Below, one piece after another: positions 1 through 54,361 of a stretch of DNA of 54,361 bases. Both the position numbers and the translations under genes were made by a program. A model generated the notes under the pieces. That model saw nothing but the letters and a program-made list of their open reading frames with translations. It was not told where the DNA came from and did not search any database. Numbering within the stretch: position 1 is the stretch's first letter; every line of letters starts with the position of its first letter. The stretch covers positions 1 to 54,361 of the forward strand of contig JAMCUH010000005.1 of the NCBI GenBank assembly GCA_023379435.1, given 5' to 3'. This DNA is from Thermoplasmatota archaeon (GTDB taxonomy: Archaea > Thermoplasmatota > Thermoplasmata > Thermoplasmatales > Thermoplasmataceae).

Positions 1-168
1 TCTCCTTAGTTTCATTTTTCAGACACTCACATTACCCTATTTCAGAGGATCTAAATGGAACAAAAAAATTTGAGCAGATATAAATTTTTGTACCTTTCAT
101 TAATTTGCTTCAACCGTTATCTACCAATGAACTCAATTGACTTTATCCATTGACATTATTCTTCCTGA

Positions 169-849
169 TTATCCTCCACTAGACTGTGAGAATTCTTTCG
201 CTAGGTTGGTAATTGCCATCCAAGAGGCAACCTCTGAGTTTATAACATTGTTATAGGACACACAGTATTTGATGTAGATGTTTCCGTTAACCATTACCTC
301 GTAGTCGACAAGTACGTTTGTATACATATTGTTTACTGGCCCATTTCCACCAAATATTATCGCATAATTTACCATCTCAACATCAGCAGAGAAAATCTCA
401 TACTGGACGCCATTACTATTTGTTCCGTTAATGAATGAACACGGGCCGTTTTTGTTCAGGACTGTTCCGCCAGGGGATCCTGACACGTAAGCTACCAGTG
501 ATACCGTAGGGGAAGTAGCAATTGTGCTTCCGTAATACCAGTTCGTCACGTTAAAGTAAGATACTTCATCAGAGTGCACTATGTACCAGAAGCTATAACA
601 AGGTGTATTGTTTTGTATGTTAAATTCCATTTATGCCTTTGATGAGTATGGTCCCTCACCGTCACCCCAAGGAAGTCTAAAGATGCCGGCAGAATGGTTT
701 CTTCCATTCTGGCCAATGCTGCTTCCGTTCCCGATTCCAGCAGTTGAAGTCAGCATTGCAAACACCCCTAAAAATACAAATACCCCAATTGCCGCTCCAA
801 GAACATCTCTAGAAGAAATGTTCCTATCGAGTATACTTTCGTCGCCCGT
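169..849 (-). pseudogene. Broken gene for a membrane-anchored secreted protein
   Basis: The ORF track shows only the distal 153 codons (ATG at 630). Reading the minus strand further upstream in the same frame gives 72 more codons, separated from it by a single TAA at 633-631. That upstream part starts at an ACG at 849 and encodes a hydrophobic helix (LGAAIGVFVFLGVFAML) followed by a Gly/Ser-rich linker. The downstream 153 residues look extracellular: many N-x-S/T sites, three Cys, and many Tyr/Asn/Val, but no membrane segment of their own. I infer one secreted protein of about 225 residues that has lost its start codon (ATG to ACG) and gained a stop. A TATA-like TTTATTAA lies about 25 bases before the ACG, so a leaderless ACG start is the alternative. 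The two parts could also be a two-gene unit. No family recognised. Confidence 0.5.
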
Positions 850-983
850 AAAAAAATAAAAACTTAGAAGTTAATAAACCTTCTGAGGATTTCTAATAAC
901 ACATTTCCACGTAATCACTGACCCACGTTGGGCTATGGCTGTTATGAAATAAACATTTATTCATGGGATAGCCATGTTACTGC

Positions 984-1127
984 ATGAGCAGTCTTCTTGA
1001 TGAAGCACTTAAGGAAAAATACAGGACAAATGCAATCAGTGATCCACTTGCATTCGCAAAATATGCAATCGATTGGATTGCCTTTCCTCCACTTCTTAAG
1101 GATATGTACCGCAATACATCAACTTAA
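984..1127 (+). pseudogene. N-terminal remnant of an IS5-like transposase
   Basis: This 47-codon ORF is too short for the track. Its product resembles the first helical domain of IS5/IS1182-type transposases: a short leader, then DPLAFAKYAIDW and PPLLKDMY, the place where such proteins continue into a GGRP-like motif. Here a TAA ends the frame before that motif and nothing downstream continues it. An imperfect inverted repeat (GGCTAT ... ATAGCC, about 931-975) lies just upstream and may be part of the old element end. It sits next to the 3' end of tRNA-Val. The family call is from memory of the motif, so it is tentative. Confidence 0.45.
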
Positions 1128-1185
1128 TTAAATAATCGACTCTGTACCTGGCTTCCTGAAAAGAGGATTTACTTACATTTTTAAA

Positions 1186-1258
1186 TGGGCTTGGCCGGAT
1201 TCGAACCGGCGATCCCCGCTGTGTGAGAGCGATGTCGTGACCACTGGACTACAAGCCC
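1186..1258 (-). tRNA. tRNA-Val (CAC)
   Basis: The minus strand folds as a complete cloverleaf: acceptor GGGCTTG/CAAGCCC with discriminator A, T arm GCCGG-TTCGAAT-CCGGC, and anticodon arm TCGCT-CTCACAC-AGCGG with anticodon CAC, which reads GUG valine codons. CCA is not encoded and I see no intron. Confidence 0.95.
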
Positions 1259-1275
1259 TCGTTGGTTAGCGCAAG

Positions 1276-1288
1276 CTCATATAATAAG
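1276..1288 (-). promoter_or_regulatory. TATA-like box of tRNA-Val
   Basis: On the minus strand this reads CTTATTATATGAG, centred about 24 bases before the first tRNA base, the usual spacing for an archaeal TATA box. Confidence 0.6.
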
Positions 1289-1363
1289 AATATTTTTACC
1301 AGACCAGTTCCTGGTAACTAAAATAATAACTATTTTTATTTGAGATAGACATGCAGCAGATGC

Positions 1364-1978
1364 ATGCATACAAGGATCGAATATGATGCGACCATATCTG
1401 TTACAAGAAAGGACTGCCTTGTCACAGAAAAAGTTTTTCAATATGATAAGGAAGCCAAGATCCAGAGGATGAAGATATCATCGGATAGGACTATTCACAG
1501 GGTAACGTTTAAAAAAGACAGGGAAGAGATAATACCGGAACTTCAGAGGGAAGGGATATTGGTGGAAAGAATAGAAGGAGATTCTGTCTGGGCCACAGCC
1601 CCATCATGTTCATCGTGCACCTTTTTTTCAAGAAAGGATGTTTCAATTCTTGGAACAAGATCTGTCAACTCGCATACAGTTTCCTACAGGATAAGAGCAA
1701 ATTCCATTATAAAAATAAAGAATATTGAAAAGGAACTGGCTGCGATGGACATGAATCCATTCGTTTCAGATCTTTACGAGTCCATTAAGACAGACCTCAC
1801 TGAACGCGAGAGAGTTGCACTTGAAACCTGCTACAAGGAAGGCTTCTTTGATCAAAATAGGAAGAAAAACCTTTCAGAAATATCAAAAATACTTGGAATA
1901 TCGCCAGCATCCATGTCAGAACTTCTCAGACGCGCAATGAAAAAAGTTCTGGCAGAGTACCTTAACGATCTGGAATGA
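1364..1978 (+). CDS. Bat-type HTH transcriptional regulator
   Basis: Predicted DNA-binding regulator of 204 residues. The C-terminal 60 residues match the HTH_10 (bacterio-opsin activator, Bat) domain: LTERERVALETCYKEGFFD, then SEISKILGISPASMSELLRRA as the helix-turn-helix. The N-terminal 130 residues form a ligand- or signal-sensing region without PAS or GAF motifs that I can recognise. It contains an SCSSC cysteine cluster near residue 84 that could bind a metal or sense redox state (inference). The stop codon touches the end of the convergent nrdJ gene. An out-of-frame ATG lies 13 bases upstream; the chosen start gives the longest frame. Target genes unknown. Confidence 0.85.
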   Translation: MHTRIEYDATISVTRKDCLVTEKVFQYDKEAKIQRMKISSDRTIHRVTFKKDREEIIPELQREGILVERIEGDSVWATAPSCSSCTFFSRKDVSILGTRSVNSHTVSYRIRANSIIKIKNIEKELAAMDMNPFVSDLYESIKTDLTERERVALETCYKEGFFDQNRKKNLSEISKILGISPASMSELLRRAMKKVLAEYLNDLE

Positions 1979-4276
1979 TCATCTTTCGCATACCCCTCCA
2001 GGACACGCTGGATCAAATGTTGAATCTATCTTGAGGGAATTTAGGTCTGAAATTATGAAGTCAATATCTGGTTTTTCAACCTTCGGAACCACGTTTGATC
2101 CCGTATTGCCCGCGTAAAGAACCTGGGCTGTCTTGCTCCCATCCCTGTAAATAGTGATTCCCTTGCAATGAAGATCCCTTGCGAGACGGTAGGCTCTCTC
2201 TATATCCTCCCTTGTGGCACTGTTTGGCATATTTATTGTTTTCGAGACGCCTGAATCGCAATAATTCTGGAAAGTCGCCTGCATGAGAATATGCCATTCG
2301 TAAGAAATCTCCCTTGATGTCCTGAAGAGTTCCTTAAGGTCAGACGGCAGATTAGTGTCTGATACAGTTCCATCCACTGATATTTTTGCCATCAGTTCTG
2401 GTGAATAGAGGCCCTTTTCCCGGAGTATATCCTCAAACACAGGATTAACTTCCAGGAGTTCCTGGCCATCAAGTACCCTCCTAACGAATGCAAGCGCGAA
2501 TATCGGTTCTATGGAAGAAGAACATCCTGCAATGATTGATATGGTGCCTGTTGGTGCAATTGTTGTGGTTGTGCTGTTCCTCATCTTTCTGTTTAAGCCG
2601 CTCCAATAGGATCCCTCCCAGCCTGGAAAGACGCCTTTTATTTTTGCTAAATTTTCAGACTCTTCGTGAGAAACATTCTGTATGAAGGACATTATCTTCT
2701 CTCCCATGGAAAGGGCAGCATTACTTGCATAAGGTATTCTCAGCTTCATCAGCATGTCGGCAAAGCCCATTACACCAAGCCCTATTTTCCTCGTTTTTCT
2801 GGTCATGGATTCGATTTCAGGGATAGGGTATACATTCGCATCTACAACGTTATCAAGAAATCTAACAGAGAGTCTTATTATGTGTTCCAGAGCATTCCAG
2901 TCCACATCATTATTCCTGACAAATTTTCCCAGATTAATGGAGCCCAGATTACATGACTCATATGGCATGAGAGGTTGCTCCCCACACGGGTTAGTTGCCT
3001 CTATGCTTCCAATGTTCTGAACAGTGTTCTTATCGTTTATCTCATCAAGGAAAATCATGCCCGGATCACCGGTTCTCCATGCAGAATCAACGATCTTGTC
3101 CCATAGGAACCTCGCCTTTATCCTGCTTGAAACCTCTCCGCTTCTGGGGTTTTTCAGTTCTATGAATGAATCATCATCAAGGGCACGGAAAAATCCGGCA
3201 TCTACACCAACCGATATATTGAAATTTGAAAGAACGGTATTTTCAGGGTCCTTTGATGTCACGAACTCTATAATATCGGGGTGATCATAACGCAGGACAG
3301 CCATATTTGCTCCTCTTCTTTTTCCACCCTGTTTTATAACGTCAGTTGTAACATCGAAAATTTTCATAAAGCTAACAGGACCGGAGGCGACTCCCATCGT
3401 CGACTTAACCCTGTCATCTTTCGGTCTCAGCCTGCTGAATGAAAAGCCTGTTCCTCCTCCAGATTTGTGGATCTTTGCCGTATTTTTCAGAGTGTCAAAT
3501 ATTTCATCTATGCTGTCTCCTACGGGTAATACAAAGCATGCAGAAAGCTGACCCATATCTGTACCAGCGTTCATAAGAGTTGGCGAATTTGGTATGAACT
3601 CGAGGTTTTCCATTGCAAGTTCAAATTCCTCTTCGTAGTATTTGATGGAAGTTGGTTTTGTTTCGACATAGTTGATAAATTCCTGGAAGTTTCCGCCTAT
3701 GGCATTCTCGCGAAGGAGGCGTTCAAACATAAACTTAAGCTGGTTTCTGTCATTTTCGTCTATATGCGCAATAATCAGTCTGTCCTTTGGAACGTCAGAC
3801 TGTTTTCCCATGTAATCGTAGAGGGATTCAACCAGTGCCATGGCGTGCGCCACTCTTCTGAAAAGACCCCTTGGAGTCTCCACAACCTCGCCTTTCTGGT
3901 TCTTCAACAGATATCTTGTCTCAAGAACCTTAACAGCATTCAGGGTAAGTTTGAGATCATCGTTTATACCTAGCCTCTTCTTCTCCTCCCTTATGAGTCT
4001 TCTCTTTTCCCTGTAAAGAATGTATGATCTGGCCACGTCCTTGAAATTTTTACCGTCCTTATTGTAATCCATAAGCGCGTTCTCAACGGCGTCCTGGATC
4101 TGCTCCACCGTTGGTGATTCTATGGTACTAATCTTTTCCACAACAACGTCAGTAATTTTCTCCGCATCCTCAAACGAACCGTTCTTTGAACTAAGCATTG
4201 CTTTATAAATTGCCCTGGATATCTTTGATCTGTCGAATTTGACCACGGAGCCATCTCTCTTTATGATATTTTGCAT
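1979..4276 (-). CDS. nrdJ: Class II (B12-dependent) ribonucleoside-diphosphate reductase
   Basis: Reduces ribonucleotides to deoxyribonucleotides using adenosylcobalamin as radical source. Domains in the 765 residues: an N-terminal ATP-cone (about 1-95, the allosteric site), then the catalytic barrel with SACFVLP (Cys247), SGGGTGFSFSRLRP (272-285), NPCGEQP (429-435, the catalytic Asn-x-Cys-x-Glu) and a TTTIAPTGTIS loop typical of class II enzymes. The C-terminal tail carries a Cys pair (758 and 763) that would pass electrons from thioredoxin; a Trx/TrxB operon lies 6 kb away. No small subunit gene is adjacent, as expected for class II. A TATA-like GTTATAGC lies about 25 bases before the ATG. 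Confidence 0.97.
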   Translation of the reverse strand: MQNIIKRDGSVVKFDRSKISRAIYKAMLSSKNGSFEDAEKITDVVVEKISTIESPTVEQIQDAVENALMDYNKDGKNFKDVARSYILYREKRRLIREEKKRLGINDDLKLTLNAVKVLETRYLLKNQKGEVVETPRGLFRRVAHAMALVESLYDYMGKQSDVPKDRLIIAHIDENDRNQLKFMFERLLRENAIGGNFQEFINYVETKPTSIKYYEEEFELAMENLEFIPNSPTLMNAGTDMGQLSACFVLPVGDSIDEIFDTLKNTAKIHKSGGGTGFSFSRLRPKDDRVKSTMGVASGPVSFMKIFDVTTDVIKQGGKRRGANMAVLRYDHPDIIEFVTSKDPENTVLSNFNISVGVDAGFFRALDDDSFIELKNPRSGEVSSRIKARFLWDKIVDSAWRTGDPGMIFLDEINDKNTVQNIGSIEATNPCGEQPLMPYESCNLGSINLGKFVRNNDVDWNALEHIIRLSVRFLDNVVDANVYPIPEIESMTRKTRKIGLGVMGFADMLMKLRIPYASNAALSMGEKIMSFIQNVSHEESENLAKIKGVFPGWEGSYWSGLNRKMRNSTTTTIAPTGTISIIAGCSSSIEPIFALAFVRRVLDGQELLEVNPVFEDILREKGLYSPELMAKISVDGTVSDTNLPSDLKELFRTSREISYEWHILMQATFQNYCDSGVSKTINMPNSATREDIERAYRLARDLHCKGITIYRDGSKTAQVLYAGNTGSNVVPKVEKPDIDFIISDLNSLKIDSTFDPACPGGVCER

Positions 4277-4589
4277 AGCTACTTCACCGTAAATATAGCT
4301 ATAACATACTTGGTATAAAGAGATATCCTAACCATTCATGATCCACCTTTTCTTACATATTGTTACCAGATATGATAACATTTCTGATCCAGATTGGATC
4401 AGATATATGGGAAGTGCGATCGTACTTTCTCAGGAGGGATCTGTTGCTTTCAAGCGTCAGAGAGATAAGGAGTTTTTTATATGCACTTAGACCACAGCAA
4501 CCAAGCAAATAAAAGTCACTTGCAATGGCTATTTCTGACCTCTGGCATAATACCTTATATTATCTTGGAATACGGATTGGTCGATTTTT
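4277..4589. other. Divergent promoter region between nrdJ and the CoADR-like gene
   Basis: This 313-base gap has no gene. It holds the nrdJ promoter (minus strand GTTATAGCTATATT near 4290-4304), the promoter of the flavoprotein gene (CCTTATATTATC at 4552-4563), and a perfect 8-bp inverted repeat, TCTGATCC-agatt-GGATCAGA, at 4383-4403. A weaker repeat, TGTTA ... TAACA, is at 4361-4380. I see no cobalamin riboswitch consensus. Confidence 0.6.
4383..4403. repeat. Inverted repeat TCTGATCC/GGATCAGA
   Basis: Two perfect 8-base arms around a 5-base spacer, between the divergent promoters. It could be an operator for a dimeric regulator or a small hairpin; nothing else in the sequence decides. Confidence 0.5.
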
Positions 4590-5900
4590 ATGAAACTTGT
4601 AGTCATAGGCGGAGGAGCCGCCGGTATGGCCGCCGCATCGAAGGCAAGAAGGCAGGCTCCGGAGTCCGATATACTAGTTGTGGAATCTGGTGGTTATGTC
4701 TCATATGCAGAGTGTGGAATACCATTTCTCCTTGAGGGAACAGTAAAGGACCCCATGGATTTACTCCATTACAGTCCTAAAGAATTTACTGAAAGGAGAG
4801 GCATAAAAATTAAGAATAATACAACAGTTAAGAACATCCTGCCTGAGAAGAAAATACTAAAACTGAGTGATGGGACTGATGAAAAATACGATCGTCTTGT
4901 TCTGGCAACTGGTGTAAGAGCCAGGAGTAATGAGTTCATTGATGGAAAAAGAATTGTTGGCATCCGCTCACTTGAAAGTGGAATACATGCAAGGGAACTC
5001 GTAAATTCAGGAAGAGATTTCATTATTGTAGGTGATGGAATACTTGGTCTGGAGCTGGCTTCCTCGCTGCTTGAAGCGGGAAAAAATGTAAAAATAATAT
5101 CAAAGCATGAAAAGGTTTTTACAAAGCTTGACAGCGAGATTCGGGATATTGTGGATTCAAAATTCCGAAGTTCAATTGAAATTTTGTACCAATCATATGT
5201 GGATAACATCAAATATTCTGGAAATCGCGTTATCTTAAATGTAAACGGGCAGGCTTTTGAGGCCGATGGAGTCATTTATGCCACCGGTGTCTTACCAAAC
5301 TCCGAAATTGCGTCTGATGCAGGACTCCAGATAAATACAGATGGTACGGTTCACGTTGATCATGGGATGCAAACATCTGTGCCCGACATTTATGCAGCTG
5401 GAGACGTGGCACAGACCTTTAATATCATTACGGGAAAGCAGGATTGGCACCCCCTGGCACAGATATCAAACAAGATGGGCAGGGTTGCTGGATGCAATGC
5501 TGCAGGGGGTTCTATGTCTTTTCCAGGTTCACTGGGGACTTCACTCGTTAAACTTCTTGGGTTTGAGGTTGGGTTTACTGGCCTTAACCGATCCGAAATT
5601 GCAAGGAGCGGCATAGATTACGAATCAACATTCATAAAGGCAAAAAGCAGGGCCAATTATTTTCCTGGTTCAGAGGATGTATACATATCCATCAATTACG
5701 CAAAAAAGGATGGAAGGATTCTTGGTGGGCAGATCGTTTCGAGAGATGGAGGAGCCTGGAGACTTAATACCCTGGCGATGGCTGTATTCTCCGGACTCAG
5801 TGTCGAGGATCTATTCTATTCCGATCTTGGGTATTCTCCACCCTTTGGTCCAGTATGGGACCCTTTGATTATAGCTGCCAGTGTTTCTATGAGGGAATAA
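4590..5900 (+). CDS. CoA-disulfide reductase / NADH oxidase-like flavoprotein
   Basis: FAD-dependent pyridine nucleotide-disulfide oxidoreductase of 436 residues. N-terminal FAD-binding GGGAAG (7-12); a single redox Cys42 in YAECGIPF, as in CoA-disulfide reductases and NADH oxidases that use one active-site Cys; a second Rossmann motif, GDGILGLELA (about 148-157), for NAD(P)H; then the FAD motif YAAGDVA and a C-terminal dimerisation domain. Likely reduces CoA disulfide or persulfide, or O2, with NAD(P)H. A rhodanese gene follows 36 bases later; in some bacteria the two activities are fused in one protein. A TATA-like CCTTATATTATC sits about 30 bases upstream. Substrate not decided by sequence. 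Confidence 0.88.
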   Translation: MKLVVIGGGAAGMAAASKARRQAPESDILVVESGGYVSYAECGIPFLLEGTVKDPMDLLHYSPKEFTERRGIKIKNNTTVKNILPEKKILKLSDGTDEKYDRLVLATGVRARSNEFIDGKRIVGIRSLESGIHARELVNSGRDFIIVGDGILGLELASSLLEAGKNVKIISKHEKVFTKLDSEIRDIVDSKFRSSIEILYQSYVDNIKYSGNRVILNVNGQAFEADGVIYATGVLPNSEIASDAGLQINTDGTVHVDHGMQTSVPDIYAAGDVAQTFNIITGKQDWHPLAQISNKMGRVAGCNAAGGSMSFPGSLGTSLVKLLGFEVGFTGLNRSEIARSGIDYESTFIKAKSRANYFPGSEDVYISINYAKKDGRILGGQIVSRDGGAWRLNTLAMAVFSGLSVEDLFYSDLGYSPPFGPVWDPLIIAASVSMRE

Positions 5901-5936
5901 TAGTTCAACTTTTATACAAAAAGATTATATTCAACC

Positions 5937-6290
5937 ATGAATGAAGCGGTCCCATCTGTTACGAAGGAAGATGTTTTGAGATTTATAACTGAAAAAAGCG
6001 CAACGGTCATAGACATATTAGGGGAAGATTCTTACAGGAAGGCTCATATTCGTGGAGCAAAGTCTGTGCCTCTGGATGTTCTAGAAAATGAGTACTGGAG
6101 GAAAATACCGAAGAATGAAAAGATCGTTATTTACTGCAAAAGCTATTCTTGCAACGCATCAAGGAATGCTACCCTATTCCTTAGATCCAAGGGAATAGAC
6201 GCCTATGCGTACGAGGGAGGCATATCGGAATGGCTTATGTCAGGCATGCCATCCGATGGGTATCTCGTAAGCCGGGAGAACAGCATTTAG
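5937..6290 (+). CDS. Single-domain rhodanese-like sulfurtransferase
   Basis: A 117-residue single rhodanese domain. It has the DILGEDSYRKAHIRGAKSVP core (CH2A-like Arg/His motif) and the active-site loop CKSYSC with the catalytic Cys67 and a second Cys72, then a GGISEW end motif typical of rhodaneses. Carries sulfur as a cysteine persulfide. It has its own TATA-like box (CTTTTATACAAAA) centred 24 bases before the ATG, so a leaderless mRNA is likely. Its position after the CoADR-like gene suggests a joint role in persulfide or CoA-thiol metabolism. Confidence 0.9.
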   Translation: MNEAVPSVTKEDVLRFITEKSATVIDILGEDSYRKAHIRGAKSVPLDVLENEYWRKIPKNEKIVIYCKSYSCNASRNATLFLRSKGIDAYAYEGGISEWLMSGMPSDGYLVSRENSI

Positions 6291-6318
6291 CTTAATAGAC
6301 AGTACTGGATTCACCCAT

Positions 6319-8724
6319 ATGGAGCTTTCTGATCTGCTTAACAAATGTAACAATCATGCTTTTGGTCGACCCGGTATTACACCAAAATGGACGCATGGTG
6401 ACAAAGAGGGAGTGGGAACATCATACTCCCTTCCCAGTAAGGTATGGTATACTCTGTGGAGGGGAATCATAACTGAGGTGTATTATCCCCATGTGGATTC
6501 GCCTCAGATTAGGGATATACAATTTTTAATAAGCGACGGAAAGTCTTTTTTTCATGAGGAAAAAAGACATCTAAAATCTGAGGTAAAAAGGATGGGTAGA
6601 TACTCTCTCGGTTACACTATTACAAATCGTGACCCGGAGAATAGATACACAATAGAGAAGGAAATCATAGCAGACCCGCATCTCTCTTCCCTAATAATGA
6701 GAACCACCTTTGAAAAAAATGAAAATTGTCCGGAAGATTTGACACTTTATCTGCTTCTCGCCCCTCATCTAAACATGGGCGGAACGCACAATAACGGTTT
6801 TGTAACAGAGGTGCAGGGAAAGAAGGTTATGGTTGCGTTCTCAAGCGGAATATACATGGCAGTCGCGTCAAGCTCTGATTTTTCAAGGGCTTCGTGTGGA
6901 TTCGTCGGTTCATCAGACGGTTGGACCGACATATCCAGGAATCTTTCCATGACGCTGGAATTCAACTGTGCAATTGATGGTAATATCGCATTTACGGGTC
7001 AGATTCCCAGGGATGGCATGGAAGAGTTCACCGTTGTGGTGGCATTTGGTAACAGCCTTTCCAGTGCTTTAACAAGGCTATTCCAGACGCTTTCTTTTCA
7101 GTATTCCTCCCACCGCAGGAAATTCATTGAGCAATGGATGAGGACCCACCATTCAACACTCCCACTGGATGAGCTATCACACGATGGTGGGAATCTGTAC
7201 AGATCGTCAATTTCCATAATCATGGCGCATGAGGATAAGACATTCGAAGGGGCGGTAATTGCTTCACTTTCAATACCCTGGGGCGAGATTGCTGGTGACG
7301 AAAACAGGGGAGGATATCATCTTGTGTGGAACAGGGACCTATATCATGCGTCAACGGCCATCCTGGCCGTTGGTAAACCAGAATTCGCCCTTAGAAGTCT
7401 TATTTACCTCTCAAATTCGCAGATGGATAATGGAGGTTTTCCCCAGAATTTCTGGATTGACGGAACACCCTACTGGCATGGTATCCAGCTTGATGAAACC
7501 GCATTCCCGGTTATTCTCGCATGGAGATTATGGAAGTCCGATGCTCTTGGAACATTTGATCCGTTCAGCATGATTAAGAAGGCTGTTTCATTCCTCATAC
7601 AATTTGGGCCAGTGACACAGGAAGAAAGGTGGGAGGAGGCAAGCGGATTCTCACCATCCACTCTTGCGGCTACTATTTCAGCTCTTGTGTGCGCTTCTGA
7701 TTTCTTTGTTGATAGGGGAAACAAGGAGTGTGCAAAGTTCATCTTGGAATATGCTGATTTTCTTGAATCCCATCTGGAAAAATGGTGCGTTACCAACAGA
7801 GGAACTCTTGTTGATGGTATCAAAAGACACTACATCAGGATACTTCCTGAGGATATTACCTCAGATCGGCCCAATGAGGACCCTGATTCCGCATATTTGA
7901 AGATTGCAAACCTACCTGAAGAATCATCAGTTTTCCCTGCCAGGGAGATTATTGACGCAGGTTTCCTGGAACTCGTAAGGTATGGTATCAGAAGTCCAGA
8001 TGATCCTCTGATTGTTGATTCTCTGAAGGTTGTGGACGAATATCTTAAGGTTGATACACCGCAGGGACCGGTATGGAGGAGGTACAATCATGACGGGTAT
8101 GGCCAGAAGGATGACGGTTCGCCTTACGATGGCACTGGAACTGGCAGAGCATGGCCTCTTTTGACCGGAGAGAGGGGTCATTATGAGCTTTCAAGAGGGA
8201 AGGATGTTTCGCCCTACATAAAGACACTGGAAAACTTTTCTTCAATATCCATAATGCTATGCGAGCAGGTCTGGGATAAAAATGACATGCCTGAAAAGCA
8301 CCTATTCCTTGGCAAACATACAGGTTCTGCGAGACCTCTCATCTGGGCACATGCTGAATATATAAAGCTATTGAGATCAGCGAGGGATGGAAAACCGTTT
8401 GACAGGATAGAACCAGTATATGAAAGGTACGTTCAGAATAAGACTGGAAGAAAGGATCTGGAAATATGGAAATTCAACAGGAAGATATTCAGCATCAATA
8501 AGCATAACACCTTACGTATACAGGCTGGAGCCTTATTTATTCTGCGCTGGACATCCAATTCCTGGGTGCTGTGGAATGATACACAGGCAAATGACACAGG
8601 TACAGGTATTTGGTATGTCGACATCACACCGGAAGAGATTATTTCCGGCACAATTGAATTCACCTTTTACTGGCCCGGTGGTAGGAACTGGGAAGGAAGG
8701 AACTTCAGTGTAGTGGTTGAATGA
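6319..8724 (+). CDS. Glucoamylase (glycoside hydrolase family 15)
   Basis: Releases glucose from the non-reducing ends of starch- or glycogen-like glucans. The 801 residues show the two-domain prokaryotic GH15 layout: an N-terminal beta-sandwich (about 1-270, with GTSYSLPSKVWYTLWRG) and an alpha/alpha barrel (about 290-690). Catalytic features are present: VWNRDLYH (substrate-binding Arg/Asp, Asp340), EERWEEASGFSPST (general acid, likely Glu439) and TGERGHYEL (base, likely Glu618), plus PLIWAHAEYIKL. A C-terminal region of about 100 residues follows. No signal peptide, so probably cytoplasmic, acting on internal glycogen or imported dextrins. A TATA-like GCTTAATAGAC lies 25 bases before the ATG. 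A T-rich run after the stop (8748-8761) may end transcription. Confidence 0.95.
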   Translation: MELSDLLNKCNNHAFGRPGITPKWTHGDKEGVGTSYSLPSKVWYTLWRGIITEVYYPHVDSPQIRDIQFLISDGKSFFHEEKRHLKSEVKRMGRYSLGYTITNRDPENRYTIEKEIIADPHLSSLIMRTTFEKNENCPEDLTLYLLLAPHLNMGGTHNNGFVTEVQGKKVMVAFSSGIYMAVASSSDFSRASCGFVGSSDGWTDISRNLSMTLEFNCAIDGNIAFTGQIPRDGMEEFTVVVAFGNSLSSALTRLFQTLSFQYSSHRRKFIEQWMRTHHSTLPLDELSHDGGNLYRSSISIIMAHEDKTFEGAVIASLSIPWGEIAGDENRGGYHLVWNRDLYHASTAILAVGKPEFALRSLIYLSNSQMDNGGFPQNFWIDGTPYWHGIQLDETAFPVILAWRLWKSDALGTFDPFSMIKKAVSFLIQFGPVTQEERWEEASGFSPSTLAATISALVCASDFFVDRGNKECAKFILEYADFLESHLEKWCVTNRGTLVDGIKRHYIRILPEDITSDRPNEDPDSAYLKIANLPEESSVFPAREIIDAGFLELVRYGIRSPDDPLIVDSLKVVDEYLKVDTPQGPVWRRYNHDGYGQKDDGSPYDGTGTGRAWPLLTGERGHYELSRGKDVSPYIKTLENFSSISIMLCEQVWDKNDMPEKHLFLGKHTGSARPLIWAHAEYIKLLRSARDGKPFDRIEPVYERYVQNKTGRKDLEIWKFNRKIFSINKHNTLRIQAGALFILRWTSNSWVLWNDTQANDTGTGIWYVDITPEEIISGTIEFTFYWPGGRNWEGRNFSVVVE

Positions 8725-8923
8725 TTCCATGGATCACAGAAAATGAATTTCTTTTCTTTTGTTTATATCTGTAATGTTAATCAGAGAGATTTATTATGGA
8801 AATTAAATGTATCAATTATACCTCAGGAGTATGGTTTCAAAATCTCAGGAACTGATGATTGTATAAAGTTTCGTGGAGATGACGCCGGATAAAAATTCTG
8901 CTAACTTTCTGACAGGAATCAAC

Positions 8924-9127
8924 CTATGCCGCAATTGCATAAATTGCTACGGAAACAAAAGCGGTAAATACCAGGAGTATACGTCGGTGTTCTTTGTAAA
9001 AATACGTCAGGGGCATATCTGTCTTTCTATACATCCTATTCAAATGTAAACCAATTCCCAGCAATATGAAATCCGTAAGCCAAAATAGGACCTGATTCAC
9101 CACTTGCGAATTATAATAATTTTCCAT
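8924..9127 (-). CDS. Small two-helix membrane protein, unknown
   Basis: A 67-residue protein with two predicted membrane helices (about residues 10-30 and 48-66) joined by a basic loop (HLNRMYRKTD ... YKEHRR). No family recognised. The ATG lies only about 3 bases after a TATA-like ATATTTATAA, which is too close. The real start may therefore be GTG at codon 9 or 10 (9103 or 9100), about 25 bases downstream of the box. Confidence 0.5.
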   Translation of the reverse strand: MENYYNSQVVNQVLFWLTDFILLGIGLHLNRMYRKTDMPLTYFYKEHRRILLVFTAFVSVAIYAIAA

Positions 9128-9183
9128 TTATAAATATTGTCACCAAAACCTTTGCAGGTAACGTCACAAAATAGATGGGATTT

Positions 9184-9483
9184 TTAATTTCCCTGATGTG
9201 TGTTAGCAAGGATTTTAACCGCAATGATGGTTGCTAAAGGAATTATCATGTAAAAGAGAAGGTCAATCATAAAATAGACAGCTTCGAAAATTGTGGTAAA
9301 ATGCACTCCAGGGCTTACCCCGATACTGTATTCTATTAAAAACGTAAAAGGAAAACCGTAATGCACTATTATCCCAGCAAAATTTAGTGGATAACTTGGA
9401 ATTAAGGATAATGAAACAAGGACAATTTCCATACTGACAAGAATCGGAACAAATACTCCTGCCTGTATTGTTTTCTTAGCCAT
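9184..9483 (-). CDS. Small membrane protein, unknown
   Basis: Predicted 99-residue membrane protein with three hydrophobic segments (about 8-30, 35-55 and 65-90). I use the ATG at 9483 (fifth codon of the track ORF, which starts at a TTG), because a TATA-like GTTAAATAAG lies about 25-28 bases upstream of it. No family recognised. It may belong functionally with the small membrane gene 57 bases downstream, but each seems to have its own promoter. Confidence 0.6.
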   Translation of the reverse strand: MAKKTIQAGVFVPILVSMEIVLVSLSLIPSYPLNFAGIIVHYGFPFTFLIEYSIGVSPGVHFTTIFEAVYFMIDLLFYMIIPLATIIAVKILANTHQGN

Positions 9484-9596
9484 ATCACGCAGCAATTCGT
9501 TGACGCTTATTTAACCCTGTGTTCCATGAAAGTGTACCTCTTTGTATCAAGTCAGATCTGTCTCAAATACGTATACAGGAAAAAAGGATGAAAGAA

Positions 9597-10556
9597 CTAT
9601 CTGGCAAGCTTCCAGTCGGTTTTCTTCACGTACCTTCCAGTATTTCCCATGACGTAATTGTAGGCAGAAAGTGCGGCAGTGGCTCCCATTCCTGCTGAAA
9701 TGACAGCCTGCTTGTACGGAATCTGCGTGACATCACCGCATGCAAAGACACCAGGCATGGATGTGTTACAGTTCATATCCACGATTATCTCCTTTTCATC
9801 GTTGAGTTTAACAAGATTGGCAACAATATCGCTTCTTGAAACATATCCCATTTCCACGAAGAGTGCGTTTGTTCTTATCTCATCCATTTTCTTTTCGGAA
9901 TCTGATATGACGACACTGTTCAGTGTTTCGTCACCCCTAATCTCGGTCACTGACTTTGCATTGAGAATTTCAACGTTCCTCATTGATCTTACAGAATCTA
10001 TTGATTCCTTTTCTCCCCTGAGTTCTTTTGCAGGAGAGATGAAGGTGACATGGGATGCTACGTTTCCAAGGTATATGGCAGATTGTATGGCATGGTCACC
10101 AATCCCGGTCAGAGCAACATCCTTTCCCTTATAGAGAGGGCCATCACATATTGAGCAATATGACACGCCTCTACCTTTGAATTCCTGTTCACCTTTAACA
10201 CCCAGGTCTCTCGGCGTCTTGCCAAATGCAAGTATGACACTTCTTGAATTAAATTCTCCTGTCACGGTTCTTACATTAAAGACACCGTCATTCCTGCTGA
10301 CACTGGTGACCTCATCATACTGGAATTCTGCTCCGTAATCCTGAGCCTGTTCCTGGAACTTCACCATAAGTTCAAAACCCCCTATATCTTTGAACCCTGG
10401 ATAATTCTGAATCCTATCGGTTAGAAGTGCCTGACCGCCGATATCTTTTGTGATGACCAGTGTCTTAAGGTTCTGTCTCGACGTATACAAGGCCGCTGTT
10501 AGACCTGCAGACGCACCACCAACAATGATCACATCATATAATGTTTTATCAGCCAT
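9597..10556 (-). CDS. trxB: Thioredoxin-disulfide reductase, non-NADPH type
   Basis: Flavoprotein that reduces thioredoxin. 319 residues: FAD motif IVGGASAGLTA (11-21), redox-active CSIC (Cys134/Cys137) and the C-terminal FAD motif ACGDVTQ. The NADPH-binding part is altered: the usual GGGDSA is GIGDHA (151-156), and the usual HRR that contacts the 2'-phosphate is replaced by SPAKEL. The T. acidophilum enzyme has the same sort of loss and is known not to use NADPH or NADH, so the physiological donor here is probably something else (inference). The start overlaps the end of the trx gene by 8 bases, so the two are translationally coupled. Confidence 0.95.
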   Translation of the reverse strand: MADKTLYDVIIVGGASAGLTAALYTSRQNLKTLVITKDIGGQALLTDRIQNYPGFKDIGGFELMVKFQEQAQDYGAEFQYDEVTSVSRNDGVFNVRTVTGEFNSRSVILAFGKTPRDLGVKGEQEFKGRGVSYCSICDGPLYKGKDVALTGIGDHAIQSAIYLGNVASHVTFISPAKELRGEKESIDSVRSMRNVEILNAKSVTEIRGDETLNSVVISDSEKKMDEIRTNALFVEMGYVSRSDIVANLVKLNDEKEIIVDMNCNTSMPGVFACGDVTQIPYKQAVISAGMGATAALSAYNYVMGNTGRYVKKTDWKLAR

Positions 10557-10944
10557 TTATATGCTTAAGTATCTTCTGTTCTATCTGGTTTCTCGGTACA
10601 GCACCTATGATATAATCCACAACCTTTCCGCCTTTGAATAGCATAAGTGTAGGTATGCTCCTAATATTGAACCTTGCGGCTATATTCTGATTTTCATCCA
10701 CGTTAACCTTTCCGAACCTTACCTTTCCTTTGTAGTCCCTTGCAAGCTGCTCAACAACTGGGGACACAAAGCGGCAAGGTGCACACCACGCAGCCCAGAA
10801 GTCAATTAGGCCAAGTGTCGGTTCAGTTATGAATTTCTGAAAACTCATACCGTTCAAATCAATTGGTCTTCCATCATTATCTCCGGAACCCTTCCTGATT
10901 TCCTCCATCATTCTCCTTCTCACATCATCAATATCATTGTCCAT
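10549..10944 (-). CDS. Thioredoxin
   Basis: Small dithiol carrier. It has the classic WCAPC active site (Cys54/Cys57 in a 131-residue protein), FGKVNVDENQNIAARFNI and the cis-Pro loop SIPTLMLF. I start at the ATG at 10944 rather than the GTG at 11016. The stretch after the GTG contains a TATA-like TTTAAATA, while the ATG has a ribosome-binding site (GGAGA) 7-8 bases upstream. The N-terminal 30 residues are charged and not part of the fold. It lies between a DsrE-like gene and trxB and is the expected electron donor for nrdJ and peroxiredoxin. Confidence 0.93.
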   Translation of the reverse strand: MDNDIDDVRRRMMEEIRKGSGDNDGRPIDLNGMSFQKFITEPTLGLIDFWAAWCAPCRFVSPVVEQLARDYKGKVRFGKVNVDENQNIAARFNIRSIPTLMLFKGGKVVDYIIGAVPRNQIEQKILKHING

Positions 10945-11029
10945 ATGGGTCTCTCCTTTTTCGTATCTTATTGGACCATTGGTGATTAATTCATCACTAT
11001 TTAAATTTGCGTGCACAGATCTGTTAATT

Positions 11030-11371
11030 TCAAAGAGATATCACAACATAACCATCGTTGACGTATTTTGCAAGTCTCTCCCCAAATGGAGAAAGTTCTA
11101 TGCCGAGGTTAAGTAGGCTCTGATCTACACTGTATTTCTTTGCTACAGCAACACAGGCAGAATCTATAATTCCATTCTTAAGAAGCTCTGTGAAAGCTTC
11201 CTTTGCATCACCTTCCAGCGATGTTACATATTCCTCAACGGGCCCAAAGAGAAGAGCTCTGACATCGTCATATCTCTTTGCCTTTGCCTGCCTTGATGCA
11301 GAGATAATGGCAAGGTCAGCTTTTTCTGGCGCTTCTTTACCTGAAGTTAAAAGGAACAGTACCTTCGTCAT
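11030..11371 (-). CDS. DsrE-family protein
   Basis: A 113-residue alpha/beta protein of the DsrE/DsrF-like fold: MTKVLFLLTSGKEAP start, a DVRALLFGPVEEYV strand-loop and a C-terminal DGYVVISL strand. Two Cys are absent from the usual DsrE position and only one (in DSACVAVAKKY) is seen, so sulfur carriage is uncertain. It is the first gene of a probable DsrE-trx-trxB unit. A TATA-like TTTATTAG lies about 26 bases before the ATG. Confidence 0.75.
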   Translation of the reverse strand: MTKVLFLLTSGKEAPEKADLAIISASRQAKAKRYDDVRALLFGPVEEYVTSLEGDAKEAFTELLKNGIIDSACVAVAKKYSVDQSLLNLGIELSPFGERLAKYVNDGYVVISL

Positions 11372-11400
11372 AGAGTGCCGTATATTGCTAAACTAATAAA

Positions 11401-12387
11401 ACTTTTACAGTTGAATCCCTCACTTATCTCATAAATACAGTAACAATCGAATAACCATGGAGTGACCCACAGAATGGAAGAAGTAATTGCAAAACGATCA
11501 ATCAAAGAATTTAATAAATGACACCATTGTAAAGCGTTGATCCAACGTGAAACATTATTCCCAGTTTATTCATCTGAATATTAAACAAATCCATCATTTT
11601 GCCAAGATATGATAAAATGAGAGAAAATGCATCACCTTTAAGCCAATTAAATAACAGTAAGGATTATTGATCACATCTGTTAAATGAACCAAGCTCATCT
11701 CATAAACATGCAGGAAGATTCGTATTGCGTAATTGCTCCCAAGACATACAAGAAAGTGCTGGAGGATACTGCCGTTGGGATCTATGATATCTGACAAAGT
11801 ACATTGATTCTTCTAATAGCAGGAAGCTGAGCCTAACGCTTGCTTATATGTTTTCCCATAGGGATGCATTGCATTAATTTCATGCACCGGGAGGAAGCAT
11901 AGACTTTAAACCAATACTAACGTGAGGATAGTTATTGCTCAGGAGTCCCCTGATCTCATGCAAGAAAAAGCTGATGACTTTTCTGTTGATTTAATGAGTA
12001 GGGGAAATTAATGGCAGTTTTTACTCGTATATCAGGTGTTAGAATGAAAATCCTGCCAAATTCGCTACCCAGCCTGCGTCTATTCGTTTAGACTCCTTCT
12101 ACAGATAAAACAAGAAAAGATTTACACGTGTCATATGGGTGGCAGCCTTTATCTCCATATTCTGGAAGGCCATTATATGGTGTCACTGAACAACGATGAC
12201 CCTATTAATTTGAGGGAACATTATGCATAAGTCTATTGTGGACAACGATGCAGTGCTTAACCTTGAATTTGATCCGTGAATTCAAATACAGTTCATTTGT
12301 TTATGGGGGCCAGTCATCGGGTATGAAGGATAAAGAAAACGGTGTATAAATTCACAAGATTTTAATTCAATGCTCCAATAAACTTGC
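11401..12387. other. Gene-poor stretch of about 1 kb
   Basis: No convincing gene on either strand. The only track ORF here (11594-11797, minus) has no family signal. Several short open stretches with coding-like starts occur on the plus strand: 11474-11521 (15 codons), 11922-12011 (29 codons, VRIVIAQESPDL) and 12135-12230 (31 codons). They look like debris of one or more decayed genes or insertions. The last bases hold the promoter of the amidohydrolase gene, TTTTAATT at 12359-12366, 25 bases before its GTG. Confidence 0.5.
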
Positions 12388-13566
12388 GTGGAGAACCAGT
12401 TGAATGACGTCAATCTTTCACCCTGGGATACTGCTCTGAGGATTCACGAGTATTCCGAACCCGGAAGCTCTGAATTCAAATCCTCTGAATTACTTATTAA
12501 TATCCTCAGGTACAAAGGCTTCAACGTGATTGATCACTATCTGGGAATAGAAACAGCTTTCAGGGCAACTAAAAAAGTAGGGTCTGGGAAGCCAAGTGTC
12601 GCGTTCCTGGCTGAATATGATGCCTTACCCGGCATAGGTCATGCTTGTGGGCACAATCTTATTGCATCAGCAGCAGCATTTTCAGCAATTAGGACCGCAG
12701 AAATTATCAGCAACGGAACGGTAAATGTAATTGGAACGCCCGATGAAGAGGGAACTGGTAGATGGTCAGGGTCCAAGATTATAATGGCAGAGAAAGGCGC
12801 GTTCAAAGATATTAATCTGGTTCTTGGTTCGCATCCATCTGACGAATGGTCCGTGGGAAGGAGATCCCTCCTTGTGAGAGACTATGCAGTGGAATTCAAA
12901 GGCTTTTCATCCCACGAAGCCGCAAGTCCCGAGCTGGGCAGAAGCGCTCTTGATGCAGCAATTCTCACTTATACAGCAGTTAACATGCTAAGGCAGCATG
13001 TCAGGAGAGATGCGAACGTTGTCATGCATGGTATAATAAAGGAAGGTGGAAAGGCATCAAACGTCACACCTGATCGCTCACTCCTGACATATGGAATAAG
13101 GTCTTCTGATCCTGATTATCATGGAACAATTGTGGAGAAGTTTAGAACAATTGTGGATGGATGTGCTAAAGCAACATTTACAGATTACGAAATAAGAGAA
13201 ATAGGGCCTCTCTTCTCAATTACAAAGATCAATCCAACTCTTTCCAACTATATAAGAAACAAATTGATAGAAATGAACGTCGCCTGCCCAACCTTGCAAG
13301 AGACGTGGAGTCTCCCTCCAGGAGGATCAACGGATTTTGCCAACGTTTCGCAGGTCGTTCCGGCACTTGAGCTTGACTTCCAGGTCGCTAGGCGTGGGAC
13401 CCCATGGCATTCAAACGAGTCGCTTAAGGCCGCGATTTCTGATATGGCAAGAAAATCTCTGAACATCGTTATTAGAGTGCTCAGCGAAACTGCGAAATAT
13501 TTCACGGACTCTGAAGAATTCAGGGATAACATCAGAAGGGATTTCATAGACGATCCTATGAAATAG
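12388..13566 (+). CDS. M20-family amidohydrolase / peptidase
   Basis: Zinc hydrolase of the M20D (AbgB/HipO-like) family that would cleave an acyl- or peptidyl-amide bond. In 392 residues it shows LAEYDALPGIGHACGHN (metal-binding region with His-x-Cys-Gly-His), a GTPDEEG motif with the catalytic and metal-ligand Glu pair, a SHEAASPE dimerisation-domain entry, and a C-terminal PGGSTDFANVS close to the last metal ligand of the family. The GTG start is supported by a TATA-like TTTTAATT 25 bases upstream. It stands alone; substrate not predictable. Confidence 0.88.
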   Translation: MENQLNDVNLSPWDTALRIHEYSEPGSSEFKSSELLINILRYKGFNVIDHYLGIETAFRATKKVGSGKPSVAFLAEYDALPGIGHACGHNLIASAAAFSAIRTAEIISNGTVNVIGTPDEEGTGRWSGSKIIMAEKGAFKDINLVLGSHPSDEWSVGRRSLLVRDYAVEFKGFSSHEAASPELGRSALDAAILTYTAVNMLRQHVRRDANVVMHGIIKEGGKASNVTPDRSLLTYGIRSSDPDYHGTIVEKFRTIVDGCAKATFTDYEIREIGPLFSITKINPTLSNYIRNKLIEMNVACPTLQETWSLPPGGSTDFANVSQVVPALELDFQVARRGTPWHSNESLKAAISDMARKSLNIVIRVLSETAKYFTDSEEFRDNIRRDFIDDPMK

Positions 13567-13739
13567 CCTCCTCATATCTCATGTGAGTTAGGAGATAATT
13601 AAGGTTGTTTATCGCAAATACCAATTGAAAGGCATTGTAAATAATATTGGGATCGCTTAGTTATAGACTGCTGTCCAGGATTCTCCAGTGGGTGATATAA
13701 TTGGAAAATTATATATATTGTAAAGAGGTGAGTTCATAC

Positions 13740-14504
13740 ATGAGCAAGAGAGGCAGGTTATTCATTCATTTTGCAGTAATTGCAGTGATAATGCTCGTAG
13801 TTCCCGTTTCCTTCTATGAATTCTCAAACTTAAGATATTCAGGTGTAAATAATGTCAATATCGGCATAACCGATAATGTATGGGATGTTGATAGGGGAGG
13901 TAATTGTTATGGGGTTGCTTTCTTTCCCAATGCAACCTCCACCACCACATTTACTCATGGTGGTTCATTGAACTCCAGTCTGAGCCTTTCTCTCCGCAAT
14001 ATTGTTGGTTTCTATACCTCGGAGGGTTATTGTTGTATACTTGTAAATGACTTCACCATATCTGGAATTATTCACGGAAACATAAGGCCAAGAAGCATTA
14101 TGTTAGGGCAAATCGAAGGTGCGAAGTTCCCCTATTCCATGAGATTCACGCTAAAGCCTGGCTTTGAAAAAAGCTTCAACACATCAAAAATCAACTGTTG
14201 GAATTTTACTGACTGTAATTACAGATTTGTAAATGGAACTGATTTTTATGAAGGATGGGCATACTGCAACATTTCACTCCTTAATGATTCTGCAGGACAG
14301 GCGCTGTTCCTTTCTAATGACGGCCAAAAAAACATCACATATTCATTCAGTCTTTCAAACAGGATTCTTTTACAATTATTCCCAAAGTGTTACCACAGTG
14401 ACATAACGAAGTACTTTCTTGATTTATCCATCAGCATAAATGGTCTGGGAAAACCAGTTCAGACACAGATAAACATTGAAATGATAAGAAAGAGTGCAAC
14501 ATGA
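13740..14504 (+). CDS. Cys-rich membrane-anchored secreted protein, unknown
   Basis: 254 residues: a short basic N-terminus (MSKRGR), one hydrophobic anchor or signal segment (about 7-27), then an extracellular-type domain rich in Asn, Ser and aromatic residues with several N-x-S/T sites. It holds seven Cys (NCYG, YCCI, NCWNFTDC, YCNI, KCYH), unusual for an archaeal protein and suggestive of disulfides outside the cell. I start at the ATG at 13740, which has a GAGGTGA ribosome-binding site 8-9 bases upstream and an upstream TATATAT box; the track's TTG (13701) lies inside that promoter. No family recognised. Confidence 0.75.
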   Translation: MSKRGRLFIHFAVIAVIMLVVPVSFYEFSNLRYSGVNNVNIGITDNVWDVDRGGNCYGVAFFPNATSTTTFTHGGSLNSSLSLSLRNIVGFYTSEGYCCILVNDFTISGIIHGNIRPRSIMLGQIEGAKFPYSMRFTLKPGFEKSFNTSKINCWNFTDCNYRFVNGTDFYEGWAYCNISLLNDSAGQALFLSNDGQKNITYSFSLSNRILLQLFPKCYHSDITKYFLDLSISINGLGKPVQTQINIEMIRKSAT

Positions 14505-14814
14505 GATGCGCGGTTTAACAAAATAGAGGTTGCAACAGGGATAACCGTTTGGGATCGACAGGAACCCGAGAGACCCTTTGGATACTTTTAGGCAGTTGAA
14601 GCATCGTAAGTTAAATTTCAAAGGTTAAGCATCAAACGGGTAATGCAGTGAATAAAATGTTATAGAAGTTGTTGAGTTATTCGAACACTTTATGCATAAA
14701 AATTTTCAAAATTTTATTTTCCTTCTGGAAGATCATGAAAGATGTGCTAATTCTTGCGGAATTTTTCTACCATCTTAAAAAAATAACAGAATAATCTATA
14801 ATCAGGAATCTCAT
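14505..14814. other. Intergenic stretch without a recognised gene
   Basis: About 310 bases. AT-rich in the second half, including the self-complementary AAAATTTT twice near 14698-14718. A 19-codon open stretch (14735-14794, MKDVLILAEFFYHL) has a coding-like start but no known match. I see no RNA gene. Confidence 0.4.
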
Positions 14815-15381
14815 TTATTTCTGGTTTTTGATGGCAGACATAGCCTTTGCTTCAGTCTCATCGATCCTATCCTTAAGCGTGCCAGTTGCTTTCTCGGGAT
14901 CGATGCCTTTTGATATCCAGAATTTTTTGAAAAAGTATCTGAGATTGAAAGTATCCGGGCTCATGAAGTCAAGGTTCACTGTTACATAACGAACTATGCT
15001 ATCCACCAGTTTATCCATGTCCCTAAAGAGATATTCATACTGGCCTGTCTCAGTTACACTGACCCTGGATGTTCCAGAATCTGTAACTTTCACGGGAGGT
15101 TCTTCCGAAAGGACAAGAACGTTCACTATCCCGTTGTAAGGAAAGGCAAGCTCTATTCGTGTAGGAGTTACATTCCCTGAATTATCTTTACTTCCCTCTT
15201 CAAAATAGTAAAGCAGCTTATCACCGATGCTTTTGGAAAGTTCAATGAATGTTGGCACATCTGCGTCAGAAGATATCATGGAAAATGGATGTATGCTGGG
15301 GGGCGTCATAACGTTCAGCAAACGCAAGCCAGTATTGGCAGCCCGTTGAATTTCAGTTTTTTCGGCCTTAAAATCCTTCAT
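14815..15381 (-). CDS. Conserved-looking hypothetical protein
   Basis: 188 residues, soluble, mixed alpha/beta, with no signal peptide or membrane helix. A hydrophobic strand region (IELAFPYNGIVNVLVLSEEPP) is followed by a helical part with YLFRDMDKLVDSIVRYVTVNLDF and a charged C-terminal helix (DRIDETEAKAMSAIKNQK). The codon pattern looks genuine. No family recognised. It lies 78 bases downstream of the MFS transporter gene on the same strand and may be co-transcribed with it. Confidence 0.65.
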   Translation of the reverse strand: MKDFKAEKTEIQRAANTGLRLLNVMTPPSIHPFSMISSDADVPTFIELSKSIGDKLLYYFEEGSKDNSGNVTPTRIELAFPYNGIVNVLVLSEEPPVKVTDSGTSRVSVTETGQYEYLFRDMDKLVDSIVRYVTVNLDFMSPDTFNLRYFFKKFWISKGIDPEKATGTLKDRIDETEAKAMSAIKNQK

Positions 15382-15459
15382 GATCAGATATTGATTAATC
15401 CCTTATCAATATAGTAATAACATTTACCCTCTGACTATTCATTGATTGAATCAGAAGAA

Positions 15460-16728
15460 TTAAGGTCTTTCTTTAATTGTTCCACCTGAAGGGCTTCCGG
15501 CAGGCTTGTTTCTTATGAGAATCTGGTAAAGTGGAAGAAGGACACTTTTCCTTTCCTTTGGCTCCTTAAGTCTCAAGAACAGCAGGGATGAACTGAACCT
15601 TCCAACGAACACTATTATGTACGAATACATCAGTGCTATTTTGAGCGGGTAAAGGGACATTAGGTAGCTTAGGAGGTATCCTCCGGCCAGAGCTCCAAAC
15701 AGGTATATGAGGCCGTTGAAACCATTAATAATGGAAATAAATTCAGCCCTGCTGTTATCTGGTATGATATCAAGAAGATATGAATTCATCACGACATTCT
15801 GAATGGCGCTTAGCACACCACTGTACAGTTCCAGTACAAGGAACTCATCCAGATTTCCGAAAAAGGCATAAAAGATAGGGATGAAGCTAAGCATAACCTT
15901 GTTAACAAATATCATAGGGGGGCGATTCGATCTGTCTGTGAATTTTCCAAGGAGTAGCTGTATTCCCAGGGCAGACGAGGAAGCAAAAATAGTCAGAATG
16001 GCAACCTCGTCCAGTGTAAAATGCATCACGCTAACTATTGTAATTGGAAACATGGGCCACGCCAGAGACCAGAAAAAACCCTGAGTATTCGTGGCTATGA
16101 AGTATTTATAGAAATAGTTTGTATTTTTCAGTGTTCTGAGAGTTTTAACCAGGCTTCCTCCCTGTTTTGCAATCCTCCTTTTTTCCCTAATACCGTATAT
16201 GGCAACAATCGATATGAGATAACTTGCTGCTGCTGTATAAAATGGAATAGCTATGCTTGAAGTCACCTCTCCCCCCAGGAAGAATGTCATTACTAGAAGA
16301 GAAAGAATCGTTCCAAGAGAACTAAAGCTGTTCACCCTTGAAAGGAATTTTGCCCGGCCTGAGATTTCTGTTTCATCAGCAATGAGAGAAAACCAGTTCA
16401 CTGTGATCAGCGCTGTGAATAATGAAATTGTCCCGTATACGAGAATGAGTTCAATTGGGGTTCTTGTATGAACCATGAGGAACCACATTAGAGCAAGAAT
16501 TCCGCCACCTATCATGAGAAATGGTCTTCTGTATCCGACCTTATCACTAAGTCTTCCCCAAAGCAATTGACCACCATTGGAAACTGCGTTGGATATTGAT
16601 TGTAACCATCCCATTTCAACTGCCGATGCACCTATAAGAACCCCGTAAACACCGACGAATGCTGATGCTGCTGTGGCGCCAACTGAAACAACGAATGATC
16701 TAAATGTGATGAGAAAGCTGTTCTTCAT
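15460..16728 (-). CDS. MFS transporter
   Basis: 422 residues with about 12 hydrophobic segments and the MFS loop between helices 2 and 3, GRLSDKVGYRRPFLMIGG (about 58-75). A second such motif, GKFTDRSNRPPMIFVNK, lies in the C-terminal half. A central cytoplasmic loop (REKRRIAKQGGSLVKTLRTLKN) separates the two six-helix halves. It moves a small solute or drug across the cytoplasmic membrane; substrate unknown. Divergent from the molybdenum island starting 200 bases away. Confidence 0.88.
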   Translation of the reverse strand: MKNSFLITFRSFVVSVGATAASAFVGVYGVLIGASAVEMGWLQSISNAVSNGGQLLWGRLSDKVGYRRPFLMIGGGILALMWFLMVHTRTPIELILVYGTISLFTALITVNWFSLIADETEISGRAKFLSRVNSFSSLGTILSLLVMTFFLGGEVTSSIAIPFYTAAASYLISIVAIYGIREKRRIAKQGGSLVKTLRTLKNTNYFYKYFIATNTQGFFWSLAWPMFPITIVSVMHFTLDEVAILTIFASSSALGIQLLLGKFTDRSNRPPMIFVNKVMLSFIPIFYAFFGNLDEFLVLELYSGVLSAIQNVVMNSYLLDIIPDNSRAEFISIINGFNGLIYLFGALAGGYLLSYLMSLYPLKIALMYSYIIVFVGRFSSSLLFLRLKEPKERKSVLLPLYQILIRNKPAGSPSGGTIKERP

Positions 16729-16931
16729 GCTCTTTCTTCTTGAATTTCGGAGGAATGCGTTTCAAAAAGATAAGCCTTCACCTGATTGGTCACATACCTT
16801 TATACACACAAGGAATGCAGGATGAATACATTATATGGTGGCAAAACTACTTACAGCAAATTTTTTCAGAAGAAATAGATTTTACACTGAAAGATAGAAA
16901 AAGTATTGATATGAGATGGTATTGACTATTT

Positions 16932-17972
16932 GTGGTAACTGATTCATGGGGACGACCCGTGACAAGCCTCAGGATACAGCTCAATGCCATATGCAATTTT
17001 AAGTGCATATTCTGCCACATGGAGGGAACACCCATCAATGGTTCCCAGATGGAACCTTCCGAGATAGAATCTGTTCTGAGAACAGCAGCAAGATTCGGCG
17101 TGAGAAAAGTAAAATTCACTGGAGGAGAACCCCTTTTGAGGAGGGATATTGCCGAAATTATAAGAAGAACCAGGAGCATCATTCTGGGTGATATCTCTCT
17201 CACCACTAATGGAACTCTCTTGAAAAACAAGGCGAAAATTCTAAGGGAAGCCGGGCTTGATAGAATCAACATTTCCCTTCACTCAATTGAGCCTGGTGAT
17301 TTTCAGTTCATAACCGGAACGGATTCAATAGATAAGGTAAGGGAAGGAATCAGGGAGGCCAAGGCTGCAGGTTTCAGAAACATTAAACTAAATTTCGTTG
17401 TTCTAAAAGGCATCAACGTTGATCAGATACCGAAAATGATCGATTTTTGCGCCCATGAAGACCTGACTCTTCAGCTCATAGAATATGAGACAACAAGGGA
17501 AAATGAAAACAGTGATGAATATCTGAGATATCATTATTCCATTGATGGCATAGAGAACGACATACGCAATATGGCAATCAGGAAGGAGAGTAATGATCTC
17601 CACCTCAGACCCATTTATACAATTATGCATAATGGAAAGGAGTGCAGGATAGAAGTTGTAAAACCCATGCACAACGCCGAGTTCTGTATGAACTGCACAC
17701 GACTGAGGTTGACATCTGATGGTAAATTAAAGACCTGTCTAATGAGAGACGATAATTATATCGACATTCTTCCATCTCTCAAATCAAAGGGAAACATAGA
17801 TGACCTCTATGTTAAAAGCATTAAGTTAAGGGAGCCATACTGGAAATATGATGAAGGAGAAGAGCATAAGAGTGAAATATTTTGCAAAGTACCGGGAGTT
17901 GCTGGGAATAGGAGAAGAGAGACTTTCCACACGATGCGAAACGGTGGGTGGACTGTTGGAGGAAATAAGTAA
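16932..17972 (+). CDS. moaA: GTP 3',8-cyclase (molybdopterin step 1)
   Basis: Radical-SAM enzyme that with MoaC turns GTP into cyclic pyranopterin phosphate. N-terminal cluster CNFKCIFC (Cys21/25/28), KFTGGEPLLR, and the C-terminal substrate cluster Cys252-x2-Cys255-x13-Cys269 (CMNCTRLRL ... LKTC). The family usually ends near LREPYW (about residue 304). Here the frame runs 42 codons further and overlaps moaD by 125 bases, so the tail (306-346) may be a read-through extension after loss of a stop. The GTG start lies 25 bases after a TATA-like TATTGATA. No moaC or moeA is in the window. Confidence 0.95.
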   Translation: MVTDSWGRPVTSLRIQLNAICNFKCIFCHMEGTPINGSQMEPSEIESVLRTAARFGVRKVKFTGGEPLLRRDIAEIIRRTRSIILGDISLTTNGTLLKNKAKILREAGLDRINISLHSIEPGDFQFITGTDSIDKVREGIREAKAAGFRNIKLNFVVLKGINVDQIPKMIDFCAHEDLTLQLIEYETTRENENSDEYLRYHYSIDGIENDIRNMAIRKESNDLHLRPIYTIMHNGKECRIEVVKPMHNAEFCMNCTRLRLTSDGKLKTCLMRDDNYIDILPSLKSKGNIDDLYVKSIKLREPYWKYDEGEEHKSEIFCKVPGVAGNRRRETFHTMRNGGWTVGGNK

Positions 17973-18099
17973 AAGACATCCTGAACTTGTTTCCCACAAG
18001 GACTTCCTGATTTCGAGAAACCAGAATTACGCTGATCCAGATTCCATTCTGGCAGACGGTGATGAGATCGGCATACTTCCACCAGTTTCTGGTGGTTGA
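17848..18099 (+). CDS. moaD: Molybdopterin synthase sulfur carrier (MoaD/ThiS-like)
   Basis: 83-residue ubiquitin-like sulfur carrier: VKYFAKYRELLGI start, DEIGILPPVSGG end with the essential C-terminal Gly-Gly that is adenylated and thiocarboxylated. It would pair with MoaE (24.2 kb) and be activated by the MoeB-like protein next door. The ATG-ATG start lies inside moaA; a GTG at codon 9 (17872) is an alternative but still overlaps. The reading frame is +1 relative to moaA. Confidence 0.92.
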   Translation: MMKEKSIRVKYFAKYRELLGIGEERLSTRCETVGGLLEEISKRHPELVSHKDFLISRNQNYADPDSILADGDEIGILPPVSGG

Positions 18100-18137
18100 T
18101 TGTGCGCGTAATATTTTAAATGTGGGCGAAATGGAGA

Positions 18138-18917
18138 GTGGCGATCCTGGATATTGAAAGGTTCAAAGGCCAAATCGTTCTTCCGGATATATCAGTGGAA
18201 GGTCAAAAGAAGATAGGATCATCAACTGTGGCGGTGGTGGGGCTTGGCGGAACAGGGTCCATGGCGTCGGAACTTTTCGCAAGAATGGGTGTGGGGAAGC
18301 TTATCCTTTTTGACGGAGACCGTGTTTCGCTCTCAAACATCCACAGGCAGATATTATACAGTGAGAATGATGTCGGAAAGTTTAAAGCAGAAGCTGCAGC
18401 AGAACACCTAAGTAAAGAAACATCAGTTACGAAAATAATATCAAGAAATATCAGGATCAGCGATAAGAATGTGGGTGAGCTCTTATCATGCGACATAGTT
18501 TTTGATGGAACAGACAATTTCCCCTCTCGCCATGTGATTGACTTATTTTCTATTAGATCTGGGATTCCATGGGTAATGTGTTCTGCTGTTGAGTATTATG
18601 GACAGGCAAAAGCCATATTACCCGGGATAACATCGTGCCTTTCCTGTATGCATTTCCCAACGAGGGATGAGAGATTTTCTTGCAGTGATGCCGGTATATT
18701 CCCTCCTCTTGTTACTGCAATATCATCCCTGGCAGCTGGTATGGCTGTATCAATTATGGTTGGAGGAAAGGTATCCGGGGATCTTTTCACACTGGATATG
18801 AGAACAATGGAACTTGTCAGGATAAGGGTCGACAGGAACCCTGAATGCACCGTATGTGGAACGCATGGTATGGGAAATACTGTGGGTTCAGAAAAACAGT
18901 ACGAATCCGGACACTGA
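18138..18917 (+). CDS. MoeB/ThiF-family sulfur-carrier adenylyltransferase
   Basis: E1-like enzyme that adenylates the C-terminal Gly of MoaD (or ThiS). Nucleotide-binding VVGLGGTGSMASELF, the ILFDGDRVSLSNIHRQ segment with the Asp and Arg that contact ATP, and two zinc CxxC pairs (CLSC and CTVC). About 259 residues without the C-terminal rhodanese domain found in some MoeB proteins. I choose GTG at 18138: a TATA-like TATTTTAAAT is centred about 25 bases upstream and overlaps the track's ATG at 18120. The gene follows moaD closely and MoaD is the likely partner. Confidence 0.9.
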   Translation: MAILDIERFKGQIVLPDISVEGQKKIGSSTVAVVGLGGTGSMASELFARMGVGKLILFDGDRVSLSNIHRQILYSENDVGKFKAEAAAEHLSKETSVTKIISRNIRISDKNVGELLSCDIVFDGTDNFPSRHVIDLFSIRSGIPWVMCSAVEYYGQAKAILPGITSCLSCMHFPTRDERFSCSDAGIFPPLVTAISSLAAGMAVSIMVGGKVSGDLFTLDMRTMELVRIRVDRNPECTVCGTHGMGNTVGSEKQYESGH

Positions 18918-18929
18918 ATCGAAATGGTT

Positions 18930-19487
18930 TTAGTTCAGGTCAGAAGGTAAATCAATATCCTTTATCTCAAGCTGATTCAATTCTATATAGATATTGTCCC
19001 TTTCCCTCATCACTATACTTTTGGCCCCTTTGTCTCCGTCCAGGGCAAAGAGCTCCCCGAAATAAGATCTTGGAAAAAGTACTGGCACAACAGGAACAGA
19101 ATTAAAGATACCTGAAATTATCCTTTCAGGAAATTCCTTATGTCTCGTGATGTATTTGTTTATCAAATGTGAGCCTATATTTGGCATATCGGCTGGTATG
19201 ATGATAGCGCCGGTTGCCATCTCGCTTACCCTTGATATCCCCACGGAGATGGAATGCCCCATTCCTCTTTCAGGGGAATTATTCAAGACCACATCCACAT
19301 TTTTTTCTGGAATGAATCTTTCAGTGGTGGAATTCACAACAGCAACAGTCTGAGAAACATCTGATCTTATCACACTGTCAAGAATATAGGAAAAGAGAAT
19401 CCTTCCGTTGTATAGTGATCCAAGCTTCATGGAGCCGAATCTTGTTGATTTGCCTGCCGCAAGGATTATGGCAGATACGAATGCCAT
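18930..19487 (-). CDS. MobA/MocA-like molybdopterin nucleotidyltransferase
   Basis: 185-residue GT-A-fold nucleotidyltransferase with LAAGKSTRFGSMK (nucleotide-binding signature), ERGMGHSISVG and IIIPADMPNIG (metal-binding Asp in the PADMP motif). The MPADMP/GMG..S pattern is that of MocA, which attaches CMP to molybdopterin for xanthine dehydrogenase-family enzymes. That fits the three hydroxylase subunits encoded a few kb away on the other strand. A MobA role (GMP) or another sugar nucleotide cannot be excluded by sequence. Confidence 0.82.
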   Translation of the reverse strand: MAFVSAIILAAGKSTRFGSMKLGSLYNGRILFSYILDSVIRSDVSQTVAVVNSTTERFIPEKNVDVVLNNSPERGMGHSISVGISRVSEMATGAIIIPADMPNIGSHLINKYITRHKEFPERIISGIFNSVPVVPVLFPRSYFGELFALDGDKGAKSIVMRERDNIYIELNQLEIKDIDLPSDLN

Positions 19488-19923
19488 TGCCTGATCATAA
19501 CATAAATGGCAGTGGACATTATGATATTTTTGCTAAAGTAACACACATTCTTCATAAATAACGTAAATAGGCTCTTTCAGCATTGACGATGCAATATTTT
19601 AGCCATCAGGATTGTCCGTTATTCAGCCGTACTTTACAATGGTGCAATTCAGACAGGATACTGTGGAGAGTTGTTGTATACTCAATGCTGTATATTTGAT
19701 AAAAGAGCCAATTCCTGCATTCTCAGATGCCCGTTTTTGTATAGAAAATGAAAAGGCAAAACATACATCATCCATAAGAGAAAAATAGCGCATGAGATCA
19801 ATTACAGACCTTGAATATGCTTCCTTCTCATGGAACATAATTCATATTCCATGTCCTTGTAATGTATCAGATCACAAAGCCTTTTAGGGAATCCATAAAT
19901 AAAATGTTCTAATATGAGGACCA
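19488..19923. other. Intergenic stretch before the hydroxylase operon
   Basis: About 436 bases. The track ORF 19623-19838 (minus, 71 residues) has no family signal and I do not accept it. The right end holds the xdhC-like promoter. The rest shows no RNA gene or repeat that I can support. Confidence 0.45.
19894..19904 (+). promoter_or_regulatory. TATA-like box of the XdhC-like gene
   Basis: CATAAATAAAA centred about 26 bases before the ATG at 19924, indicating a leaderless transcript for the first gene of the hydroxylase cluster. Confidence 0.6.
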
Positions 19924-20751
19924 ATGACCGACATAGCCATCTTTAAGGAAGCACTGGAAATGGCTGAATCCAAAAAGAAATTTGCCATAGCAACTGTTAT
20001 TGAGGCAGAGGGATCAACGCTTGCAAAACCCGGTTTCAAGCTTCTCATTGATGATGATGGGGTGGTGCACTCAGGATCACTGGGTGGAGGCTGTCCGGAG
20101 TCTGCCATAATACCAGGTGCTCTGGATTCCATGAAAACAGGATTACCGAGGACATTGAAGGTACATCTGGAGAACAGTGAGACGGCACTACAGGCGATGG
20201 TTAAAGGTTCAAGTGACAACGAGGTCTACGTGGAAACATTTTGCGGGGGTTCCATGACAATTTTCATTGAGCCGTTCCTTCCCAAGCGGAGGGTTATCGT
20301 CATAAGCCAGGGAGGGAGGGACAGTGTGGAGGAATCATTAATTGAACTTCTGAAATGGGCTGATTTCCATACTGTTCTGGTATCTCCCTCACCAGATATG
20401 AGCAAAGGGGCAGAGGAGGTCTTCAATCTCATGGAACATGGAATAGGCGAGTTCATTTTCGATCCCATGGACTTTATCGTGGTAATGACGAAAGGAAACA
20501 AGGATCTGGAAATACTGGAGTTTTTAAGTAAAAAAGAACGCAGATACGTAGGTTTGATGGCAAGCAGGAAACGTATCGCTCATGATTTTGAAGAACTTCG
20601 TAAAATTGGTGTTTCTGAAGAATTTCTGTCAAGTGTGCATGCACCCATAGGTATTGACATATCCGCAATCACCCCAAAGGAGATCGCCCTGAGTATTGTC
20701 TCAGAAATAGTAAAAGAGAGCAGGGAGGAAACGAAAACAATACAGGTATAA
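19924..20751 (+). CDS. XdhC/CoxI-family maturation factor
   Basis: Binds molybdenum cofactor and helps insert it, in sulfurated form, into xanthine dehydrogenase-family enzymes. 275 residues with the N-terminal XdhC/CoxI domain (GSLGGGCPES near 50-60, ETFCGGSMTIFIEP near 105) and a C-terminal Rossmann domain ending in the family motif VHAPIGIDISAITPKEIALSIVSEIV. It comes just before the three enzyme subunits, the usual place for this chaperone. Confidence 0.9.
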   Translation: MTDIAIFKEALEMAESKKKFAIATVIEAEGSTLAKPGFKLLIDDDGVVHSGSLGGGCPESAIIPGALDSMKTGLPRTLKVHLENSETALQAMVKGSSDNEVYVETFCGGSMTIFIEPFLPKRRVIVISQGGRDSVEESLIELLKWADFHTVLVSPSPDMSKGAEEVFNLMEHGIGEFIFDPMDFIVVMTKGNKDLEILEFLSKKERRYVGLMASRKRIAHDFEELRKIGVSEEFLSSVHAPIGIDISAITPKEIALSIVSEIVKESREETKTIQV

Positions 20752-20762
20752 ATATAAACATC

Positions 20763-20770
20763 TATATATA
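20763..20770 (+). promoter_or_regulatory. TATA-like box of the hydroxylase operon
   Basis: TATATATA lies about 35 bases before the medium-subunit ATG, so the subunit genes can be transcribed separately from the XdhC-like gene upstream. Confidence 0.5.
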
Positions 20771-20803
20771 ATGTTCACAAATCTCTAAATATTCTATTAT
20801 ACC

Positions 20804-21700
20804 ATGAAATACTACTCGATTATGACTCTCACACCTTCTAAACTGCAGTATATTAGACCAGATGGTATTGATGACGCTATTGAAATTCTTTCATCCAACG
20901 ACGCGAACATAAAAGTTCTCGGCGGAGGTCAAAGCCTCATACCGTTATTGAAAACAAGGATCGTTAAAGTGGAAAAACTTGTTGATATCGGCAACATTGA
21001 ATCACTTAATTACATAAAATCTAAAAGTGGCGAGATAAGAATAGGAGCAGCAACAAGAATTTCCCAGCTTGTTGAATCTGAATTGATTCAGAAAAGAATT
21101 CCAGCTCTTTATGATGCATGTGTGATGATAGCCGATCCTCTGGTAAGGAACATGGGCACAGTCGGTGGAAACATATCGCACGCAGATCCTGGAAACGATA
21201 TACCTGTTGTTGCACTTGCACTGGGTGCAACCATAGTTGCCGTTGGGAAGAGTGGAGAAAGGGTAATCGGACCGGAGGATTTCTTCAAGGGACCATTTGA
21301 AACATCCCTCTCATATGGGGAAATAGTCAGGGAGATAGTTTTTCCGGATATGCAGAAGAATCAGGGATCATCCTTCACAAAGGTAAAAAAGATGAGCGGT
21401 GATTTTTCAGTCGCAACTTCGGCATCATTTGTCACTACGGATGAAGGAGGAAGCATCAAAACTGCAAGAATTGCAGTTTCATCCGCCACACCTGTCCCAA
21501 CAAGGCTTATGGATATGGAAAATTATGTGACGGGAAAGAAGATCAACGACGCAATCCTGGATCATGTAAGGAAAAATGTCACAAATGGACTTGATATAAT
21601 GGAGGACCAGACAATAGACCCCAACTTCAGAAAATACTGTGTATCTGATTCTGCGATGAAAAGCCTGGAAAAGGCGTATGGGAGAGCAATTGGAAGGTGA
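20804..21700 (+). CDS. Molybdenum hydroxylase, FAD-binding medium subunit
   Basis: 298-residue FAD subunit of the CoxM/CutB family. FAD-binding motifs VLGGGQSLIPLL (about 43-54) and NMGTVGGNISHADPGNDIP (about 117-135) are intact, followed by the C-terminal CO-dehydrogenase flavoprotein domain. It accepts electrons from the iron-sulfur subunit. An in-frame ATG six codons downstream (20822) is a possible start. The stop overlaps the GTG at the beginning of the next track ORF, so the genes form one operon. Confidence 0.93.
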   Translation: MKYYSIMTLTPSKLQYIRPDGIDDAIEILSSNDANIKVLGGGQSLIPLLKTRIVKVEKLVDIGNIESLNYIKSKSGEIRIGAATRISQLVESELIQKRIPALYDACVMIADPLVRNMGTVGGNISHADPGNDIPVVALALGATIVAVGKSGERVIGPEDFFKGPFETSLSYGEIVREIVFPDMQKNQGSSFTKVKKMSGDFSVATSASFVTTDEGGSIKTARIAVSSATPVPTRLMDMENYVTGKKINDAILDHVRKNVTNGLDIMEDQTIDPNFRKYCVSDSAMKSLEKAYGRAIGR

Positions 21701-21705
21701 TATGG

Positions 21706-22200
21706 ATGAAACTGAAACTGAACGTTAACGGAAAGGAATATGATCTTGAAATAGAGGACAGGAAATTACTTGTGGATGTCATAAGGGAAGACCTTGCTCT
21801 TAAGGGAACTCATATTGGATGCGACACCACGGACTGTGGCGCCTGTACGGTGCTTCTGGACGACAGGCCGGTTAAATCATGCACAGTTCTTGCAGCGCAG
21901 GCATCTGGTCATAAGGTGACAACACTGGAGGGTCTTTCACGGAGTAAGGAAATGAAAATACTGCAGAAATCCTTTGTGGATAATCAAGGCCTCCAGTGTG
22001 GTTTCTGTACATCTGGCATGCTCATATCATCATATGCACTTCTGAAGAAGAATAAGAAACCTGGAGAGCTTGAGATAAGGGAGGCCTTATCCGGCAATCT
22101 CTGCAGATGCACCGGATACCAGGGAATAGTGAAATCCATAAGCGAGGCATCAAAGGAGATAGAAAAGACACAGGAGAAGATCACTGAGGTGGCAAGATGA
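21706..22200 (+). CDS. Molybdenum hydroxylase, 2Fe-2S small subunit
   Basis: 164-residue subunit with two [2Fe-2S] clusters. The plant-ferredoxin-type cluster is CDTTDCGACTVLL plus a later Cys (VKSC); the helical-domain cluster is QCGFCTSG plus CRCTGY. I prefer the ATG at 21706, which has GGAAGGTGAT just upstream, over the GTG at 21697. The gene ends by overlapping the start of the large subunit (ATGA). Confidence 0.95.
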   Translation: MKLKLNVNGKEYDLEIEDRKLLVDVIREDLALKGTHIGCDTTDCGACTVLLDDRPVKSCTVLAAQASGHKVTTLEGLSRSKEMKILQKSFVDNQGLQCGFCTSGMLISSYALLKKNKKPGELEIREALSGNLCRCTGYQGIVKSISEASKEIEKTQEKITEVAR

Positions 22201-24215
22201 GTACAATTGAAGAAATTGCTGCCGGCAAGGGAAGATTCATAGACGATCTTGTTCTGAAGGACATGGTTTATCTATCATTTTACAGAAGTCCCTATGCAAG
22301 GGCCCTGATAAGAAGTGTTAAGGCGGAGATAACTCACAAGGACATAGGGGCAGTTCTTGCGTCCGTCGGTGAGGGTGCAACCGATGAGAACATGAACCTT
22401 GCCCATCCTACGCTTGCTTCTGAAAGCGTAATGTATGTGGGACAGCCTATTGCTGCTGTTTATGGCAGATCGAAATATGAGGCTGAAGACAAACTGGATT
22501 CTGTGGAGGTTGATTTTGAACCCCTGAAACCCATAATGGATCCGGAAGAGGCCCTGAAAGGTGAACCAATTATACCAGGGACAAAGTCAAATGTTCTATC
22601 TGATACATATCTTGGCAAGAAGTTCAGTGTAAATGCGGATATTGTTCTGGAAGATCACTTTGAAAATCATAGAATAGCAACCAATCCCATAGAAACGAGG
22701 GGAATAGTTGCAGATTACGATGGTTCCATGCTTACAATATACACATCAACGCAGAGTGTTCACAGCATAAAGGACGGTATAGTTGAATCCCTCGGTCTTC
22801 CTTCTGAAAAAGTAAGGGTAATACAGACTGATACCGGAGGTGCATTCGGGCTGAAGGGGGGGCTCTATCCTGAATATGTGGTGGCATCAAGCCTTGCAAT
22901 GAAGCTCAGGAAGCCGGTCAAATGGATTGAATCCAGATCAGAACTGCTTATGGCATCCAGGCCTGGAAGAGGTGTCAGCGCCGACATGAAAATTCATGCC
23001 TCAAGGGATGGAAGAATTCTTGGTGTTGAGGGAACCATTCTGGTTGACGCAGGTGCCTATGATGGGGGCAGTGGAGGATTTTCAGCCGGATGGATAGCAC
23101 GACAGATCACCGGACCATATGATATAAGAAACGCATATCTTCGGGGCATAGCCGTTATGACAAATAAGGTACAGCAGGGCCCTTACCGTGGTGCGGGGAG
23201 GCCAGAGGCAGCCTTTTTCATGGAAAGGATGGTTGACCTTCTTGCTGAAAAGCTGAATATGGATCCGGTGGAAATAAGGCTCAAGAACATGTCAGAGGAA
23301 CCGTTGAAGTCACCATTGGGTTTGCAGATTGAGGCAGCAGCTCCATTTTTCAGGAGGGCAATCAAGGAGATTGAGTATGAAAGGTTCAAAAGGAAGAACC
23401 CCGGTGTCGCATTTTTTGTCCTGGTACCTGCATTATTTGGTGGAGAAAGCTGCAAAATACGCGTGGAAAGTGGAAAGGTAAAAGTCTGGCTTGGTGGTGA
23501 TACACACGGTCAGAGGCATGATCTTTTCGTAAAAAGTCTCGCGTCAAAGGAGCTTGATATACCTGAAAGTGACATAGAACACATGCTTGGAGATACTGGG
23601 GCACTCCAGAAAGGTGTCGGATCCTGGGGATCAAGGACTGCCATTGTTGGAGGCAATGCTCTGATTTCAGCATGCAGTAAACTCAAGGAGAATATTGCTA
23701 AGAAATATGGCAGATACGATCCATCAATGTTATCGGAAATAACCATGGAGGCAGAGGTATTCGAAGACGTGAAGGGGTCACTTAATTCATTTGGTGCAAA
23801 CCTTGCTACAGTGGAGGTTGATGATCTAGGATACATAAATGTAAAGGACGTCTACTGCTGCTACGATGTGGGCAAGGCCCTGACTCCTGCAGTTGTCATT
23901 GGGCAGATTCAGGGCGGCGCTGTGCAGGGTATCGGACAGGTCATATCGGAGAGGCTTCTTTATTCCAGCGACGGGCAGTTACTTACAACATCCATAGCTG
24001 ATGCCGGTGTTCTTAATGCAACGCAGGTACCGAACATAAATGTATCTCTTGTTGAGAACCCTTCAAGTTTCCCGCATGGTGCAAAAGGTGTAGGCGAATC
24101 CCCGACAATAGGGGTCCCTGCAGCTGTTGTATCGGCTGTTGAAAGGGTTACCCACGTGAGGATAAGGGAAACTCCCGTCACTCCGGAAACAATCCTTGGT
24201 GGAAAAAAGAATTGA
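22197..24215 (+). CDS. Molybdenum hydroxylase, Mo-cofactor large subunit (form II type)
   Basis: Catalytic subunit of the xanthine dehydrogenase / CoxL family, holding molybdopterin-CDP. Seen: GKGRFIDDL N-terminus, TGGAFGLKGG and QGIGQ cofactor loops, active-site loop GPYRGAGRPEA, and the catalytic Glu in GVGESPT. The loop is the form II type (AYRGAGR-like), not the AYRCSFR loop of true CO dehydrogenases, so the substrate is probably an aldehyde or heterocycle. Archaeal relatives include glyceraldehyde oxidoreductase of Sulfolobus (inference). At 672 residues it is about 100 shorter than usual; the shortening falls near LKENIAKKYGRYDPSM, before the last conserved part. Confidence 0.93.
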   Translation: MSTIEEIAAGKGRFIDDLVLKDMVYLSFYRSPYARALIRSVKAEITHKDIGAVLASVGEGATDENMNLAHPTLASESVMYVGQPIAAVYGRSKYEAEDKLDSVEVDFEPLKPIMDPEEALKGEPIIPGTKSNVLSDTYLGKKFSVNADIVLEDHFENHRIATNPIETRGIVADYDGSMLTIYTSTQSVHSIKDGIVESLGLPSEKVRVIQTDTGGAFGLKGGLYPEYVVASSLAMKLRKPVKWIESRSELLMASRPGRGVSADMKIHASRDGRILGVEGTILVDAGAYDGGSGGFSAGWIARQITGPYDIRNAYLRGIAVMTNKVQQGPYRGAGRPEAAFFMERMVDLLAEKLNMDPVEIRLKNMSEEPLKSPLGLQIEAAAPFFRRAIKEIEYERFKRKNPGVAFFVLVPALFGGESCKIRVESGKVKVWLGGDTHGQRHDLFVKSLASKELDIPESDIEHMLGDTGALQKGVGSWGSRTAIVGGNALISACSKLKENIAKKYGRYDPSMLSEITMEAEVFEDVKGSLNSFGANLATVEVDDLGYINVKDVYCCYDVGKALTPAVVIGQIQGGAVQGIGQVISERLLYSSDGQLLTTSIADAGVLNATQVPNINVSLVENPSSFPHGAKGVGESPTIGVPAAVVSAVERVTHVRIRETPVTPETILGGKKN

Positions 24216-24217
24216 GC

Positions 24218-24634
24218 ATGGAGACATTGAAAGAAGGAAAAAGTCGCATTTCCATAGTCGAGGAACCAATCAGCCTGATGAATGAAGCTCACGAGGGATC
24301 AGGATCGAGGGTGACATTTTATGGCATTGTAAGACCTCTTGAGGATGGCAGGAAGATACTCCACATCCATTATGAATGCTACCATGAAATGGCAATGAAA
24401 AGTCTTGAATCCATAGTTAGAGATGCGGAATCAAGATTTCATCCTGATCATGTCAATGTAACTCACAGAATCGGTGATGTTAAACCAGGAGAAGAATCCG
24501 TAGTTGTGGATGTTTTCACTTCTCACAGAAAAGACGGTTTCTCCTGCTGCTCCTACATAATGGATAGAATAAAAAAGGAAACGCCAATCTGGAAATGTTT
24601 CTATTTTCTAGACGGTTCAAGCCAGTGGAAATGA
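24218..24634 (+). CDS. moaE: Molybdopterin synthase catalytic subunit
   Basis: 138 residues. Adds two sulfurs from thiocarboxylated MoaD to make molybdopterin. Family motifs: FYGIVRPLEDGRKI, HRIGDVKPGEESV, TSHRKDGFSCCSYIMDRIKKETPIWK with the active-site lysines. I use the ATG at 24218, three bases after the large-subunit stop, instead of the overlapping TTG at 24212. Its place as the last gene of the hydroxylase operon ties cofactor supply to the enzyme. Stop codon directly abuts the convergent peroxiredoxin gene. Confidence 0.94.
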   Translation: METLKEGKSRISIVEEPISLMNEAHEGSGSRVTFYGIVRPLEDGRKILHIHYECYHEMAMKSLESIVRDAESRFHPDHVNVTHRIGDVKPGEESVVVDVFTSHRKDGFSCCSYIMDRIKKETPIWKCFYFLDGSSQWK

Positions 24635-25105
24635 TCACGAGGCTTTGGAAAGTTCCTTCTCTATCTCTGCGTAATCAGGTTCCACACCAGGGTCTTCACT
24701 TACCCACTTATACTTCACCACACCGCTGGAGTCTATTACGAATACTGCCCTCTTGGATGCCCTTAATCCTGGTACCTTTACGAAATCACTGTGAAGGGCA
24801 CCATATTTTTCCGACACTACCTTTTCCGAATCGCTGAGAAGATCGAAGTCAAGATGATTCTGTTTGGCAAATTCAGCAAGTGAAAAAGGTGAGTCTACGC
24901 TTATTCCCACAACCTTTGCTCTCAAATTGTTAAACTTGCTCATGGAATCCCTGAAAGTGCACATCTCCTTTGTACAAACGGAGGTGAATGCTCCAGGGAA
25001 AAAGGCAAGTACTACCTTCTGCCCCTTGTACTCAGAAAGGGATCTCATTTTCAGTGCCTTGTCAGGGAGTCTAAAATCAGGAGCCTTGTCTCCAACATTA
25101 ACCAT
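24635..25105 (-). CDS. Peroxiredoxin (AhpC/TSA, Bcp-like)
   Basis: 156-residue thiol peroxidase that reduces peroxides. Peroxidatic Cys lies in FFPGAFTSVCTKEMC (Pro-x-x-x-Thr/Ser-x-x-Cys context, Cys46), with a second Cys five residues later (CTKEMC) that could be the resolving Cys as in some Bcp proteins. Core strand VVGISVDSPFS. Likely reduced by the thioredoxin encoded at 10.5 kb. Divergent from dph6 with a shared promoter region. Confidence 0.92.
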   Translation of the reverse strand: MVNVGDKAPDFRLPDKALKMRSLSEYKGQKVVLAFFPGAFTSVCTKEMCTFRDSMSKFNNLRAKVVGISVDSPFSLAEFAKQNHLDFDLLSDSEKVVSEKYGALHSDFVKVPGLRASKRAVFVIDSSGVVKYKWVSEDPGVEPDYAEIEKELSKAS

Positions 25106-25124
25106 CTTTACCAGTTCATAATCA

Positions 25125-25139
25125 TTTAAATGTATAAAA
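25125..25139. promoter_or_regulatory. Shared divergent TATA region of peroxiredoxin and dph6
   Basis: The sequence TTTAAATGTATAAAA contains the palindromic TTTAAA, centred 22 bases from the peroxiredoxin ATG (minus) and 26 bases from the dph6 ATG at 25154 (plus). One box may serve both directions. Confidence 0.5.
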
Positions 25140-25153
25140 CCCTTCCACCCTTC

Positions 25154-25798
25154 ATGTTGGGTGTGTCCCTGCTTTCAGGTGGTAAGGATTCTTTCCTCTC
25201 AACGCTTCTAGCAATGGAGCAGGGGATAGATGTGATCAGATGTGTTACAGTAATTCCCGAAACCGATTCCATGATGTTTCATGTACCGAATATTCACATT
25301 GCCGGAAATGTCGCATCCCTTCTGGATCTTGAGACAGAATTTGTTCCTGAGACAGATTATGAGGAAAAGCTTCTAGAACTTGCCAGGTCAGGGGTAGAAG
25401 CAATAGTGTGCGGCGCAATCGCTTCAGAGTTCCAGAAGACAAGGATAGAAAAGATATGCACAGAAGCAGGAATGGTATGCTTCGCTCCACTGTGGATGAA
25501 AGACCAGCGCACTGTAATTGAGGAAATAATAAGTTCCGGCATAAGGGCAATCATTGTATCAGTATCAGCTGAGGGACTTGGAGAAGAACTACTTGGAAGG
25601 GTCATTGATGAGAACCTTCTCGCTCATCTCGTCAAGGTTCACGAAAAGAACAGGATCAACATAACCGGTGAAGGTGGTGAGTACGAATCCCTTGTTACAG
25701 GCATTGATTTCAGGGAAAGAATAAAAATCAGGGAATACCAGAAGATATGGAATGGTTCTACCGGCTACTTGAAAATTGAATCGGTGGAGATGCGATAG
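25154..25798 (+). CDS. dph6: Diphthine-ammonia ligase
   Basis: PP-loop ATP pyrophosphatase that performs the last step of diphthamide formation on elongation factor 2. SGGKDS (8-13) is the PP-loop; the family's C-terminal GEGGEYES motif is present. 214 residues from ATG 25154, which I prefer over ATG 25130: the earlier ATG lies inside the TATA-like TTTAAATGTATAAAA, whereas 25154 begins about 26 bases after it and gives the usual short N-terminus. Ends one base before the convergent radical-SAM gene. Confidence 0.9.
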   Translation: MLGVSLLSGGKDSFLSTLLAMEQGIDVIRCVTVIPETDSMMFHVPNIHIAGNVASLLDLETEFVPETDYEEKLLELARSGVEAIVCGAIASEFQKTRIEKICTEAGMVCFAPLWMKDQRTVIEEIISSGIRAIIVSVSAEGLGEELLGRVIDENLLAHLVKVHEKNRINITGEGGEYESLVTGIDFRERIKIREYQKIWNGSTGYLKIESVEMR

Positions 25799-25799
25799 A

Positions 25800-26971
25800 T
25801 CATATTTTCAAACGTTCAACCTCAAGTGCATCCCAGGTCGGATATTCCTCAACCTCGTACATCTCGTAATTCACCTTCTTTTTTAAATCAGGAAGTATCC
25901 ACGGTGGTACCTCTAACCTTTTCCTTGGGATGTTCATATGGATCATCTCTTCCTTCAGACCGACAGATAGCAACCTGCTCTTTGCCTCATATACATTGTC
26001 AACCTCTATTATTCCTCTTATTATGGTACCATCCTTGGTGACAACATCGATGGGTCTTGCTATGTTTCTTGCCCTTCTCTTAAGTCTGTTCTTCAGCTGA
26101 ACAGAGTCCTTGAATCTTGCTGAACAATAATGAACAGGAAATTCAGAGTATTCTCTTACCATTTCTATTGCCATCTCGGCACTCCCCTTCGCTCCAGATT
26201 CAACATCATTCTTGATGGTGAACCCTCTTCCCAGGAGATTCATTGAATTTGTCTCAGAGAATTCAAGCTCATTGATATTTATGAAATCCAGATCCATTCT
26301 TCTGCAGAAATCAATGAGCTCCCTCATCTGTCTATCCATACCCGGAATAGCGGGTACCTCTATTCCCACATCCAATTATTTATGAAATCCAGATCCATTC
26401 TTCTGCAGAAATCAATGAGCTCCCTCATCTGTCTATCCATACCCGGAATAGCGGGTACCTCTATTCCCACATCCATTCCAGCCTCCCTGGCTGCCTTGAT
26501 CCTCCAGACAAATGCAGATCGATCCATTCTGTCCCACAGTTCCTCCGGAGCGTGGAAGCGTATCTCGTCTAGTCCGGCTTTTGCCACAGCGTCGATGGAC
26601 TTCCTAGTACCGCTAATCGTGTATAGATGGATATGATGACTCTCGCCGAATTCTCCCTTAAGCATTCGGATGTATTCTGAGGTTCTGTCATAGTATTTTA
26701 GAGGGTCTCCTCCCGTTATTCCAGTTCCCATGGCATCGACCATTCTCGCCTCAAGGATGGCATCATGCATTTCATGGAGAGGCATCTCGTCAGCATACAT
26801 TACATCCTTCATCTTCTTCGGATCAGAGATTGGGCAGTAGAAGCACTTTGCATCGCAAATGCCAGACACGAAGAGAACCATCTTTCCTCCTTTTGCGCAC
26901 TGAACGCATCCGGGTGAAAGTCTCCCCACATAAGCTGATCCTCCTGGAAGTCTCTTCATATGGTAGATCAT
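25800..26971 (-). pseudogene. Radical-SAM protein (COG2108-like), broken by a 101-bp duplication
   Basis: Two track ORFs (26971-26360 and 26375-25800) are the halves of one gene. A 99-base segment is repeated directly with a 101-base offset (26276-26374 and 26377-26475), which shifts the frame. Removing 101 bases restores an open frame of 1071 bases (356 residues). The restored protein has an N-terminal GCVQC pair, the radical-SAM cluster CDAKCFYC (Cys39/43/46), GTGITGGDPL, and a C-terminal part containing YCSARFKDSVQLKNRLKRRA. This matches uncharacterised archaeal radical-SAM proteins related to pyruvate-formate-lyase activating enzymes. It follows a winged-helix gene and purB on the same strand. 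Both copies of the repeat are identical, so the event is recent, or an assembly artefact. Confidence 0.88.
26276..26475. repeat. Perfect 99-bp direct repeat (tandem duplication)
   Basis: Copy 1 is 26276-26374 and copy 2 is 26377-26475, separated by two bases (AT). I compared them base by base and found no mismatch. The 101-base period is not a multiple of three, so it destroys the radical-SAM reading frame; losing one copy would restore it. Confidence 0.95.
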
Positions 26972-26990
26972 TGTGAACGAATATTAATAA

Positions 26991-27482
26991 TCAATCCAGG
27001 GTTTTTTGAGATGAACCATCTTCAGTCTGAACATCCTTCAGGTTATAAGCATGGACTATCAGAAGCCTCATCATCTGACCCAGCTCAACCTGATTTATGT
27101 TAACTGGCACAATCAGTGGGTTGTTCTGTGGTATGATTATACCCCTGCTTAGAAGCCTGGATATGAGTGATCTACGGTCTTCGATGGTTGTCTTCTTATA
27201 ATCCTTTGGAATCCCAACATTGCACCTTTCAAGCTCCTTGAGGAATACGGGTCTTGCCAAAACAGCATGAAGGAGAGCAAGAGCATTCTCCGAAGGCTCC
27301 TCAAGATCGAAGTGTCTGGCAACAGTGCCCACGGACGTATAAATATCTGATCTGGAGGTAGTATCTATGGAATATATTTTTGATGGTTTGATCTCCTTAA
27401 CTTTCAGTATACCCTGGTCAACCATTGAATTCAGGTAGCCTGTAAGTACCAGCCTGTGCATATCAACACCCCTTACCCTCAT
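26991..27482 (-). CDS. Winged-helix-like protein, start uncertain
   Basis: The track ORF (163 residues, ATG 27482) begins in the middle of a probable winged-helix domain: helix HRLVLTGYLNSMVDQGILKV followed by a wing. The same frame stays open upstream to 27578 and encodes DLKTLILEVLSNGENSISGILKG, which reads as the missing first helix of that domain. This stretch has no ATG, GTG or TTG; candidates are CTG at 27548 or ATT at 27578, next to or within the end of purB. So the protein may use a non-standard start coupled to purB translation, or it starts at ATG with a clipped domain. The C-terminal half (KTTIEDRRSLISRLLSRGIIIPQ) looks like a second helical domain. Function probably regulatory (inference). 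Confidence 0.7.
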   Translation of the reverse strand: MRVRGVDMHRLVLTGYLNSMVDQGILKVKEIKPSKIYSIDTTSRSDIYTSVGTVARHFDLEEPSENALALLHAVLARPVFLKELERCNVGIPKDYKKTTIEDRRSLISRLLSRGIIIPQNNPLIVPVNINQVELGQMMRLLIVHAYNLKDVQTEDGSSQKTLD

Positions 27483-27544
27483 ACCCTTTAGAATTCCGGA
27501 GATAGAGTTTTCCCCATTACTTAGAACCTCAAGAATGAGGGTTT

Positions 27545-28969
27545 TCAGATCTTCCCTGGCGCCTGGTTTCGTTTTAATTCACCTATCCTTTCCTGAACCT
27601 TTGTTCTCATCCTTTCCGCCTCTTCAACCGCCACATTACACAAATACGCAGATGAACCTGTGAAACTTTTTGGATCAAGTGCAGTTGATATTTCTTCCGA
27701 ATTAAGATGCAAGTCAACAGCCCGGCCCATAAGAACATCAGAAACATTCTTTCCCGTGTTTTTTGCCTCAATGGAGCAGATTCTGACAAGCTCATGCGCA
27801 TCCTGTCTCGCCATACCTTTGGAAACTAGGAGTTTAACAAGCGATTCCGACATATAGTATCGATCAGCCAGCAGATTTTTTACCATTTGTTCCTTTCTGA
27901 TCTCGAGATTGGACATTATATTATCCATCCTAGAAACTATGAAATCAGTTAGAATGGAGGAGTATGGTATTACAAACCTTTCAAGTGCACTGTTTGTAAG
28001 GTCTCTTTCATGCCAGTAAACGCCCGCCTCATATTCAGGAATGATCAGTGACCTCAAATATCTGGCCAAGCTGCATACGCTTTCTGAATCGATTGGATTC
28101 TGCTTGGATGGCATGGAGCTGGAGCCGACCTGAGACTGTGCCCTGAAGTGCTCAGCCACCTCTGAAATTTCAGGTCTCTGCAGGTTTCGTACCTCAGTGG
28201 CAAGGCGCTCTATGGTCGTCGAAATATTATTCATCACGGAGAGGTACTCAATGTATCTATCGCGACCCACGATCTGCGTGCTTACATAGTCATATCCTAG
28301 GCCAAGCATTTCCATGCATCTCTTCTGTATTGCGGGAGCATCTTTTCCAAGGAAAGCACCGGTACCCACAGGACCCATGAGTTTTCCCACCAGAATTCTT
28401 GGCTGAGTTTCCATAAGCCTTGTGAGATGTCTGGAAATTTCAGTGAGAAATACAGACATCTTCATGCCGAATGTCAGCGGGCTTGCATGCTGTCCATGAG
28501 TTCTACCTATGATAACCGTATTGGAATGTTCCCTTATTATAATTGAGAGAGTTCCCTGAAGAGAAATAAGAGATTCATAAAAATAAGGAAAAAAATCCTT
28601 GAGTTGAAGAGCGGTGGCGGTATCATTGACATCATTGGAGGTGAGACCATAATGAACGTAGGCACCTGCCTTTCCTGCCTTGTCAGATAGTACTTTTACC
28701 ATGGCCATGACATCATGGTTTATCTCATGCTCCACCGCATTCACTTCGTCCATTCTGACAAGATTTTTGTCGATGACATTTTTTAAATCTTTCGGAACAG
28801 ATGGTGGGACAAGGCCAAATTCAGATTCAGCCCTCGCTGCTGCATATTCTACAAGAAGCATCTTCCTCAGGCGTTCTTTCCTGCTGAAGATTGCTTTCAC
28901 CTCACTTCGTCCGTAGCGGTAATCTATTGGTGAAACAAGGAAATTCTCCAAAAGCCTTTCATCGGTCAT
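27545..28969 (-). CDS. purB: Adenylosuccinate lyase
   Basis: Catalyses fumarate release from SAICAR and adenylosuccinate in purine synthesis. 474 residues of the fumarase/aspartase superfamily: signature GSSSMPSKQNPIDSE (about 290-304, with the catalytic Ser loop), GRTHGQHASPLTFG (about 153-166, catalytic His), and the N-terminal SPIDYRYGR. First gene of a probable unit with the winged-helix and radical-SAM genes. purC is elsewhere in the window (43.9 kb), so purine genes are scattered. Confidence 0.97.
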   Translation of the reverse strand: MTDERLLENFLVSPIDYRYGRSEVKAIFSRKERLRKMLLVEYAAARAESEFGLVPPSVPKDLKNVIDKNLVRMDEVNAVEHEINHDVMAMVKVLSDKAGKAGAYVHYGLTSNDVNDTATALQLKDFFPYFYESLISLQGTLSIIIREHSNTVIIGRTHGQHASPLTFGMKMSVFLTEISRHLTRLMETQPRILVGKLMGPVGTGAFLGKDAPAIQKRCMEMLGLGYDYVSTQIVGRDRYIEYLSVMNNISTTIERLATEVRNLQRPEISEVAEHFRAQSQVGSSSMPSKQNPIDSESVCSLARYLRSLIIPEYEAGVYWHERDLTNSALERFVIPYSSILTDFIVSRMDNIMSNLEIRKEQMVKNLLADRYYMSESLVKLLVSKGMARQDAHELVRICSIEAKNTGKNVSDVLMGRAVDLHLNSEEISTALDPKSFTGSSAYLCNVAVEEAERMRTKVQERIGELKRNQAPGKI

Positions 28970-29313
28970 ATTTTGCCTCTTGACAAATTGAACATGGGGG
29001 AAAATTGAAACCTTATTTTATTTTATGGTAATTTGGTGAAAGTGCGTTGAAAAATACCTTTGAATATTTCAAGTGTTGATGAAAAAAATCATCCAATACG
29101 CACATTGAAATTATCAGTTCTGGATCATGTATTAAAAATAAGTCACTGTATTTGGCCATCATTTAACAGCACAATAAAACTAAATCTTCTGAAATAAGAC
29201 TGGCTTTCCAGGTAAATTTATCAAATCCTGCACAAAATATGCTTTAAATGAATACAACGTAGAATAAGTGTCATTAAGAAAAAAAGTCCAAATACTCTAG
29301 AAATTCACAATTA
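28970..29313. other. Intergenic stretch between purB and the repeat protein
   Basis: About 344 AT-rich bases without an ORF or RNA gene that I recognise. The left end should hold the purB promoter (minus strand AAAATAAGG about 45 bases before the ATG); the right end lies after the repeat-protein stop. Confidence 0.4.
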
Positions 29314-31437
29314 TTATCTTCTTCCCTTGGTATAAACAGCAAAGAGTACAATAAGACCTACAGCACCAATTCCTATCAGGATATAGAGTATTACGCCACT
29401 TATTGGCACAGTTACTGGCTTATGAGGAGACACTTTGGTTATGTGCTGAACTGGAGCATATTTCACGTTCACTACCATCGAGGATCCATGGACAGTGAAA
29501 GTGCCAGATGGTGTGGTGGTATTGTATGAAGCAGTGTTAAAGACGGTATATGAGTATGTTCCGTTTGTGAATTGAAGGGTTAGATTCTGATTTGTCATGT
29601 TATAATAGGAGCCATCCACAAGTATTTCCCACCTTTCAGTTGTGCCATTTGTAACAGGCAGGCCAGATTCGTGTATAGTAACGGTGTAATAGACCCTGAC
29701 GAACGAAACTGATTCATTCACCACATTTCCATTGACAGTAAAAATTCCAGAGGAAACTACGGGTGTTGATGTCTTGTTTTCAGACTGAACATTATATGAG
29801 TAAGTACCATTCACGAGTGATATTGAAAGAGTTGTGGCAGTTCCATTGATCGAATAAGCAGCTCCTGTTGAGCTCGTTATGTTTATGAACCACTGGTCAC
29901 CAAATGGCAGACCAGATGATGCGAAACTGACAGGATATTTGTAAATTGTAAATGACACGGTTATCAGAACAGATGATCCATTCACAAGAATAATTCCTTT
30001 AGATGGTGTTGGAATATAATGATCTACTGTATACACAGTGAATTCATATGTTCCGTTGGGTAATGAGAAACCTATATTACTGGAAGATGAGGAGTTGTAA
30101 TAAGCTGATGAAATAAATAGGGCAGAAACGGACCATTCAGTTCCAGCGGGTAATAAACTAAGTGGAAGATTTGTCTCATTGAATGATACAGAATAATACG
30201 AATCAACAAAAGAAATGGTAAGATTTGAAAAATTCGTTCCATTAACGTAGATTACACCAATATTATTCTGAGGATGGAACCCAACGTCGTTTATAACTCG
30301 ATATTCATAAGTTCCGTTTGGAACGAAGAAACTTATGCTACCATTACCAGAGCTAACAGTACTAATATCATATGAATTTCTAAGTGCTATTGACCATTTC
30401 ATACCGGATGGAAGACCAGATTCTGATACGTTAACATAATGATATTGTGACTCAAATGATATGTTTTGAACAACAACATTAGAATCAACCGTGAGGACAC
30501 CATTGTCTGGATTTGCGAAATACTGGCCATCAATTTCTACAGAATAGAATGTTTCTGAGCCGTAAACTGGAATTATAAGATCTCTATACGATGTTGAATA
30601 AGTAGTTCCGGATGAGCCCTTGCTTTGATTGGTCAGTATAACGGACCATGTCGTATTGTACGGCAACCCTTTCTCCTCAAAAACGATGTAACCGGATGTG
30701 GATGAAGATGCAGGTATCGAATTTGTAAAGTTTTCATAGACTGTCTGGGAAGAGGTCAGGTCAACGGTCCCACTCTCATTTGTTGTTGAAAAATCTGTTA
30801 TGTCACCGAGGTTATATGAGTAGGTTCCAGCAGGAAGCACAAATGAAACTGTTGAGTTCTGGGAATACTGTGTGAGGGAAAAACCCGTCGAGTTACTGAC
30901 CCTAACGTACCACTCCGTATTGACAGATCCAGAGGATGGCAGATTCTTCTCCTTGAAAAGCAGTGTGTAATAGTCAAAATTAAATGTTATAAGGCTGAGA
31001 TAGTTCTTTCCTATCATATTAATTATTCCTGATTCAGGAACTACTCTGTATCCGTAAAGGGTGAAATTCTGGACGTAGTATCTATAAGTTCCATTTGGTA
31101 CCCAGAATGATATGGTAGTATTGGAGGAATACTCAACCATGGAACTGCCCGTAGCATTATTGATTACCTTAACACTCCATTCAGTCCCGTATGTTCCCAA
31201 CAGTGAATGCAACGGGAGACCATTTTCCTCAAACACCATTTGGTAAAGTGCCTCATTCCCCACAACAGATGATCCCTGACCTGCACTGGTAAGGGTATTA
31301 CCAACATGATTCATCATCTGGAGGGGACCATTTGAGGTGGAATAATATGAAAATACCATTGAAAAAATAGCAACAAATGCAAATACTATTAGAATCGTGA
31401 TCTTAAATTTCCTCTTAATGCTAAAGCGCTGTCTCAT
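29314..31437 (-). CDS. Cell-surface protein with seven beta-sandwich repeats
   Basis: 707-residue surface protein. N-terminal membrane segment (about 11-31), then seven imperfect repeats of about 75-90 residues, and a C-terminal membrane anchor (ISGVILYILIGIGAVGLIVLFAVY) with a short basic tail. Each repeat runs: aromatic strand (YYTVTIHESGLP), a GTEWSV-like Trp strand, a polar loop, PNGTYxYxV, and a closing VNGS...VSF strand. The extracellular part is full of N-x-S/T sites, so heavy N-glycosylation is likely. Similar ESGLP/NGTY repeats occur in many secreted Thermoplasmata proteins. Probable role: surface layer, adhesion or envelope stabilisation in a wall-less cell (inference). A TATA-like TTTAAGTATAT lies upstream of the ATG. 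Confidence 0.88.
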   Translation of the reverse strand: MRQRFSIKRKFKITILIVFAFVAIFSMVFSYYSTSNGPLQMMNHVGNTLTSAGQGSSVVGNEALYQMVFEENGLPLHSLLGTYGTEWSVKVINNATGSSMVEYSSNTTISFWVPNGTYRYYVQNFTLYGYRVVPESGIINMIGKNYLSLITFNFDYYTLLFKEKNLPSSGSVNTEWYVRVSNSTGFSLTQYSQNSTVSFVLPAGTYSYNLGDITDFSTTNESGTVDLTSSQTVYENFTNSIPASSSTSGYIVFEEKGLPYNTTWSVILTNQSKGSSGTTYSTSYRDLIIPVYGSETFYSVEIDGQYFANPDNGVLTVDSNVVVQNISFESQYHYVNVSESGLPSGMKWSIALRNSYDISTVSSGNGSISFFVPNGTYEYRVINDVGFHPQNNIGVIYVNGTNFSNLTISFVDSYYSVSFNETNLPLSLLPAGTEWSVSALFISSAYYNSSSSSNIGFSLPNGTYEFTVYTVDHYIPTPSKGIILVNGSSVLITVSFTIYKYPVSFASSGLPFGDQWFINITSSTGAAYSINGTATTLSISLVNGTYSYNVQSENKTSTPVVSSGIFTVNGNVVNESVSFVRVYYTVTIHESGLPVTNGTTERWEILVDGSYYNMTNQNLTLQFTNGTYSYTVFNTASYNTTTPSGTFTVHGSSMVVNVKYAPVQHITKVSPHKPVTVPISGVILYILIGIGAVGLIVLFAVYTKGRR

Positions 31438-31900
31438 CTGGAACTATAGAGGATAAGCATGCTGATATACTTAAACTTTTTTAATTTGTCTGACAATATT
31501 GGGAGTTTTGTTCAATCATCCTTTCTTACTGTAACTTGCCTGCCAGCAATTTTCCCTTTTTACAGTAAGTTTTAATTTGTCTTTGGCGAATCACGAGGAA
31601 ATACTTTTAACAAAGGGAAAAATGCATAGTTATTCAAAGGCTTTGCTTATCCCGGCATTAGCTGTGAGATTTAGTCATGCATATTATCTATCCATGATTA
31701 CCACGAAATTTATCTAATTTCCATTCTTTCTTATTTTTCAGCAGATTGATTTTATGCTAACTCTCTTATCGCTTTTGATTTGAATTTTGCTTCTAAGAAA
31801 CACGATATACGATCAGTTCGATAATGCCTATTCATATTGCATATTTTCAAGAAATAATATGACTTATATAGATATTCAAAATTAAAAGAGTGAGGTTTAT
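31438..31900. other. Divergent promoter region with an inverted repeat
   Basis: 463 AT-rich bases between the surface protein and the acyl-CoA synthetase. It holds the surface-protein promoter (minus strand TTTAAGTATAT near 31465-31475), the synthetase promoter (TTATATAG near 31864), and a perfect 10-bp inverted repeat described separately. No ORF accepted. Confidence 0.5.
31525..31569. repeat. Perfect 10-bp inverted repeat, 25-base spacer
   Basis: CTTACTGTAA (31525-31534) and TTACAGTAAG (31560-31569) are exact reverse complements. It could form a hairpin in RNA, be the ends of a tiny decayed element, or be two operator half-sites. Confidence 0.5.
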
Positions 31901-33583
31901 ATGCGTCGTAATGTTTTTATTGGCATGAAACAAAATGGGAGAGGACTGGAACTGACACTGGGGAACTTCCTGAGGTCTGCTGTTTCTAGGAATCCAGAAC
32001 AGAAGATATATTACCAGGACAAGGAAATATTTACCTATGCACAATTCTACAGGAGAGTTGTAAACCTGGCAAATGCCCTTGTGAAACTTGGATTGAAAAA
32101 GGGTGATAGGGTAGCCGTCATAGACTGGGATACAAACAGGTACGTTGAATGCTACTATGCCATTCCAATTGCAGGTGGAGCGATACACACTGTCAACATC
32201 AGATATTCACCTGAACTAATATACTATACTATTTCGCATGCAGAGGACTCGTTTATAGTTATTAGAGACGAATTTGTACCTCTCATAGAAAAAAACAAGG
32301 AGCTCTTTTCGTTCATAAAGGGGTGGATAATTTACTCGGAATCCGGGAAGATAGGATCATCCCTTGAACCAAAATACAATTACGACGACCTTGTGAAAGA
32401 TGAACCTTCGGCGAAGGAGAAAGGGAAAGATGTTGACATCTATGATTCGGCTGAAACCTCTCTCCCTTCAACTTCTGAGGATGACATTGCAACAATATTC
32501 TACACGTCAGGTACCACTGGTCTTCCAAAGGGGGTGACATTCACTCACAGGAACCTTGTACTGCATGCCGTTTCACTAATGTCCACATTAAACGAACCTC
32601 CAATGAGTATTTCGTCAAAGGATGTAGTTATGCCCATTGTTCCGCTTTTTCATGTTCATCAGTGGGGCTTTCCGCATTGGGTTTTGAGCAAAGGTCTGCC
32701 GTATGTTTTGCCTGGAAGATATAATTATGCTCTGATTCTTAAACTAATAGAGAAACTTCATGTAACAGTAACAGCAATGGTTCCCACAATACTGCAGTTG
32801 ATCCTGATGGAGCCCGGGTCAGAGGGAATTCTAAGAAATTCTCATTTAAGAATCATCATCGGCGGCTCGGCACTTACGGAGGGTCTCACCAAGAGAGCAG
32901 AAGCGCTTGGCCTCACTGTTGTCGGCGCATACGGAATGTCTGAAACAGCTCCTGCATTAACGGTCTCATACATTAGTAAAGAGATAGAGCATTTGTCACC
33001 TGAAGAGATAAAACGTGAAATTACATCTGCCGGTTTTCCAGTGGTACTAACACAGGTAAAGATAGTAGACAGCGAAATGAATGACCTCCCCAGAGATGGA
33101 AAGAGCATAGGTGAAGTTGTTGCAAGGGCTCCCTGGCTCACCTCCGGTTATTGGAAAATGGCGGAGGAAACAGAAAAACTTTGGAGAGGGGGATGGCTTC
33201 ATACAGGGGACCTCGGAACAATGGACAGGTATGGCTTCCTTAGGATTGTTGACAGGGAGAAGGATGTTGTGAAAAGCGGAGGTGAATTTGTCCCTACAAT
33301 CATTCTAGAAGACATAATCAGTGCAGTCCCTGGTATCATGGAAGTTGCTGTTGTAGGTAAGCCTGATCAGAAATGGGATGAAGTCCCGGTGGCATTTTAC
33401 ACCTCAAAGGAAGAGTTAAAAGAAGATTACCTTAACAGAGAAATGGATAAATTCGTTGAAACCGGAAGAATAGCAAAGTTCTGGAAGCCCGTTTCATTCA
33501 TTAGGGTTGACAGTTTCGAAAGAACAAGTACAGGAAAAATTGATAAAAAGCCTTTGAAGGAAAGGGTAAGAGGAGGCTCATAG
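31901..33583 (+). CDS. AMP-forming acyl-CoA synthetase
   Basis: 560 residues of the ANL (AMP-binding) superfamily, activating a carboxylic acid to its acyl-CoA with ATP. P-loop-like YTSGTTGLPKGVTFTHRN (about 202-219), GAYGMSETAP (about 345-354), LHTGDLGTMDRYGFLRIVDR (about 434-453), KSGGEFV and the final catalytic-Lys motif RTSTGKIDKK. Closest in look to medium/long-chain fatty-acyl-CoA ligases. A GAGGT sequence precedes the ATG and a TATATAG box lies about 35 bases upstream. No other beta-oxidation gene is in the window, so the acid is not known. Confidence 0.93.
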   Translation: MRRNVFIGMKQNGRGLELTLGNFLRSAVSRNPEQKIYYQDKEIFTYAQFYRRVVNLANALVKLGLKKGDRVAVIDWDTNRYVECYYAIPIAGGAIHTVNIRYSPELIYYTISHAEDSFIVIRDEFVPLIEKNKELFSFIKGWIIYSESGKIGSSLEPKYNYDDLVKDEPSAKEKGKDVDIYDSAETSLPSTSEDDIATIFYTSGTTGLPKGVTFTHRNLVLHAVSLMSTLNEPPMSISSKDVVMPIVPLFHVHQWGFPHWVLSKGLPYVLPGRYNYALILKLIEKLHVTVTAMVPTILQLILMEPGSEGILRNSHLRIIIGGSALTEGLTKRAEALGLTVVGAYGMSETAPALTVSYISKEIEHLSPEEIKREITSAGFPVVLTQVKIVDSEMNDLPRDGKSIGEVVARAPWLTSGYWKMAEETEKLWRGGWLHTGDLGTMDRYGFLRIVDREKDVVKSGGEFVPTIILEDIISAVPGIMEVAVVGKPDQKWDEVPVAFYTSKEELKEDYLNREMDKFVETGRIAKFWKPVSFIRVDSFERTSTGKIDKKPLKERVRGGS

Positions 33584-33654
33584 GGAGGAAAATTTATACC
33601 ACAATATAGTTATGTGTGAATGCTATATTAGTATTTGAGATCGGTGGAACCTAG

Positions 33655-34890
33655 ATGAACATATACCTCCTTGTATTCGTACTTGCAGCTGCATTTTCTG
33701 TCGTGTCAACTATTTTCTATCTGGTTAATTCTCTTAGGTCATTTTTCTTTAGGGATGAAACGATCAACAACGACTTTACAAAAGAAGATGTGACCATAGT
33801 CGTTCCTGTTTATAAGGAAAAAGAATCTGTATTCAGGGAAGTTCTTCAGGCCATTTCCCTGCAGGGCACCAGTTTCATAGTGGTTGGTGATGGAAATGAT
33901 CAGCCTTACAGGGCCATTACTGAAGAGTACGGAGGTAGATTCATTCTAAACGAGGTAAGAGGAGGAAAGAGAAAGTGTCTGGCAATTGCAATGAAAAGTG
34001 TATTCTCTCCTCTCGTGATGTTCGTGGACAGCGATACCATAATTCCACCTGATGCGACTGAAAAGCTTGTATCAAAATTCAAGAGCGATGTCGGTGGTGT
34101 AGGAGCAAACCTTTCTCTTGTGATAGATGACTCACCAATTTCTTATGGGGCAGAATTTGTTGAACGATCTCGTGAAGTTGTTTTCAAGGCCATGTCAAAA
34201 AGCGGAAATGTTATGATTCTTGATGGAGGCTGCGCCGTATACAGAACTTCCATTGTTAAACCATTCATTCTTTCGGACGAGTTCATAAACCATACTGTCT
34301 TTGGAAGAAAGAGCCTTACGGGCGATGACAGGCAGCTCACGAGTCATGTGATAAAAAGCAATTTCAGGGCTGTTAAAAATTACGATGTTAGGGTAAGGAC
34401 CTATGCCCAGTCAACATACAAGTCATACATAAGACAGCAGGTCAGATGGTCAAGGGCAGGATGGTATTATTTCTTCCACGATCTAAAGTCAGGGACAGCA
34501 TCCAAGGCAGGGTCTTTCTATACATTTGAGCTCATTTATATGTACATGCTACCAATAGTGTTTCTATCGCTTGGTCTTGCACAGTTTTTCATTTACACAC
34601 ATATATTCTTCCGTATACTCCTTTTCCATCCACATTCCATCGAGGTTTCCTTCATGTTATTCATTGCATTCTTCACACACAACATTAAGCATGGGCTAAT
34701 TAGGGTTGTTTCCACCTTCCTTAACATAGGTGGTATTTCCGTCTTTGGAGTGGCTGTTTCCAGGAATGTTCAGATCAAGAAAAAACTGAAAGTTTTCGCA
34801 TACGGTGCAGTATCGCTCTTCATAATGTTCATTACATTTTTCTACGGCCTTTTCACCATATGGAAACAGTCAGACTGGATAACAAGGTGA
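33655..34890 (+). CDS. Membrane-bound processive glycosyltransferase (GT2)
   Basis: 411 residues with an N-terminal membrane helix (about 3-25), a cytoplasmic GT-A domain and about four C-terminal membrane helices. GT2 motifs: VVPVYKEKES (UDP-sugar), VDSDT (Asp125/Asp127, metal), TGDDRQL (acceptor Asp) and QQVRW, the QxxRW-type signature of processive synthases such as hyaluronan or cellulose synthase. It probably polymerises and exports a surface polysaccharide. A GGTGG ribosome-binding site lies about 10 bases before the ATG and a TATA-like AATTTATACC about 60 bases upstream. Confidence 0.9.
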   Translation: MNIYLLVFVLAAAFSVVSTIFYLVNSLRSFFFRDETINNDFTKEDVTIVVPVYKEKESVFREVLQAISLQGTSFIVVGDGNDQPYRAITEEYGGRFILNEVRGGKRKCLAIAMKSVFSPLVMFVDSDTIIPPDATEKLVSKFKSDVGGVGANLSLVIDDSPISYGAEFVERSREVVFKAMSKSGNVMILDGGCAVYRTSIVKPFILSDEFINHTVFGRKSLTGDDRQLTSHVIKSNFRAVKNYDVRVRTYAQSTYKSYIRQQVRWSRAGWYYFFHDLKSGTASKAGSFYTFELIYMYMLPIVFLSLGLAQFFIYTHIFFRILLFHPHSIEVSFMLFIAFFTHNIKHGLIRVVSTFLNIGGISVFGVAVSRNVQIKKKLKVFAYGAVSLFIMFITFFYGLFTIWKQSDWITR

Positions 34891-35008
34891 TTTATCCTCT
34901 TCAATGAATGCGGGATCCATGCAGTGTTGAATCCCACTCACTTGAAAGGGAAGATATTCACATTATCATTGAAACAAAAATCGTAACAGCAAAAATAATA
35001 ATCTTTTC

Positions 35009-36100
35009 ATGATTCCTTTTGAGGATACAATGATTGAAAATCCAGATTCAGAACAGGAGTCGTCTCCGTGGGAGGGCACTTCAGAAGCTGAAATAGAGGC
35101 TTTTGCTTCAAGGACTTCTAATCTCATAAAGGTCTTTGGCTTGGGGGGAGCAGGCTCCAATACAATCACTAGATTGTACAGGGAAAAGTTGAACGGTGTC
35201 GAATTGATTGCATGCAATACTGATGCCAATCATCTTTTGAGAATGAGGGCTCATAATAAAATACTTCTTGGAGAGACCCTAACGTCGGGGCAGGGGGCCG
35301 GAGGTGACCCGAAAATAGGAGAGGAGGCCGCCAGGGAGAGCGAGCATCAGATAAGAGAGCTCATGAGGGATGCGGAGATTGTCTTCGTTACGGCAGGACT
35401 TGGTGGCGGAACCGGGACCGGCTCGATACATTATGTTGCAAAGATGGCAAAGGAAGCAGGCATATTGACAATTGCTGTTGTCACAATGCCATTCGCATCT
35501 GAAGGGCTGGACAGATTACGAAAGGCCAAGCGCGGTCTGGCTCAGCTTGCACCTGAATGCGACTGCGTCATACTTATAAAGAATGACAAGCTTCTCGAAC
35601 TTGAATCAGACCTCCCGTTGGAAAGGGCGTTCAGATTTGCAGATGAAGTGATCGTTAAGGGGGTAAGGGCAATCACAGAAGTGATAGGATCAACTGGGCT
35701 GATCAATCTGGATCTAAATGACCTCAGGGAGATCATGAAGAATTCCGGTGGCGCCCTTATGGGTATAGGAATATCATCTGGTTCTGTGGATAGCAGGGTG
35801 AAGGAAGCAGTGACACAGGCATTGAAGTCACCATTCCTTGATGTTGACCTTTCAAGGGCCACAGGCGTTCTTGTCAACGTTTCAGGCGGCGATGACATTC
35901 AGCTTGACGAGACAAATTCTGCCACGGATGAGGTAAGACGGCTTGTAAGTGATAGGGCAAAGATTATCCTGGGTGCTGGCATTGATGAAAGACTCAAAGG
36001 GAACATACAGGTTGTTGTCATCGCCACGGGCCTCTTTTCCATAAAAGACCTGACGGAAGGTGCAGAAAACGATGAAAGCGGCCTGGATTATATCTCTTAG
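35009..36100 (+). CDS. ftsZ: Cell division GTPase FtsZ
   Basis: Tubulin-like GTPase forming the division ring. 363 residues: a 40-residue acidic N-terminal extension, GLGGAGSNT (44-52), the T3/T4 GTP loops with the signature GGGTGTG (132-138), the T7-type loop NLDLNDLREIM, and a short C-terminal tail ending GLDYIS. In-frame ATG at codon 8 (35030) is an alternative start. Stands alone between a glycosyltransferase and transketolase. Confidence 0.97.
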   Translation: MIPFEDTMIENPDSEQESSPWEGTSEAEIEAFASRTSNLIKVFGLGGAGSNTITRLYREKLNGVELIACNTDANHLLRMRAHNKILLGETLTSGQGAGGDPKIGEEAARESEHQIRELMRDAEIVFVTAGLGGGTGTGSIHYVAKMAKEAGILTIAVVTMPFASEGLDRLRKAKRGLAQLAPECDCVILIKNDKLLELESDLPLERAFRFADEVIVKGVRAITEVIGSTGLINLDLNDLREIMKNSGGALMGIGISSGSVDSRVKEAVTQALKSPFLDVDLSRATGVLVNVSGGDDIQLDETNSATDEVRRLVSDRAKIILGAGIDERLKGNIQVVVIATGLFSIKDLTEGAENDESGLDYIS

Positions 36101-36203
36101 TTTAGGGCGCTAAAGAATATTTTTAATACTGTTTTCCATACGGAAACCATGGTTCTGTGCATCCGTAAAGGGAAAAAAATTTCCAAGGGGTGCTTGCATT
36201 AGG

Positions 36204-37034
36204 ATGCTTTCTCATGAAGAGATTGATTACCTGAAGGAGATTGCAAGGAAGATAAGGGTCAGTTCTGTCAGGATGGTTTACGAAGCAAAGAGTGGTCATC
36301 CTGGCGGTTCGTTGAGTTTTGCAGATATATTCTCTGTGCTTTACTTCAAGGTAATGAACATAGATCCTTTAAATCCTGAGGATCCAAACAGGGACAGATT
36401 CATACTGAGCAAGGGCCACGCCTCTCCAGGTCTTTATTCCACTCTTGCTTTAAGGGGGTATTTTCCCACAACACTTCTATCCGGATTCAGGAAACTAAAC
36501 TCCAAGCTGGAGGGTCATGTGCACAGAGGTGTTCCCGGAGTTGAGTCGTCCACAGGATCACTTGGCCAGGGTCTTGGTGTCGGTATAGGTATGGCGATTT
36601 CAGCAAAGGAACAGGGAAAAAATTACAGAGTATACGTTGGAGTCGGGGATGGCGAAATGGAGGAGGGCAATATTTGGGAGTCACTTATGGCAGGATATAA
36701 GTTCCGGCTCTCAAACATTACTGTAATACTTGATCGTAATCGTGTTCAGCTGGATGGCATGACGGATGACATAATGCCCATGGGGGATATTGCCTCCAAG
36801 GTCAGGGCATTTGGATGGTCAGTGCAGGAAATAAATGGTCATGACTACAGTGAGATATATGATGCACTGGAAAAGGCTAAGCAGCAAAAAGAGCTTCCGA
36901 GTTTCATTGTTGCCAATACAGTGAAGGGTAAAGGTGTTAGCTATATGGAAGGCAATCCGAAATATCATGGCGCTCCGCCTGCAAATGAAGATGAGTACAG
37001 CAAGGCAATGATGGAACTTGGTGAGGTTTCATGA
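36204..37034 (+). CDS. Transketolase, N-terminal (TPP-binding) subunit
   Basis: 276-residue subunit of a split transketolase. SGHPGGSLSFADI start, LSKGHASPGLY, GSLGQGLGVGIGMA and the thiamine diphosphate/Mg motif GDGEMEEGN ... NRVQLDG. Together with the C-terminal subunit it moves two-carbon units between sugar phosphates. The stop overlaps the start of the next gene by four bases (ATGA). Split transketolases are usual in archaea. Confidence 0.95.
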   Translation: MLSHEEIDYLKEIARKIRVSSVRMVYEAKSGHPGGSLSFADIFSVLYFKVMNIDPLNPEDPNRDRFILSKGHASPGLYSTLALRGYFPTTLLSGFRKLNSKLEGHVHRGVPGVESSTGSLGQGLGVGIGMAISAKEQGKNYRVYVGVGDGEMEEGNIWESLMAGYKFRLSNITVILDRNRVQLDGMTDDIMPMGDIASKVRAFGWSVQEINGHDYSEIYDALEKAKQQKELPSFIVANTVKGKGVSYMEGNPKYHGAPPANEDEYSKAMMELGEVS

Positions 37035-37990
37035 CCGTTTCCGAGAGCCTTCGTGAGGCATATGGCGAGGAGCTCCTGAAAATTGGAAAGTCTGACCCGA
37101 ACATTCTTGTATTTGATGCTGATCTTTCGACATCGACCAAGACTGCCTTGTTTGGGAAGGCATTTCCTAAAAGGTTCTTCAACATGGGCATATCGGAACA
37201 GTCCATGGTGACAGCAGCTGCTGGAGCTGCCCTGACAGGAAGACAGGTATTTGTCTCCACATTCGCAGTTTTCCTTACAAGAACATATGAACAGCTCAGA
37301 CAGAGTGTCTGCTACAATAACGTGAATGTGAAATTTGTCGTTACTCATGCGGGAATAACCGTGGGAGAAGACGGAGCAACCCATCAGATTATTGAAGATA
37401 TTGGCATAATGAGTGGTCTCCCGAACATGTCTGTGATTGTACCGGTTGATTCCGTAGAAACAAGATCTGTGATAAGGTATCTTCATGAAGAGACAACCAC
37501 ACCATATTATGTCAGGTTAACACGAGAAAAGTTTCCGGTGCTTAATCAGCCCGATTACGAATACGTTCCCAGGAGAAGCACGGTCATGAGGGAAGGATCT
37601 GATCTCAGCATAATTGCCTGCGGTTCCATGGTTTCCATGGCGCTTAAGGCTGCGGAAATCCTCAAGGTCAGGGGCATTGATGCAAGAGTAATCAATATGT
37701 CGTCCATAAAGCCCATGGACACAGATGCTGTGATCAGGGCGGCAAGGGAGACAGGTAGAATCGTGACGGCGGAGGAACACTCCATATATAATGGTCTGGG
37801 AAGCAGAGTTGCTGAAATAGTAACAGAGCATTACCCCGTTCCAGTTTCCAGAATAGGAATGAGAGATACATTCGGTAAATCAGGCAGTTCGTGGGAATTG
37901 TTTGATTACTTTCATATGGGACCTTCAGATATAGCAAAATCATCTGAGGAGATATTCAGGGAGGAGAGCAGATTTGAAAATATTTCTTGA
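37031..37990 (+). CDS. Transketolase, C-terminal (pyrimidine) subunit
   Basis: 319 residues. Contains the central pyrimidine-binding domain with [21 protein letters not shown] (catalytic Glu that activates the cofactor) and the C-terminal domain ([31 protein letters not shown]). Forms the complete enzyme with the upstream subunit. Overlaps the transaldolase gene by 17 bases, so all three genes are translationally linked. Confidence 0.95.
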
Positions 37991-38639
37991 TACCGGAAGC
38001 ATAGAAGAGATAAGGCAGGGGGTTGACATGGGTCTCGTTGATGGTGTGACAACTAACCCCACGCTCATATCCAAGGTAAAGGGAAAGGATTTTAAAACTG
38101 TGGTCAGCGAGATTCTGAAGGCAACACCTGGACCCGTGAGCATTGAGGTTGTCGCTGTTGATTACGAAAATATGATAAAGCAGGCCCTGAAAATTAGGGA
38201 ACTTGGAGAAAATGCGGTTGTCAAGATTCCCATGACAGTTGACGGACTCAAGGCAATTCGTGATCTGAAACAGAGGAAGATACCGGTGAACTGTACTCTT
38301 ATTTTCAGCCCCATACAGGCTATGCTTGCTGCTAAGGCTGGTGCTTCCTATGTATCACCCTTCGTTGGCAGGCTTGATGATATCTCAGAAGACGGCATGT
38401 TTCTCGTTGAACAGATAAGGTCAATATTTGACAATTACGATTTTCAGTGCAATATACTGGTGGCATCAGTGAGGAATCCTGTTCATGTTGTCAGGGCTGC
38501 AATGATTGGCGCTGATGTCGCAACGCTTCCTTTTGACGTTCTCACAAAACTTACGGAGCATCCCAAAACAGCCGAGGGACTCAACAGGTTTCTTGAAGAC
38601 TGGAAGAAGGTCTCGCCTGAGGGAAAATTCCTTCTTTAG
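37974..38639 (+). CDS. tal: Transaldolase (short, FSA/TalC type)
   Basis: 221-residue class I aldolase barrel of the small transaldolase subfamily. [13 protein letters not shown] start, [11 protein letters not shown], the Schiff-base Lys84 in NAVVKIPMT, and the C-terminal [15 protein letters not shown]. Swaps dihydroxyacetone units between sugar phosphates; with transketolase it gives a non-oxidative pentose phosphate route. The alternative is a fructose-6-phosphate aldolase, but the operon favours transaldolase. Confidence 0.93.
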
Positions 38640-38647
38640 AATCTCAA

Positions 38648-40570
38648 TCAGACAAGGCGGATTGTTTCAAGGTCCCTGAGCGCATGGGCCTCTATCCCAA
38701 ACCTTGATTTTATCTGCTTCGCGAATTCTACGGCCTTTTCACCGTCTCCGTGGTTCACAAGTATCAGCCTGGGCTTGGGCTGCATTGTCGCTATGTAGGC
38801 CATAAGCTGTCTCTTATCAGAGTGTCCGGAGAACCCCTCTGCAGTTTCAACATTTATGGAAACGTTGAACTTTGTTGCCTTTCCACTCTCTGAAAGAGTA
38901 ATTTCCTTTGCGCCTTTCTGTATCTTTCTTCCCATTGTGCCATCTGCCTGGTAACCAACGAATACAAGGGTATGTTTCGGGTTATCCACCCATGCCCTGA
39001 AGTATTCCATGACAGGGCCTCCGTTCATCATTCCGGAAGTGGCAAGTACTATCTTGCTTTCTTCGGAATCACAAAGGTTTTGTCTCTCCTCCTTTGTTTC
39101 AACCTTCTTAAATATTTTTGAAAGGAAAGGATTGTCGTTTTTTACCATTATTCTCTCCTTAAGCTCCTTGTTGAGGAATTCAGGATAAGCTGCGTGAATT
39201 GCAGTTGCTTCCATGATCATTCCGTCAAGGTATACTGGAGTGGTAAGTTTTATTCTCCCCTCCCTTACCATCTGCTCAAGAACCAGCATAACCTCCTGGC
39301 TCCTTCCCACTGCGAAAACCGGTATGAGAACCGATCCGCCACGATCGAATGTTCTATTGACAATATCAACGAGAATTTCGCCTGCCTCCTTTCTGGTGTG
39401 CTGATAGTCGTCCCTTCCTGCGTATGTTGATTCCGTCATGAATGTTTCCACCCTTGGAAACCTGTTGTTTGCAGGATTAAAAAGCCAGCTTTTCTCGAAT
39501 TTCACGTCACCGCTCAGAACGATGTTATATAAGCCCTCACCGATATGCAGGTGCACAGAAGCTGATCCTAAAATATGACCGGCGTTGTAAAGTGTCAATC
39601 TTGTATCCCTTGTTATGTCGGTTGTCTCATTGTATCTCAACACAATTGTTCTCTTCACCATCTCCCTTATGTGTTTTGATTCATATGCGGCCTTCCTCCC
39701 CTCTGCATGCGCAACCTTTATGAAATCATTCTGCAAAAGAACTGCCAGATCCCTTGTGGGTGCTGTCATGTATACAGGGCCTTCATAGCCGAATTTGAAT
39801 AACACAGGCAGTATACCTGAATGGTCCAGATGGGCGTGCGTGAGAACAACAGCATCAATTGACGAAAATGGCTGAACTTCAGGAGCGTAAAGATACGGGG
39901 CCTCGGACCATGGCTGATCATAATCTGTGGAATTTAGCATGCCGCAATCAACAAGTATTTTTGAATTGTTTGTTGAGACCAGGGTTGAACTCCGCCCAAC
40001 CTCTCTGTGACCACCAAGCGCGCTTATTCTGATCCATGTTTCACCTGGCATTGGTGCTATGTTGAGCTTTTCACCGAGCTCATGAAGGAATGCTCTCCTC
40101 TCCTGTTTCACCTCGCGAAGTAGTTCCCTTACCTCCTTCACAGTTCGGGAATACATTGGCGGTGCCCTTACCAGCCTTGGTGACCAGTTCGTCTCTGATT
40201 TTATGATTGTTATGAAATTCGCGTTTCTGTCTGTTATGATGGATGGTTCATCAGCCTCTATCACGACCTCTCCGGTGTCACTCTCGAAATAAATGTCCTG
40301 AACACCTGCATTTTCCGGCACAATCTTTAGAATCTCCTCCTTTGCCTTGTCCTCGTCAGAAAGGATCGAGGGATCCGGTCTGATAATGACCCTTCTCTTT
40401 ATCTCCTGTGCAATCTGTATGGCGAGATCCTCTCTCTTGGAAAAAAGATCGGTACTCTTCGTGTAAACAACGATATTGGGGCCTTCGTAATCAACCTCAC
40501 TTATCTTGTTGTCCTGGTAAAGCCTGTCAAATATTTCTCTAATCTCTGATAGATAGTCCCTTGAGGACAA
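38648..40570 (-). CDS. Archaeal CPSF-type beta-CASP ribonuclease (aCPSF1-like)
   Basis: 640 residues: an N-terminal KH-domain pair (about 1-140), a metallo-beta-lactamase core with LTHAHLDHSG (HAHLDH at 245-250), the beta-CASP domain (SVLIPVFAVGRSQEVMLVL, ATSGMMNGGPVMEYF) and the closing GFSGHSDKRQL and LVNHGD motifs. The family processes RNA 3' ends and terminates transcription in archaea. The start is a TTG with a GAGGTGA ribosome-binding site 7 bases upstream, which supports it. It follows the proteasome beta gene by about 40 bases and is probably co-transcribed. Confidence 0.95.
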   Translation of the reverse strand: MSSRDYLSEIREIFDRLYQDNKISEVDYEGPNIVVYTKSTDLFSKREDLAIQIAQEIKRRVIIRPDPSILSDEDKAKEEILKIVPENAGVQDIYFESDTGEVVIEADEPSIITDRNANFITIIKSETNWSPRLVRAPPMYSRTVKEVRELLREVKQERRAFLHELGEKLNIAPMPGETWIRISALGGHREVGRSSTLVSTNNSKILVDCGMLNSTDYDQPWSEAPYLYAPEVQPFSSIDAVVLTHAHLDHSGILPVLFKFGYEGPVYMTAPTRDLAVLLQNDFIKVAHAEGRKAAYESKHIREMVKRTIVLRYNETTDITRDTRLTLYNAGHILGSASVHLHIGEGLYNIVLSGDVKFEKSWLFNPANNRFPRVETFMTESTYAGRDDYQHTRKEAGEILVDIVNRTFDRGGSVLIPVFAVGRSQEVMLVLEQMVREGRIKLTTPVYLDGMIMEATAIHAAYPEFLNKELKERIMVKNDNPFLSKIFKKVETKEERQNLCDSEESKIVLATSGMMNGGPVMEYFRAWVDNPKHTLVFVGYQADGTMGRKIQKGAKEITLSESGKATKFNVSINVETAEGFSGHSDKRQLMAYIATMQPKPRLILVNHGDGEKAVEFAKQIKSRFGIEAHALRDLETIRLV

Positions 40571-40609
40571 GTAAATTCACCTCTGGAGAAAATTTAAATT
40601 GAAATGTAA

Positions 40610-41245
40610 TTAAAATTTTACTTTAAGTTTTTTAATCCTATCCATGACTTCCTGCTCTGGAACATCATGGTAACCATTCTTTGGGTCAATAACGGCAATA
40701 TCTATCATTCCACCTGATGCAGAATCCCTTTGTTTAGCGGCACTGATTGCTCTTATGGCAATGTCAATGAGCTCATCGACCTTCAAGCCGCTTTCATATT
40801 CTGTTTCAAGAACACCGTAAACGAAAGGTGATCCGGAACCTGTGCTGACATACTTATCCTCAACACTTCCGCCGGCAGCGTCCACTGAAAAAAGATGAGG
40901 TTTCGTATCTATTCCACCTATGAGTATCTGCACCATATATGGATAAAACTTGGATTGATTTAGAATGTTTGAGAGAAGTGTCGCAGCAGCCTCAATTGGC
41001 ATCCCGAATTTCCTTTGTAACCTGTAAAGCTCGAGCTCTGCCTTCATGTATCTAACAAGGACCTGTGCATCTCCAACCAGACCAGCAATGGTCATCGCTG
41101 CATAATCATCAATGCGGTGGAGTTTCCTGCCATCCTTGTGGACAATGAAATTCTCCATAGTAACTCTTCTCTCTGTGGCCATGACCACAGAGTCGTTTGT
41201 AACCATGCCTAGAGTTGTAGTTCCAGTTGACATTACTTCATTCAT
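40610..41245 (-). CDS. psmB: 20S proteasome beta subunit
   Basis: Peptidase subunit of the archaeal proteasome. 211 residues; an 8-residue propeptide (MNEVMSTG) is cut before TTTLG, exposing the catalytic Thr9. The lysine of the catalytic site ([19 protein letters not shown] region) and SGSGSPF-like loop ([11 protein letters not shown]) are present. Very like the T. acidophilum subunit along its whole length. A GGTGA sequence precedes the ATG, and an upstream CATTTAATAG may be the TATA box. Confidence 0.97.
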
Positions 41246-41812
41246 AACTGTTCACCAAAAAAGCAACCTACAATCTCTAAAGACTATTAAATGTTTTACT
41301 TGCTCAGAGACATCCCTTCATGCATTCCAGAATTTCATAATTCCTTCCTCGAAAAAGTATCACTGGATATTGAACACCTGTTTCCAATATGATTGAAGAA
41401 TACATAGGACAAAGCATTCTGGCCTAAGAATAACAGTAAACCGGAGATATGTTCATTCCATCATGAAAGATGTTCTTTTCTGGTATTTGCAATATAATAT
41501 TCCTTCCTACCATCATTTTGCAATCCACAACTTTCACGTGCAATTCCAATCAAATAAAACCTCTATTCAAAACATTCCTGTTACCCACAGGAGCTGAATT
41601 CTTAAATGATAATCTTTTTCAGGGCACAAATGAACTAAAAATAAGTATGGTTTTGTTATTTCTGATACAACCAAAACACCTATTGTAGGTCAATGGGCAT
41701 CTTCACGTGCGAATTTCATATGTTTTAATAATTTGCCGTCCCCAGATGTGACGTGATTATTCTTTGTTGCACTGATCGATTCGGTTTAATACGGAGATAA
41801 CATACCAATATA
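41246..41812. other. Intergenic stretch of about 570 bases
   Basis: It contains the psmB promoter at the left and the CBS-gene promoter at the right. The track ORF 41470-41688 has no family signal. A short open stretch from 41463 (MKDVLFWYLQYNIP) has a coding-like start and may be debris. No RNA gene recognised. Confidence 0.4.
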
Positions 41813-42235
41813 ATGGTCCTTACAGCCGCAGACATAATGAGGAAGCCGCCAAAGACAGTATCTCCGGACATTTCGGTGAGTGAAAGCTCAAAGATCATGA
41901 GGGATACAGGGGAGGGCTTTTTGATCATACGTGAAGGAACAGACATTCTGGGCATAGTAACAGAGTGGGATCTTGTATCCAAGGTTATGGCGGCAGGAAT
42001 TGACCCAGATAGCATAAAGATAGAAAAGATCATGACAAGGAATTTCATCCACATTCCTCCGGACACTCCTACGATCAAGATAACTGAAACCATGAGGGAA
42101 CACGGCATAAGAAGGCTTATCGTAATGAACGGCAGAGAGCTTCTTGGTGTCATAACATCCAGGGACATTCTTCGCATATTCAAGGACTACGTGGAGAACG
42201 TCAGCGAGATAGTCTACAGGTTCGGTATCAAATAG
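41813..42235 (+). CDS. Tandem CBS-domain protein
   Basis: 140 residues made of two CBS domains: TAADIMRKPPKTVSP ... GIVTEWDLVSKV (about 1-65) and IMTRNFIHIPPDTPTI ... LGVITSRDILRIF (about 70-130). CBS pairs usually bind AMP, ATP or S-adenosylmethionine and sense energy or metabolite state. No effector domain is attached. Stop codon touches the end of the convergent exonuclease gene. Partner unknown. Confidence 0.9.
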   Translation: MVLTAADIMRKPPKTVSPDISVSESSKIMRDTGEGFLIIREGTDILGIVTEWDLVSKVMAAGIDPDSIKIEKIMTRNFIHIPPDTPTIKITETMREHGIRRLIVMNGRELLGVITSRDILRIFKDYVENVSEIVYRFGIK

Positions 42236-42874
42236 TCACTGCGACATTATATTGTCGAAAAGTACAAGAAGATCGTATGAGTCACCAAGTGAGTATTTAA
42301 AGAAGTCATCCCTCCTCTCATTCCAGAGGAATTTTATCGCCTCACCTTTGTTCATGTTCTCAATTTCCGATATGCCCTTCACCTTCATCGTCGGTAGGTC
42401 ACGGTATAGATCAAGCGTCAGTGTCTCTGAAAGCTTTCTTGTTTTGTAACTTCCAGTTCTGTTGAAAACATCCTCGGAAACAAGATACATCATGTCAAGA
42501 CACCACGAGGTGCCAAAGTAAAATTCCAGATTCCTTAAACGATCTTCCCATCTTAAGGTTTTAATTTTTGTCATTATGAGTGGTATGTCGTAACCGGTGT
42601 GGTTGTAGCCAAGAATGATATCCGGTGATATCTCCGCCATTCTCTGGTCTAAATCGCGTAATATTCTCATCTCTTCGCTGTATGAATCAGACTCCGCAAT
42701 GAAAACTTGGCATTTTATCTCTGATTGCACTCTTTCACAGATTGAAACAGAGATTATTCTCTCACCTTTCAGGAAACCGCCAGAATCGACGACAAGTGTT
42801 TCCAGATCAAAGGAACATATGCGGGGATCCTTGATGCATGACAGGAAATAAGATACCTTTTCCTTAAGATTCAT
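42236..42874 (-). CDS. Stand-alone DEDDy 3'-5' exonuclease (PolB-like)
   Basis: 212-residue RNase H-fold exonuclease resembling the proofreading domain of family B DNA polymerases, without a polymerase domain. Exo I SFDLET (Asp23/Glu25), Exo II GYNHTGYDIPLI (Asn-x5-Asp), Exo III FFKYSLGDSYDLL with the Tyr-x3-Asp of the DEDDy class. Probably trims DNA or RNA 3' ends. It could be a repair exonuclease; the substrate cannot be read from sequence. Confidence 0.82.
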   Translation of the reverse strand: MNLKEKVSYFLSCIKDPRICSFDLETLVVDSGGFLKGERIISVSICERVQSEIKCQVFIAESDSYSEEMRILRDLDQRMAEISPDIILGYNHTGYDIPLIMTKIKTLRWEDRLRNLEFYFGTSWCLDMMYLVSEDVFNRTGSYKTRKLSETLTLDLYRDLPTMKVKGISEIENMNKGEAIKFLWNERRDDFFKYSLGDSYDLLVLFDNIMSQ

Positions 42875-42922
42875 TACATGGATCAGTTAAAGATGGAATT
42901 AAAATTTTGATCATTGTGGGTC

Positions 42923-43402
42923 CTACACCTGAACAATCTTAGAAACAAAGCTGCACTTTGGAAGTATTATGCTTTTTTTCAGTTCCTTGGGTATCCTGAG
43001 TTCATCAATGTCAACAAAACCATGTATCTTGCTCTCCACGGTCTGATCATCAATGTCAGTCAGCGTGAGAACTTTGATATTCCTGAATGAAACCTTTCTT
43101 GAGAATTCCTTTATCTCTTCCCCTTTAAGTGTAAGTTCGTCTATGTTAGCAATTATCTGAAGGTTTGAATTCCTCGCACCTTCAACGAAATTCTTTGATA
43201 TGTTCACTGCACCATCCATGGTACTTGAAAGTAATCTATAAGCATCATTGGTAACCTCACCTATGGTTTGCCCCATCTCCTTGGCTAGGGCATTTATCCT
43301 CCTATAGAGATCCTTGCGAACTCCCTTGATGGAGACAGATTTTTCCTCTTTCTTGTTTTCATCTTCATTTTTATCATTCTTATTCTCATCATTCTCTGAC
43401 AT
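42923..43402 (-). CDS. Hypothetical protein with charged N-terminus and ribbon-helix-helix-like segment
   Basis: 159 residues from ATG 43402; the track's earlier start (43456) precedes a TATA-like TTTAATAG that lies about 26 bases before this ATG. An extremely charged N-terminus (Asn/Asp/Glu/Lys for about 25 residues) is followed by VSIKGVRKDLYRRINALAKEMGQTIGEVTNDAYRLL, which looks like a ribbon-helix-helix DNA-binding unit (strand, two helices). The C-terminal part is strand-rich (NLQIIANIDELTLKGEEI) and of unknown fold. Possibly a DNA-binding regulator; low certainty. Confidence 0.65.
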   Translation of the reverse strand: MSENDENKNDKNEDENKKEEKSVSIKGVRKDLYRRINALAKEMGQTIGEVTNDAYRLLSSTMDGAVNISKNFVEGARNSNLQIIANIDELTLKGEEIKEFSRKVSFRNIKVLTLTDIDDQTVESKIHGFVDIDELRIPKELKKSIILPKCSFVSKIVQV

Positions 43403-43504
43403 AGTTGGATATATCATACGACTATTAAAGATTACTGGTAAACTTTCTTTACTCAAGTCGCAAATGAAGATTTTAAATCCGTCCCTCTAATATGCCCCTT
43501 CATA

Positions 43505-43900
43505 ATGAGATATTGTTGCAGGCAATATACAGGTAAGAGCGTGGATTTAGATGAGCTTACCAATGTTGTTGTTCAGTTCTTCCGGGAAGAGAATTTCAAG
43601 GTTCATGCTCTCAAGATGGGAAGAAGGTTTTTTGTTCAGGCGAGGAAGGGAGGTATGTACAGACCTGTTCTTTCCAATGATCACGCATTTACAATGGCCA
43701 TAGAGGGCGAACCATCGGATTTCAAAATTCTCCTTGGTGTTTCACCATGGCATGACATGCCTGAACCATCAGCCGCAGAACCATTTTTCTCCAACCCCAT
43801 ATCTGCCTTCACAGAGGTGAAAGAATCCATATGGTCCTATGAACTTGAACACAACCTCTGGCATTATATAGAGAATCAGATAGAGCTTGGACTTCAGTAA
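43505..43900 (+). CDS. Hypothetical protein, unknown
   Basis: 131 residues, soluble, no membrane helix. N-terminal CCRQYTGKSVDLDELTNVVVQFFREENFKVHALKMGRRFFVQARK suggests an alpha/beta domain; the C-terminal part has Pro-rich PWHDMPEPSAAEPFF and a Trp-rich helix (SIWSYELEHNLWHYIE). No family recognised. A TATA-like GATTTTAAAT lies upstream at about the right distance for a leaderless ATG. It ends one base before convergent purC. Confidence 0.65.
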   Translation: MRYCCRQYTGKSVDLDELTNVVVQFFREENFKVHALKMGRRFFVQARKGGMYRPVLSNDHAFTMAIEGEPSDFKILLGVSPWHDMPEPSAAEPFFSNPISAFTEVKESIWSYELEHNLWHYIENQIELGLQ

Positions 43901-43901
43901 C

Positions 43902-44792
43902 TCAGAAGTTCCAGGGGTTGCCTGTGATTGCTGTGTACATCGATCTGTAAAGATTAACCGTTTTATTCCTGAGATCGTCCGGTAAAGGTGGAATATCCGG
44001 TTCTTTCGAGCCGTTGCTTCTTGCTCTGTAGAGCATGTCGTAATATCCGGTTGACCTGTAATACTGCCGGACAAATTCCTTGCTTAGCTCCCTCACCTGA
44101 CCAGCTCTGTAAAGAGCAAGGTCCCAGAATCGGTCCTCATCAGCGGTTCCGAATGTGTCCACTATGATCGGTCTACGATCAGAATCCAAAGCAATCTCCT
44201 TCTTTCCATCTGCGTGGAGGAGATTCCTTTTTTCAACCTCATTCTTCATAATGTCATCAATCCTGAGGACAAGTTCTCTTACCTCAGATATTTCATCTTT
44301 ACCAAGACCGGAAATTGATGATGCCTCCTCAATACCAAGGGGGCGGTCGTAGTCCTCGAATTTTGTCGTCATCTCGAACATTGGTTCTGGTATCATTTCC
44401 CCGTACTCCGGGAATTTCCTAAAACCAATGTCTTGAAATTTGATCTTTCCTGATTTTAGCCTGTCCATCAGTGTTCCTGCAACGTAATACCTGGTGACGA
44501 ACTCCAGCGGAATAAGAAAGTTCCCTTTTTCCCCGGAGTTTTTCTTTATGATTTTGAATTTTTTCACGTTCATTGTGTTGTGCTCCGGTGTTGATATGAA
44601 ATGGGTTGCAATCCCTTTACTCTCAAGAATCCTGAACCAGAATGCTGCAGTCATGCACAGTGATATTCCCTTACCGTCTATCAACGTGGGAATAATTTTG
44701 TCAAATACAGAAATCTTGTCGGTAAAGACAAAATGAAGAAAATCCCCAGCATCATAAACCTCCTTTACCTTGCCTGTCCTTATGAGCTCCAT
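43902..44792 (-). CDS. purC: SAICAR synthetase
   Basis: Phosphoribosylaminoimidazole-succinocarboxamide synthase, the aspartate-adding step of purine synthesis. 296 residues with GKVKEVYDAGDFLHFVFTDKISVFD (ATP-binding N-terminus), EFVTRYYVAGTLMDRL and the phosphate/aspartate loop ADGKKEIALDSDRRPIIVDTFGTADEDR. Length is typical of the archaeal/eukaryotic-like form. Its product is the substrate of PurB, encoded at 28 kb. Confidence 0.96.
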   Translation of the reverse strand: MELIRTGKVKEVYDAGDFLHFVFTDKISVFDKIIPTLIDGKGISLCMTAAFWFRILESKGIATHFISTPEHNTMNVKKFKIIKKNSGEKGNFLIPLEFVTRYYVAGTLMDRLKSGKIKFQDIGFRKFPEYGEMIPEPMFEMTTKFEDYDRPLGIEEASSISGLGKDEISEVRELVLRIDDIMKNEVEKRNLLHADGKKEIALDSDRRPIIVDTFGTADEDRFWDLALYRAGQVRELSKEFVRQYYRSTGYYDMLYRARSNGSKEPDIPPLPDDLRNKTVNLYRSMYTAITGNPWNF

Positions 44793-44872
44793 GCGGGAAT
44801 ATAGGCAGTTGAGTTATTAATCTTATGAAGAATGTATATGCATCTGAGGAAGCATGGGTGCTCAAGGTTCAG

Positions 44873-45301
44873 TCAAGGAAGGAAAACAGACAACTCCAGA
44901 AGTTTTTCCATTTGAATAGCCAAATTCAAATGATCAAGGCTTAGCTTGAACACTGAAACATAATGTCCCAGAAACACCTCGATTATGTAAGATATGATTA
45001 CGGATATTATTGATATCAAGACACCACCGGCAAATGATGTTTCAAAGATGATGGAATAGAAATAGATCAGCACAAGGAAGGCAATCACGAGCGCTATGAT
45101 ATAGAAATAAGATGTTATGGCAGAAAGAACATAACCCACAAGTGAATAAAAAATCAGGAAAACTATGGGGCCCAAGAATGCAGCTATTACTGCCCGTCCT
45201 ATACTTGAATGCTTCGACACGAGCTTTGAAGCGAAATAAATTGGAAAGGTAATAATGGCAATATCTATGATAACCTCAAGAATTAAATATAAAATATTCA
45301 T
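44873..45301 (-). CDS. Four-helix membrane protein, unknown
   Basis: 142 residues with four strongly hydrophobic segments (about 1-24, 38-60, 64-86 and 90-112) and an amphipathic C-terminal helix (SLDHLNLAIQMEKLLELS). No motif or family recognised. Low-complexity Ile/Val/Tyr composition is like that of other archaeal integral membrane proteins. It lies 37 bases downstream of the heme-oxygenase-fold gene on the same strand. Confidence 0.65.
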   Translation of the reverse strand: MNILYLILEVIIDIAIITFPIYFASKLVSKHSSIGRAVIAAFLGPIVFLIFYSLVGYVLSAITSYFYIIALVIAFLVLIYFYSIIFETSFAGGVLISIISVIISYIIEVFLGHYVSVFKLSLDHLNLAIQMEKLLELSVFLP

Positions 45302-45338
45302 GATTTAATACATTCTGTTCTGATATTAATAGTTGAGT

Positions 45339-46034
45339 CTATCTTGAAGACAGGCCATTCCAGAAATCTGTTTCAAGGTCAAGGATGCCCTTAGCACCCT
45401 CCAGGAATTTCCTTCTTGCCTCAGGGTTGTTCTTGTGCGTGCCCAGTACATCCTCCATGGCTTCCTCGTGGTGAATTTCCAGTTCACGATGGAAAGTGAA
45501 GTACGTTATATCCATGTTGGAATATGCTGGATTTTTTTCTTTCCACTTGTTGAGACCTGGAATAATTTTGTCCCACATTGGTATTGCCATGTTTTCCAAT
45601 CCAAATTCTGCTCCCAGTGCCATAAAATGGTCTCCTGCAAAATAGTCTCTCATACCGTCGAGCCAAGCCTTTGTTGTTTTGAGCTGCTTTTGCTTTACCA
45701 GGTCAGCGGGACTAATCCCTATACTTCTCAGGTACTGTCTATAGAGAAGTTCGTGTCTCTTTTTTGGATCGTTGTCACCCAGCTCAGACACGAGAATGGT
45801 GGTAAGATTCTCCGCGTCATTTTCATCAGGTGTGTTCACCAAAAGTGTGGATAGAATGGAAGGCCATTCACGCGTAAAGTGGTAGAACTCTTCGGAAAAC
45901 CTTCTAAACTCGTCCTCGCTTATGTCACCCTTTGAGAGCCTATTAATGAAAGGATTGTTCGTTGCGCTGTGTTTCTTGACAAAATTATAAGTTTCTTTAT
46001 AAAAATTTTCAGCCTCAGTGTCATTTGATTGCAT
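45339..46034 (-). CDS. Heme-oxygenase-fold protein (TenA/PqqC/HDO-like)
   Basis: 231 residues, all helical. Motifs fit the heme-oxygenase-like diiron (HDO) / TenA-PqqC group: EEFYHFTREWP, LVSELGDNDPKKRHELLYRQYL, ALGAEFGLENMAIPMW and FHRELEIHHEEAM, which supply Glu, His and Asp residues spaced as metal ligands. Members bind two irons and carry out oxygen-dependent cleavage, or hydrolyse thiamine fragments. There is no thiamine or PQQ gene nearby, so an iron-containing redox enzyme is my best guess. A TTAATAATA box lies about 24 bases before the ATG. Confidence 0.78.
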   Translation of the reverse strand: MQSNDTEAENFYKETYNFVKKHSATNNPFINRLSKGDISEDEFRRFSEEFYHFTREWPSILSTLLVNTPDENDAENLTTILVSELGDNDPKKRHELLYRQYLRSIGISPADLVKQKQLKTTKAWLDGMRDYFAGDHFMALGAEFGLENMAIPMWDKIIPGLNKWKEKNPAYSNMDITYFTFHRELEIHHEEAMEDVLGTHKNNPEARRKFLEGAKGILDLETDFWNGLSSR

Positions 46035-46127
46035 AGTACAGCAAATATAACGATTATTATTAACTTTTTGTAATTACACCATATGCAGGAAAAGATAGGA
46101 ACCTTTATTATTGCAGCATAAAAATAA

Positions 46128-46826
46128 TTATATTTCTACGTTATCCTCATTCCATGAAAATGAGCCAGCCCTGAAAGTTAGGTCGTAGGAGCCCTGGGAT
46201 GCAGGAAGTTTTATGTAGGAAGAAAGGCTGTGAAAGCCCTCACTCATGTTGCTCAGGGAAATATTCCCAAGGATCTGAGATCCAATGCTGACTACTATTT
46301 TGGTGATGGAAATTATGAAAGGGAAAAATGAGTTAAAAGAGACCTGCAACAAACCAGTTGCATTTGACTCCTTCGTAATCCCATTTATGAGAAAACCTTC
46401 GAAAGGGGCCCCTATGGATATATTCCCGAGAATAAACGTCTTTGAAAGATTGAAAAATAGTGCGACAAGATCACTGAACATGGAGAGCATTACGGTCATA
46501 TTTTTGAGCGGAAATCCTGAACTATTAATTATGAGGGATGACAGAGGAAGAAGAGGAATATTCAGTACACTATAACCGGATTGGACATTATAGCTTCCAT
46601 TATCCGCATACATGGTGACAGATGTTATGCCGAGATTGTCCGCCCCAACCGTTGCGTTAACCTGCATACCATTGTTGTTCATATAGACATTGAAGCCCAA
46701 GGAATGAAGACTGAAACCATAGGTTGAGTCGTAGGCTGAGACCACAGACACAATTAGCACAGCTGTGAAGACACTCATGCAAATTATTGCAATTGAACTC
46801 GATTTCTTCACAATATATGATCTCAA
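46128..46826 (-). CDS. Membrane-anchored extracellular protein, unknown
   Basis: 232 residues: a basic start (MRSYIVKKSS), one membrane segment (about 11-31), then an extracellular region rich in Asn, Ser and hydrophobic strands with many N-x-S/T sites. The strand pattern (GFNVYMNNNGMQVNATVGADNLG) recalls LEA14-like sandwiches but this is weak. The TTG start is supported by a TATA-like CTTTTAAAC about 28 bases upstream; GTG at codon 6 is an alternative. Stands alone. Confidence 0.7.
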   Translation of the reverse strand: MRSYIVKKSSSIAIICMSVFTAVLIVSVVSAYDSTYGFSLHSLGFNVYMNNNGMQVNATVGADNLGITSVTMYADNGSYNVQSGYSVLNIPLLPLSSLIINSSGFPLKNMTVMLSMFSDLVALFFNLSKTFILGNISIGAPFEGFLINGITKESNATGLLQVSFNSFFPFIISITKIVVSIGSQILGNISLSNMSEGFHSLSSYIKLPASQGSYDLTFRAGSFSWNEDNVEI

Positions 46827-46954
46827 TCAGTTTAATTAATGTTACTAAGAGTTTAAAAGGAAGTATATAAACTATATGACAACTGTCCGACATGACGCCA
46901 ACGTATGGATGAGAAATGGTAGTATGTCACTCTCAGGTTTTTACAAAGAATGCT

Positions 46955-48115
46955 TCACCGACCGGTATAGGATGAAATCTTCGGAAACTGGGACAGAACT
47001 CTTTCCCTGATCTTTGAAGCGCTCTCATCCTTCTGGAGGATTTTTCCATTCTCCATGTAAGAGACTGTGACTAGGGTCATACTATTCCCACAACTGCACT
47101 TGATACTCCCCTTTACATGGGATACATTAACGGTGAAGCACTTCTCACACCTATACACATATTTTAAACCGGAAAGCTTTCCTCTCTTTGTCTTTGGTAT
47201 TCCTCCCACCTCCACAATGTCCATGGCAAAATCCACTGGTTTTGCAGAGGAAACGCTTGTCCCGACACCAAAAGCATCTGCGCCGCAGGATGCCAGTTCA
47301 GCCACATCTTCGGCGTTGAGTCCACCCGATACCATTATCTTAACGTTTTTGAACCCTCTGAGATCGAGCTCCCATCTTACCTCTGTCACAAGATTACAGA
47401 AGTTCCCTCTTCTTGAGGATGGTGTGTCAAGCCTGATGTAATCAATGTCAGGATGGAGGGTCGAAGCATTGATTGCTGCAAATTTTTCGTCATTAAAGGT
47501 GTCTATGAGAAGTGTCCTCTTACCGGCTGATTTCTTTCTGAGGGTGACATCCCATGCTCTTTCATCACCCAGGAGAATGGAAAGCGCGTGGGGCATCGTA
47601 CCAACGGCCTCTATTCCGATCCTCTCTGCACTTAAGGTTCCAGATACGCCATCTGCACCGCCAACATATGCTGCCCAATCGATCATTGTTGAGATGGCGG
47701 GATGCATCCTCCTTATTCCAAATGATATGTAAGGCCGGTCGCCGGCTGCTAATTTTACCAGTGAAGACTGCGTGCTTATACCGGACGACTGGCATATTAG
47801 GCCAAGTATGGCTGTCTCCATAATTGCGAAATCCCTGTATCTTCCGGTAATGCTCATGAATGGTACTGGTATATTCATGATATCCCTGCATGGCAAAATT
47901 GTGCCTTCAGGAACAGCTTGTATACTTAAAGGTTTCCCCTTGAGCAATTCCAGAACATCATGGAGGCCAGTGAAAGTGATCCAGGGGTTCGTATAACCGG
48001 AAACTGTTATTTCTGAAACAACCAAATCATTGAGATCTGGAGGGTAATTTTCCATTGTTCTCTTAAAGTATACGTCTGCAGTTTCACCAGATCTGATCTG
48101 CTCCTCTGTTGCCAT
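46955..48115 (-). CDS. Nicotinate phosphoribosyltransferase
   Basis: Makes nicotinate mononucleotide from nicotinate and PRPP. 386 residues of the archaeal NAPRTase type: ATEEQIRSGETADVYFKRT start, the core barrel with DTFNDEKFAAI, MVSGGLNAEDVAEL and AFGVGTSVSSA (phosphate site), and a C-terminal CEKCFTVNVSHVKGSIKCSCG zinc-binding module (four Cys). I use ATG 48115 rather than 48127, which lies inside the nicotinamidase gene. It follows nicotinamidase directly, giving a two-step salvage route from nicotinamide. Confidence 0.94.
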   Translation of the reverse strand: MATEEQIRSGETADVYFKRTMENYPPDLNDLVVSEITVSGYTNPWITFTGLHDVLELLKGKPLSIQAVPEGTILPCRDIMNIPVPFMSITGRYRDFAIMETAILGLICQSSGISTQSSLVKLAAGDRPYISFGIRRMHPAISTMIDWAAYVGGADGVSGTLSAERIGIEAVGTMPHALSILLGDERAWDVTLRKKSAGKRTLLIDTFNDEKFAAINASTLHPDIDYIRLDTPSSRRGNFCNLVTEVRWELDLRGFKNVKIMVSGGLNAEDVAELASCGADAFGVGTSVSSAKPVDFAMDIVEVGGIPKTKRGKLSGLKYVYRCEKCFTVNVSHVKGSIKCSCGNSMTLVTVSYMENGKILQKDESASKIRERVLSQFPKISSYTGR

Positions 48116-48117
48116 AT

Positions 48118-48678
48118 TTATTCCCATTTTGAAACCTCCGTCACAAATTCTTCGGAATCTATTACTCTCACACCATAGACCCTTTTCATGAAATCTATGG
48201 AGGAGTCGTGCTTCCCAGGATCAATTGATGTACACAAATCAACCACAACGGTTGTATCATAGTATCTCATAAATGCGCCTGAGACAGTATGCTGCACGCA
48301 TATTTCAGTGCTTATACCCGATATATATAGCTTATCTATGCCGCTTGCAGTAAGAAATCCCGGCAGATCAGTATCATAGAATGCATCGTAATGTCTCTTT
48401 CTTATTTTGTAACCTTCATACACATCAAGACCTTCACACAATTCAGATCCCCTGGTTCCCATTATGCAGTGCTCCCCCCAGATTGAGAATTCTGGATCGT
48501 TGTGAATATGTGAATCCTGAGTAAATACAAGGAGGACGCTATTCTTAACCTTGTCCAAAACTGACAAAGTTTTCTTTAAAATCATTCTAGCCTGGTCGCT
48601 TCCAAAAACACCATTTACGAAATCGTTTACGAGATCCACAACTATCCATGCGCTTTTAGGCTTCAGCTCATTCTCCAT
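48118..48678 (-). CDS. pncA: Nicotinamidase / isochorismatase-family hydrolase
   Basis: 186 residues. Catalytic triad of the family: Asp15 (VDLVNDF), Lys94 (IRKRHYDAF) and Cys127 (STEICVQHT), and metal ligands in QDSHIHND ... GEHC. Converts nicotinamide to nicotinate, the substrate of the next gene. Overlaps the end of cysS by 16 bases. The nearby NAPRTase makes nicotinamidase far more likely than isochorismatase. Confidence 0.92.
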   Translation of the reverse strand: MENELKPKSAWIVVDLVNDFVNGVFGSDQARMILKKTLSVLDKVKNSVLLVFTQDSHIHNDPEFSIWGEHCIMGTRGSELCEGLDVYEGYKIRKRHYDAFYDTDLPGFLTASGIDKLYISGISTEICVQHTVSGAFMRYYDTTVVVDLCTSIDPGKHDSSIDFMKRVYGVRVIDSEEFVTEVSKWE

Positions 48679-50069
48679 TTTGTTTCACCCTTTGAATCCT
48701 CAACAACTACGCCCGCATCTTCCAAGGCCTTCCTGATCATGTCGGAAACATCGAACTTTCCTACTTTTCTCATTTGATTCCTCAGTTCTATCATACTGTT
48801 GATAAAATCGCTGATATCGGAACTTGCCTCTCTGCCTTTCAGAATGCAGAAGACCGAATCAGTCAGTGTAAGCATATACAATGCAGCACCCAGTTCGTCC
48901 TTCCCTAGGTTCTCCATGTCTTTGAAAATCCTGGAAACATAGGCTAGAAGATCCCTGAAAAATGATCGAGTGTCAAAATCGTCCTCCAATTCTTTCCAGA
49001 TCCTTTCGGTTTCCTCATTTCCTTCAAGAATCAATCCTGAATTCTCATGTTCTCTTGTAAGAATATCATAAAGGTTCTGTATTCTTTTTCTTGTCACGGA
49101 GGATTCCCTGAGTGCCTTCATGGAAAATTCTATTGTGTTCCTGTATCCTGAATTCAGCAGGAAAAACCTTATATCTTCTGCTGAAAACTCAGAAAGTATA
49201 TCCCTCACTTTGATAATGTTCCCCACCGATTTGGACATCTTGCCCTCACCCATGCTGAGCATGCCAACATGAATCCAGTACTTTGCAAGATAATCCATCC
49301 CTGAGATAGACCTCATCTGGGCGTTCTCAGACTCATGATGAGGGAATAGAAGATCTATACCACCCCCATGCACATCGTAACTTTTTCCGAAAAAGAATTC
49401 CGTTATGGCGGTATCCTCAATGTGCCAACCCGGTCTCCCCTCTCCCCAGGGCGACCACCAGAACGGTTCTCCAGTTTTCCTGAATTTCCAGAGAACAAAA
49501 TCTTCGGGGTTTTTCTTTCTTCTGTCTGCGGTCACCCTTGCACCAGCAATAAGATTATCGATTTTCTGTCCTGAAAGTTTTCCATAGTCCGGGAAGCTTG
49601 ATACGCTGAAATATACACCATCATCCGAGACGTAAGCATGACCGGACTTGATGAGTCTCTCTATCTGTTCAATTATCTCACCGATGAAGAGGCTTGTTCT
49701 TGCATAGAGGTTCACGCTTTCCACCCTAAGGCTATTCATATCCCTGATGAACTCTGAAAGATAAAAGGAGGAAACGTCCATCACGTCCTTCTTTTCTTCT
49801 CTTGCTTTGTTGATTATCTTATCATCCACGTCTGTTATATTTTGCAGATAAAATACGAGATAGCCTGAACTGCGCAAGTACCTAACCAGGGAATCAAAGA
49901 AGACAAAAGTTCTTGCATTTCCAATGTGAATATAATCATATACGGTTGGTCCACATACAAAAATTCTAATTTTCTTTCCGTGTTCAGGAATAATCTGATC
50001 GATTTTACGGGACTGTGTGTTGTATAGCCTTATACCCTGCTCTCCTTTGTTCTTTGAATCAGATTCCAT
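48663..50069 (-). CDS. cysS: Cysteinyl-tRNA synthetase
   Basis: Class I synthetase charging tRNA-Cys. 468 residues with FVCGPTVYDYIHIGNAR (HIGH-type motif at 48-53, Cys39 as zinc ligand), WHIEDTAITEFFFG, the GIDLLFPHHESE zinc and substrate region and GEGKMSKSVGN (KMSKS-type motif). The C-terminal helical domain is complete. First gene of a cysS-pncA-NAPRTase operon; the link between Cys-tRNA and NAD salvage is not obvious. Confidence 0.97.
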   Translation of the reverse strand: MESDSKNKGEQGIRLYNTQSRKIDQIIPEHGKKIRIFVCGPTVYDYIHIGNARTFVFFDSLVRYLRSSGYLVFYLQNITDVDDKIINKAREEKKDVMDVSSFYLSEFIRDMNSLRVESVNLYARTSLFIGEIIEQIERLIKSGHAYVSDDGVYFSVSSFPDYGKLSGQKIDNLIAGARVTADRRKKNPEDFVLWKFRKTGEPFWWSPWGEGRPGWHIEDTAITEFFFGKSYDVHGGGIDLLFPHHESENAQMRSISGMDYLAKYWIHVGMLSMGEGKMSKSVGNIIKVRDILSEFSAEDIRFFLLNSGYRNTIEFSMKALRESSVTRKRIQNLYDILTREHENSGLILEGNEETERIWKELEDDFDTRSFFRDLLAYVSRIFKDMENLGKDELGAALYMLTLTDSVFCILKGREASSDISDFINSMIELRNQMRKVGKFDVSDMIRKALEDAGVVVEDSKGETKWRMS

Positions 50070-50203
50070 TTATTCTTAAACCTGTGAGGTAAATTCTTAT
50101 GGGCTTATTATGATTTTATGATTGACAAATATCTCGGATATCATATGTGCTTTATTCTAATTGCGATGAATAAATATGGAAAGAAAAAGATAAAGAATGG
50201 AAA

Positions 50204-50677
50204 ATGATAACTATGGTAATGGATAACTCATTTGCACAGTCACTGATCAGGAACGGAAATGGAAAAGATCTGAAGAGTCTAATGGAGGAGCTCTGCTCCC
50301 ACCTTAGAAAGGAAAATGATAGATACAACTGGGTTGGCATATATGTACTGAAGGATCAAAACCTGGAGCTTTTTGCCTATTCTGGGGAAGAGACGGAGCA
50401 TAAGAAGATAAAACTCGGGGAGGGACTCTGCAGCCTTGCAATCGTAAGGAATGAAACAGTGAACGTTCATAATGTTAAGGAGACACCAGAATACTTGGCC
50501 TGCTTCCCTTCCACAAAATCTGAACTTGTTGTACCAATACGTTTGAACGGAAAGGCCATAGGTGAGATAGATATAGATTCAGATACTCAGGGGGCTTTTT
50601 CCATTAAGGATGAGGTGGAAATGGAAAAACTGGCTGAGACTATCTCAGAATCAATAGGCAAAGTTATCCAGCATTGA
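50204..50677 (+). CDS. GAF-domain protein, possibly free-Met-(R)-sulfoxide reductase-like
   Basis: 157 residues forming one GAF domain: RYNWVGIYVLKDQNLELFAYSGE, GEGLCSLAIVRNETVNVHNVKE and SELVVPIRLNGKAIGEIDIDS. The fold and the Cys in GEGLCSLA and YLACFP recall free methionine-(R)-sulfoxide reductases, whose catalytic Cys lie in this part, but the family's exact HIACD-like motif is only partly kept. It could instead bind a small ligand. A TATA-like GAATAAATATGG lies about 28 bases before the ATG. Its 3' end overlaps the convergent phosphatase by 14 bases. Confidence 0.75.
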   Translation: MITMVMDNSFAQSLIRNGNGKDLKSLMEELCSHLRKENDRYNWVGIYVLKDQNLELFAYSGEETEHKKIKLGEGLCSLAIVRNETVNVHNVKETPEYLACFPSTKSELVVPIRLNGKAIGEIDIDSDTQGAFSIKDEVEMEKLAETISESIGKVIQH

Positions 50678-51260
50678 ACTCTTTTCTTATTTCATCATCT
50701 ATTTTGAGAGCTCCAATGGTGAGAACCTGGTGCGATTCGCATAACACCATGCTCATGGAAGAGTATCTTATTTCTATACCGAGGCAGGGATCTTCATGCT
50801 TTATTCCTATATATTGGCAAACCAGTGCTCTTATGGGTGATGCGTGGGACACAATGATGTAAGAGCCGTCCCTAGAATTGACACATGATAACATCCTATC
50901 CAGCTGTGACTCCCATGATTCGAGGCCAAACTCTCTCCTCCTGCTGCTATTCATGGGTATTATCCTTCTTTCGTTAAAACGTCCCAGTTTGGATTCCCTC
51001 AGCCTTGTGTCAACTGATAGATCAAGTTTAAGGCGGTCTGCAAGTATTTCAGCAGTTTCCCTAGCACGCAGGACCGGACTTGAGATCACACCGTCAAGCA
51101 TTACGCCCCTCAATTCCATTGCTGAGTTCTCGACCTGTGTTCTTCCCTCATCGGTGAGAGGATACTTGTTCTCGTGATCAGAAAAGATCTGGAGCCTGTT
51201 TGCCTCAGATTCACCATGTCTCACAGCGATAAACTTTCTCAACTTTATTGTATCACACAA
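50664..51260 (-). CDS. Histidine phosphatase (phosphoglycerate mutase family)
   Basis: 198 residues with the RHGE motif (AVRHGESEAN, catalytic His), SPVLRARETAEIL (phosphate-binding Arg) and VSHASPIRALVC (second catalytic His). Could be a cofactor-dependent phosphoglycerate mutase, a phosphatase of sugar phosphates or of cobalamin precursors. The family is broad and context does not decide; a B12-dependent nrdJ in the same genome makes a CobC-like role conceivable (weak inference). Confidence 0.88.
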   Translation of the reverse strand: MCDTIKLRKFIAVRHGESEANRLQIFSDHENKYPLTDEGRTQVENSAMELRGVMLDGVISSPVLRARETAEILADRLKLDLSVDTRLRESKLGRFNERRIIPMNSSRRREFGLESWESQLDRMLSCVNSRDGSYIIVSHASPIRALVCQYIGIKHEDPCLGIEIRYSSMSMVLCESHQVLTIGALKIDDEIRKEFNAG

Positions 51261-51345
51261 ACCCTAATAAACCTTGGAAGCAGTGAGAATGTTGTATCAT
51301 CGCTGACTATATTATTAATTACTTAGAAGCAATGATTCGTTTATC

Positions 51346-53412
51346 ATGGAAAATGAGGAAAAATACAATCATCTCAAGGATGAGAAGAGTCCATATCTTG
51401 TTCAGCATGCAAAAAATCCCGTGGACTGGTATCCATGGGGTGAGCAGGCATTTAAGCTTGCAAGATCCCTTGACAAGCCAATTCTTCTCAGCATAGGTTA
51501 CTCAACATGTCACTGGTGCCATGTCATGGAAAGGGAGAGCTTTGAAGACAGGGAGGTAGCAGAGATCCTCAACGATGTCTTCGTATGCATAAAGGTAGAC
51601 AGGGAAGAGAGACCGGATGTGGATTCATTCTACATGCACTTCTGCCAGGTAACAACCGGGTCTGGAGGCTGGCCGCTCAATGTCATATTGACACCAAATC
51701 TTGATCCAGTATTTGCCATGACATATCTCCCAAAACACAGCAGAAGAGGTATGATGGGGATTATTGAGATGGCAAACAGTGTCAAGGAATTATGGCAGAA
51801 CAACAGGCTTGAACTTACTGATAGGGCAACGGAAACAATGAAAAGACTCAAGGAAATAAACATACCTTCCCGTTCAAAATTGCCTGAAGACATTGATATT
51901 AAGGCATTCAACCAGTTTCTGTCAAATTATGACCATAACAATGGTGGTTTCGGAGGCGAACCTAAGTTTCCTACCCCGCACAATCTGGTGTTTCTTATGG
52001 AATATTATAGGGAAAAAAAGGACCATCGTGCCCTTGACATGGTGAGAAATACGCTTCTCAGGATGAGAATGGGAGGTATCTGGGACCAGGTTGGCGGAGG
52101 TTTTCACAGATATTCGACGGATCAGGAATGGATCATTCCACACTTCGAGAAAATGTTATATGATCAAGCCCTTCACCTCTGGGCCTACGCATCACTATAC
52201 TCAGTTGAAAGAAAAGGAATCTATATAGAAACATGCAGGGAAATTGTCCACTTTCTTGACAGCGAAATGATGGACGAGTCTGGAGCATATTATACCGCAA
52301 TTGATGCCGATTCTGAAGGAATGGAGGGCAAGTACTACCTATGGACCTATAATGAACTTTCCAGACTTACTGGTAACAATGAGAACTTTCTCAACACTTT
52401 CTCCGTTACGGAAAGGGGCAATTATCATGATCAGGGATACGCAGGAGAGACCGCTCTTAACATACTTCATGTGGATTTTGAAATCATAAGAGACCCTGAT
52501 GATCTCCTTAAGATAATGGATGATTATAAACCAGAAATCAAAAATCTGAAGGATACCAGAAATAAAAGAGTGAGGCCACACACAGATAGGAAAATTCTTG
52601 CAGACCTAAACTCCCTCCTTGCCTTTTCCTTCATGAGATCAGGAGCCCTTTTGGGTGACGCTGAACTCATAAAAAAGGGCATGAATTTACTAAATTACAT
52701 CGTCAGAAACATGGTTCGTGATACGGAGGTAATTCATAGTCTGGCGGAATCATCTACGGCTTCCCACGGGTTCCTGGATGATTATTCCTTTCTTGTTCAT
52801 GCCCTGCTCACCGGATTCATGATTAATGGAGATCCGCATTACCTAAAGCTTGCCATGGAGTTAAACAAATATCTTGTTTCCCATTTCATGGATGACTCCG
52901 GTTCTCTGTACTTCTCAGATGAATCCGACAGGGATGTGCCCATGAGAATGAAGCCTGATGCGGATGGAGCAATACCCAGCGGGTCGTCCTTTGAGATACT
53001 GAATCTTGCCATACTTTCTGAACTTACAGGAAATGCCGATTATATGGAAAAGGCTGAAAAGATCTTAGAAGCTAACGCAGGGTCTATTGCTGAAATGCCG
53101 ATGTTTCATTCGCTTTCCATCATGGCTCGAGTTTTCTCAAAAAATCGCTTTATGGTTAGGTATTCTGCTGATAACCGGGATCCAGTGTCATTATACATTA
53201 AAATGGCTCCGTTTCTCTCAGGGTTGGTTATCCTTCCGGTATCAAGTAAAACAAAATATGGCATTGAGGAGATAGACATTTTGGAGGGCTCCCCATTTAT
53301 GAAAAACGGAGAGCTTCAGATCTGTTCAGGATCGGAATGTCTTATGCCTCTCAGGACAGAGAATGATCTGATGGAGAATCTTTCAAAATACCTCAACCTG
53401 AAGATACCCTGA
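51346..53412 (+). CDS. Thioredoxin-domain / DUF255 (YyaL/SSP411-like) protein
   Basis: 688 residues. The N-terminal thioredoxin-like DUF255 domain has [18 protein letters not shown] (Cys55/Cys58) and [13 protein letters not shown]; the middle and C-terminal part is an (alpha/alpha)6-barrel like that of N-acylglucosamine 2-epimerases, with [17 protein letters not shown] and [14 protein letters not shown]. Function of the family is unproven. Length is typical. A TATATTATTAATTA box lies about 31-34 bases before the ATG. The 3' end overlaps the convergent membrane gene by 20 bases. Confidence 0.93.
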
Positions 53413-53920
53413 CATTTGACTTATATCTGTGGCCTTCACGGTAGATCTTGATTGCCTCACCGATTAACATTCCCGTCACGAGAGTAAGGAGAGCGCTGAA
53501 TGTAGATTGAAAGTAGTACTGAGGGTAATATAGATATGTAACAATCTTAACAGAAAAGAATAATGTCCAGAGAAACGTAACCGTTAGGGATTTCTTATAA
53601 TATAGATTTGATTTTTTTTCATACACCTCGACCTTTCTGCTGAGGCTAAGACCAATTACAATGCCCACAATCGCGGTGATCAGAGAAGACGTTTTCTGAT
53701 ATATATCAGATGGCAGAAACGTAAAAAGAACAAATACGGAATATACAAGAGGGATTAAGAATATTTTCACACCTGAAAATTTCTCTCCCATAAGGGTCCT
53801 GGCAGTTCTGTATATGAAGAGTATAGCTATGACTATAAGAATAAGGGAAAGAGATAGTGTTAAACCGAAATATCCTGCTATCTTGTCTATGTATCCTATG
53901 AGAAATGAAGTTAGTGTCAA
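53393..53920 (-). CDS. Five-helix membrane protein, unknown
   Basis: 175 residues with about five hydrophobic segments (18-37, 50-70, 78-94, 109-130, 138-157) and basic connecting loops ([22 protein letters not shown]). Loosely resembles DUF1453/CcdC-like proteins in length and helix count, without certainty. The TTG start is supported by a TATA-like GTTTATTAAG about 25 bases upstream. Confidence 0.7.
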
Positions 53921-54085
53921 CTACCGGATAACGGAACTCACTTAATAAACTTTGAAACCTGATATCTGTTTTTGAAATAGCTTGTGAAGTGATCCGGTTG
54001 TAATAAAAATCATATGCAGTTGGATTCTCCATCCGGGATCAGGAATCTTTATGTTAAGTATAACGGAGCTTCCTAAAAACTATAA

Positions 54086-54093
54086 TATATAAG
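54086..54093 (+). promoter_or_regulatory. TATA-like box of the 53-codon gene (and tRNA-Ser)
   Basis: TATATAAG, centred about 28 bases before the ATG at 54117. No second box is seen close before the tRNA, so it may drive both. Confidence 0.65.
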
Positions 54094-54116
54094 TCGCCAC
54101 TACGGGATTGATTCCC

Positions 54117-54278
54117 ATGCCTAACCGTCTTGCAGAAGTTGAGATCATAAAGGATGGAGATGTGTATTACGCTAAGATTGTGCTACCTTCCGGTGAGGTT
54201 GTAACACTTGAGAACGAGGATTTTGAGGAAGTTCTTGAGCAGATTGCGAACGACCTGCAGGAAAGATATAGCTCTTAG
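54117..54278 (+). CDS. Small conserved-looking acidic protein, 53 residues
   Basis: Too short for the track. The ORF MPNRLAEVEIIKDGDVYYAK... is acidic, with the pattern of a small beta-sheet (VYYAKIVLPSGEVVTLEN) plus a C-terminal helix (EDFEEVLEQIANDLQERY). A good TATA box 28 bases upstream and clean codon use support expression. Its TAG stop (54276-54278) ends on the base just before tRNA-Ser. No family recognised. Confidence 0.75.
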   Translation: MPNRLAEVEIIKDGDVYYAKIVLPSGEVVTLENEDFEEVLEQIANDLQERYSS

Positions 54279-54359
54279 GCGGGGATGGCCCAGTGGTACG
54301 GCGGTAGCCTGCTAAGCTATTACTCTATGAGTGCGAGGGTTCGAATCCCTCTCCCCGCG
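54279..54359 (+). tRNA. tRNA-Ser (GCT)
   Basis: Complete class II cloverleaf: acceptor GCGGGGA/TCCCCGC with discriminator G, anticodon arm GTAGC-CTGCTAA-GCTAT with anticodon GCT, long variable arm ACTC-TAT-GAGT, T arm GAGGG-TTCGAAT-CCCTC. CCA not encoded. Begins directly after the stop codon of the 53-codon gene. Confidence 0.95.
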
Positions 54360-54361
54360 TC

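Follow-up and report, generated by a model that had tools for sequence, protein, structure and literature searches.

Assembly artefact as the probable origin of a tandem duplication that splits a radical-SAM gene in a Thermoplasmata-type metagenome bin

The tandem duplication that splits a radical-SAM gene in contig C5 of a Thermoplasmata-type metagenome bin is most probably an assembly artefact, and the organism probably has an intact gene with one copy of the repeated unit. The window is this contig, of 54,361 nucleotides. An artefact is favoured because repeats with the signature of the window repeat turn up again in the bin, essential ribosomal genes among their sites, whereas a matching quantity of DNA from relatives has none. 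The preliminary description of this region had offered a reversible switch, a strain-specific loss and an assembly error as possible explanations; the bin-wide signature favours the last of these, while a dedicated switch finds no support.

The repeat and the gene that it splits

The window contains an exact direct repeat of 99 nucleotides (26276-26374 and 26377-26475, 101 bases from start to start), which is far above chance and occurs twice without mismatch, as first described. When the sequence is compared with itself at period 101, the best unit extends to 101 bases with a single mismatch, 26375 A against 26476 T, located two bases to the left of the join (Table 1). The repeat can be described either as a 101-base unit with one substitution at the join or as 99 bases followed by a 2-base filler; the identity over 99 bases stands, the longer unit with its one mismatch being the fuller description. 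The mismatch is non-synonymous (ATG/TTG), and the join between the copies carries no Ns. No microhomology arms were found at the repeat ends, the period-101 self-match being no longer than the unit and including one mismatch, and a microhomology-driven duplication was ruled out for lack of such arms. Elsewhere in the window, a short imperfect tandem repeat with a unit of ~15 bases in 4 copies lies at 43340-43395, and positions 952-1114 are ~86% like stretches of contigs C58 and C13 (L100 and L106), possibly as a dispersed repeat or mobile element.

The proposal that the 101-base offset shifts the frame was borne out: the N-terminal ORF goes out of frame past its copy of the repeat, and the repeated ~33 residues occur in each of the two minus-strand ORFs. 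Removal of one copy restores, by calculation, a single frame of 356 codons, in agreement with the earlier figure, and the relatives mostly have 352-356 aligned amino acids. Motif and domain place the predicted product in the radical-SAM superfamily. The CX3CX2C motif is present as CDAKCFYC, CDARCFYC, CNFKCFYC or CNFRCFYC across the 29 relatives checked, and the N-terminal part matches the Radical_SAM domain of Pfam. NCBIfam equivalogs match this part only weakly, and a comparison of the N-terminal half with solved structures gave no match.

Table 1. Features of the split gene and its repeat in the window, and further tandem repeats in the bin
Feature	Location (in the window unless a stretch is named)	Strand	Basis or remark
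N-terminal part of radical-SAM protein (CDAKCFYC), 203 aa	26971-26360	-	PF04055 E 1.1e-11; translation
C-terminal part of the same protein, 191 aa (191 open codons)	26375-25800	-	tblastn to relatives' loci; alignment
Copy 1 of 101-base unit	26276..26376	.	99 bases same as copy 2; mismatch at 26375
Copy 2 of 101-base unit	26377..26477	.	period-101 self-comparison
Join of copies; two contig ends, probably joined falsely	26375..26378	.	inferred from bin-wide pattern
uL4 repeat, 76 bases	L035 (G000 C3) 9525-9678		frameshift
uL2 repeat, 84 bases	L035 (G000 C3) 10277-10446		28 residues in frame
239-base repeat	L075 (G000 C33) 869-1346		end of preceding gene and start of ABC ATPase gene
117-base repeat	L075 (G000 C33) 1559-1789		in ABC ATPase
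88-base repeat	L074 15852		PadR-type regulator, frameshift
204-base repeat	L048 14138		cyclase, in frame
297-base repeat	L036 12235		start of Orc1/Cdc6 gene

At each of the 40 loci compared in relatives, the two halves align in the same frame, overlapping over a single copy of the repeat; stops between the halves numbered zero in the forward-strand loci, where they were counted, and the reverse-strand loci were checked for frame. Single open frames of 324-464 aa were listed for the loci returned in the genome search of relatives, and an internal TGA flagged in one genome (G003) falls outside the 352-residue aligned frame. Relatives carrying the halves as separate intact genes, a check proposed in the preliminary description, were looked for among these 40 loci and not found, which rules out that arrangement. 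Because the relatives compared are all single-copy and single-frame, the two-copy state is either derived or not real.

It is vanishingly unlikely that the two frames are separate working proteins forming a split enzyme, or that they are read as one by translational frameshifting at their overlap. The frames do share an overlap of 16 bases, and a possible TTG start opens the second, but the two pieces have 33 residues from the middle of the radical-SAM core in common, and the frame is continuous in every relative compared, the two-frame arrangement having been sought there and not found. For the frameshift, moreover, no slippery sequence is evident on reading the overlap.

Of 61 genomes searched from the same order, 32 have the gene and 29 have no match, and at the genus level 16 of the 30 genera searched have a match and 14 do not. 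Given this patchy presence, the gene looks dispensable. The same-genus copy (60%) is less similar than copies from other genera (up to 72%), and all eleven related loci from named records belong to Thermoplasmata/Thermoplasmatota bins. Its neighbours in the window are ordinary, namely a diphthamide synthase (PF01902) and an adenylosuccinate-lyase-like gene.

Similar repeats across the bin

The bin is fragmented, consisting of 59 contigs totalling 1.15 Mb, with a completeness of 68.7%, and 1.03 Mb of it was read as stretches. Searching for near-exact tandem pairs with a period of 40-400, we detected seven repeats of 76-239 bases, the window repeat among them, across 1.02 Mb of the bin. The 1.01 Mb sampled from six relatives, of which four are single-contig genomes, contained none (two-sided p 0.016); the control from other fragmented bins (G001 and G036) amounts to only about 210 kb. 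An eighth tandem repeat, with a period of 297, adds to the seven of the census. Two pairs of the repeats are separated by less than 0.9 kb (p 0.0009). In the ABC ATPase, the 117-base repeat doubles 39 residues that include the LSMGE signature, an insertion that this gene, like uL4 and uL2, should not tolerate.

Two of the repeats fall in ribosomal protein genes. The frameshift in uL4 (TIGR03672) leaves one part matching profile positions 2-202 and another matching 175-249 of 251; no second uL4 was found in the bin, and each of 34 relatives has one match without an internal stop. The uL2 repeat lies 0.7 kb away in the same ribosomal operon and gives a frame of 260 residues, compared with 231-242 in relatives. 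If real, the uL4 frameshift and the uL2 insertion should be lethal. It is not credible that a living cell carries a frameshifted uL4 as its only one next to a uL2 lengthened by 28 residues, and both repeats are probably false tandem duplications.

The differences between copies are also informative. In the three in-gene cases where codons were comparable (uL4, uL2 and the cyclase), all eight codon differences are synonymous, compared with the 19-28% expected for random changes. Judged from the codons, such all-synonymous differences look like two functional strain alleles rather than copies within a broken gene. In three of the eight cases (the window, the period of 117 in L075 and the period of 88 in L074), mismatches are no more than 4 bases from the join, as would be expected of error-prone contig tips.

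These results bear on whether the radical-SAM gene, as a dispensable one, was broken in the sampled population by a real and recent tandem duplication (101 bases, or 99 plus a 2-base filler). Such a repeat would be unstable, with no dedicated mechanism. Direct repeats of ~100 bases form and revert, and slippage or recombination could remove the duplication again. The apparent dispensability of the gene, without a match in nearly half of the genomes and genera searched, and the otherwise undecayed state of both halves are consistent with this possibility. We nevertheless consider it unlikely, given the like signature in uL4 and uL2, genes in which a true duplication should be fatal, the excess of repeats in the bin over relatives, their clustering and the absence of microhomology at the join.

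A reversible on/off switch, with cells alternating between one and two copies and between an intact and a broken enzyme, is very unlikely. The precision of the 101-base repeat and the single 356-codon frame of the one-copy state would suit it. Reversible microhomology-mediated tandem duplications are known from fission yeast (reviewed in PMC13207564), and the window repeat resembles them as a short in-gene tandem duplication that breaks the frame and could revert. It differs from them in having no microhomology arms, in that all the relatives compared are single-copy and none has the repeat, and in that its signature also strikes essential genes, which cannot be switched off.

It could also be suggested that short tandem duplications arise unusually often in this lineage, ribosomal protein genes included, quick reversion making them tolerable. 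If so, many genes would flicker between one and two copies; we regard this as extremely unlikely.

State of the assembly and proposed origin of the duplication

At ten contig-end pairs of the bin, the overlap is exactly 127 bases, the apparent mark of a de Bruijn assembler with a k of ~127. Five further contig-end pairs overlap inexactly, with 97.9-99.2% identity over 176-478 bases; the head of C5, for instance, overlaps that of C33 over 176 bases with 2 mismatches, and in the four inexact overlaps that were dissected exact runs never exceed 127 bases. Strain-variant overlaps therefore stayed unmerged in this bin. A fixed assembler k as the origin of the 99-base length was ruled out, given the apparent k of 127 and the varying lengths of the repeats. 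Two gaps of 10 Ns remain in the stretches read; no obvious shared repeat was found in their flanks, and neither looks like a duplicated overlap. At the start of contig C48 (L090, positions 1-560), a repeat of ~28-30 bases (GTTTCAAAAGTACTAGTTAGTATGGCAG) recurs every ~67-72 bases in a CRISPR-array-like arrangement.

In a strain-mixed metagenome of this kind, two neighbouring contigs may have shared an end overlap of ~101 bases, with one base differing near a tip. During scaffolding or gap closing, these ends would have been set end to end instead of being merged, and the overlap would thereby have been written twice, producing an apparent tandem repeat. End-to-end joining of overlapping neighbouring contigs, whether strain-variant or error-tipped, is the simplest account of all eight repeats; that the window join arose like the others, and the software step responsible, we infer from the bin-wide pattern. 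The identity of the copies had previously been taken to mean a very recent event, a conclusion that fails if they are two contig ends that overlap.

Comparable errors have been described. Duplicate sequence remains where scaffolding has missed overlapping flanks (Chen et al. 2020, Accurate and complete genomes from metagenomes, PMC7111523), and there, as proposed for the window, sequence shared by the flanks is written twice when the overlap goes unrecognized; the difference is that Ns separate the copies in those cases, whereas the window copies are joined directly, with a few unmatched bases at most. In vertebrate assemblies, false duplications arise from haplotype differences and are connected by incorrect gap filling (PMC9516828). 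Allelic differences likewise make an overlap appear twice there, with false exon gains in genes, although those are large vertebrate assemblies, whereas the present case concerns short units from the metagenome bin of an archaeon.

Some observations weigh against an artefact. Scaffolders normally insert Ns at joins, and the window join has none; nor does either of the two 10-N gaps resemble a duplicated overlap. At 99 bases, the repeat falls below the apparent k of 127, and if reads spanned it, a true repeat of this length could be resolved by a graph with k 127. The window mismatch, finally, changes the residue, unlike the eight differences in uL4, uL2 and the cyclase.

These results carry a warning for the interpretation of this bin, whose apparent frameshifts, pseudogenes and in-frame insertions should not be taken as biology without reads. 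The two-part check applied here, asking whether essential genes are struck and whether the differences between copies are synonymous, can be used on other bins for which no reads are at hand.
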